DNA from: a virus | Strand: one strand, 5' to 3' | DNA length: 33,604 nucleotides | IMG/VR virus record: IMGVR_UViG_3300020051_000053 | Coordinates: 1-33,604 of that record | Shown: positions 1-33,604 of the stretch, one piece after another | Position numbering within the stretch: the first letter of the stretch is position 1 | Layout of the letters: each line of letters opens with the position of its first letter | Made by a program: the position numbers and the translations under genes | Notes under the pieces: generated by a model | The model's database searches: none | Seen by the model: only the letters and a program-made list of their open reading frames with translations | Told to the model about the DNA's origin: nothing

Positions 1-18
1 TAACCAGTGCTGCTGTTT
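1..18. repeat. Terminal identity, copy 1 (circular closure)
   Basis: The first 18 bases of the window are identical to the last 18 (33587-33604). A tail-fibre reading frame continues through the overlap without a shift. I read this as the overlap of a circularly closed assembly, not as a biological repeat. The unique genome is then 33,586 bp. Confidence 0.93.
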
Positions 19-485
19 CTAATCCTACTGCAACTTGGACAACTACTGAGCCTACTACATCAGTATATTCAATAGGAACTTCAAGTGATTTCAATATAAA
101 TGGTGGAGAATATCTAGCCTACTGCTTTGCAGAAAAACAAGGCTTCAGCAAGTTTGGCAAGTATGTCGGCAATGGAAGTACAGATGGTTCATTTATCTAT
201 ACAGGCTTTAAACCTGCTGTGATTATTTTAAAGAGAACAGACTCAGCAAAGAACTGGAATATAATTACAGGTGCAACAATTCAAAAAAATGTAATAGATG
301 AAAGATTTAACCTTAATTTAGGTAATATACAAAGTGAAGGCGATTGGGCAGATTTTGTTTCAAATGGGTTTAAGCTAAGAACCACTAACGCATCTATAAA
401 CGCATCAGGTGGTACATACATTTTTATGGCATTTGCGGAGAACCCTTTTACCACCTCAAGTGGTATACCAACAACAGGAAGATAA
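1..485 (+). CDS. Tail fibre protein, C-terminal part (gene starts at 33028 and crosses the window junction)
   Basis: This is the 3' part of the fibre gene that begins at 33028. Position 1 is the second base of a codon, so the first full codon starts at 3, and the frame stays open to the TAA ending at 485. Joined across the 18-base overlap, the protein is 347 aa. The C-terminal half carries the motif EYLAYCFAEKQGFSKFGKY followed by GNGSTDGSFIYTGFKPAVI and ends FMAFAENPF, a pattern I know from fibre/appendage proteins of marine phages. A GTG at 219 could be mistaken for the start of an 88-aa gene, but homologous-looking sequence continues upstream of it. It closes the fibre array, 18 bp before the next gene. 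The exact receptor role is inferred. Confidence 0.9.
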   Translation, partial: TSAAVSNPTATWTTTEPTTSVYSIGTSSDFNINGGEYLAYCFAEKQGFSKFGKYVGNGSTDGSFIYTGFKPAVIILKRTDSAKNWNIITGATIQKNVIDERFNLNLGNIQSEGDWADFVSNGFKLRTTNASINASGGTYIFMAFAENPFTTSSGIPTTGR

Positions 486-503
486 TATATAATAGGAATT
501 AAT

Positions 504-1079
504 ATGTGGGCATTAGTAGAAAACAATCAAGTAACTCAGGTTTACACCAGACCTAAAGCAATAACCATTGGGGATGTATCTTATCCGCAAAATATCTTTA
601 TGCTTTGGTCTAGCGATGAACTTGAAGCAATAGGTATTTATGAAGTGGTTGTAGATAACAGCAACTTTAAAAATCCATCTTATTACATCAACACGAATCA
701 ATCTTTTGACTTTGCTAACGATGTGGTAACTGCATCTTATGGTACAGCTACACCTAAAGCATTAGACGATACAACTGATCCTGATACTGGTGATGTAACT
801 CATGGTCTTAAATGGAATCACAATCAAGTAATTATCAATCAAGCTTATGGTTTATTACAGCCTAACGATTGGTATGTGGTCAGAGAACAGGAAGCTGGTA
901 CACCCATTCCTGCTGATTGGTCTACTTTTAGAACTGATGTCAGAAGCACAGCAGCAGATATGCAAAGCAAAATTAATGCTTGTACCACAGTCGATGAGTT
1001 AGCAGCTTTGTATGAATACAATGATGCTGAACCACCTGTTAGACCATTAGGCGAGTTTCCAAACCCACCAAGTGCATAA
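504..1079 (+). CDS. Tail-fibre-associated protein (putative fibre assembly chaperone)
   Basis: This 191-aa protein starts at ATG 504 after an AGGAA ribosome-binding site. The N-terminus (MWALVENNQVTQVYTRPKAI) resembles the start of many short phage proteins coded next to fibres. The C-terminal part has the pattern NDWYVVREQEAGTPIPADWSTFR, like the 'W..R.......D...YR' helical segment of tail-fibre assembly chaperones (as in the 122-aa gene at 27681). No signal peptide or membrane segment is seen. It lies directly after the last fibre gene and before the lysis cassette, where a fibre accessory protein is expected. Chaperone versus minor structural protein cannot be settled from sequence. Confidence 0.55.
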   Translation: MWALVENNQVTQVYTRPKAITIGDVSYPQNIFMLWSSDELEAIGIYEVVVDNSNFKNPSYYINTNQSFDFANDVVTASYGTATPKALDDTTDPDTGDVTHGLKWNHNQVIINQAYGLLQPNDWYVVREQEAGTPIPADWSTFRTDVRSTAADMQSKINACTTVDELAALYEYNDAEPPVRPLGEFPNPPSA

Positions 1080-1099
1080 TTATTTATTAGGAGAAAACT

Positions 1100-1348
1100 A
1101 TGACTGAAGAGAGCAAAAACGAAGAACCAATCATCATTACATTTGATGATGTGCCTTACAGGGCATCTGATTTAAACAATGATCAATTACCTTTAGCAAT
1201 AGAGCTAAATAAAGTTGTACCTCAACTAAAACAAATAGAAGAAGATCATACAAGACTATCTTTAATTAAAAATTTATTAATTAAAGAATTTAAACGTAGC
1301 TTAGAGGTGGAAACACCAGAAGATACACAACCAGAGGAATCTGAATAA
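1100..1348 (+). CDS. Small acidic phage protein, DUF6447-like
   Basis: This 82-aa protein has a good ribosome-binding site (AGGAG, 7 bases before ATG 1100). It opens with an acidic stretch, then IIITFDDVPYRASDLNNDQLPLAIELN and a helical, probably coiled-coil segment, and ends in an acidic tail. The 'ITxDxxxYxxxDLxxexxxxi' plan is common in small marine-phage proteins near fibre and lysis genes (DUF6447-like by recollection, not searched). Its TAA overlaps the ATG of the next gene by one base (TAATG), so translation is probably coupled to the lysis cassette. Function unknown. Confidence 0.6.
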   Translation: MTEESKNEEPIIITFDDVPYRASDLNNDQLPLAIELNKVVPQLKQIEEDHTRLSLIKNLLIKEFKRSLEVETPEDTQPEESE

Positions 1349-1437
1349 TGGACTTACTTACAATTATTAATTCAATCGCAATCGTTTTTCTTATGTGGCA
1401 ACACAAAGAAGATATCAAAAAAATATTCAAATCATAA
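1348..1437 (+). CDS. 29-aa single-span membrane microprotein
   Basis: This short reading frame encodes MDLLTIINSIAIVFLMWQ plus a basic tail (HKEDIKKIFKS), i.e. one hydrophobic segment with a positively charged end. It is joined to both neighbours by TAATG overlaps (ATG at 1348-1350 within the previous stop, TAA at 1435-1437 overlapping the next ATG). The unbroken coupling and placement before the holin and endolysin suggest a lysis-related peptide such as a holin modulator, but that role is inferred from context. Confidence 0.5.
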   Translation: MDLLTIINSIAIVFLMWQHKEDIKKIFKS

Positions 1438-1643
1438 TGCCTAACTCCAAGCCAACAGCAGCAACAGTTCATACGGAGCTTGTTCGTCATGAAACTGAAT
1501 GTGCTGAACGCTGGAGAACCAATTTCAAACAACTAGACAAACTAGAAGCATCTATCACCAGAATGATGTGGTGGATGATTGGTGGTCTTACAACCATAGG
1601 TGCTAGTTTGTTGACCTTAACTCTAAGGACTCTATTCACATAA
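1437..1643 (+). CDS. Tail-anchored small membrane protein, XhlA-like lysis protein
   Basis: A longer frame opens at 1395, but ATG 1437 is chosen because it forms the TAATG coupling used throughout this cluster. The 68-aa product has a charged helix (HTELVRHETECAERWRTNFKQLDKLEASI) followed by one C-terminal membrane segment (MMWWMIGGLTTIGASLLTLTL). This plan matches XhlA/haemolysin-type accessory lysis proteins: a short cytoplasmic coiled coil ahead of a tail anchor. Its stop overlaps the ATG of the holin gene. No separate spanin pair was recognised. Confidence 0.6.
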   Translation: MPNSKPTAATVHTELVRHETECAERWRTNFKQLDKLEASITRMMWWMIGGLTTIGASLLTLTLRTLFT

Positions 1644-2119
1644 TGAAATTCAACAAAATTAAAAGCTTGATAGGTGGCTTAGTGCCAACGATTGCTGCTG
1701 GCATGGGCTCACCTGTTGCTGGCATGGCTGTGAACATGGTGGCTGATGCACTAGGTTGCAAGCCAGAGCCTAGATCAATAGAGCAAGCTTTAGGTGATGC
1801 AACACCAGAGCAACTCATTAGACTCAAAGCAGCAGAGCAAGAGTTTGAAGTGCAAATGAAACAAATGGACATAGATGTTTTTGCTCTTGAGACTCAAGAC
1901 ATACAAGATGCTAGAAGCAAATTTGGTAACGATTGGACTCCTAAAGTCTTGGGCTTACTTTCAATGATTGGCTTTATGGGTTACATCTTTTTTATTACAG
2001 CTTTTCCAATTGATGACAGCTCTGACGATATTGTCATGCTGATCATTGGATCATTAACAGGTATAGCTACAGCAGTTATATCTTTTTACTTTGGAGCTAG
2101 TAATAAAAAGGAGAAATAA
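1643..2119 (+). CDS. Holin, three-TM gene-transfer-release type
   Basis: This 158-aa protein resembles the 3-TM holin family first named for gene-transfer-agent release. The N-terminal hydrophobic segment spans about residues 9-35 (LIGGLVPTIAAGMGSPVAGM). A soluble middle region contains ALGDATPEQLIRLKAAEQEF and an acidic helix. Two further membrane segments lie at about 103-118 and 128-150 (VLGLLSMIGFMGYIFFITAF; IVMLIIGSLTGIATAVISFYF), with a KKEK basic tail. The 'TPEQL..LK.AE.EF' signature is characteristic. It would permeabilise the inner membrane and release the endolysin, whose ATG overlaps its stop codon by one base. Confidence 0.85.
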   Translation: MKFNKIKSLIGGLVPTIAAGMGSPVAGMAVNMVADALGCKPEPRSIEQALGDATPEQLIRLKAAEQEFEVQMKQMDIDVFALETQDIQDARSKFGNDWTPKVLGLLSMIGFMGYIFFITAFPIDDSSDDIVMLIIGSLTGIATAVISFYFGASNKKEK

Positions 2120-2568
2120 TGTACGCTTTTATGCATCAAGAAGATAAACATTTCGATAGAGATTTAATTAAAAAAAGACTAATAGATTTTGAGGGCTTAG
2201 TCCTCAAGTCCTACGTTTGCCCCACAGGATATACCAGCGTGGGCGTGGGTAGGAATCTTGAGACCAATGGCATCACAGAAGAAGAAGCCATGTATCTGCT
2301 TAACAATGACATCAGCACAGTCATCAAGAAATTAGACAAGCACTGGATAACTTGGCGTAAGTTACCCATCACTGCTCAATACGTCTGCATAGACCTAGTA
2401 TTTAATATGGGCATCAACACATTCATGTCATTTAGAAAAACCAGAGCTTACATGGAAATGGAAGAATGGGAAAAAGCAGGAGATGAACTGCTTGATTCTA
2501 AATATGCAGAACAAGTAGGCAGACGTGCCATATTCAACTCGGAACAGTTAAAAAGCTGCAAGGAATGA
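2119..2568 (+). CDS. Endolysin, T4-lysozyme-like muramidase (GH24)
   Basis: This 149-aa protein is close in length to T4 lysozyme (164 aa). The active-site region reads F-E25-G-L-V-L-K-S-Y-V-C34-P-T-G-Y-T-S40-V-G-V-G, i.e. the family spacing E-8-D/C-5-T with Cys in the Asp20 position and Ser in the Thr26 position of T4 lysozyme. The downstream WRKLPITAQYVCIDLVFNMG segment fits the conserved 'q...l.dl.FN.G' helix, and QVGRRAIFNSEQL matches the C-terminal 'GR..R...E..L' motif. It hydrolyses the N-acetylmuramic acid/N-acetylglucosamine bond. No signal peptide or SAR domain is seen, so it should depend on the upstream holin. Confidence 0.9.
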   Translation: MYAFMHQEDKHFDRDLIKKRLIDFEGLVLKSYVCPTGYTSVGVGRNLETNGITEEEAMYLLNNDISTVIKKLDKHWITWRKLPITAQYVCIDLVFNMGINTFMSFRKTRAYMEMEEWEKAGDELLDSKYAEQVGRRAIFNSEQLKSCKE

Positions 2569-2572
2569 TCTA

Positions 2573-2974
2573 ATGTCCAGCCCTAAATCTGTTGGGGATT
2601 TTGGCGAATATTTAGCAGCAGCATACTTGTCTCTGGTTGATGAGATCACGACAGTCCTTGTCGTACCTCATGGAGCTTCAGCAGATATCATCTTTGAATA
2701 CAAACTTGAGCTGTATCGTTGCCAAGTTAAAACTGCATCCAAGATAGAAAAGACTAGACAGAACTGGCGTTTTGATCTTAGGCGTGGGCTTCATGCTAAA
2801 GACAGAACCTATAAACGTAACAGCATTGATCTATTCGCTCTGGTATCTCTTGGGCATCAGAACGTGGTATTCATGCTGCCACAAACCAAAAACCAAATCA
2901 CCATCTCTGATGAGCATATGAAAAACAACGATGCTCTGAAAAACTTGCAAAATATTATCTCTGAAATTAATTAA
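2573..2974 (+). CDS. PD-(D/E)XK nuclease-like protein
   Basis: This 133-aa protein begins VGDFGEYLAAAYL (E12), followed by a strand with D38 in SADIIFEY and then CQVKTASK (Q51-x-K53). This E...D...QxK plan is that of small PD-(D/E)XK enzymes related to archaeal Holliday resolvases and group-I-intron endonuclease-like proteins. The later SIDLFALVSLGHQNVVFMLP strands fit the same fold. The gene follows the endolysin by 4 bases and is the last gene before the promoter at 2983. It could be a junction-resolving or degradative nuclease; Q replacing the acidic residue of motif III is seen in active relatives. Substrate unknown. Confidence 0.7.
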   Translation: MSSPKSVGDFGEYLAAAYLSLVDEITTVLVVPHGASADIIFEYKLELYRCQVKTASKIEKTRQNWRFDLRRGLHAKDRTYKRNSIDLFALVSLGHQNVVFMLPQTKNQITISDEHMKNNDALKNLQNIISEIN

Positions 2975-2982
2975 AATAATTG

Positions 2983-3012
2983 TTTACATATATATCTAAA
3001 TATTTGTATAAT
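2983..3012 (+). promoter_or_regulatory. Sigma-70-type promoter for the early/replication operon
   Basis: TTTACA (2983-2988) and a perfect TATAAT (3007-3012) are separated by 18 bases, in the only intergenic space between the lysis block and the replication block. The 35 bases from the -10 box to the ATG at 3042 closely match the leader of the gene at 14050 (TGTATAAT, then TTATTCATTATTAAA, then GGAGATAAA). This suggests two co-regulated promoters. Confidence 0.7.
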
Positions 3013-3041
3013 AGGTTATTCATTATTAAATAGGAGATAAA

Positions 3042-3278
3042 ATGAAATACACAAAAGAAGAAATAAAACACAGAAATGAACTAAGAGCGTTTTTGATTGT
3101 TGATGGCAAAAAAGCATTTATACAACAATATGGTGAAGATATTTATGAAGATATATGGTCAGAAATTGTTGCCTTTGCTTCTAAAATTCAAGACCCTGAT
3201 CAAAGATTAACCTACTTAGAATGTTGGGGCATCCCATACAAACTGGGTGGTGCTGACTGCTCAACAGATTGGGCATAG
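3042..3278 (+). CDS. Hypothetical protein, first gene of the early operon
   Basis: This 78-aa protein has a strong ribosome-binding site (AGGAGA, 5 bases before ATG). It is lysine- and glutamate-rich with mostly helical character (MKYTKEEIKHRNELRAFLIVDGKKAF), followed by QYGEDIYEDIWSEIVAF and a C-terminal LECWGIPYKLGG. I do not recognise a family. As the first gene behind a consensus promoter and followed by a strong hairpin, it is probably highly expressed early and may be a host-takeover protein; that role is inference from position only. Confidence 0.7.
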   Translation: MKYTKEEIKHRNELRAFLIVDGKKAFIQQYGEDIYEDIWSEIVAFASKIQDPDQRLTYLECWGIPYKLGGADCSTDWA

Positions 3279-3293
3279 CCTAACCCACCCCAC

Positions 3294-3328
3294 CAGTAAC
3301 AAGCTCCTTCATTGGGGCTTTTACTGGT
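3294..3328 (+). terminator. Strong stem-loop between early genes (attenuator/terminator-like)
   Basis: CCAGTAA (3294-3300) pairs with TTACTGG (3322-3328), and AAGCTCC (3302-3308) pairs with GGGGCTT (3315-3321) with one G-U. Together they form a 14-bp stem with a single bulged C and a TTCATT loop. The T-run is short and partly inside the stem, with ATTTTTTAT only 13 bases downstream, so it may attenuate rather than fully terminate. The AAGCTCC..GGGGCTT core resembles the terminator at 14641. Confidence 0.6.
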
Positions 3329-3358
3329 AGAACTAACTCATTTTTTATAGGAGATAAA

Positions 3359-3787
3359 ATGAAAAAATCAAATTGGGAAACAGAAACTTGCACACGTTGT
3401 GGTGGCACTGGTAAATATAGCTCTCATATTCTTTATGGAAGAAGATGTTTTAAATGTGGTGGAGCTAAAATTACTTTAACCAGAAGGGGTAAAGCTGCAC
3501 ATAAATATTATCATGAGTCATTAAGAACTGACCCCTCTAAAGTAAGGGTAGGAGATTACCTTTTTGCTGATATGAAAAATGGTTGGTTTAAAGTTAAAGA
3601 AATAACAATAGAATTTGATAGATTTGAATTTAAATGTGAGGGTGGATATAACTTAGGTGCTAAACATCCTGTTAAAAGCACAACAGGTCAGGAAGAGCTT
3701 AATGAAAAGGTAGCCAAAGCTCAAGAATATCAGTCTAAGCTTGGCAAACATGGCAAAGTATTAAAAAAATATATTGAGGTAGCGTAA
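3359..3787 (+). CDS. Zinc-ribbon protein with DnaJ-type CxxCGG motifs
   Basis: This 142-aa protein has two cysteine pairs near the N-terminus: C11-x2-C14 in CTRCGGTGK and C30-x2-C33 in CFKCGGA. They form one zinc-binding unit like half a DnaJ central domain. A basic stretch follows (TRRGKAAHKYYHES), then a beta-rich domain (VRVGDYLFADMKNGWFKVKEITIE), so DNA or RNA binding is plausible. Its ribosome-binding site (TAGGAGATAAAATG) is nearly identical to those of 3042 and 14050. Its stop overlaps the next start (TAATG). Exact function unknown. Confidence 0.75.
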   Translation: MKKSNWETETCTRCGGTGKYSSHILYGRRCFKCGGAKITLTRRGKAAHKYYHESLRTDPSKVRVGDYLFADMKNGWFKVKEITIEFDRFEFKCEGGYNLGAKHPVKSTTGQEELNEKVAKAQEYQSKLGKHGKVLKKYIEVA

Positions 3788-3945
3788 TGAGTAAGAAATT
3801 AATTACTAATGTAGGGGGCGTTAAAATTGTGGCTGACAACCATAAGGAATTTATCGCTAAAATTAAGCTGGCATTAAAGTGCCAGCAGAACCATCGAATC
3901 TTCAAGCAAGAAGAATTTAGATTAACCAGAGGGGAGCAGAGATGA
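3787..3945 (+). CDS. Small basic hypothetical protein (52 aa)
   Basis: The frame begins at ATG 3787 in a TAATG overlap with the preceding gene and ends in TGA at 3943-3945, which overlaps the next ATG (3942) in an ATGA junction. The product is basic and mixed strand/helix (MSKKLITNVGGVKIVADNHK, then a Lys/Gln/Arg-rich tail). Tight overlaps on both sides support that it is translated. No family recognised. Confidence 0.55.
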   Translation: MSKKLITNVGGVKIVADNHKEFIAKIKLALKCQQNHRIFKQEEFRLTRGEQR

Positions 3946-4112
3946 ACATTACTTTAAATAAAATCAATGAAATTATTTATTATTATGAGCATGATCTTAA
4001 AAGACGCGAGCCTTTCAATAATCTTGGGATACCCTGTGTTCCTTTTTCACATTATAAAATTATGATTCAAGCTTTAAGAGTAGCAAAAGAGGTGATAGAA
4101 AATGGTAAGTAA
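3942..4112 (+). CDS. Small hypothetical protein (56 aa)
   Basis: The frame starts at ATG 3942 and ends in TAA at 4110-4112, overlapping the start of the exonuclease gene by 11 bases. A GGGGAG ribosome-binding site lies just upstream (3931-3936). The product is helical with an aromatic patch (MNITLNKINEIIYYYEHDLK) and the segment FSHYKIMIQALRVAKEVIENG. No family recognised. It fills what would otherwise be a gap between the zinc-ribbon gene and the exonuclease. Confidence 0.55.
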   Translation: MNITLNKINEIIYYYEHDLKRREPFNNLGIPCVPFSHYKIMIQALRVAKEVIENGK

Positions 4113-5070
4113 ACTAACTAGAGATGATGGCTCTTCAGCATCAGGGATTGCACAGGCTATGAACAAAAGCCCATATGGAACTAGAAATGAACTGTTACAA
4201 AAACACATCAGAGCCAAGCATGGCAAGAATGTTAGGTTTGACCAGAACACTGCTATGGAGCTAGGAGACTTCTTTGAAGATGGCATCATTAGATTTGCAG
4301 CTAAGAAGATGGGGCTGACTGATGTGGTTACTGTATTTCCAGAAGCTTTCACCCATCCATTTTTTCCAGTTGAATGTTCTTTAGATGGAACAGCAATGGC
4401 AAATGATTTAACTTTTAAGGATCATCCAGAGATGGGTATTTATGTTCCAGACCATGAGCACATTACTATTAATGGCAAGGGCATCATTGAGTGTAAGTTA
4501 ACCAAAGATTATCCAAAGGATCATCCTGAAGATTGGCGTGGTTGGATTCAGCTTAAGACTCAAGTTGAGATCACTGGCTGCTCTTGGGGTATGCTGGTGA
4601 TCTTTAGTCATGCAGCCAATGAGATTAGATACTTCTTTTATCAACGTGATCCAGCCTTTAGCGAGGAGCTAAGAATACTTACTGAAGATTGGCAACAAAG
4701 AGTTAAAACAGAAACTTACTTTAACCCTGAAACTTCTGATGATGCTTATGTCATGTTTGAAGATATCCCAGTGGCTGAGGATGTTTTGGAAATGGAAGAA
4801 CACTTTACAGCTATGATTGCAAGGCATGAAAACATTGATGCTGAGATTAAAGAGCTAAAAGAAGAACAGGACTGTATACAAACTGCATTGATGGAAAAGA
4901 TAGCCAATCATGAAAAAGCTGTTTGTGGCTCATACAGTCTTGACTGGGGCTACATTAATTATAAGGCTACACCTGAAAAGGTAGTGCCTGCTAAGGAAGC
5001 CAGAAGCGTTAGACGTAAGCAGGTGAGGATTAAGGATCGAGGGGCAGCAGACTTGAAGGGAGCGTTATAA
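4102..5070 (+). CDS. YqaJ-type viral recombinase (PD-(D/E)XK exonuclease)
   Basis: This 322-aa protein has an N-terminal 'SASGIAQAMNKSPYGTRNELL' segment typical of YqaJ/lambda-exonuclease-like proteins ('g.Sg...a...spy.s..el'). Acidic residues follow in TAMELGDFFEDGI, then D95 in VECSLDGTA, E130-x-K132 in KGIIECKLT, and the Gln-helix WIQLKTQVEITGCSWGMLVI. These are the PD-(D/E)XK elements plus the downstream Q of motif IV. A C-terminal helical segment (about 230-280) is probably coiled-coil. The enzyme would resect 5' ends of linear double-stranded DNA for single-strand-annealing recombination. No RecT/Erf/Beta annealing partner was recognised; the SSB at 6150 is the only single-strand-binding candidate. 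Confidence 0.85.
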   Translation: MVSKLTRDDGSSASGIAQAMNKSPYGTRNELLQKHIRAKHGKNVRFDQNTAMELGDFFEDGIIRFAAKKMGLTDVVTVFPEAFTHPFFPVECSLDGTAMANDLTFKDHPEMGIYVPDHEHITINGKGIIECKLTKDYPKDHPEDWRGWIQLKTQVEITGCSWGMLVIFSHAANEIRYFFYQRDPAFSEELRILTEDWQQRVKTETYFNPETSDDAYVMFEDIPVAEDVLEMEEHFTAMIARHENIDAEIKELKEEQDCIQTALMEKIANHEKAVCGSYSLDWGYINYKATPEKVVPAKEARSVRRKQVRIKDRGAADLKGAL

Positions 5071-5125
5071 GGAGAGTTTTGCCACTGCCCAAAAATATTA
5101 TAGAATAAACATGGAGAGTTTAGAT

Positions 5126-5320
5126 ATGAAAACAGCAATAAAAAACAAAAGAAATAAGTTGACAGAACGTACAACTACCCAAGCTATTTGGGTGGACTCA
5201 GAGATACACCAGTTGCTAAAAGAGCATCAGGTGATGTCTAGGAGCACAAGAAGTCTAGGTGAGTTAGCAGCCCATTACATTAAGCTAGGTATTTGTGATG
5301 CTAGGAGTCAGGAGAAATGA
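5126..5320 (+). CDS. Small ribbon-helix-helix-like regulator
   Basis: An ATG at 5111 opens the frame, but ATG 5126 is preferred because GGAGAG (5114-5119) sits 6 bases before it, whereas 5111 has no ribosome-binding site. The 64-aa product has a basic N-terminus, then TTTQAIWVDSEIHQLLKEH (a strand followed by a helix, as in Arc/MetJ proteins) and SLGELAAHYIKLGI (second helix). This layout suggests a dimeric ribbon-helix-helix DNA binder, possibly a transcriptional regulator. It is followed by an ATGA overlap with the next gene. A weak promoter-like TTGCCA-16-TAGAAT lies in the 55-bp gap upstream. Confidence 0.5.
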   Translation: MKTAIKNKRNKLTERTTTQAIWVDSEIHQLLKEHQVMSRSTRSLGELAAHYIKLGICDARSQEK

Positions 5321-5559
5321 CTCAGTATGATCAAGTAGTCAGGTTGCAGGCATTAAAGAATGATGTCTATGAGTGGGCTAAAAGAATTAAGTCTCATTAT
5401 ATGCAAACTAGATATGGTGATGGTTACTATGAGATAACCTTTAACGATGACTCCAGAGAGGTTATGTACAACGATGGAACAGTTAAAACCACAGATTCAC
5501 CCCATAACTTTGAGCAGCTTGTTAGATTGTACGAGCAAGATCATGGTGAGCAGTGGTAA
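5317..5559 (+). CDS. Hypothetical protein (80 aa)
   Basis: It starts in an ATGA overlap with the previous stop, preceded by an AGGAGA ribosome-binding site. The product has an N-terminal helix (QVVRLQALKNDVYEWAKRI), then a beta-hairpin-like segment (GDGYYEITFNDDSREVMYND) and a final helix. I do not recognise it, although such helix/hairpin proteins are common beside phage recombination genes. It overlaps the resolvase-like gene by 7 bases. Confidence 0.65.
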   Translation: MTQYDQVVRLQALKNDVYEWAKRIKSHYMQTRYGDGYYEITFNDDSREVMYNDGTVKTTDSPHNFEQLVRLYEQDHGEQW

Positions 5560-5969
5560 ATTCCAGAAACAAGGGTGCAGCTTTTGAGCGTAGTATCGTT
5601 AAGCTGATTAATGACTTTTGTGAGAAACGTGGATTTGATGAAACTGTTAAAAGGAATCTTGATCAATACCAGAATAAAGGCATGGCTGATATCTACTGGC
5701 GTAATTTTGCAATTGAGTGCAAGTGTTATGCAGGGAAAGGATCAACCTTTGCCCAAGAGAAATGGTGGGCTCAAGCTTGCGAAAGTGCTGGAGATACATT
5801 GATTCCAGTATTGATTTATAAATACAATCGCAACAAGCCAAGATATGTATTACCAGCAGCTTTAATGTTTAAAGATGTGCCATTGAGCAATCAAAGCGTA
5901 ATTGTGGGCTATGTTGATGACTTGTGTAATGACATTGATGTAATATTAAATCATGCACATAATATTTGA
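5553..5969 (+). CDS. Holliday-junction-resolvase-like PD-(D/E)XK nuclease
   Basis: This 138-aa protein is read from GTG 5553 (MVNSRNKGAAFERSIVKLI). The RNKG..FE opening is typical of phage resolvase-like nucleases. Catalytic-site residues are visible as E12, D46 in KGMADIYW, and E55-x-K57 in FAIECKCYA. EKWWAQACESAGDTLIPVLIYK then matches the usual 'W..q....a....p.li.k' segment. A role in resolving branched DNA before packaging is likely. It sits between the exonuclease and SSB genes, consistent with a recombination module. The 63-aa frame inside it (5611) is a shadow. Confidence 0.8.
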   Translation: MVNSRNKGAAFERSIVKLINDFCEKRGFDETVKRNLDQYQNKGMADIYWRNFAIECKCYAGKGSTFAQEKWWAQACESAGDTLIPVLIYKYNRNKPRYVLPAALMFKDVPLSNQSVIVGYVDDLCNDIDVILNHAHNI

Positions 5970-6132
5970 TGACGATTTTGAAGAGTTTTGCTTCCGCAAG
6001 TATCAGAACTATCTGTTAGGAGCTGAAGCATTAGGGATCACCGATGTCGGTGATTTTTGGAGCTACAAGACTAGGAACATTGAAAGTCTTGAAGCAGAAT
6101 ATAACGAAGGTGCAGACAGAGTTTTGCACTGA
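5953..6132 (+). CDS. Small acidic hypothetical protein (59 aa)
   Basis: The frame begins at ATG 5953, overlapping the resolvase gene by 17 bases, and ends in TGA at 6130-6132, 17 bases before the SSB start. The product (MHIIFDDDFEEFCFRKYQNY, then LLGAEALGITDVGDFWSYKT) is acidic and helical. It fills the gap exactly and uses the same strand and packing density as its neighbours. There is no clear ribosome-binding site, so it would depend on coupling. No family recognised. Confidence 0.5.
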   Translation: MHIIFDDDFEEFCFRKYQNYLLGAEALGITDVGDFWSYKTRNIESLEAEYNEGADRVLH

Positions 6133-6149
6133 TTTTAAAGGAGCGTACT

Positions 6150-6722
6150 ATGGATTTTTTTGAAGAAAATTCTGGTGAAGGAAATGGGTCAAATTCTTAT
6201 CTTAAGTTTTTGGCAAAAGAAAAGGCGTGGTATATAGGAGAGAATGTCTATGACATGGAATACATCCTACTAGACCCTGATACTATCCAGACTGGTCTGG
6301 GCAGATATTCAGGTGGCTATGAGTTTGAATTCTCTGATATTCCATTTAGTAAAGTCGAAAACAAAGAAGGCTGGAAAAAAGCTTTTAGCGTTTGGGCTTT
6401 CACAAGCGATAAGCAAGTCGTGCAATGGGAACGTGCAGCATGGGGAGAGCTACAAGGCTTTAAGTCCATGTGCGAGAAGTTCTGGATGCAAAAAGCAGCT
6501 AATGAAGGGCAATTGCCTTGCTTTAGATACTTAGGCTCAAGAGGTGTTAAATTCGATTCTGGTTTTTCCAGCGAAGTGCCTGAGTTTGAGTTTGTTGCTT
6601 GGAAACCAAGACCAGCAGAGTTTGTTATTCCTGCTTGGGTAAATGATGAGGATGTGGCAACACCTGTTGCTGAAAGTCCTGTTGAGAAAACAGTGGTAAC
6701 TGATGAAGATATACCATTTTAA
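6150..6722 (+). CDS. Single-stranded DNA-binding protein
   Basis: This 190-aa protein has AGGAG 7 bases before the start. It contains an aromatic-rich beta region (GQLPCFRYLGSRGV, FEFVAWKPRPAEFVIPAW) and a Pro/Val/Glu-rich linker that ends in ...VVTDEDIPF. An acidic C-terminus ending D-x-D-I-P-F is the hallmark interaction tip of bacterial and phage SSBs. It would coat single strands and recruit host or phage replication partners through this tip. The core does not read like a standard bacterial OB-fold SSB, so it is probably a divergent phage SSB. Its last base overlaps the ATG of the primase-helicase gene. Confidence 0.8.
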   Translation: MDFFEENSGEGNGSNSYLKFLAKEKAWYIGENVYDMEYILLDPDTIQTGLGRYSGGYEFEFSDIPFSKVENKEGWKKAFSVWAFTSDKQVVQWERAAWGELQGFKSMCEKFWMQKAANEGQLPCFRYLGSRGVKFDSGFSSEVPEFEFVAWKPRPAEFVIPAWVNDEDVATPVAESPVEKTVVTDEDIPF

Positions 6723-8656
6723 TGACAAACGAGGACTGGGCATCAATAGCTAAACCTATTGGCTTAGAATTACTTGGCGAACCAAAGTCTGTAACATCGA
6801 CTGAGGTTCGCTGGGGTACTCATGGCTCTTGGGTTTTGAATATTGAGAAAGGACAATTTTATTCCTTTGAATTGGATCAGGGTGGTGGTACGATGTGGCT
6901 ACTTAAACACTTTGATCAAAGTATTGACGAAACACTTAGACGATTTGGTTTTGGCGATGAGGGAGCAATGTCTAACGACATTCATTTTATCTCCCCAAAA
7001 AAAGAAGCACCTTCATCGCCATCTTTAACCAGAGATAAATTTGTAGAACTCTGGTTGCAGGCAAGCATCAAGTTAAAATATTCTGATGACTTTGCAGTGC
7101 TGAGATTCCCAGAGGGTCATCCTAGAAGCAAAATTAAATATGCACCTTTTAGCAAGCGTGGTGATCTTTGGTATATGAAACGCCCAGAGGGGCTTATGCC
7201 TTTGTATCTATCAGATAAAAGTTCAGACAAGCCTGTGCTCCTTGTAGAAGGCGAGAAGGCAGCCATAGCAGCCGAGCAGATATACGCTGGTCAGGTTGCT
7301 TGTCATCATGGTGGCTGTAAGGGCTGGGATAAAACAGACTGGTCAAGCATCTATGGTAGGCAGGTTTACATATACCCAGATAATGACGAAGCTGGGCTCA
7401 TGTTTGCACAAGAGATATCCACTTATTTAAGAACTAATGGCTGTGAGGTAACTATTGCAAAACCTCATCCAGATTTACCAGAAAAAGGTGATTTACATGA
7501 AGCTAAAGAATTGGGTATTTACAGCGATTCTGATGCTCTTGAGGACTATATTAAAAACACACCAGTAGACAGACCTAAGGGTGCTTTATACTTCGAGAGA
7601 GCTGATCTGGTGATGTCTCAGGTGGATAATCCTGATTGGCTTATTAAAACAGTTGCAGAAAGGTCTAGTTTGCTTGGTGTATTTGGTGCACCTAAGTCTG
7701 GAAAGTCTTTTGTGGCTATTGCTATGGCAGCAGCTATAGCTAATGGTTCTGACTTTTACGGACATAAAGCAAAACGTGCTCCAGTGGTTTATCTATGTGG
7801 CGAGGGTAAGCGTGGGGTCAAACGTAGACTTGCAGCGTGGAATCAATCAAAGGAAAGCCTAGATGGTGCTCCTTTATTCTTATCCAATAGAGGAACTCGA
7901 ATACTTGATCCAGACGAATATGCCAAGCTCATAGCAGAGCTGGATATGATTGCAGCTCAGGAAGGTGAGTTAAGTTGCATCATATTTGATACGCTCAACA
8001 GGAACTTTGGAGCAGGCTCAGAGAACAGCACTGAGGACATGACATTGTTTATTAGTAGGATGGATGAGCTTATCCACAAATACGAAGCTGCTGTGATTAT
8101 AGTCCATCATACAGGACACTCATCTAATGGCAGGCAGCGTGGGAGTTCTGTGCTAGGTGCATCAATGGATTATGAATTTAAGATTGAGCGTAATGATGAT
8201 ACTAAAACTGGCGATACCCACAAAACCATGTTTGTAACGATGGAGCAGACTCTTAATAAAGATGGTATGGGCATGGAGAAGATTAACTTTGAATTTAAAG
8301 AAGTTGAGCTTCTTGGGTTTGAAGATTTGACTTCTGGTTACTTAGAAGTAACAGATCATGTGATTGAGAAGAAGGCAAAGCTAAAAACCACTCATGCTGA
8401 GATTAATAGAGGTCTAAAAAGACTTGCTCTGGATAAGGCGATTGCCGAAGGTGGCAATGAAGAGGATTACACCTTTTCCATTGGTGATCTGGTGGGTGTA
8501 TGCAAGACCCAAGCTGATAATGATATGAAGCGATCTAACATTGCTCAATATATTGGTGAGATGGTGGAGAATGATCAAGTTATTAAAATTGATGAGCAGT
8601 ATCAGTCGATTGAATACAAAAAAATGGTGAAATTCAGTGATAAATTCAGTGCTTAA
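6722..8656 (+). CDS. Bifunctional primase-helicase (TOPRIM plus RecA-like ATPase)
   Basis: This 644-aa protein has three parts. The N-terminal module (W-G-T-H-G-SWVLNIEKGQFYSFELDQGGGTMWLL) is of the kind found before TOPRIM in phage primases and lacks the Cys zinc ligands. The TOPRIM domain contains VEGEKAA (E176) and YPDNDEAG (D220-D222). The RecA/RepA-type ATPase has Walker A GAPKSGKS (322-329), Walker B SCIIFDTLNR and the sensor-like IIVHHTGH. The C-terminal region (about 550-640) is probably a winged helix. It would unwind and prime the phage chromosome. No DNA polymerase gene is visible, so the host replicase is presumably recruited. The iteron block at 8661 follows directly. Confidence 0.9.
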   Translation: MTNEDWASIAKPIGLELLGEPKSVTSTEVRWGTHGSWVLNIEKGQFYSFELDQGGGTMWLLKHFDQSIDETLRRFGFGDEGAMSNDIHFISPKKEAPSSPSLTRDKFVELWLQASIKLKYSDDFAVLRFPEGHPRSKIKYAPFSKRGDLWYMKRPEGLMPLYLSDKSSDKPVLLVEGEKAAIAAEQIYAGQVACHHGGCKGWDKTDWSSIYGRQVYIYPDNDEAGLMFAQEISTYLRTNGCEVTIAKPHPDLPEKGDLHEAKELGIYSDSDALEDYIKNTPVDRPKGALYFERADLVMSQVDNPDWLIKTVAERSSLLGVFGAPKSGKSFVAIAMAAAIANGSDFYGHKAKRAPVVYLCGEGKRGVKRRLAAWNQSKESLDGAPLFLSNRGTRILDPDEYAKLIAELDMIAAQEGELSCIIFDTLNRNFGAGSENSTEDMTLFISRMDELIHKYEAAVIIVHHTGHSSNGRQRGSSVLGASMDYEFKIERNDDTKTGDTHKTMFVTMEQTLNKDGMGMEKINFEFKEVELLGFEDLTSGYLEVTDHVIEKKAKLKTTHAEINRGLKRLALDKAIAEGGNEEDYTFSIGDLVGVCKTQADNDMKRSNIAQYIGEMVENDQVIKIDEQYQSIEYKKMVKFSDKFSA

Positions 8657-8660
8657 AAAA

Positions 8661-8790
8661 GTGTATGTAAAATATGTATGTGTGTATGTAAGTGTATGTA
8701 AAATCGTTGAAAAAATGTATGTATGTGTATGTATATCCTAAAGGATACATACACGTACATTCAAACGTACAGACAAAATTTACATACAAA
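8661..8790. other. Iteron and palindrome block, candidate replication origin
   Basis: This non-coding block contains five direct TGTATGTA copies (starting 8662, 8683, 8693, 8716, 8726) and two inverted TACATACA copies (8746, 8781). A large palindrome spans 8725-8754: GTGTATGTATATCC, loop TAAA, GGATACATACAC, with a 2-base bulge. Direct-copy spacings are 21, 10, 23 and 10 bases, close to whole helical turns, as expected for a protein-bound array. It lies between the primase-helicase and the next gene. It could be the origin or an operator for the 8798 gene. Confidence 0.6.
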
Positions 8791-8797
8791 TTAAATT

Positions 8798-9304
8798 ATG
8801 AAAACTAAAGAAAAAAAACAATATTCTGCTGAAACTATTAAAAGGTTAGAAGCTTATCAAGATTACAAAAAAGAGTTTCATACCAAATGGGGCGATCAAC
8901 ACAGATTAGATAGATTGGTTGGTGTGGACTTTAGGGTTAAGTTTATGAAAGCAGAGCAATTATTTAAAGCATCAGCACTTGAAAGGAATGATGTAAAAAC
9001 AGTCAAAATGATTGATATGATGTATCGAGCATATGCAGCTTTAGAAGAAGAGATGCAAACTCTGGGCTATAAACCACTTGAACCCCACATACGCTGTTTT
9101 GATTGGGATGGAGTTATTTGGTATGTTACAGACTTAGATTATGAAGTTCCAAGAGCAATGCAACGATATAAGCATGAGGGTAAAGCTAATTTTATTAGCA
9201 TACAAGAGCTGCTTAGATGTGTTCCAAAAGAACTGATGGATATGCGACTTGAATTAGCAATAATGTTTGAGGGCAGTAAGTTTGTGAGGATAGAGAAGAA
9301 ATGA
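8798..9304 (+). CDS. Hypothetical protein downstream of the candidate origin
   Basis: This 168-aa protein has a strongly basic, helical N-terminus (MKTKEKKQYSAETIKRLEAY) and a central helical part (KAEQLFKASALERNDVKTVKMIDMMYRAYAALEEEM). A compact C-terminal region reads HIRCFDWDGVIWYVTDLDYEV. It has no clear ribosome-binding site; the start follows the iteron block by 7 bases. No family recognised. Being directly downstream of the repeats, it could be regulated by, or bind, that block; this is inference from position. Confidence 0.7.
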   Translation: MKTKEKKQYSAETIKRLEAYQDYKKEFHTKWGDQHRLDRLVGVDFRVKFMKAEQLFKASALERNDVKTVKMIDMMYRAYAALEEEMQTLGYKPLEPHIRCFDWDGVIWYVTDLDYEVPRAMQRYKHEGKANFISIQELLRCVPKELMDMRLELAIMFEGSKFVRIEKK

Positions 9305-9384
9305 TTACACTATGGCTTATACCAGTATTTATTATTCTTTGGGGCTTAACCTTTTACTACATGACAGAGGATGATGATGAGTAA
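9301..9384 (+). CDS. 27-aa membrane microprotein
   Basis: It starts at ATG 9301 in an ATGA overlap with the previous stop. The product is MITLWLIPVFIILWGLTFYY followed by the acidic tail MTEDDDE, a single membrane span with an acidic cytoplasmic or exported end. It overlaps the next small gene by 8 bases. Coupled overlaps on both sides support translation. Function unknown. Confidence 0.5.
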   Translation: MITLWLIPVFIILWGLTFYYMTEDDDE

Positions 9385-9502
9385 GGGTAGCAAGCGTAGA
9401 CCAGAGAAGGGAACACAATACCAAGACAACTGGGAAAAGATATTTAACAAAAAGAAAAGGAAAAAAGATGCCAATAAAGATAAGCAAATCACAAAAGGTT
9501 AG
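9377..9502 (+). CDS. Small basic phage protein (41 aa)
   Basis: The frame starts at ATG 9377 inside the previous gene. It encodes MSKGSKRRPEKGTQYQDNWEKIF followed by a lysine-rich tail. The 'GSKRRP....Y..NW..IF' pattern recurs in small conserved proteins of many unrelated phages (from memory, not searched), which supports this short gene being real. Its 3' end overlaps the next gene by 35 bases. Function unknown; the basic character would suit nucleic-acid binding. Confidence 0.6.
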   Translation: MSKGSKRRPEKGTQYQDNWEKIFNKKKRKKDANKDKQITKG

Positions 9503-9650
9503 AGACAGACAAACAGGCAGGGTGAGCACCACTCATTATTATGCTAAGTGCACTAGCACCAAAGAGTTGAAGGATATGATTGATAACCCATCAACTAAAC
9601 CTAAGATCAAGCAGAAATGTAGAAATGAATTAATAAGGAGAATGAAATGA
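9468..9650 (+). CDS. Small basic phage protein (60 aa)
   Basis: It encodes MPIKISKSQKVRDRQTGRVS, then TTHYYAKCTSTKELKDMIDN and a basic C-terminus ending RRMK. The 'K..VRDR.TG..TT.YY.KCTST.EL' plan is a small conserved phage protein type of unknown function. The last 15 bases (9636-9650) form the left copy of a direct repeat that recurs at the end of the next gene. It overlaps that gene by 4 bases (ATGA). Confidence 0.65.
   Translation: MPIKISKSQKVRDRQTGRVSTTHYYAKCTSTKELKDMIDNPSTKPKIKQKCRNELIRRMK
9636..9650 (+). repeat. 15-bp direct repeat, left copy (ribosome-binding site/stop/start junction)
   Basis: AGGAGAATGAAATGA at 9636-9650 is repeated exactly at 10550-10564. Each copy contains a Shine-Dalgarno sequence, the codons for a terminal R-M-K, the TGA stop and the overlapping next ATG. 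The repeats bound the AT-rich gene 9647-10564. Confidence 0.9.
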
Positions 9651-10564
9651 ATAAAGTTATGTTGCAAAAGGTTATTAACTATCCTGATTTAAAAAACAAC
9701 CCAAAGAAAAAAGATAAAGATTTTCGTATGGAAATTTTTAACGATATTACACCAGAAAACGCCAAAGACATTGATGAAAAACTAACGCTCATGGTTAAGG
9801 AACTTGGAGATGATATACAAACATCTTCTAAGTTTTTTATAACCTCTAATTTAAATAATTTTGTTATTGAAAATTGTAAACTAATTTTGCAGTCAGAAAA
9901 AATACAACAAGAATTTAAACTACCATTTGATAAGCCTTTGTTATTGCAAAACGAATCTTACAACAACTTTACTGTATTAATAAGACCAATATTTAATGAG
10001 CTGGAAGATAGTCATTTTTGTGCTGAATTTTTTCAAAAAGATGAAAACAATAAAATATGCTTAAATGGTGCTGCATTAGCTTTTAATAAAAATATTTTTA
10101 ATAACAATAAACCAGCTTATAACAATTTTAAAAGTTTATATCTTTCTAATAATTTTGTTCCAAGCGAACAATGGGAGCACAATAGAGCACAACTCGTTAC
10201 TGTTACTATATTAAGTTATTTATGCTCAACAAGTTTACAGGATGATTTAAATATTTTTGAAACAAAAAATATAAAAGGTCTTAAGGGAATTAAAACCAAT
10301 ACAAGAGAATATTCTTATAGAAATTTTTTATCTAAGCCAATGTATGAGCACAAGATTTTAAATTTAAACATAGGAATACCTAATGAGAACATATCTAAAA
10401 ACAATAAATCAAATGGGTATAAAAAAAGATTGCATGAGGTCAGAGGGCATTTGAGAAAACTTAAAACTGGAAAAATATGTTGGGTTACAAACCACAAAAG
10501 AGGAGATAGCAGTCTAGGAATAATAACCAAAGATTACAATTTAGATTATAGGAGAATGAAATGA
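9647..10564 (+). CDS. Lysine/asparagine-rich hypothetical protein in a repeat-bounded cassette
   Basis: This 305-aa protein has no recognised enzymatic motif. The body is rich in Lys, Asn and Phe and noticeably more AT-rich than its neighbours. The C-terminal 45 residues contain a distinct, conserved-looking module: H-E-VRGHLRKLKTGKICWVTNHKRG followed by DSSLGIITKDY. I associate this 'H.VRGH.R.LK.GK..WV..H.RGD' pattern with C-terminal domains of uncharacterised phage proteins, but cannot name it. The gene is bounded by identical 15-bp sequences, so its removal would leave the flanking genes perfectly joined. This and its composition suggest acquisition as a module. Confidence 0.75.
   Translation: MNKVMLQKVINYPDLKNNPKKKDKDFRMEIFNDITPENAKDIDEKLTLMVKELGDDIQTSSKFFITSNLNNFVIENCKLILQSEKIQQEFKLPFDKPLLLQNESYNNFTVLIRPIFNELEDSHFCAEFFQKDENNKICLNGAALAFNKNIFNNNKPAYNNFKSLYLSNNFVPSEQWEHNRAQLVTVTILSYLCSTSLQDDLNIFETKNIKGLKGIKTNTREYSYRNFLSKPMYEHKILNLNIGIPNENISKNNKSNGYKKRLHEVRGHLRKLKTGKICWVTNHKRGDSSLGIITKDYNLDYRRMK
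10550..10564 (+). repeat. 15-bp direct repeat, right copy
   Basis: It is identical to 9636-9650. It places an AGGAG ribosome-binding site and ATGA stop/start in front of the DUF3310 gene. Confidence 0.9.
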
Positions 10565-10788
10565 GCAAAGATATGGTAAACCATCCACCACATTACAATC
10601 ACAATGAGGGTGGCTTAGAATGTATTGACTATATCAAGCAACAGCTTGGTGCTTCATTCCCTTCCTATCTGGAAGGTAGCATCATAAAATATATACACAG
10701 GCACAAATATAAGGATGCCAACATACAGGACTTAGAGAAAGCCCAGTGGTATCTGAACAAGCTCATAGAGCACTACAAAAACTTATGA
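10561..10788 (+). CDS. DUF3310 protein (phage T7 gp1.7-related nucleotide kinase family)
   Basis: This 75-aa protein carries the DUF3310 signature: VNHPPHYNHNEGGLECIDYI, then LEGSIIKYIHRHKYKD and DLEKAQWYLNKLIEHY. The family includes the C-terminal part of T7 gp1.7, a nucleotide kinase, but most short members have no proven activity. The core here is complete (H-P-P-H-Y ... E-C-I-D ... K-Y-I-x-R-H-K ... D-L-x-K-A-x-W-Y-L). A role in nucleotide metabolism is likely but not certain. It overlaps the next gene through ATGA at 10785. Confidence 0.88.
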   Translation: MSKDMVNHPPHYNHNEGGLECIDYIKQQLGASFPSYLEGSIIKYIHRHKYKDANIQDLEKAQWYLNKLIEHYKNL

Positions 10789-10943
10789 ATATAGATAAAG
10801 ATAAATTGAAAAAGAAAATAGAACAGGGTAAGTCATCACATGACATAGCCATGCAGTATGACGTACACCCATCAACAATCAGACGTAAAGCTAAAGAGTT
10901 AGGACTTAAGTTTGAAGCTAAGTCTCATTGGAGAAAGAAATGA
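10785..10943 (+). CDS. Small helix-turn-helix DNA-binding protein
   Basis: A longer frame opens at 10746, but ATG 10785 is chosen because it forms an ATGA overlap with the DUF3310 stop. The 52-aa product reads KLKKKIEQGKSSHDIAMQYD, then VHPSTIRRKAKELGLKFEA, a classic Hin/resolvase-like HTH (G-x-S-x-x-x-I-A-x-x-x-x-V-x-x-S-T-I-R-R). It could be a transcription regulator or a DNA-binding accessory for packaging. It is the only clear HTH regulator apart from TerS, and it ends in an ATGA overlap with the next gene. Confidence 0.7.
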   Translation: MNIDKDKLKKKIEQGKSSHDIAMQYDVHPSTIRRKAKELGLKFEAKSHWRKK

Positions 10944-11539
10944 CAATCACAGTTCAGATAAAATCTAATGAGAAAGAACTTAAAAAGAAGATGGGATTAT
11001 TCCAAAGAAAGAAACTACCTGAAGCAACTGCTAATGCTTTAAATCAGATAGGTGCAAAAGTTGTTAATGCAGAGAGAGCACAGATACAAAAGAGATTAGA
11101 CAGACCCACACCATTTACCATTAAGTCTGTAGATATGCCACAAAAGTTTAGAGCCAAGCCTAAAGATTTATCTGCATTGATATTTATTAAAAGCATTGCA
11201 CAAGATTATCTTAGGTATGTTTATCAGGGTGGAATTGAAAGACCTAAGAAGGCAAAGATATTTGCACCTGTTACATCTGCTGGTGGTGAGAGACTTAACA
11301 GATATGGAAACATCATAGGTCTTAGGGGCAAGAAGATTGATAACAGAAAAGATTTGTTTTTAAATAATAATGCTCTATGGAAGAGAGAGGGAGATGGTGG
11401 ACTAAAGCTAATAGCTGTTGCTAAGAACTTTATCAAGCATAGGAAACTACTAGACTTTTTCAAAATTGGTATAGGTGTTATCAAAAAGAATTATGAAAAA
11501 GAATTAGACAAACAAATAAAAAAAGCGATCAGAAGATGA
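10940..11539 (+). CDS. Putative minor tail/neck protein (gpZ or gp10-like)
   Basis: ATG 10940 (ATGA overlap with the previous stop) is preferred over 10928. The 199-aa basic protein reads KKLPEATANALNQIGAKVVN, then ERAQIQKRLDRPTPFTIKSV and a long basic C-terminus. The N-terminal 'lp.A.a.AlN..g..v...er..i..rld.Ptpft..sv' resembles lambda minor tail protein Z and phage neck/tail-completion proteins of the HK97 gp10 type. Its position before TerS is unusual for such a protein, which normally lies after the capsid gene. No second candidate for this role is seen there. Confidence 0.55.
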   Translation: MTITVQIKSNEKELKKKMGLFQRKKLPEATANALNQIGAKVVNAERAQIQKRLDRPTPFTIKSVDMPQKFRAKPKDLSALIFIKSIAQDYLRYVYQGGIERPKKAKIFAPVTSAGGERLNRYGNIIGLRGKKIDNRKDLFLNNNALWKREGDGGLKLIAVAKNFIKHRKLLDFFKIGIGVIKKNYEKELDKQIKKAIRR

Positions 11540-11680
11540 TGCTTGCAAACCCTTTATATACAAGGCTTCCAGCCACACCCCCCATGTCTAGGTTCTTTGA
11601 CAGCCCTAAAATGCATGAGGGTTGCGAGTTTTTTTATTTTTTAGATCGAGCAAATCTCAATCAAACTTATTTTTTACAAA
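11540..11680. other. Intergenic region before TerS: possible cos region
   Basis: This 141-bp gap holds a locally C/G-rich stretch (about 11564-11625, including a CCCCCC run at 11578-11583) in AT-rich surroundings, a hairpin and a T-rich tract. In phages with gpA/Nu1-type terminases the cos site usually lies just upstream of the small-subunit gene, so this is the most likely packaging site. No overhang sequence can be identified by eye. Confidence 0.4.
11602..11641 (+). terminator. Possible rho-independent terminator before the packaging genes
   Basis: AGCCCT (11602-11607) can pair with AGGGTT (11618-11623, one G-U) around a 10-base loop containing ATGCAT. Five bases later a T7-A-T6 tract follows. 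It would end the replication/early transcript. An alternative pairing of GCAAACCCT (11545-11553) with AGGGTTGC (11618-11625) is also possible. Confidence 0.45.
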
Positions 11681-12196
11681 ATGGCTACACAGGTTGAGTT
11701 AGCAAAACATCTGGGAATGACACCCCAATCAGTTTCTGAGCTGGTAAAAAATGGCGTGTTTACAATTAAAAAAGGCAGGTCTCCTGTTGATATAGATGTT
11801 TGTAGAATTGAATACATTAATCACTTAAGAAAAAACGCCAATCATTTCAAGAAAAGTGGATCAAGTGGAGATATAGTTGAGGAGTCAACCAGACTTAAGA
11901 AATTCCAAGCAGACAAAGCAGAGCTAGAAGTTAATCAGCTTGAAGCTAAACTAATACCAGCAGGGTTGGTCAAAAGCACTTGGAATGATTTTGTTGCTAA
12001 CGCTAAGGCAAAGCTGCTAAATGTGCCAACCAATCTTGCACATCAAGTTTTGGCAGTTGAGAATTTCAGCGAAGCAGAAGATTTAATTAAAAAAAGTATT
12101 TATGAAGCGTTAGAGGAGTTATCTGGAGATGGATTACCAAAAGAATATGCAGAGCGTACTAGAACAAGTACAAAGTCTGTGGAAACCACCAACTGA
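11681..12196 (+). CDS. Terminase small subunit (Nu1-like)
   Basis: This 171-aa protein begins with a winged-helix/HTH: MATQVELAKHLGMTPQSVSE followed by LVKNGVFTIKKGRSPVDIDV, like lambda Nu1. A helical linker and dimerisation region follow (ESTRLKKFQADKAELEVNQLEAKLIPAGLV), in which the 'R.....KA.L..L.....G.lv' pattern is typical of this family. It would recognise the packaging site and recruit TerL. No Shine-Dalgarno sequence lies in front of ATG 11681, and no alternative start exists between the upstream in-frame stop (11642) and it. It overlaps TerL by 68 bases. Confidence 0.85.
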   Translation: MATQVELAKHLGMTPQSVSELVKNGVFTIKKGRSPVDIDVCRIEYINHLRKNANHFKKSGSSGDIVEESTRLKKFQADKAELEVNQLEAKLIPAGLVKSTWNDFVANAKAKLLNVPTNLAHQVLAVENFSEAEDLIKKSIYEALEELSGDGLPKEYAERTRTSTKSVETTN

Positions 12197-13961
12197 TTTA
12201 AAGATATCGGAATGGGCTGACGAATACAGGTATCTATCGCCTGAGTCATCTGCTGTGAGTGGAAAATATAGAACTGACTATGCACCCTATCAAAAAGAAA
12301 TCATGGATGTGTTCAATGATCCAAACATAGAACGTATTGTCTGGCAAAAGAGTGCACAGGTTGGTGCAACGGAGGTGCTGAACAATGTGGTTGGTTATTA
12401 CATACATATGCAGCCATCACCAATACTTATAATGCAGCCTTCTTTGCAAATGGCTCAGGCATACAGCAAAGAGAAATTGGCGAATATGCTAAGAGATACT
12501 CCAGTTCTCAGAGATAGGATCAACGAGCCAAAATCAAAAGATAGTTCCAACACAGTTTTATCTAAAAAGTTCGAAGGTGGCACTACATTAAACATGGTGG
12601 GCTCTAATTCTGCTGCATCATTAGCTAGCAGAAGTGTGCGTATTTTGTGCGTCGATGAAGTAGATAGGATGGAAGCTAGCGTAGGTAGCGAAGGAGACCC
12701 AGTTCTTTTGGCTTCCAAGCGTACCCAGACCTTCTTTAATCGCAAGATTTATTTATGCAGCACCCCAACAGTTAAGGGGATTTCAAGAATTGAAGCTGCT
12801 TTTGAGGAAAGCGATCAGCGTTATTACTATGTTCCATGCCCAGAGTGCAACCATATGCAAACGCTCAAGTGGTCAAATGTAGTTTGGGAAGAAGATAAGC
12901 CAGAGACTGCAATCTATACTTGCGAGAATGGTTGTATTATCAATGAATCGAAGAAATATTGGATGTTAAAGAATGGAGAATGGCGAGCAACAAAAGAAAC
13001 AAAGAAAATAGCAGGCTTTCACTTAAATGAAATCTATTCTGTGTTTAGTAGCTGGGGATCAATGGCTGAAAACTTTTTAGAAGCTAGAAAACAACCAGAG
13101 ATGTTAAAAACATTTATCAATACATCTTTAGCTGAAACATGGCAGCCAGAACCTGAAGAAGTTGTAGAAGCTGAAGGCTTAATGTCAAGAAGAGAGAGTT
13201 ATGATCTTGATTCTATACCAGATGAAGCTTTGGTCTTGACCTGTGGCATTGATATTCAGAAAAACAGGATCGAATGTCAGGTTGTAGCCTTTTCACATAA
13301 CTATGAGATGTGGGTTGTTGATTATAAAATCATTTATGGCAGCACTGGGCAGATGAATGTATGGAATGATTTGGATAAATACCTACAAACTAAGTTTAAG
13401 ACACATTCTGGAAGGCATATGACCATCGCCTGCACAACAATTGACTCAGGATTCCAGACACAAATGGTCTATGCTTTTACTAAAAACAAAAAGGGCAGAA
13501 GGATATTTGCTATCAAAGGTCAGTCTCAAAGTGGTAAAACAGTTGTTGGTAAGCCCACAAAAGTTGGCAAAGAGAACAATACCCTCTATCCAGTTGGAAG
13601 TGATACAGCAAAAGAGGTCATATACTCAAGACTTGCATCTGAATATGGTTATTCAACTCTACATTTTCCATCTACAGTAGATGATGAGTATTTTAAACAG
13701 CTAACAGCAGAGCAAAGGTTTGTGAAATTTGTTAAAGGCAGAAAAACTTTATATTGGAAGCAAGTTAGAGAACGAAATGAAGCACTTGATACTATTTGTT
13801 ATGCACTGGCTGCTGCATACATACTAAACCCAAACTTTGACGTGATAGAGCAGAGGTTGTTGACTGGTAATGTTACAGACCCTGATCCAAACAGAGTGAA
13901 CAACAATAAAAATCAAATTAACAGGCAACCAAAGGGTAATTTTGCTACTTCTTGGAAATAA
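12129..13961 (+). CDS. Terminase large subunit (lambda gpA family)
   Basis: This 610-aa packaging ATPase/nuclease is close to lambda gpA (641 aa). The deviant Walker A KSAQVGAT (74-81) matches the gpA KSARVGYS type. Walker B is ILCVDE (172-177), and CSTPT supplies the coupling motif. A CPEC...CENGC cysteine cluster follows at about 237-265. The nuclease domain has CGIDIQKNRIECQVV, TIDSGFQ and the late NEALDTICYALAAAYI motif. GAGGAG lies 11 bases before the ATG. The gpA family packages mostly at cos sites. It overlaps TerS and is the last gene before the accessory cassette. Confidence 0.95.
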   Translation: MDYQKNMQSVLEQVQSLWKPPTDLKISEWADEYRYLSPESSAVSGKYRTDYAPYQKEIMDVFNDPNIERIVWQKSAQVGATEVLNNVVGYYIHMQPSPILIMQPSLQMAQAYSKEKLANMLRDTPVLRDRINEPKSKDSSNTVLSKKFEGGTTLNMVGSNSAASLASRSVRILCVDEVDRMEASVGSEGDPVLLASKRTQTFFNRKIYLCSTPTVKGISRIEAAFEESDQRYYYVPCPECNHMQTLKWSNVVWEEDKPETAIYTCENGCIINESKKYWMLKNGEWRATKETKKIAGFHLNEIYSVFSSWGSMAENFLEARKQPEMLKTFINTSLAETWQPEPEEVVEAEGLMSRRESYDLDSIPDEALVLTCGIDIQKNRIECQVVAFSHNYEMWVVDYKIIYGSTGQMNVWNDLDKYLQTKFKTHSGRHMTIACTTIDSGFQTQMVYAFTKNKKGRRIFAIKGQSQSGKTVVGKPTKVGKENNTLYPVGSDTAKEVIYSRLASEYGYSTLHFPSTVDDEYFKQLTAEQRFVKFVKGRKTLYWKQVRERNEALDTICYALAAAYILNPNFDVIEQRLLTGNVTDPDPNRVNNNKNQINRQPKGNFATSWK

Positions 13962-14011
13962 ATTATTTTAAAAAAAATCACCTTTTTTATATATTTATAT
14001 AAATATATATG

Positions 14012-14052
14012 TATAATTATATTATTCATTATTAAAAAAGGAGATAAAAATG
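14012..14052 (+). promoter_or_regulatory. Promoter -10 and leader of the accessory cassette (copy of the early leader)
   Basis: A perfect TATAAT (14012-14017) lies in a very AT-rich 88-bp gap after TerL. It is followed by TTATTCATTATTAAA and AGGAGATAAAA before ATG 14050, nearly identical to the leader at 3006-3044. No good -35 hexamer is seen at normal spacing (TTTATA at 13986-13991 is 20 bases away). Confidence 0.6.
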
Positions 14053-14622
14053 AAAATAGAAGAACTTAAAAAACCATTAGTAAATGTTGGTCATCTTATT
14101 GTTGATGAGCAAAATTATGCAACAGAACATGATGAGTGCATTATGTGTAACAGAGCCATTAGAGGTAGATCAAAATATATGATTCATGGTTGTAATGGTG
14201 GTATTGACGAAATCTGTTCTAATGAAGATAGTGATTATGTTGAGCAGAATGATTCAGGTGATATGGGTTATTGGTCTGTTGGATCAGAATGTGTTAAGAA
14301 GCTCAGGGCTGAACTTGCAGAGAAAGGCGTTAATCCTGATGACTACATTTACACAACAGCCAAACCAAAAGCTGCATCAAAGCCAAAAGCAAAAACTAAA
14401 TCTTGGAATATCACCGAAGAAGATTCTTTGGTTCTTTGGAGAGCTTTAGAGGTTTACAAGAGTGAAATTCATAGTGCGATGGGTAATTCGCTTGCTAAGG
14501 GAAATGAAGCTGATTATGATAAAGCCAGCTTGCTTCTTGCTAAGGTTATTCACAAATCTTGTGACTTTGCTGGAACTCTTGACGGACAGACAGTAAAAAG
14601 CATTTATGAAGATATGATATAA
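14050..14622 (+). CDS. Accessory cysteine-rich protein between terminase and connector genes
   Basis: This 190-aa protein has a cysteine/histidine-rich N-terminal domain: C30-x2-C33 in DECIMCNRAI, then H46-G-C48, C56, and C81 in SVGSECVKKL, likely a zinc-binding fold. An Ala/Lys/Pro linker follows (about 103-120), then a helical C-terminal domain (ITEEDSLVLWRALEVYKSEI). 'C..C...I' followed later by 'G.ECVKKL' is a pattern I recall in small conserved phage proteins of unknown role. The gene has its own promoter and terminator inside the morphogenesis operon, the layout of a moron. It shares its leader with the early operon, so early expression is likely. Confidence 0.75.
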   Translation: MKIEELKKPLVNVGHLIVDEQNYATEHDECIMCNRAIRGRSKYMIHGCNGGIDEICSNEDSDYVEQNDSGDMGYWSVGSECVKKLRAELAEKGVNPDDYIYTTAKPKAASKPKAKTKSWNITEEDSLVLWRALEVYKSEIHSAMGNSLAKGNEADYDKASLLLAKVIHKSCDFAGTLDGQTVKSIYEDMI

Positions 14623-14640
14623 ACATATCTCAACATAATT

Positions 14641-14667
14641 AAGCCCCTTCATGGGGCTTTTTTATTT
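14641..14667 (+). terminator. Rho-independent terminator
   Basis: AAGCCCC (14641-14647), loop TTCAT, GGGGCTT (14653-14659), then a run of Ts and TATTT. This is a textbook intrinsic terminator ending the accessory gene transcript, and the clearest one in the genome. Confidence 0.92.
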
Positions 14668-14679
14668 CTAGCAAAAATA

Positions 14680-14725
14680 TTGACATTATCTCAATGCACC
14701 ATAGTGTTAGATGTAGATATATCTA
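14680..14725 (+). promoter_or_regulatory. Candidate late promoter with palindromic operator-like site
   Basis: A perfect -35 box TTGACA (14680-14685) follows the terminator. The -10 is poor (TAGTGT at 16-base spacing), suggesting that an activator or modified polymerase is needed. A 12-bp perfect palindrome TAGATATATCTA lies at 14714-14725, just before the connector gene. It would drive the head and tail operon from 14747. Confidence 0.5.
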
Positions 14726-14746
14726 AAACATTTATGAGGTTTTTGC

Positions 14747-15367
14747 TTGAGCAACGCTTTTGATTCAACAAATTATCCAAGTCAAGTTCCAGTTGAGTTA
14801 CAACTAGGAGATTTCTGGGCTTGGAAAAGAGAGGATTTATCACAGGATTATCCTGTGGCTGACTACTCTTTATCTTATGAATTCAATTTAGTTGATGGTG
14901 CTACAGTTGCAAACTTTACTTTAACTGCATCTGAGTCTGGCGATGATTACATTATCGAAGAATCAAGCACAGCTTCTTACACAAAAGGAAACTATAACTG
15001 GGTTTCATACATCACCAGATCATCTGACTCTGCAAGAGTTAAATTAGAAGAAGGTTTTGTTGAGATACAGGATAACTATGCAACAACTTCTGCTTCAGTC
15101 AGAAGTCATGCAAAGATTGTTTTAGATGCTTTGGAAGCCGTTATTGAGAATCGCAGCACAATGGATCAAAGCTCTATGTCTATAGCTGGTAGGTCTTTAT
15201 CAAGAATGTCAGTAGACGAGCTTTTAACATTTAGGGCTAGATACAAAGCTGAATATCTTAAAGAAGTTAAACAATTAAGAATTAAAAATAAAAGAGGATC
15301 AGGAAATACGATCAAAGTTAATTTTGGTCGTACTACTGGCACTACACCTAAGAGCGACATAGTATAA
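14747..15367 (+). CDS. gpW-like head-tail connector with extra N-terminal domain
   Basis: It is read from TTG 14747, preceded by GAGG (6-9 bases upstream); no in-frame ATG matches as well. The 206-aa product has a beta-rich N-terminal part (about 1-105: PVELQLGDFWAWKREDLSQDY ... YEFNLVDGATVANFTLTASE). A helical C-terminal part follows (VLDALEAVIENRSTMDQSSM ... GRSLSRMSVDELLTFRARYK). The C-terminal 'g.sl.rms.dELl..r..Y..e...' resembles gpW-type joining proteins, and the gene sits between TerL and portal as W does in lambda. Lambda gpW is only about 68 aa, so the N-terminal domain is an addition. Confidence 0.65.
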   Translation: MSNAFDSTNYPSQVPVELQLGDFWAWKREDLSQDYPVADYSLSYEFNLVDGATVANFTLTASESGDDYIIEESSTASYTKGNYNWVSYITRSSDSARVKLEEGFVEIQDNYATTSASVRSHAKIVLDALEAVIENRSTMDQSSMSIAGRSLSRMSVDELLTFRARYKAEYLKEVKQLRIKNKRGSGNTIKVNFGRTTGTTPKSDIV

Positions 15368-16860
15368 TGGCTTGGTATAACAGAATCATTGGTGGTGATA
15401 CACCAAAGCAAAAAAAGAGAAAGGCTTATAGAAGAAGTTATACTGGGGCTAACACTGGCAGATTATTTGCAGATTTTGTAACCACATCTACAAGTGCCGA
15501 TGCTGAAATAAAAGATAACATAAGAATCCTAAGAGATAGGGCAAGAGAGTTAGCTAGAAACGATAGCTACATTGCTAGATACCTCAATCTAATGGTATCT
15601 AATGTTATCGGCAAGCATGGCATAAGAGTTAGCTCCAAAGCTAGGAACGATGATGGTTCTTTAGACATTGGAGCTAACCTGCTCATTGAAAGAGCTTGGA
15701 AGGAATGGTCTCAGCTTGGCAATTGTACAACCAATGGCAGATTGTCATTTTTAGATTGTCAAAAAATATTCATAGAATCACTGGCAAGAGATGGCGAGGT
15801 TTTAGTTAGAAAAATAAAAAACCCAAATTCTCCTTTTGGCTTTCAACTACAGTTTTTAGAATCAGATCATTTAGACGAAAATAAAAATGATGTTTACAAA
15901 CAAACTGGCAACAAAGTTAAGATGGGTGTTGAGGTAGATCAATATGATAAGCCAGTTGCCTATCACTTATACAAAGATCATCCATACAATAGAAATTACT
16001 TAAGTCAGAACCAGCACATAAGAGTTCCTGCTGAAGAAATCATTCATGCTTATATGCCACAAAGGGCAGAACAAACCAGAGGTGTTTCTTTAATTGCAAC
16101 TGCTATGGCAAACGTCAAGATGCTTAATGGCTATCTTGAAGCAGAGATAGTAGCAGCAAGAGTTGGTGCATCTAAAATGGGCTTCTTCACCTCACCAGAT
16201 GGCGATGGTTACGTTGGTGATGGCGAGTATGAAGATACATTCAACCCAACAATGAACGCTCAAGCAGGAGTCTTTGAGCAACTTCCAGCAGGCATGGATT
16301 TCAGAGCGTTTGATCCAACACATCCAACATCTGCTTTTGATTCTTTTACAACCAGCGTACTTAGAAGCATTGCATCAGGATTAAATATTTCTTATCACTC
16401 ACTATCTAACGATTTAACATCTGTAAATTATTCTTCTATCAGGCAAGGTGCTTTAGAAGATAGAAGTATGTATCAGATATATCAACAATTTGTAATTGAG
16501 CATTTTGTAAACCCAGTATTCCAATCATGGTTGGAGATGGCTATTTCTAGTGGTTACATTAATTTACCAATGGGCAAGTTTGATAAATTTGCAAGATCAG
16601 TAAATTACATTCCAAGATCATTCGCATGGATTGATCCACTCAAAGAAATGCAGGCTAATGTTATTGGTTTACAAAATGGAACACTTACATATTCAGACAT
16701 TTCTGCATCTTATGGCAGAGACACTGAAGAATTGTTTGAGCAACATCAAAAAGAAATTGAGTTAGCGAAACAATATGATATTGAATTAGCTTATCAGCCA
16801 TTTGGTCAGAAGTTACCAGTGGAAGCTAAGATACAAGGTGGCGAAGAAGAAGATGGCTAG
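15367..16860 (+). CDS. Portal protein (lambda gpB family)
   Basis: This 497-aa protein starts in a TAATG overlap. It shows the lambda-type portal pattern: ARELARNDSYIARYLNLMVS near residue 55, NVIGKHGIRVSSKAR, WKEWSQLGNCTTNGRLSFLD and LARDGEVLVRK. LQFLESDHLDENKN, AEEIIHAYMPQRAEQTRGVS and a clip/stem-type region follow, with LRSIASGLNISYHSLSNDLT and NYSSIRQGALEDRSMYQIYQ late. It forms the dodecameric DNA channel at the head vertex. It overlaps the following fusion gene by 8 bases (ATG 16853). Confidence 0.95.
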   Translation: MAWYNRIIGGDTPKQKKRKAYRRSYTGANTGRLFADFVTTSTSADAEIKDNIRILRDRARELARNDSYIARYLNLMVSNVIGKHGIRVSSKARNDDGSLDIGANLLIERAWKEWSQLGNCTTNGRLSFLDCQKIFIESLARDGEVLVRKIKNPNSPFGFQLQFLESDHLDENKNDVYKQTGNKVKMGVEVDQYDKPVAYHLYKDHPYNRNYLSQNQHIRVPAEEIIHAYMPQRAEQTRGVSLIATAMANVKMLNGYLEAEIVAARVGASKMGFFTSPDGDGYVGDGEYEDTFNPTMNAQAGVFEQLPAGMDFRAFDPTHPTSAFDSFTTSVLRSIASGLNISYHSLSNDLTSVNYSSIRQGALEDRSMYQIYQQFVIEHFVNPVFQSWLEMAISSGYINLPMGKFDKFARSVNYIPRSFAWIDPLKEMQANVIGLQNGTLTYSDISASYGRDTEELFEQHQKEIELAKQYDIELAYQPFGQKLPVEAKIQGGEEEDG

Positions 16861-19171
16861 ACCAAATGCAGGCATGAAGTCAGAAGCTCAAAAAGGTTTA
16901 GACTGGCGTGAAGAATTTGGCAGAGGTGGAACTAGAGTTGGTGCTGTAAGAGCAAGACAAATAGTGGCTGGTGAAAATTTATCAGATGAGACCATCAAAA
17001 GAATGTACAGCTTCTTCTCTAGACATGAGGTTGATAAACAAGCTGAAGGATTCAGTGCTGGCGAAGAGGGTTATCCTTCTAATGGCAGAATTGCATGGGC
17101 TCTCTGGGGTGGTGATGCAGGCTATAGCTGGTCAAAAAGATTGGTGGAACAAATGAAAAAAGATGATGAAAGACAAACAGTTTTTGATTCAAATGAATCA
17201 GAAATACATCCAGTAGAAAATACTGAGGAGAAAACTATGCAAAAAGAAGATAGACATATCCTCAGCGTTTCTGAAACTGATAACTCTGTTATCGTTGAGT
17301 TTGAGAAACATGAGGATGTAGAAGAAGGTGAAGAAGTAGAAATGGCTGAGGAAGTTTCTATGATGGATCAAGATGAGGAAGAAAGAAAGGTTGTACATAT
17401 GCCTATGAAATATAGGACTGTTGATCTTTCCAGAGCTTCTCATATTGATGAAGAAAATCGTAGAGTCAGAGTTGGTGTTTCTTCTGAAGAACCTGTTGAA
17501 AGAAGTTTTGGCATGGAAGTGCTAGGACATTCTGCTGATGATATAAACATGGAGTTTATTAATTCAGGAAGAGCCCCTTTGCTCATGGATCATGATATGA
17601 CCAAGCAAATAGGTGTAATTGAAGAATTCAAACTGGATGAGACTGCAAAAAGGACAATTGCAGTAGTTAGATTTGGTAAATCTGCTTTAGCTCGTGAAGT
17701 GTTTGAAGATGTCAAAGATGGTATTCGCATGAATATCTCTGTAGGCTACAGAATAGATAAACTGGAGCGTATACAACGTGATGGCGAGGATTATTACAAA
17801 GCAAATTGGTCTCCGCTAGAAATTTCTAGCGTTAGCATCCCTGCTGACCAATCGAGACTTGTAGGCGTTGGACGTTCTAAAGATAAACAAACTAAAACTC
17901 AAATAGAGGTAACAAAAATGACTGAAGAAGTTAAAAATGAGATTAACCTTGATGAAGTTAGAGCTCAAAGTGCTGACGAAGCAAAAGCTGAATTCAAAAG
18001 AAATTCAAAAGAGATCATTGATCTTGCTGTAAAGCACAATAAAAGAGACCTAGCTGACAAGGCTATTCAAGAAGGTGTATCTGTTGAAGAGTTCAGAGGA
18101 ATATTATTGGAAAACATTTCTAATAACACTCCACTTGAAACTCCTTCTGAAATTGGAATGACACCAAAAGAAGTTAGAAGATTTAGTTTAGTAAAAGCTA
18201 TTAACGCTCTTGCTAATCCTTCTGACAGAAATGCACAGCGAGCTGCTGAATTCGAATTCGAATGTTCAGAGCAAGCTGCTAGAGAACATGGCAAAGTAGC
18301 ACAAGGAATTATGCTTCCTGCTGATGTTCTTCGTAACTGGACTAGAGACATCAACACTGGTGATGACTCTACTCTTATCGCTGAAGATTACAAAGGCGGA
18401 GATTTCATAGATGTTCTAAGAAACTCTTCTTCTGTAATGCAAGCTGGTGCAACTATGCTTCGTGGATTACAAGGCAACGTGGTTATTCCTAAGAAAACTG
18501 CTGCTGCTTCTGCTGGCTGGATCGCTACTGAAGGCGGAGACTCTGCTGAGTCTGAATTCACTTCAGGATCAGTAACCATGTCTCCTAAAGTTATCGGTGC
18601 TCACACTGATGCTTCAAGATTAATGCTTCAACAATCTTCATTAGATATTGAAAACTTAATCAGAGACGACCTAACACAATCTATTGCTCTTGCAATTGAT
18701 TTAGGTGCTTTAGCTGGTTCTGGTACAAGTGGTCAACCTACTGGTATTGCTAATACTTCTGGTATCAACACAACAACTTTCGCTGCTGCAAATCCAACAT
18801 TTGCTGAGATCGTAGGCATGGAAAGTGCTGTTGCTGCTGATAATGCATTGTCTGGTTCATTGTCTTACATTTGTAAGCCAGCAGACTATGGAACATTGAA
18901 AACAACTAGCAAGGACACAGGTTCTGGTCAGTTCGTTGTTGAGCCTGATGGAAGAATGAATGGCTACAATGTTGTTAGAAGTAATCAAGTAACTTCAGGT
19001 GATTTCTACTTTGGAAACTTTGCTGACTTGTTAATTGGAATGTTTGGTGGATTGGATATAACTGTCGATCCTTATGCACTTTCAAAAGCAGGTGGCGTAA
19101 GAATTATTGCTCTACAAACTGTAGACGTAGCAGTTCGTCATGCTGTTAGTTTCTGTAAGTCATCTGACTAA
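16853..19171 (+). CDS. Fused N-domain / prohead protease / HK97-fold major capsid protein
   Basis: ATG 16853 is chosen over 16802 because the extra 17 residues only re-read the portal 3' end. The 772-aa ORF has three parts. Residues 1-128 hold a small conserved phage domain (GLDWREEFGRGGTRVG, then GRIAWALWGGDAGYSW). Residues 129-355 hold an acidic stretch, then a U35-type prohead protease with likely catalytic H247 (LLMDHD) and S296 (MNISVGYR). Residues 356-772 hold a helical delta-like segment and an HK97-fold capsid domain (AGSGTSGQPTGIANTSG; ending VDVAVRHAVSFCKSSD). In-frame ATGs with ribosome-binding sites occur at both domain borders. The protease presumably frees the capsid protein during maturation. 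Confidence 0.9.
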   Translation: MARPNAGMKSEAQKGLDWREEFGRGGTRVGAVRARQIVAGENLSDETIKRMYSFFSRHEVDKQAEGFSAGEEGYPSNGRIAWALWGGDAGYSWSKRLVEQMKKDDERQTVFDSNESEIHPVENTEEKTMQKEDRHILSVSETDNSVIVEFEKHEDVEEGEEVEMAEEVSMMDQDEEERKVVHMPMKYRTVDLSRASHIDEENRRVRVGVSSEEPVERSFGMEVLGHSADDINMEFINSGRAPLLMDHDMTKQIGVIEEFKLDETAKRTIAVVRFGKSALAREVFEDVKDGIRMNISVGYRIDKLERIQRDGEDYYKANWSPLEISSVSIPADQSRLVGVGRSKDKQTKTQIEVTKMTEEVKNEINLDEVRAQSADEAKAEFKRNSKEIIDLAVKHNKRDLADKAIQEGVSVEEFRGILLENISNNTPLETPSEIGMTPKEVRRFSLVKAINALANPSDRNAQRAAEFEFECSEQAAREHGKVAQGIMLPADVLRNWTRDINTGDDSTLIAEDYKGGDFIDVLRNSSSVMQAGATMLRGLQGNVVIPKKTAAASAGWIATEGGDSAESEFTSGSVTMSPKVIGAHTDASRLMLQQSSLDIENLIRDDLTQSIALAIDLGALAGSGTSGQPTGIANTSGINTTTFAAANPTFAEIVGMESAVAADNALSGSLSYICKPADYGTLKTTSKDTGSGQFVVEPDGRMNGYNVVRSNQVTSGDFYFGNFADLLIGMFGGLDITVDPYALSKAGGVRIIALQTVDVAVRHAVSFCKSSD
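17225..17239 (+). promoter_or_regulatory. Internal ribosome-binding site and start at the protease border
   Basis: GAGGAG (17225-17230), a 6-base spacer and ATG (17237-17239, residue M129 of the fusion) form a near-ideal translation start. It is in frame inside the long gene, exactly where the N-domain ends. It could give a separate protease-capsid product, or it may be the relic of the protease gene's original start. Confidence 0.65.
17905..17920 (+). promoter_or_regulatory. Internal ribosome-binding site and start at the capsid border
   Basis: AGAGG (17905-17909) precedes an in-frame ATG at 17918 (residue M356) by 8 bases. Translation from here would give a 417-aa delta-segment plus capsid protein, a normal size for HK97-type capsid precursors (HK97 gp5 is 385 aa). 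It would allow excess capsid over protease, as assembly requires. Confidence 0.55.
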
Positions 19172-19193
19172 TTAGCTGATGCTTAAATGGAAT

Positions 19194-19211
19194 GGTGGGG
19201 GCAACCCCACC
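19194..19211 (+). other. Perfect GNRA-loop hairpin after the capsid gene
   Basis: GGTGGGG (19194-19200), loop GCAA, CCCCACC (19205-19211): 7 perfect, mostly G-C base pairs closed by a GNRA tetraloop, 22 bases after the capsid stop. It has no T-tract. It may stabilise capsid mRNA, partially terminate transcription, or limit translation of the next gene, whose ATG follows by 9 bases. Confidence 0.7.
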
Positions 19212-19220
19212 ACCTTAATT

Positions 19221-19436
19221 ATGAAAAAATATAAAATTTTACAAGACACAGTTGCCAACGGATCAAAGGTTCATGCTGGAGATATAGTAGAACTAGATCA
19301 ACAAACAGGTCATTCATTATGTGGCTATGGCAAGGCAGAAATTCATGTTGAAAAACCAAAAGCTAAACAAGCTGATAGAAGTGTTGGTTTAGAAACATCA
19401 GAGGTTAAAGCTCCAAAGAAAAGAGCTAAAAAATAA
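19221..19436 (+). CDS. Small head-completion-region protein (71 aa)
   Basis: A longer frame starts at 19179, but that region encodes the hairpin. ATG 19221 gives the sensible protein MKKYKILQDTVANGSKVHAG, followed by a short SH3-like strand pattern (DIVELDQQTGHSLCGYGKAEI) and a Lys/Ala-rich tail (PKKRAKK). No clear ribosome-binding site lies before 19221, so the start is uncertain. The gene lies between capsid and FII-like connectors, where lambda-like phages have head decoration or FI-type proteins. Small proteins of this 'y.v....v..G....aGd.v.l' kind are frequent there. Exact role unknown. Confidence 0.6.
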   Translation: MKKYKILQDTVANGSKVHAGDIVELDQQTGHSLCGYGKAEIHVEKPKAKQADRSVGLETSEVKAPKKRAKK

Positions 19437-19439
19437 ATC

Positions 19440-19844
19440 ATGCCCATCGAGAGTGCAGCAGATTTTAACTCCTATGTAGACATCAACACAGGTCATGGAG
19501 TTACTGCTACATTCTTCGAGGTGCAACAATCATTATGGGATCAAAGAAATGGTCTCATAGATACTTGGTTTGATATTGATTCTGGAAATACAACCAACAT
19601 CAATATCATCATAGATCAAGAATATTTCAACATAGAGGGTGGCACAGTTCCTGTTGCTGGTTATCAACCCAGAGCAATTATTAAAGCAACTGATGCTCCT
19701 TATATATCGCATGAAGATAAATTGGTTGTAAATGCTATTACAACTAATAGGGGTAGTGTATTAAAATCAGAAACAACATTTTTAGTAAAAACAGTTGAGC
19801 CTGATAATACAGGCTTAGTTTCATTGGTATTAGAGGAGCAATAA
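19440..19844 (+). CDS. Head-tail connector, FII-like (paralogue A)
   Basis: This 134-aa protein has recognisable elements DFNSYVDINTGHGVTATF, INIIIDQEYF, PRAIIKATDAPYI and VEPDNTGLVSLVLEE. The 'dGhGV.a.f ... iii..ey ... p.a..k..D.p ... pD.tGl..l.L.' layout is that of the small head-tail joining proteins in the FII position. It aligns along its length with the next gene (GHGV, D-x-P, TG, LEE shared) but has about 16 additional residues near position 30. It would sit between portal/adaptor and the tail terminator. No strong ribosome-binding site is seen at ATG 19440. Confidence 0.65.
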   Translation: MPIESAADFNSYVDINTGHGVTATFFEVQQSLWDQRNGLIDTWFDIDSGNTTNINIIIDQEYFNIEGGTVPVAGYQPRAIIKATDAPYISHEDKLVVNAITTNRGSVLKSETTFLVKTVEPDNTGLVSLVLEEQ

Positions 19845-20194
19845 TGTCTCAATACCAAATGGAAACAGAAGAAGATATGATTGCATATTTAGATATAGAA
19901 TATGGTCATGGCGTATCTGCTGTTTATACAAACAATGGTTCAGATTCTACTATTAAAATTATTTTAAATAATGAATATGTTGAACAAGAAGAAGGTATAG
20001 GCGTGGAAGCACTAAAGCCCATAGCTTATTGCAGAACAATAGATGTTCCAAATATATCATTTGGAAATACATTAGCTGTTGCAGCTATCAAAGACGTTGA
20101 TGGTAATACATTGAAAGCAGCACAAAATTATACAGTTGTTAATATACAAGCAGATAGAACTGGATTCTCTGCTTTGATGCTTGAGGAAATATAA
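19844..20194 (+). CDS. Head-tail connector, FII-like (paralogue B)
   Basis: This 116-aa protein, the size of lambda FII (117 aa), has GAGGAG before ATG 19844 and a TAATG overlap with paralogue A. Its order of motifs repeats that of the previous gene: DMIAYLDIEYGHGVSAVY, IKIILNNEYV, CRTIDVPNISFGNTLAVAAI, NYTVVNIQADRTGFSALMLEE. The tandem pair most probably arose by duplication. One copy may form the connector ring and the other a second ring, or one may be decorative. The assignment rests on pattern and position, not on a search. Confidence 0.65.
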   Translation: MSQYQMETEEDMIAYLDIEYGHGVSAVYTNNGSDSTIKIILNNEYVEQEEGIGVEALKPIAYCRTIDVPNISFGNTLAVAAIKDVDGNTLKAAQNYTVVNIQADRTGFSALMLEEI

Positions 20195-20640
20195 TGGCAA
20201 ATCATATTAGGCAACAAATCAGAGAAAAATTTGGCACAACTCTAACTGGATTAACAACTACTGGTTCTAATGTTTTTGAATCCAGAGTTTATCCATTAGA
20301 AAATGCTTCTCTGCCAGCTTTAATTATTTACACAAAATCAGAAACATCTGAGCCTATAGTTATAGGAACACAAAGACTTATGAGCAGAGAGCTCTCAGTT
20401 GTAGTAGAAGGTTATGCTAAAGCTACTAGCAACTTTGATGATACTATTGATACAATAAGCAAAGAAGTTGAAGCAGCAATAGCTGCTGATAGAACTCTTG
20501 ATGGATTAGCTAAAGACACTTATTTAGAATCCACAGAGATAGAGTTTAACAGCGAGGGAGAAAAGCCATTGGGCTATGTCTCTCTTACATTTTTAACAAA
20601 CTACTATGTCAAAGAAAACGCTCCTGATGTAGCAGTTTAA
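20194..20640 (+). CDS. Tail terminator protein (lambda gpU-like)
   Basis: This 148-aa protein starts in a TAATG overlap after GAGGAAAT. It begins with a helical segment (HIRQQIREKFGTTLTGLTTT), continues with SRVYPLENASLPALIIYTKS, and later SRELSVVVEGYAKATSNFDDTIDTI and LESTEIEFNSEGEKPLGYVSLTFLTNYY. The 'iR......l..l......v...R.yp......Pal.iy......' plan with central helix and C-terminal strand is typical of gpU-type tail terminators. They cap the tail tube and join it to the head. It sits directly before the tube gene, the standard place. Confidence 0.75.
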   Translation: MANHIRQQIREKFGTTLTGLTTTGSNVFESRVYPLENASLPALIIYTKSETSEPIVIGTQRLMSRELSVVVEGYAKATSNFDDTIDTISKEVEAAIAADRTLDGLAKDTYLESTEIEFNSEGEKPLGYVSLTFLTNYYVKENAPDVAV

Positions 20641-20651
20641 AGGAGATAATT

Positions 20652-20819
20652 ATGAAAATGATTAGTCCAGACGGAAAAGTTTCTATAGATGCTCACCCTT
20701 CTAAGGTTGAGTCATTATTGAATAAGGGTTGGAAAGAAGAAGCAGCCCCATCGAAAGATAAACCTAAATCTTCTTCTAAAGAAAAGTCGAAAGACGAGGT
20801 AGAAAATGGCAACACATAA
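20652..20819 (+). CDS. Small conserved tail-region protein (55 aa)
   Basis: It has an AGGAGA ribosome-binding site 6 bases before ATG 20652. It encodes MKMISPDGKVSIDAHPSKVE, then SLLNKGWKEE and a Lys/Ser-rich tail. The 'M.m..PdG....VhpsqvE.ll..GW' motif is one I recognise from short proteins in phage head-tail clusters; function unknown. It overlaps the tube gene by 14 bases. It is too short for usual gene-finding thresholds, but the ribosome-binding site and pattern support it. Confidence 0.7.
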   Translation: MKMISPDGKVSIDAHPSKVESLLNKGWKEEAAPSKDKPKSSSKEKSKDEVENGNT

Positions 20820-21195
20820 AGGAAGTGAGGGAACTGTAAAGGTTGGCTCAAATGCTGTAGCTGAAATAAGGTCTTACTCAATCGAAGAATCTGCTGATAC
20901 TTTAGAAGATACTTCGATGGGAGCATCTGCTCGCAGTTACAAACCATCATTAACAAACTTCTCAGGAAGTTTAGATGTGTTTTGGGATGAAACTGATACA
21001 TCAGGTCAAGGTGCTTTAAGCATTGGATCAGAGGTAACTTTGAATGTTTATCCTGAAGGCGATGCTTCTGGCGATACTTATTACAGTGGTTCAGCTATTG
21101 TAACTGGTGTTTCAAGAACTGCATCATTTGATGGTTTAGTTGAAGCAAGTATTTCAGTTCAAGGCAATGGTGCTCTAACAGAAAGCACTGTATAA
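20806..21195 (+). CDS. Major tail tube protein
   Basis: This 129-aa beta-rich protein begins MATHKGSEGTVKVGSNAVAE and continues RSYSIEESADTLEDTSMGAS. NFSGSLDVFWDETDTSGQGAL, LNVYPEGDASGDTYYSGSAIV and a final VEASISVQGNGALTE follow. Early 'G..G.v..g...v.ei..wsl.e.ad..d.t..g' is characteristic of siphovirus tube proteins of the lambda V/TP901-1 type. It polymerises around the tape measure. Lambda gpV is longer because of a C-terminal Ig domain, which is missing here. It lies between terminator and chaperone genes, as expected. Confidence 0.85.
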   Translation: MATHKGSEGTVKVGSNAVAEIRSYSIEESADTLEDTSMGASARSYKPSLTNFSGSLDVFWDETDTSGQGALSIGSEVTLNVYPEGDASGDTYYSGSAIVTGVSRTASFDGLVEASISVQGNGALTESTV

Positions 21196-21197
21196 CA

Positions 21198-21685
21198 ATG
21201 AGCGTAATAGATAAGGCTAAAGCTCATTTTGATTCTTTGGAAATCAAAGAAATTGAAATACCTGAGTGGAGTGAAGGAGAGAAGGTTCTTAAAGTATATG
21301 CAAAGCCATTAACATTAGCAGAAATGTCTAAATTGCAAAAATTTGCAAAAGATGATGATGTGGCGTTAATGGCTTATTGTTTAATATACAAAGCCTTAGA
21401 TTCTGATGGTGAAAAAGTTTTTGATCTATCAGATAAACACGCGTTAATGAATAACGTGGATAAAGATGTTCTTGCAAGGGTTGCAACTGAAATAATGTCT
21501 AGCCCAAGCGTAGAGCAACAAGCAAAAAAGTAGCAGAGGATAAGGACTTATTTGCTAGATACTATCTTGCTGAAATGCTGGGTTGTACCTTGCAAGATTT
21601 AGAAGAGAAAATGACCTTATCCGAGTTTACAGGATGGATAGCATATTTAGAGGAAAAGAATAGGCAAATAAAAAATGGCAACTGA
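21198..21685 (+). CDS. Tail assembly chaperone with programmed -1 frameshift (G / GT type)
   Basis: The zero-frame product is 111 aa (21198-21533, stop TAG at 21531). Just before the stop, codons GCA AAA AAG contain the slippery heptamer A-AAA-AAG (21524-21530). A -1 slip continues into a 51-codon open frame (from 21530 to TGA at 21683-21685), giving a 162-aa product. The extension has VAEDKDLFARYYLAEMLGCT, then LQDLEEKMTLSEFTGWIAYL, which looks like the T part of lambda gpGT. Both forms would chaperone the tape measure. The extended frame overlaps the tape-measure start by 11 bases. Confidence 0.92.
21524..21530 (+). promoter_or_regulatory. Programmed -1 ribosomal frameshift site (A AAA AAG)
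   Basis: The heptamer is positioned in the right phase (zero-frame codons AAA AAG follow the first A), directly before the zero-frame stop. An open -1 frame downstream encodes a plausible chaperone C-terminus. I see no strong stem-loop immediately downstream; A AAA AAG can be efficient on its own in bacteria. Confidence 0.9.
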
Positions 21686-23198
21686 TTATAAATTAAGAGT
21701 TTCAGCTAAAGACAATACTAAGAAGGGCTTTAATTCTGTAAATAAAAACATTAACTCAACCCAATCAGCTATGAAGAAGCTGGCTGGTGCTTTTGCTGGT
21801 GCTTTTGCTGTTAGGCAGCTTGTAACATTTGCAAATGAAACTTTAGCTCTTGCTGATAATATTGGCAAAGTATCTGACTCTATTGGAGTTAATACTGAAT
21901 TTTTGCAACGCTACCAGTTTGCTGCACAACAATCTGGATTGGCTACAGAAGAATTCAACAAAGGTATGCAGAACTTTACCAAGATGGTTGGTCAAGCTCA
22001 GATTAGAACAACCGAAGCAGGAAGAACATTAGAAAAACTTGGCGTACAGGTTAAAAAAGCCGATGGCTCTGTTAAAAGTGCAGAAGAAGTGTTTGTCGAA
22101 TTATTTGAAGCCCTTGATAATGTTGGTAGTCAGTTTGAAAAGAACGCTATCTTAGCTGATCTCATGGGTAGAGCAGGTGTAAAACTTGCTGTTATGGGCT
22201 CTGAGGGTGCTGAAGCTATGAAAGAATTAGCAGCATCTGCAACTGGCATTATTCCAGAAAGGTCTATTAGAGATGCAGAAAGATTTAATGACACTATGAA
22301 TATGCTAAAAAGAGCAACTTTATTGCCTTTGCAAGCAGTTGTTATAGGCACAGCAAATGCTTTCTTAGATTTAGCAGAAGCAATCGGAATTCACACTAGA
22401 GAAAAAACATTACAGCAATTAAAGTTTGAATATGCTGATTTAACAGAGACCCTAGATCGTTTAATTCCAGTTTTAGGCGAAGCAGAGAAAAAATTTGGCA
22501 TAGGTGATGAGAGATATGAAAGAGTTAATAACACTTTAATTGAAACACAAAAAGCACATGATGAACTTGCATTTAAAATTGAAGAATTAACTGGGAAGCA
22601 AGAAAAATTATCAAGATTTACTGCAAACAATATGTTAGATTTTGATGCTTTAGGCGAGCAGATGAAGGTAACAAAAACTGTAGTAGAGCAATTTGCAGAT
22701 ACTATGGAAGGTAAACTGACATCAGCTTTTACAAATTTCTTTGATTTTGCCAGTCAACAGTTTTTAGATTTTCAAGATTTAGCAACATCAGTTGCTAGAG
22801 CAGTTATAAACGAGTTGATACAAGTATTTATAATTCAAAAAATGGTTGGATTGATTAAAGGTGCAATCACTACAGGAATGGACTCTCTTGAATATAACAG
22901 GTTGACAGATGGAGACACTCTTTTTGATTTTAATGGTGATGGGGGTGGATTTACTGGCAAAGGAATTAGAGCTGGTGGATTGGATGGCAAGGGTGGATTC
23001 CCAGCAATGCTACATCCAAATGAAACAGTTGTAGATCATACAAAAGGTCAATCAATGGGTGCATCACCCACAGTCAACTTCAACATATCAACAGTAGATG
23101 CTGCTGGCTTTGATCAGTTACTAGCATCAAGAAAAGGGTTGATAACATCAATCATAAACAATGCCATGAATAATCAAGGCAAAATGGGGGTTGTATAA
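21675..23198 (+). CDS. Tape measure protein (short)
   Basis: This 507-aa protein begins with MATDYKLRVSAKDNTKKGFN, then SVNKNINSTQSAMKKLAGAF, the usual opening of tape measures. Long helical and coiled-coil stretches follow (for example LEKLGVQVKKADGSVKSAEE, LDRLIPVLGEAEKKFGIGDE). A hydrophobic segment lies near residues 375-400 (VARAVINELIQVFIIQKMVG), and a Gly-rich C-terminus contains GGFPAMLHPNETVVDHTKGQ, a motif shared by many tape measures. It determines tail length and enters the cell with DNA. At roughly 1.5 angstroms per residue, 507 aa implies a tail of about 75 nm, short for a siphovirus (lambda gpH is 853 aa). Confidence 0.92.
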   Translation: MATDYKLRVSAKDNTKKGFNSVNKNINSTQSAMKKLAGAFAGAFAVRQLVTFANETLALADNIGKVSDSIGVNTEFLQRYQFAAQQSGLATEEFNKGMQNFTKMVGQAQIRTTEAGRTLEKLGVQVKKADGSVKSAEEVFVELFEALDNVGSQFEKNAILADLMGRAGVKLAVMGSEGAEAMKELAASATGIIPERSIRDAERFNDTMNMLKRATLLPLQAVVIGTANAFLDLAEAIGIHTREKTLQQLKFEYADLTETLDRLIPVLGEAEKKFGIGDERYERVNNTLIETQKAHDELAFKIEELTGKQEKLSRFTANNMLDFDALGEQMKVTKTVVEQFADTMEGKLTSAFTNFFDFASQQFLDFQDLATSVARAVINELIQVFIIQKMVGLIKGAITTGMDSLEYNRLTDGDTLFDFNGDGGGFTGKGIRAGGLDGKGGFPAMLHPNETVVDHTKGQSMGASPTVNFNISTVDAAGFDQLLASRKGLITSIINNAMNNQGKMGVV

Positions 23199-23801
23199 AT
23201 GTCTGGTCAATTTCCAACAGACCCCAACTTTAGAACTTTAAATTTTAAAGATAACAGACCAACGCTTTTGAACCAGACATTATCTGGTAAAAAACAAGTA
23301 AGACAAATAGGAGCTCAGTATTTTTCTTTTACAGTGGGGATGCCACCTTTACAACAAGAAAAAGCACAGGAAATATTTGCATTTTTACAAAAGCAGAAAG
23401 GTTCTTTTGAGGACTTTACTATTCAAGCACCTTTAGACAACTTAGGTGCAAGCAAATTAGAAACAGATATAGTTGTTAATGGAGCTCATACCTCTGGCGA
23501 TAACACAATAGCAATGGATGGTTTTTCACAAACCACAGGAGCATTAAAGGCTGGAGATTATATTAAGTTTGCCAATCATTCTAAGGTGTACATGGTATCT
23601 GAAGATGCTAATGCATCAGGTGGAGCAGCAACAGTAACCATATCTCCAAATTTAGTAGCATCTCTTGCAGATAATGAAGCTGTTACTGTAAATAAACCTA
23701 GCTTTACTGTTTATCTTGAAAACGATGGTGAAATCATGTATTCAACAGATGCTAGTGGTTTTTACAGCATTTCATTTGATGTTAGAGAGGTTATTACCTA
23801 A
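23199..23801 (+). CDS. Minor tail / distal-tail-like protein
   Basis: This 200-aa protein begins immediately after the tape measure stop. It reads PNFRTLNFKDNRPTLLNQTL, then SGKKQVRQIGAQYFSFTVGM and PPLQQEKAQEIFAFLQKQKG, later VYMVSEDANASGGAATVTISPNL, and ends SFDVREVIT. The front half, with 'q.r......w.f...mppl....a..i.aFl...kG....F', is a distal-tail/minor-tail pattern. The second half looks like a short inserted carbohydrate-binding or Ig-like strand region. It corresponds to the M-like position of the tail tip. Identification by pattern and order only. Confidence 0.7.
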   Translation: MSGQFPTDPNFRTLNFKDNRPTLLNQTLSGKKQVRQIGAQYFSFTVGMPPLQQEKAQEIFAFLQKQKGSFEDFTIQAPLDNLGASKLETDIVVNGAHTSGDNTIAMDGFSQTTGALKAGDYIKFANHSKVYMVSEDANASGGAATVTISPNLVASLADNEAVTVNKPSFTVYLENDGEIMYSTDASGFYSISFDVREVIT

Positions 23802-24349
23802 TGCCTAGAAGTCTATCTGCTGCTTTACAAACACAAGTATCATCCACAGCAACTAAGACAGCTTTTTTAGTTGAACTTAATTTATCCACAGTTATTAGAT
23901 TAACTGATTGGTATACAAACGTAACTTATGATTCTAACTCTTATGAAGCTGGTGGCTCTTTTTTACAGGTTGATGCAACAACCGAAACAGGTCAACTACA
24001 GGTTAATGAAATTGGCATTAGATTGTCAAATGTTACAAATCAAATTAGAAGTTTGGTAGAAAATGGAGAATTTACAGATAAAACAGTAGATGTTTATTTG
24101 GCTTATTTTAATTCAGACGAAACCATTGTTGGTGCAATAAACTTTTTTACAGGTCAAATAAGAAATATTGGCATCAATGAAACTATAGATACTTCAACAA
24201 TAAATATGGTTGTTGCTTCACATTGGGCAAATTGGAATTTAACCAAAGGTAGACATTTTTCTGACGAATCACAACAATCTTTTAGTTCTGGTGATAGGGG
24301 CATGGAGTTTGCAACACAAACAAAAGAAGATGTTAGGTGGGGTAAATAA
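23801..24349 (+). CDS. Minor tail protein, DUF2163-like N-terminal region
   Basis: This 182-aa protein starts in a TAATG overlap. It contains LVELNLSTVIRLTDWYTNVT, then YDSNSYEAGGSFLQVDATTE, and NEIGIRLSNVTNQIRSLVEN followed by VYLAYFNSDETIVGAINFFTGQI. The sequence 'y.g..Y...g.f...g.....g.......i.is....' is typical of tail-tip hub proteins of the DUF2163/gpL-like kind. The C-terminus (HWANWNLTKGRHFSDESQQS) fits the 'r.t..shq....d' ending. It probably joins the tip complex with the neighbouring J-like protein. Confidence 0.7.
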   Translation: MPRSLSAALQTQVSSTATKTAFLVELNLSTVIRLTDWYTNVTYDSNSYEAGGSFLQVDATTETGQLQVNEIGIRLSNVTNQIRSLVENGEFTDKTVDVYLAYFNSDETIVGAINFFTGQIRNIGINETIDTSTINMVVASHWANWNLTKGRHFSDESQQSFSSGDRGMEFATQTKEDVRWGK

Positions 24350-27300
24350 TGAGCTGGGTAACCGCATTTTTAACATTTATAGGAGTTGGAGCTAGTACAG
24401 CAGCGACAGTTGCTGCTGTTGTTTCTTGGACTGTAACTCTTGCAACTTTAGCAGTTGGTGTTAAGGGCTATAGACAAGCTAGAGATATGATGGCTAAAGG
24501 TCAGGTCATCATGGCAAACAAAACATCTGCTGGTGGTAAGTTGCCAGTTATCTATGGCACAAGAAGGGTTGGTGCTCAAGTCATATACATGGATGTTAGT
24601 GATAATGATTCAAGAGATTTATATGTTGTTTACGCCCTTTCAGTTGGTGAATGTGATGAGATTTTGGGCAGAACAATTGAACTAGATGGTAATTTATTAA
24701 CTGATTCTGCAAGATTTAAAGATGGTGGTTATATTGGCTCAGATAAGATATCTTCTGGGTCAGGATCATTAAATACAGTCTCCCAAAATGGACTGGGTAT
24801 AGATGCTGGTGCTGGTCAATTTGGCACAGACCCAACACTAAAGTATAGATATGTTTTTAATTTGCATCATGGAGCTGCATCGCAAACAGCAGACCCAATG
24901 CTTGTTGCATCTATGCCTAACTGGACTTCATCACATAGACTGGATGGTGTTTGTTATATAGCTGCTCATTATGGTTATGACAAAGAAGGAATGTGGTCAG
25001 GCGTACCACAACTAACAGTACAAGTTAGAGGAAAGAAGGTTTTTGATCCTAGAGATAATACTCAAACATTTGGCACTGTTTCTACTTATAAATATTCAGA
25101 CAATCCAGCTTTATGTTTTTTAGATTATATCACTGACAATGAAGTGGGTAAGGGTTTGACTGAATCTCAAATTAATATGCCTACCTTTAGCTCTGCCGCT
25201 AATGTTTGTGATACTTTGGTTGATCAACCATATTTTAATGGCTCTGCTGTAAATACAACATTTAGTGCAACCTCTGGAAATGATTTTCTTTCAATAGATG
25301 GAACATTTGCAAATCAAAATTGGTGGCAAAACAAAATCGGAGAAACATTAAGTATTTATGATGCTAATGGTGATGGTGTAATCACAGAAGCAGAGATTAA
25401 AGATGTTCACAGAAATGAATTTTTTAATGAAGATGCAGAATATTTGGTTTACATCAATGATCTTTTTACCTCAACATATACAGAAGAAGCAGGTTCTTCT
25501 TTAGCAAAAGTTAAAAGATTTCATTGTAATGGTTATTTAGATGCAAATAACAGCGTTATGGATAATGCTAAAGAGTTGCTTGCCAATATGCGAGGTATCT
25601 TTCTTTATATAAATGGCAAATATGAACTATCCATTGAAGATACAGGCTCATCAACATTTAGCATTACCGATGATCACATTATTTCTGATTCTGGCATATC
25701 GGTTGATTATGGCAACAAAGACAAGAAGGCAAATAAAGTTATTGTTGAATTTTATAATGCTAATAAAAAGTATGAGCTAGACACAGCCACAGTTTTACAT
25801 GATGCATCGCCCAACTACACTTCTGATGATAATGGTGAGGTCTTAGAGGTTAGAGCAGAGTTTCCTTATGTTTCTGATCCTTACATTGCCTATAACATGG
25901 GAAAGGCTATTTTAACCAGAAGTAGGAATCAGACCACAATGCAGTTCTTAGGCACTCCTGAGATGTATAAGCTAAACGTGGGAGACATTGTTGATCTTAC
26001 TTATGCAGGATTAGGATTCAATGGAAAGATATGCAGGGTCGAAGCCTTAGAGCTTCAGTCAAATGGTTTGGTTGCAGTTAGTCTAATAGAATATTTTGAT
26101 GTTTACACATGGGAAGTTCCACCACAAGAACCAGTAGAAGAACTATCTAATCTACCCTCAGCCTATGCTGTAAAAGCACCAACAGGATTATCTTTTACTG
26201 ATAGCAGTTCTAGCTCAACAGATAGACCCTTTCTATCTTGGAACGAACCAACAGACTTTCCAGATCATCAATATAGAGTAAACGTAGTAGATAGCTCAAG
26301 CAATGAACTTACAAATAAAATTGTTGACACTGAGTTCTGTGATCTTAACTTTTTACCAGTAGGGTCTAATTATGTTGCTAGTGTTAGCTCAATCAATACC
26401 CTTAATGTTGAGTCAGACCCAGCCACCCTAACTTTTAGCGTTGCCACAGCACCTGTAGATACTGCTGATGTTAAAGACGATGCTATTACCTTATCTAAAG
26501 CAGGGGCAGACTTAGTTGCTGCTATAAATGCTGGTGGGGCAAGCTCAACCGAGCTAATAAAAGCAACTTCAGCACCATCTACAAGAGCAAATGGTGATGC
26601 TTTGCAGGCTCAAGACTTATGGGCAGATACCGATGACAACAATCAGATTTATGTAAGAAATGCATCTAACAATGGTTGGGTAAAAGCCAGAGATTCTTCT
26701 TTGGTTACTTTGTATAACTCACTAAGCTCAACTGTTTCTACAAATAGCACTAACATTGCTACAGCTCAGGGAGATATTGTTACTTTAACAACTGATACCT
26801 CAGCTAATGCAAGTGCTATTTCAAGCTTAACTTCCACAGTTAATAGCAACACATCAGCAATAAGCACAGAACAAACAACTAGAGCAAATGCAGATAGTGC
26901 CTTAGCTGCTGATATAACATCACTAACTTCTACAGTGGGTGGTAACACATCTTCTATCACAACTAATGCTACAGCCATATCAACATTAGATGGCAATGCT
27001 TCTGCTGGTTATGTATTAAAGCTTAATGCTAATGGCAAAGTGGCTCAGATGGTTCTTGGTAGCAATGCATCTTCTGGAACAGGTGCAACAAGTATTGTTG
27101 CTTTCTTGGCTGATACATTCAAGATTGATAATGATGCAGGATCAAGTGTATCTCCTTTTATTGTTAGTGGTGGTCAAGTATTTATTGATAATGCAAGAAT
27201 TACTAACTTGGAAGGAAGCAGGATTGATGTTGATACTTTAAATGTTAAGCAATTTGCAAATACTAGCTCAAAAATTATTAGTCATTTGCCAGCAGGAACA

Positions 27301-27681
27301 AAATTTGATTTAGGTAGAGATGGTCAGGCTTATGTACAAAGAACTGGAACTTACACAGGAAGCAATGCTGCATTTATACCAGTAACTATTACTGATGTAA
27401 GAAATAATGCAGGTTATGTAGCAATATTCTCAGGCGTTCTTGGTGATGTAAGTGGTGGCAGGGTGCAATATTCTTTAAACAATTCTACATGGGTTAATGC
27501 TAATGGTAATACCAATATCTCTTGGAGTGCTGGAACTTATAGGGGTTATACCTATGTTTACACAGGTCAAATAACAACTTTAAGCACATCACAATCAACT
27601 GTTTACTGGAGAGTTTATTTCTCAGGTGGTTACAACCATACACAATTATCTTTAAACGTAATGATGGATAACACACGATAA
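24349..27681 (+). CDS. Tail tip / host-specificity protein (gpJ-like) with EF-hand-like loop
   Basis: This 1110-aa protein has a hydrophobic N-terminus (about 1-45). GGKLPVIYGTRRVGAQVIYM follows, an opening shared by J-like and gene-transfer-agent tip proteins. Hub-like domains continue to about 600, interrupted at 338-349 by DANGDGVITEAE, a canonical EF-hand calcium loop. A fibronectin type III-like domain (about 607-700: APTGLSFTDSSS ... PFLSWNEP) is followed by an S/T/N-rich helical stalk (about 790-885) and a C-terminal fibre region like the DUF1983-type central fibre (VLKLNANGKVAQMVLGSNAS; GGQVFIDNARITNL). It caps the tail and probably contacts the receptor. Confidence 0.88.
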   Translation: MSWVTAFLTFIGVGASTAATVAAVVSWTVTLATLAVGVKGYRQARDMMAKGQVIMANKTSAGGKLPVIYGTRRVGAQVIYMDVSDNDSRDLYVVYALSVGECDEILGRTIELDGNLLTDSARFKDGGYIGSDKISSGSGSLNTVSQNGLGIDAGAGQFGTDPTLKYRYVFNLHHGAASQTADPMLVASMPNWTSSHRLDGVCYIAAHYGYDKEGMWSGVPQLTVQVRGKKVFDPRDNTQTFGTVSTYKYSDNPALCFLDYITDNEVGKGLTESQINMPTFSSAANVCDTLVDQPYFNGSAVNTTFSATSGNDFLSIDGTFANQNWWQNKIGETLSIYDANGDGVITEAEIKDVHRNEFFNEDAEYLVYINDLFTSTYTEEAGSSLAKVKRFHCNGYLDANNSVMDNAKELLANMRGIFLYINGKYELSIEDTGSSTFSITDDHIISDSGISVDYGNKDKKANKVIVEFYNANKKYELDTATVLHDASPNYTSDDNGEVLEVRAEFPYVSDPYIAYNMGKAILTRSRNQTTMQFLGTPEMYKLNVGDIVDLTYAGLGFNGKICRVEALELQSNGLVAVSLIEYFDVYTWEVPPQEPVEELSNLPSAYAVKAPTGLSFTDSSSSSTDRPFLSWNEPTDFPDHQYRVNVVDSSSNELTNKIVDTEFCDLNFLPVGSNYVASVSSINTLNVESDPATLTFSVATAPVDTADVKDDAITLSKAGADLVAAINAGGASSTELIKATSAPSTRANGDALQAQDLWADTDDNNQIYVRNASNNGWVKARDSSLVTLYNSLSSTVSTNSTNIATAQGDIVTLTTDTSANASAISSLTSTVNSNTSAISTEQTTRANADSALAADITSLTSTVGGNTSSITTNATAISTLDGNASAGYVLKLNANGKVAQMVLGSNASSGTGATSIVAFLADTFKIDNDAGSSVSPFIVSGGQVFIDNARITNLEGSRIDVDTLNVKQFANTSSKIISHLPAGTKFDLGRDGQAYVQRTGTYTGSNAAFIPVTITDVRNNAGYVAIFSGVLGDVSGGRVQYSLNNSTWVNANGNTNISWSAGTYRGYTYVYTGQITTLSTSQSTVYWRVYFSGGYNHTQLSLNVMMDNTR

Positions 27682-28049
27682 TGAATACTTTTACTGTTTA
27701 TGATTTAGCAACTGGTGAAATAGAATATTCAACAACAACTGTTGCAGCAATAAATGAAGTTGGCTTGCAAGAAGGTCAAGGAATTATTGAAGGAAATTAT
27801 CAAGCAAGCGAACATATTGTTGTTGATGGCGAAGCAGTTGCAAGAACAGACAATATATTAGAAATACTAAGATTAAAAAGAGATGCTTTATTAACTGAAT
27901 CAGACTGGACTCAAGTCAACGACAGCCCTTTATCAGACACAAAAAAAGCAGAATGGGCAACATATAGACAGGAGCTAAGAGACTTACCATCATCTCATCA
28001 ATCAACTACAAATTTTGATGATGTAGTGTTTCCAAGTGAACCAGATTAA
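27681..28049 (+). CDS. Tail fibre assembly chaperone-like protein
   Basis: This 122-aa protein starts in a TAATG overlap. The N-terminus (MNTFTVYDLATGEIEYSTTT) is a short beta region. The C-terminal half has LRLKRDALLTESDWTQVNDS, then PLSDTKKAEWATYRQELRDL, a close match to the 'R..ll...DWTqlpD.pls...k..Wa.YRqaLRdlp' signature of phage tail assembly chaperones. It would help fold or trimerise the adjacent fibres. It sits between the J-like and the long repeat fibre genes. Confidence 0.85.
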   Translation: MNTFTVYDLATGEIEYSTTTVAAINEVGLQEGQGIIEGNYQASEHIVVDGEAVARTDNILEILRLKRDALLTESDWTQVNDSPLSDTKKAEWATYRQELRDLPSSHQSTTNFDDVVFPSEPD

Positions 28050-28075
28050 ATATACAATAGGACAGAGGTAAATTA

Positions 28076-31000
28076 ATGGCACAACACGATTACAACCTAG
28101 CCAATCAAAGCGGAGCTGACTTCAGGGCTGATTTAAACAATGCTCTAGCAGCCATAGCTACAGTCAATTCAGGGGCTACTGAGCCTTCAACTACCTTTGC
28201 CCATCAGTTATGGGTAGACACAGCAAATAGCGTTCTTAAAATAAGAAACGCTGCTGACACAGATTGGATTACATTTGGCGTAAGTATTAGCTCATCTAAT
28301 GTTCTTACAGGTAACTTAACAGGTGATGTTGTCGGAGATGTTACTGGAGACTTAGTTGGAAATGTTACTGGTGATTTAACAGGCAATGCTGATACAGCTA
28401 CCACATTAGAAACAGCAAGAACTATCTCTCTATCAGGCGATGTTGTTGGTTCAGTCTCTTTTAATGGTAGTGCTGATGTAGATATATCTACAGTTGTTCA
28501 AATTAATTCTATTACTCTTGGAACTGATACCACTGGCGATTATGTAGAAAGCATATCTGGTGGTACAGGCGTAACGATTACAGGTGGCACAGGCGAAAGT
28601 TCTACACCAGTTGTTGCTATTGGTCAGGCTGTTGCTGTAACAAGTGATGTTACTTTTAATACTATTACAGCAAGCAATGAATTTATAGGTGATTTAGAGG
28701 GTGGCATTAGATTTAATGCTAAAGCTGATGGTGCTTTATCTGCTGGAGATGTGGTTTATATATCTGGAGTTTCTGGAGATGTGCCAACAGTAGCTCAAGC
28801 AAAAGCTGATGATGCATCTAAGATGCCTGCTTTTGGATTGGCTTTATCTGATGCAAATGATAATGCTGCTTTGCAGGTTATCACTTTTGGAACAATAGAG
28901 AATTTAGATACTTCTGGAGTTTCAGAAGGTCAGATTCTATATGTCTCAACAACAGCAGGTGCATATACAACCACAGCACCAACAGGCGAAAGCTCACAAA
29001 TACAAAACATAGGTAAGGTAATTAGAAGTCATGCTGCTGCTGGTTCAATTAAAGTGGGTGGTGCTGGCAGATCAAATGCTACACCTAACCTAGATGATGG
29101 CAAAATATTTATAGGCAATGGCTCTAATCAATCATCAACATCAACATTAGATACTTCTATAGTTCCAGAAAATACTAATCTCTACTGGACTACAGCTAGG
29201 GGCGAATCTATGTTTGATACTAGATTGGCTACTAAATCTACCTCAGATGTTCAAGAAGGCTCAAACCTTTATTATACAACTGTAAGAGTTAATTCTGATT
29301 TTGATACTAGACTTGCTACCAAATCTACCTCAGATGTTCAAGAGGGCTCAAACCTCTATTATACCGATGCTAGATTTGATTCAAGACTTGCTACTAAAGA
29401 TACGGATGACGTTCAAGAAGGGTCAAACCTCTACTATACTCAAGCAAGATTTGATTCTGCTTTTGCCAACAAAACCACATCTTCTTTAACAGAAGGTACT
29501 AATTTATATTACACAGATGCAAGGGCTAACTCTGCTATTGATACTAGAGTTACCAAAACATTTGTAGATAATTTGGGCGTTATAGCTGGCAGCGTACAAG
29601 CTGACAGCGTTGCTTTAGGCACAGATACTACAGGCAATTACATTCAAACTATTACAGGAACTGCTAACAAGATTACAGTTACAGGCTCAGGCAGTGAATC
29701 TGCTGATGTAACTTTAACTTTGCCAGATGATGTGCAAATAGCAGATAGCTTAACAGTAGCAGGAAATTTAACTGTTAATGGCACACTAACATCATTAGAT
29801 ACAACAAACTTAGACATAGAAGATAACTTATTCCAGCTTAATGCAGGATTAACAGGCAGCCCAGTCAATGATTCTGGTATGTTGATTAATAGAGGTGATC
29901 AAGATAATGGCATCTTTATGTGGGATGAGTCAGCAGACAAATTTACACTAGGTCTTACTACAGCCGATGGCAGTGCAACAGGCAACATTACCCTTAATTC
30001 TCTTGGTACTTTGGTTGCCAACATTGAAGGAGCAGTAACAGGTAATGTAACTGGTACAGTTTCAGATGTTTCAAATCACGATACTGATGATATTGGCGAA
30101 GGTTCAAGCAATCTCTATTACACAGATGCTAGAGCAGATGCTAGAGTTAATTTACAAACAGGAGCAAATTTAGATTTAAGCTCTAAATCAACATCTGACT
30201 TATCAGAAGGCACTAACGAATATTTCACCACAGCCAGAGCAAGAAGTTCTATCTCTGCTTCTGGTGATTTAAGTTATAACAGCTCAACTGGTGTTATTAG
30301 TTTTACAGCAGCAGCAGCACCAGTAACCAGTGTTAATACACAAACTGGAGCTGTAGTATTAGACAGCGATGATATAGCTGAAGGCTCTACTAATTTATAT
30401 TACACAGATGCTAGAGCAAGAGCTGCTATATCAGAAAACTCTACACAGCTTTCATATAATTCAACCACTGGTGTTCTGACTTACACTCAAGGCGATACAG
30501 ATACAGTTAGCGAAGGTTCAAGCAATTTATATTACACAAGTGCAAGATTTGACTCTGCCTTCTCTGGTAAATCAACCAGTGATCTTTCAGAGGGTACTAA
30601 CCTCTATTACACAGACGCTAGATTTGATACTAGATTAGCCACAAAAGATACAGATGATGTCTCAGAGGGTACAAGCAATCTTTATTACACAGATGCTAGA
30701 GCTAACTCAGCCATTGATGCTAGAGTTACTAAAACTTTTGTTGATGCATTAAACGTAGTTGCTGCATCTGCTACAGGCAATGCAGGAACAGCTACAGCCT
30801 TAGCCACAAGCAGAGACTTCAGCATTTCTGGTGATATAACAGCATCAGCAGTTGGTTTTGATGGCACAGGTAATGTGGCTCTATCAGCAAGCATTGATGC
30901 TAATACAGTTGGCATCACAGAAATTGATGTAACTGATGGCACAAATGGTCAAGCATTAGTAACAGATGGGGCTGGAAACTTATCTTTCAGCACAGTGGCA

Positions 31001-31111
31001 GTTGACCAAACATTAACAATTATTGGCAGAAGTGCTAACATAGACATAGCTATAACCAGTGGCACTCTTGTGGTTCAAGGTAGAGCTGGCAATATCAATA
31101 TCGGAGTATAA
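28076..31111 (+). CDS. Long tail fibre with tandem NLYYTDAR repeats
   Basis: This 1011-aa protein has an N-terminal anchor (MAQHDYNLANQSGADFRADL, NNALAAIATVNSGATEPSTT, QLWVDTANSVLKIRNAADTDW) common to marine-phage fibres. A 'GDVTGDLVGNVTGDLTGNADTATTLETAR' collar-like section follows. Then come at least eleven units of about 20-35 residues of the form S-D-x-x-E-G-[S/T]-N-L-Y-Y-T-x-A-R-x-x, in two blocks (about 358-495 and 668-892). Between them is a shaft domain (DDVQIADSLTVAGNLTVNGT, then DNLFQLNAGLTGSPVNDSGM). The C-terminus has short repeats (RSANIDIAITSGTLVVQGRA). It is an elongated, probably trimeric fibre for host binding. Confidence 0.9.
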   Translation: MAQHDYNLANQSGADFRADLNNALAAIATVNSGATEPSTTFAHQLWVDTANSVLKIRNAADTDWITFGVSISSSNVLTGNLTGDVVGDVTGDLVGNVTGDLTGNADTATTLETARTISLSGDVVGSVSFNGSADVDISTVVQINSITLGTDTTGDYVESISGGTGVTITGGTGESSTPVVAIGQAVAVTSDVTFNTITASNEFIGDLEGGIRFNAKADGALSAGDVVYISGVSGDVPTVAQAKADDASKMPAFGLALSDANDNAALQVITFGTIENLDTSGVSEGQILYVSTTAGAYTTTAPTGESSQIQNIGKVIRSHAAAGSIKVGGAGRSNATPNLDDGKIFIGNGSNQSSTSTLDTSIVPENTNLYWTTARGESMFDTRLATKSTSDVQEGSNLYYTTVRVNSDFDTRLATKSTSDVQEGSNLYYTDARFDSRLATKDTDDVQEGSNLYYTQARFDSAFANKTTSSLTEGTNLYYTDARANSAIDTRVTKTFVDNLGVIAGSVQADSVALGTDTTGNYIQTITGTANKITVTGSGSESADVTLTLPDDVQIADSLTVAGNLTVNGTLTSLDTTNLDIEDNLFQLNAGLTGSPVNDSGMLINRGDQDNGIFMWDESADKFTLGLTTADGSATGNITLNSLGTLVANIEGAVTGNVTGTVSDVSNHDTDDIGEGSSNLYYTDARADARVNLQTGANLDLSSKSTSDLSEGTNEYFTTARARSSISASGDLSYNSSTGVISFTAAAAPVTSVNTQTGAVVLDSDDIAEGSTNLYYTDARARAAISENSTQLSYNSTTGVLTYTQGDTDTVSEGSSNLYYTSARFDSAFSGKSTSDLSEGTNLYYTDARFDTRLATKDTDDVSEGTSNLYYTDARANSAIDARVTKTFVDALNVVAASATGNAGTATALATSRDFSISGDITASAVGFDGTGNVALSASIDANTVGITEIDVTDGTNGQALVTDGAGNLSFSTVAVDQTLTIIGRSANIDIAITSGTLVVQGRAGNINIGV
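29150..30750 (+). repeat. Coding tandem repeats of the NLYYTDAR unit (two blocks)
   Basis: Eleven degenerate copies of a 60-105-bp coding unit encode E-G-x-N-L-Y-Y-T-D-A-R, five at about 29150-29560 and six at about 30080-30750. Each block ends in an almost identical unit (ANSAIDTRVTKTFVDNLGV and ANSAIDARVTKTFVDALNV), which suggests duplication of the block. The copies are imperfect at DNA level and translate, so this is not a CRISPR array. Confidence 0.85.
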
Positions 31112-31117
31112 GAACAA

Positions 31118-31600
31118 ATGGCAGACAGATTTCCCTTAATAGTAGATGGATCAGGAACACCAGCAATCAAAGAGATTGTTAGTGGTGATGTGCTTGATTT
31201 AACTGGCTCAACAATAAAAGCAATATCAGTTGATGGCACTAGCACCTTTACTGGTGTAGCAACTGCATCAACTTCAGCAAAAATTACACAAGTTGCAATC
31301 ACCTCAAGCTCTAATGCAGTAGCTTGGGATGCATCTGCCGCAGCAAATGCTTATTATGCAACCACAGAAAATACGACTTTCTCAGCACCATCTAATGCTG
31401 TAGAAGGTGCAATTATTTCTGTAGAGATAGCTCAAGGTGCTACACCTTACACAGTAGCTTGGAATACAGTATTTGAATTTGCAGCTAGTACAGCTCCTAC
31501 TGTTACAGCCACAGCCAACAAAACTGACATCTTCAGCTTTAGATATAATGGCAGCGTGTGGCAGGAAATTGGCAGAGTTCAAAACCTAGCACAAACCTAA
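31118..31600 (+). CDS. Tail fibre / appendage protein (160 aa)
   Basis: It begins MADRFPLIVDGSGTPAIKEI followed by VSGDVLDLTGSTIKAISVDG, a short N-terminal attachment segment seen in marine phage structural proteins. A beta-rich body follows (AKITQVAITSSSNAVAWDAS ... YTVAWNTVFEFAASTAPTVT ... DIFSFRYNGSVWQEIGRVQN). The ending 'F.yng..W.eigr.q.l' is typical of fibre distal or collar proteins. It lies 7 bases after the long fibre gene and 1 base before the next, so it is probably part of the same appendage. Confidence 0.75.
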   Translation: MADRFPLIVDGSGTPAIKEIVSGDVLDLTGSTIKAISVDGTSTFTGVATASTSAKITQVAITSSSNAVAWDASAAANAYYATTENTTFSAPSNAVEGAIISVEIAQGATPYTVAWNTVFEFAASTAPTVTATANKTDIFSFRYNGSVWQEIGRVQNLAQT

Positions 31601-31601
31601 T

Positions 31602-33026
31602 ATGGAAACGCTACAGCGTACAGCAAACAGAGGAAGCATATCTACTGGGTATGATATTGATAACTCTTTGAAGTTAGAGCCTGATAATACTGAGTATTTA
31701 TATAAAACTCAAAGTAATGGAAATAAAAAAACTTGGACTTGTAGTTTTTGGTTTAAAAGAACTGAACTAAATGATGCTGACTTTCCTGCTTTTATATCTG
31801 CAACTTCATCTAGTTGGGCAACAAGAATATCTATATTTAATAATGGTGCTTTTTGGGTAGATTTGGGATATGGAACAAGCTACTACAGAAATATTGCAAA
31901 TGCTTTAATAAGAGATACATCAGCTTGGTATCATTTTGTGGTCGCTGTAGATTCTACACAAGCCACAGCTTCAGATAGGCTAAAAGCATACATAAATGGT
32001 AATTTAATAACTAGTTGGAATACTCAAAATTTACCTGCCCAAAATACAGAATTTAAGTTTTTTGATTCTGCTCACGATATGTATATAGGAAATTATAATA
32101 ATGCTGTTTCTTTTTTACCTGCTGGATATATGGCAGATATGCACTTAGTAGAAGGTCAACAACTAGCACCTACAAGTTTTGGTGAGTTTGATGATGACAG
32201 TGGTATCTGGAAACCGAAAGCCTATACAGGCTCTTATGGTACTAACGGATTTTATTTAGATTTTAAAAATGCTTCTAGTTTAGGAGCAGACTCAAGTGGT
32301 AACGGAAATAACTTCACCCTAAACAACATCACATCCGCAGACCAAGCAACTGACACACCTACTAATAATTTTGCTATACCTAATGTTATAGGCACTACAA
32401 GAACCAATGCTTTTACATATACAGAAGGTGGAACAAAAGTTATACATACTGGTGGTAGCGATTGGAATAGTTGGGCTAATACAATAGCAGTGGGTAGTGG
32501 TAAGTGGTATGCAGAATTTAAAATTATTGGTGGAAATTCTCACTTTGTAGGTGTTGGTTCTGAAGATTACTATTTTGTAGGTGCTGGAAGCGGTACTGGA
32601 TTTCCTGAAATTTATTATGGATATTCAGGCACAAATTCTGTAGGGTATCATAATACAAACGGGGATATTTATAATAATGGAACTCAAGTAGCTTTAGACC
32701 CTGTTTATGGTGATGGTGATATTATAAGTGTTGCTTTAGACATGGATAACGGAAAAGTTTATTTTGCAAAAAATGGAACTTATATGAACTCACAAAATCC
32801 AGTAACAGGAACTAATTCAATAAGTTTACCTGATACATCGGCTAGATATTTTATAGGCACAAGTCATTATACATCTAGTATTGGTGCTGAATGTAACTTC
32901 GGTGGCTACACATCTTTTACAATCTCAAGTGCAGCATCAGACGATAATGGCTACGGAACTTTTGAATACGCACCACCTACAGGCTACTACGCCTTATGCA
33001 CTAAAAACTTAGCGGAGTACGGATAA
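31602..33026 (+). CDS. Tail appendage protein with LamG-like and SPRY-like domains
   Basis: This 474-aa protein has two carbohydrate- or protein-binding type beta-sandwiches. Residues about 15-215 are LamG/concanavalin-like: SLKLEPDNTEYLYKTQSNGN, KTWTCSFWFKRTELND, WYHFVVAVDSTQ, RLKAYINGNLI and IGNYNNAVSFLPAGYMADMH. Residues about 285-450 are SPRY-like: GSGKWYAEFKIIGGNSHFVG, DIISVALDMDNGKVYFAKNG and ARYFIGTSHY. The C-terminus (TFEYAPPTGYYALCTKNLAE) is a common ending in this type of marine phage protein. Likely function is receptor or glycan binding at the fibre tip. The next fibre gene begins 2 bases after its stop. Confidence 0.85.
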   Translation: METLQRTANRGSISTGYDIDNSLKLEPDNTEYLYKTQSNGNKKTWTCSFWFKRTELNDADFPAFISATSSSWATRISIFNNGAFWVDLGYGTSYYRNIANALIRDTSAWYHFVVAVDSTQATASDRLKAYINGNLITSWNTQNLPAQNTEFKFFDSAHDMYIGNYNNAVSFLPAGYMADMHLVEGQQLAPTSFGEFDDDSGIWKPKAYTGSYGTNGFYLDFKNASSLGADSSGNGNNFTLNNITSADQATDTPTNNFAIPNVIGTTRTNAFTYTEGGTKVIHTGGSDWNSWANTIAVGSGKWYAEFKIIGGNSHFVGVGSEDYYFVGAGSGTGFPEIYYGYSGTNSVGYHNTNGDIYNNGTQVALDPVYGDGDIISVALDMDNGKVYFAKNGTYMNSQNPVTGTNSISLPDTSARYFIGTSHYTSSIGAECNFGGYTSFTISSAASDDNGYGTFEYAPPTGYYALCTKNLAEYG

Positions 33027-33027
33027 T

Positions 33028-33604
33028 ATGGCTTATACAAATATAGACGACCCATCTGCACATTTTCAGGCTAAAGGTTATGCTGGTAATAGCGTTGATA
33101 ATACAGCAATAACCAACGATGGTAATAGTGATTTACAACCTGATTTAATTTGGTTTGCAAGATATGATACACCAGCCGATAAATTTCTTTTAAATTCTAG
33201 TACAGGTGTTACAAAATTTTTAATAAGTAGCGGCACTTCTGCTGAAGGAACTTCTACATCTCTACTTAAATCTTTTGATACAAATGGTTTTTCTGTAGGA
33301 ACTAACAGTAATACAAATTCTAGTAGTTCAAACTATGTAGCATGGCAATGGAAAGCTAATGGTGGTACGACCTCAAGCAATACGGATGGTTCTATAACTT
33401 CTACAGTTCAAGCCAATCAAGATGCAGGGTTTAGCATTGTTACTTATACAACAGCAGGTTCAACAGCAACAATTGGGCATGGTCTTGGTGCAAAACCTGA
33501 TGTAATTTTGTTAAAGAAAAGGAACGGAGCAATAAGCTGGTATGTTAGACACGTTTCTACTGGAACTTCATACTTAAACTTAAACTTAACCAGTGCTGCT
33601 GTTT
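33028..33604 (+). CDS. Tail fibre protein, N-terminal part (continues at window position 1)
   Basis: ATG 33028 begins MAYTNIDDPSAHFQAKGYAG, followed by GLQPDLIW-like LQPDLIWFARYDTPADKFLL, GFSVGTNSNTNSSSSNYVAW and QWKANGGTTSSN. GFSIVTYTTAGSTATIGHGL then GAKPDVILLKKRN follow. This is the usual N-terminal and middle part of the marine phage appendage family whose C-terminal half lies at 1-485. The frame is open to the end of the window. The 18-base overlap joins it in phase to the first bases, for a 347-aa protein. It is the last gene of the fibre array. Confidence 0.9.
   Translation, partial: MAYTNIDDPSAHFQAKGYAGNSVDNTAITNDGNSDLQPDLIWFARYDTPADKFLLNSSTGVTKFLISSGTSAEGTSTSLLKSFDTNGFSVGTNSNTNSSSSNYVAWQWKANGGTTSSNTDGSITSTVQANQDAGFSIVTYTTAGSTATIGHGLGAKPDVILLKKRNGAISWYVRHVSTGTSYLNLNLTSAAV
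33587..33604. repeat. Terminal identity, copy 2 (circular closure)
   Basis: These 18 bases equal positions 1-18. They should be counted once in the closed genome. Confidence 0.93.

Follow-up and report, generated by a model that had tools for sequence, protein, structure and literature searches.

What is the function of an array of repeated octamers which lies directly behind a viral primase-helicase gene, and which protein reads it? This question is raised by a stretch of viral DNA of 33,604 nucleotides (IMG/VR record IMGVR_UViG_3300020051_000053, positions 1 to 33,604), called the window in what follows. A preliminary description of it had proposed an iteron origin or an operator, had found no initiator to name and had offered three neighbouring proteins as possible binders. 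We conclude, with a probability of approximately 0.8, that the block at 8657-8797 is the iteron replication origin of a marine phage, the words of which would be bound by the C-terminal winged helix (approximately residues 540-644) of the primase-helicase itself. The earlier proposal of an iteron origin is well supported, by the kept layout, the constant place beside the primase-helicase, the multi-site symmetric design and the presence in relatives; its part on the initiator and the binder is not.

The repeat block

The block is the 141-nt gap between the stop of the primase-helicase gene (8656) and the start of the next gene (8798). The seven exact copies of TGTATGTA reported in the preliminary description are all present where it had placed them, and a near-copy, TGTATGTG, stands beside them at 8675-8682 (Table 1). 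The whole window contains 9 copies of TGTATGTA for 1.76 expected, a number which was reached in none of 100 shuffles. Within 8657-8797 there are 7 copies for 0.25 expected from local dinucleotide shuffles (reached in 0 of 2000), and when any octamer is allowed as the word these 7 copies compare with a mean of 2.0 (again 0 of 2000 local shuffles). The block is also the densest cluster of the window, with one 7-mer occurring 8 times within 150 nt as against 4 for the runner-up; by the same measure (7-mer clustering within 150 nt), no further cluster resembling an origin was detected in the window.

Table 1. Coordinates of the features of the block and of its surroundings (positions in the window).
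Feature	Position	Strand	Remarks
Primase-helicase gene, 644 aa	6722..8656	+	N-terminal region, Toprim, RecA-fold SF4 ATPase
Predicted C-terminal winged-helix domain, approximately aa 540-644; proposed origin-binding domain	8339..8653	+	AlphaFold topology, winged-helix fold matches, word co-variation
Left direct array	8662..8700	+	Words at 8662, (8675, near-copy), 8683, 8693; relatives with different words also have left arrays of four
A-rich spacer AAATCGTTGAAAAAA, between both word clusters	8701..8715	.	Most relatives A-rich at the same place
Second direct pair	8716..8733	+	Words at 8716 and 8726; the 8726 word is inside the palindrome
Imperfect palindrome (dyad) GTGTATGTATATCCTAAAGGATACATACAC	8725..8754	.	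30 bp
Inverted words at 8746 and 8781	8746..8788	-	Degenerate copies ACGTACATTCA and ACGTACAG in between
Downstream gene	8798..9304	+	No known family; flanks the block; not the word reader

The term "helically phased", which had been applied to the direct words, holds loosely in the window, where the spacings are 21, 10, 23 and 10 (13, 8, 10, 23 and 10 if the near-copy is included). The palindrome is located as described, but its symmetry is imperfect: it consists of outer arms of 10 bp (8725-8734 and 8745-8754) and of inner arms TATCCT and AGGATA, with an asymmetry of 2 nt. The GC skew, where an inflection had been looked for, is positive across nearly all of the window, has its maximum at approximately 8-9.5 kb and does not change sign at the block; since the main genes share one orientation, this is uninformative on the origin either way. 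An IHF-like site in the spacer was not enriched over shuffles.

Relatives keep the layout and change the word

Relatives were collected by a search with the downstream protein, which gave 34 IMG/VR loci, and by searches with the helicase, which gave many more. More than 80 of the 93 distinct downstream sequences collected belong to this family, and the layout is common to more than 80 distinct viral metagenome relatives and to several cultured marine phages. Usually, four direct words come first and are followed by an A-rich spacer; one or two words then enter the dyad, and inverted words come last. Neighbouring direct words are most often 10-11 bp apart, other groups of spacings lying near 22-23 and 32-33; a spacing of approximately one helical turn is conserved in relatives. 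We also checked for absence of the block from close relatives which keep the replication genes: it was found, with differing words, in all near relatives whose sequence covers this place.

The word itself is variable, with approximately 20 types among the relatives. These include TGTATGTA, GCATATA, CTGTACCTA, GGGGTAGT, GTCGG, TTTTGGATTGG and AAGGTGGAAT, as well as GAGTGTGTG, GAGGGAAGT, GAAGGAAGT, CAGGGAATT, GAGTTAGTT, CTCTGCCA and GTGGATATA. In L010 and L011, the GTCGG-type words start while the helicase is still being encoded, in the last 40 nt or so of its gene. In L052:5821-5937 and L053:5821-5937, the array of a single origin mixes two words, GGATGGGAC and GGCTAGGAC, and both loci differ from each other at one site; judging from these arrays, a change of specificity may perhaps have been caught midway.

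Several cultured phages have an array at the same place. CGGTACA occurs 8 times in Idiomarinaceae phage 1N2-2, TGAACCA/TGGTTCA 8 times in Alteromonas phage PB15, GCTGGAA 7 times in Roseobacter phage CRP-406 and GGGGACA 5 times in Salicola phage CGphi29, each number being reached in 0 of 100 shuffles. Vibrio phages 1.210.O and 1.076.O have a common CCCCCTATATATAGGGGG dyad and scattered GTCCG words, with weaker word counts. The more distant phages Jersey, Thonko, CloverMinnie and Mae-JY30 have similar helicases and no such array, and AAM37 gave an ambiguous picture; the array does not therefore accompany every helicase of this type. Neither iterons, nor repeats, nor an origin are mentioned in the paper on CRP-406.

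Other searches concerned the surroundings of the family. A pattern scan of viral contigs for satellites having a TGTATGTA origin and no helicase yielded, among the matches listed, mainly simple repeats or unrelated arrays and the known family. Another trio, TTTGTATGTATCC(T)TTGTATGTATTGTTGTATGTATTAATTTAAAT, is conserved in other viral contigs without an adjoining helicase of this family (L226, L229, L231, L238, L241, L244, L248, L252, L265 and L280). A search of genome contigs for the host gave 7 matches, all distant, with no near prophage.

In seven loci (L084, L106, L159, L186, L198, L049 and L052), a gene is inserted between the helicase and the block, which persists approximately 0.4-1.1 kb beyond the helicase stop. 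The inserted gene codes for an MT-A70 or Dam-type methyltransferase in the first five (assigned by Pfam in L084, L106, L159 and L198, and through similarity to L198 in L186), and the displaced word is there of the type found beside similar C-terminal domains. The protein inserted in L049 and L052 has no family assignment. Adenine methyltransferases of two unrelated families, MT-A70 and Dam, have been repeatedly inserted exactly between the helicase and the origin (L106:5384-5836, L159:5366-5812, L084:5207-5713 and L198:5363-5896); the methyltransferase genes of L159 and L106 extend at their 3' end into the direct words.

The words might instead be bound, by the C-terminal domain or by another factor, as a transcription operator for the downstream genes, the block not being an origin. 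It is indeed intergenic within a co-directional gene set, autoregulation by initiators is common, and inverted words suit the binding of a dimer. However, sigma-70 promoter-like sites are fewer at the block than expected by chance and no terminator was found there, while eight sites round a dyad exceed a typical operator. Moreover, where a gene is inserted, the block stays on the downstream side, away from the helicase, and is hence not the operator of the helicase gene. We consider that an operator in place of an origin is unlikely; a double role, as origin and operator, would be compatible with these observations.

The word follows the C-terminal domain of the helicase

We measured the similarity of words by the shared 6-mers repeated at least 3 times and compared it, over 68 loci, with the identity of four protein regions. 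For the C-terminal domain of the helicase, the partial Mantel correlation with the word, the other regions being controlled, is 0.61 (68 loci) and 0.57 after dereplication to 54 loci (p 0.001). For the dereplicated loci, it is -0.02 (p 0.64) for the downstream protein and -0.04 (p 0.81) for the helicase core; a small partial correlation of 0.08-0.11 is left for the N-terminal part of the helicase (p 0.006 for the value 0.11). The initiator which the preliminary description could not name is thus likely to be the primase-helicase itself, as the word tracks its C-terminal domain.

Two natural swaps were found. In L010 and L012, residues 1-540 of the helicase are mostly 92-100% identical and the C-terminal domain approximately 30% identical; at the level of DNA, the identity falls from 93% to approximately 45% across the C-terminal domain and the left words, and rises above 90% further downstream. 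When the window is compared to L009, L010 and L012, the exchanged stretch is longer and its right-hand end is the same. The second swap opposes L093 and L094 to L100 and L114. As far as sequence comparison can establish it, the C-terminal domain and the words form a specificity cassette, exchanged as a unit by recombination between near-identical phages.

It could be objected that words and C-terminal domain co-vary purely as neighbouring pieces of DNA which are inherited together, without any functional match: in most loci, only 5-20 bp or so lie between them. But the downstream gene is approximately as close to the words. The 89 pairs of loci whose C-terminal domains are at least 70% identical comprise 84 with the same word and none with unlike words, whereas 99 of the 239 pairs whose downstream proteins are alike over their first 70 aa have unlike words. 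Since both flanks are near the block, this contrast is not due to mere linkage. In addition, the words match the family of the C-terminal domain even across an inserted gene of approximately 0.45 kb or more. Physical closeness could by itself yield part of the co-variation; that it should account for the whole of it seems to us very improbable.

Iteron arrays are also known in centromeres and in some packaging sites, and the array could accordingly be a site for packaging or partition and not an origin. This too is very improbable: the block belongs to the replication module and is several kb away from what are likely the terminase genes (at approximately 11.7-14 kb, from a reading of the ORFs), no ParA or ParB was found among the genes scanned, and the word follows the helicase.

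The dyad and the other candidate readers

When the block is folded as a single strand and compared to shuffles, the z-score is -5.8 for RNA and -6.3 for DNA. The first value, together with the fact that the block is probably transcribed, would suit an RNA hairpin (an attenuator, or a processing or stability element); the second is at least as strong. In 46 distinct dyad sequences, a set which includes a few stems drawn from neighbouring sequence by the automatic search, the paired positions comprise 551 Watson-Crick pairs, 21 G-T and 20 A-C. As both mismatches are equally frequent, no preference for an RNA strand is visible, and the symmetry appears to matter in DNA and not in RNA. A search of the block in Rfam gave no match. 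An RNA element was rejected on these two grounds (mismatch symmetry and Rfam); it would furthermore have no terminator to its credit and would leave the direct words and their link with the helicase unexplained, so that we give it hardly any credence.

The centre of the dyad is often CTATAG or a close form. In L010 and L011 the dyad resembles that of L012 and the left words differ, a hint at a possibly separate reading of dyad and words. The dyad could be a cruciform, a priming site or a symmetric protein site.

The preliminary description had suggested that the word is bound by the product of the gene at 8798, by the RHH-like protein at 5126 or by the small HTH protein at 10785, as initiator or repressor. 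All are small and nearby, and the 10785 product has an HTH match. They are at least 90% identical across different words, however: in L046, where the word is another one, the proteins of the 5126, 8798 and 10785 types are 96, 91 and 97% identical to those of the window, and no match is detectable between the helicase C-terminal domains. Hence these three proteins are not the partners matched to the word, and we rejected them as its readers; that one of them is nevertheless the initiator or a repressor can practically be dismissed. Likewise, the 8798 product is 91-93% identical in L009 and L010, which have other words, and the 10785-type protein is very different in L017 and L018 (91% versus 39%), the words of which are identical. 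The 8798 product has nothing above the curated Pfam cut-off and no match in PHROG or NCBIfam.

Two observations concern the genes further downstream. For the small HTH protein (window 10746-10943), phages which are otherwise near-identical have at least two strongly divergent alleles (approximately 40% versus more than 90% identity). A gene of 305 aa without assignment (window 9647-10564) is missing at this place from nearly all relatives checked, only L101 having a match (36%); this gene is therefore probably a recent acquisition.

A predicted winged helix at the end of the helicase

The block lies directly 3' of the gene for a Toprim and SF4 primase-helicase resembling Twinkle, T7 gp4 and RSF1010 RepA. 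In Pfam, the protein matches AAA_25 (6e-32) and, weakly, Toprim-like families; in PHROG, it is a DNA primase/helicase. In Foldseek, its AlphaFold model (mean pLDDT 82) has matches to Twinkle, T7 gp4 and RSF1010 RepA, the last with a TM of 0.75 over the target.

The last 100 residues or so are predicted to be a winged helix. Modelled alone, with moderate confidence (pLDDT approximately 85 in the core, mean 75), the domain has helices at 556-576, 587-590 and 604-616 followed by wing strands at 620-623 and 626-629, that is, the order helix-helix-helix-wing of a winged helix. Its comparison with winged-helix proteins gives Z 8-10 (VIA-align), and the assignment is based on these values and on the AlphaFold topology. 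The Foldseek matches of the domain are weak, none having E < 0.001, and a search of PDB sequences with its profile gave no significant match. In the alignment of the domains, the third helix carries a [SP]NIxxY stretch which is common to the TGTATGTA-type proteins and differs in proteins with other words; a link between this stretch and the word is suggestive only.

Comparison with known replication systems

SaPI Rep and SCCmec Cch2 are self-loading initiator helicases, with helicase domains named DUF927 and D5_N/Primase_C-term in the SaPI Rep type, and their C-terminal domain recognises short iterons (PMC7581432). The phage system shares with them short iterons directly downstream of the helicase gene and, if the predicted recognition by the C-terminal domain is correct, the fusion of helicase and initiator. 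It differs by its SF4 RecA-fold motor with a Toprim primase, SaPI Rep and Cch2 being outside SF4, and by an array built round a dyad. By analogy the phage helicase would work like these proteins without belonging to their family, since its motor is of the SF4/RecA type (Pfam AAA_25; Twinkle, T7 gp4 and RSF1010 RepA in Foldseek).

The helicase of P4 alpha belongs to SF3. P4 alpha binds the repeats of its origin by a winged helix (PMC4234260) and, as is predicted here, unites in one protein a Toprim-type primase, a helicase and a winged-helix origin-binding domain, with repeated sites in ori. Unlike it, the phage protein has an SF4 motor and a weak Toprim; the layout and the position of ori also differ.

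The oriV of RSF1010 has iterons and hairpin ssi sites, served by the separate proteins RepC, RepA and RepB' (PMC4234260). Common features are the SF4 helicase RepA, to which the fold of the motor has one of its closest matches, the iterons, and the inverted repeats, which are ssi sites in RSF1010. But RSF1010 uses three proteins, of which RepC reads the iterons, whereas a single protein appears to combine the roles here: the word is tracked by the C-terminal domain of the helicase, and by none of the tested neighbours in the way that a separate RepC-like reader would track it. In pRN1, a stem-loop origin lies behind the replication gene (PMC4234260), and again the origin is directly downstream of that gene, the shape of the stem-loop is kept and its sequence is not, and there is a C-terminal winged helix. 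This archaeal plasmid has no iterons and combines an archaeo-eukaryotic primase with an SF3 helicase, unlike the phage, which has iterons and an SF4 motor.

Finally, PLE satellites swap their RepA-ori modules jointly and thereby escape the phage nuclease Odn (PMC8263062). In both cases, the origin and its cognate binding domain are exchanged together between near-identical elements; the PLE initiator is however a RepA_N protein of a satellite, with Odn identified as the driver, and the phage protein is a primase-helicase. Our search of the open-access literature found no paper describing the present type of origin, an absence which is weak evidence.

Discussion

Initiation at the block could proceed as follows. 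Several subunits of the helicase would use their C-terminal domains to dock on both the direct words and the inverted words flanking the dyad; it is the co-variation which points to recognition of the words by this domain. If SaPI Rep, Cch2 and P4 alpha are taken as models, the symmetric array might then orient two helicase rings, and the A-rich spacer or the dyad would open. The SF4 ATPase would unwind the DNA and the Toprim part would prime, possibly at the extruded dyad.

A broader reading is possible, which we put forward as tentative and rather doubtful: these phages may form an undescribed and widespread class of marine replicons, in which an SF4 primase-helicase of the Twinkle/RepA type reads the adjacent iteron-dyad origin by its own origin-binding winged helix, the cassette being under diversifying selection. 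Such selection could be driven by nucleases directed against the origin, by satellites or by co-infecting relatives, on the pattern of PLE and Odn. If this were true, approximately twenty natural pairs of domain and word would make a recognition code of winged helices readable.

A large group of marine phages is thus provided with a concrete candidate origin and a candidate initiator, neither of which is apparently annotated, and the group includes cultured members which can be tested. SF4 primase-helicases are generally regarded as dependent on a separate initiator or loader; the present results suggest that such an enzyme can itself include a domain for origin recognition. The natural exchange of the cassette is a ready-made experiment on the switching of replication specificity, and it raises the question of what may drive it.
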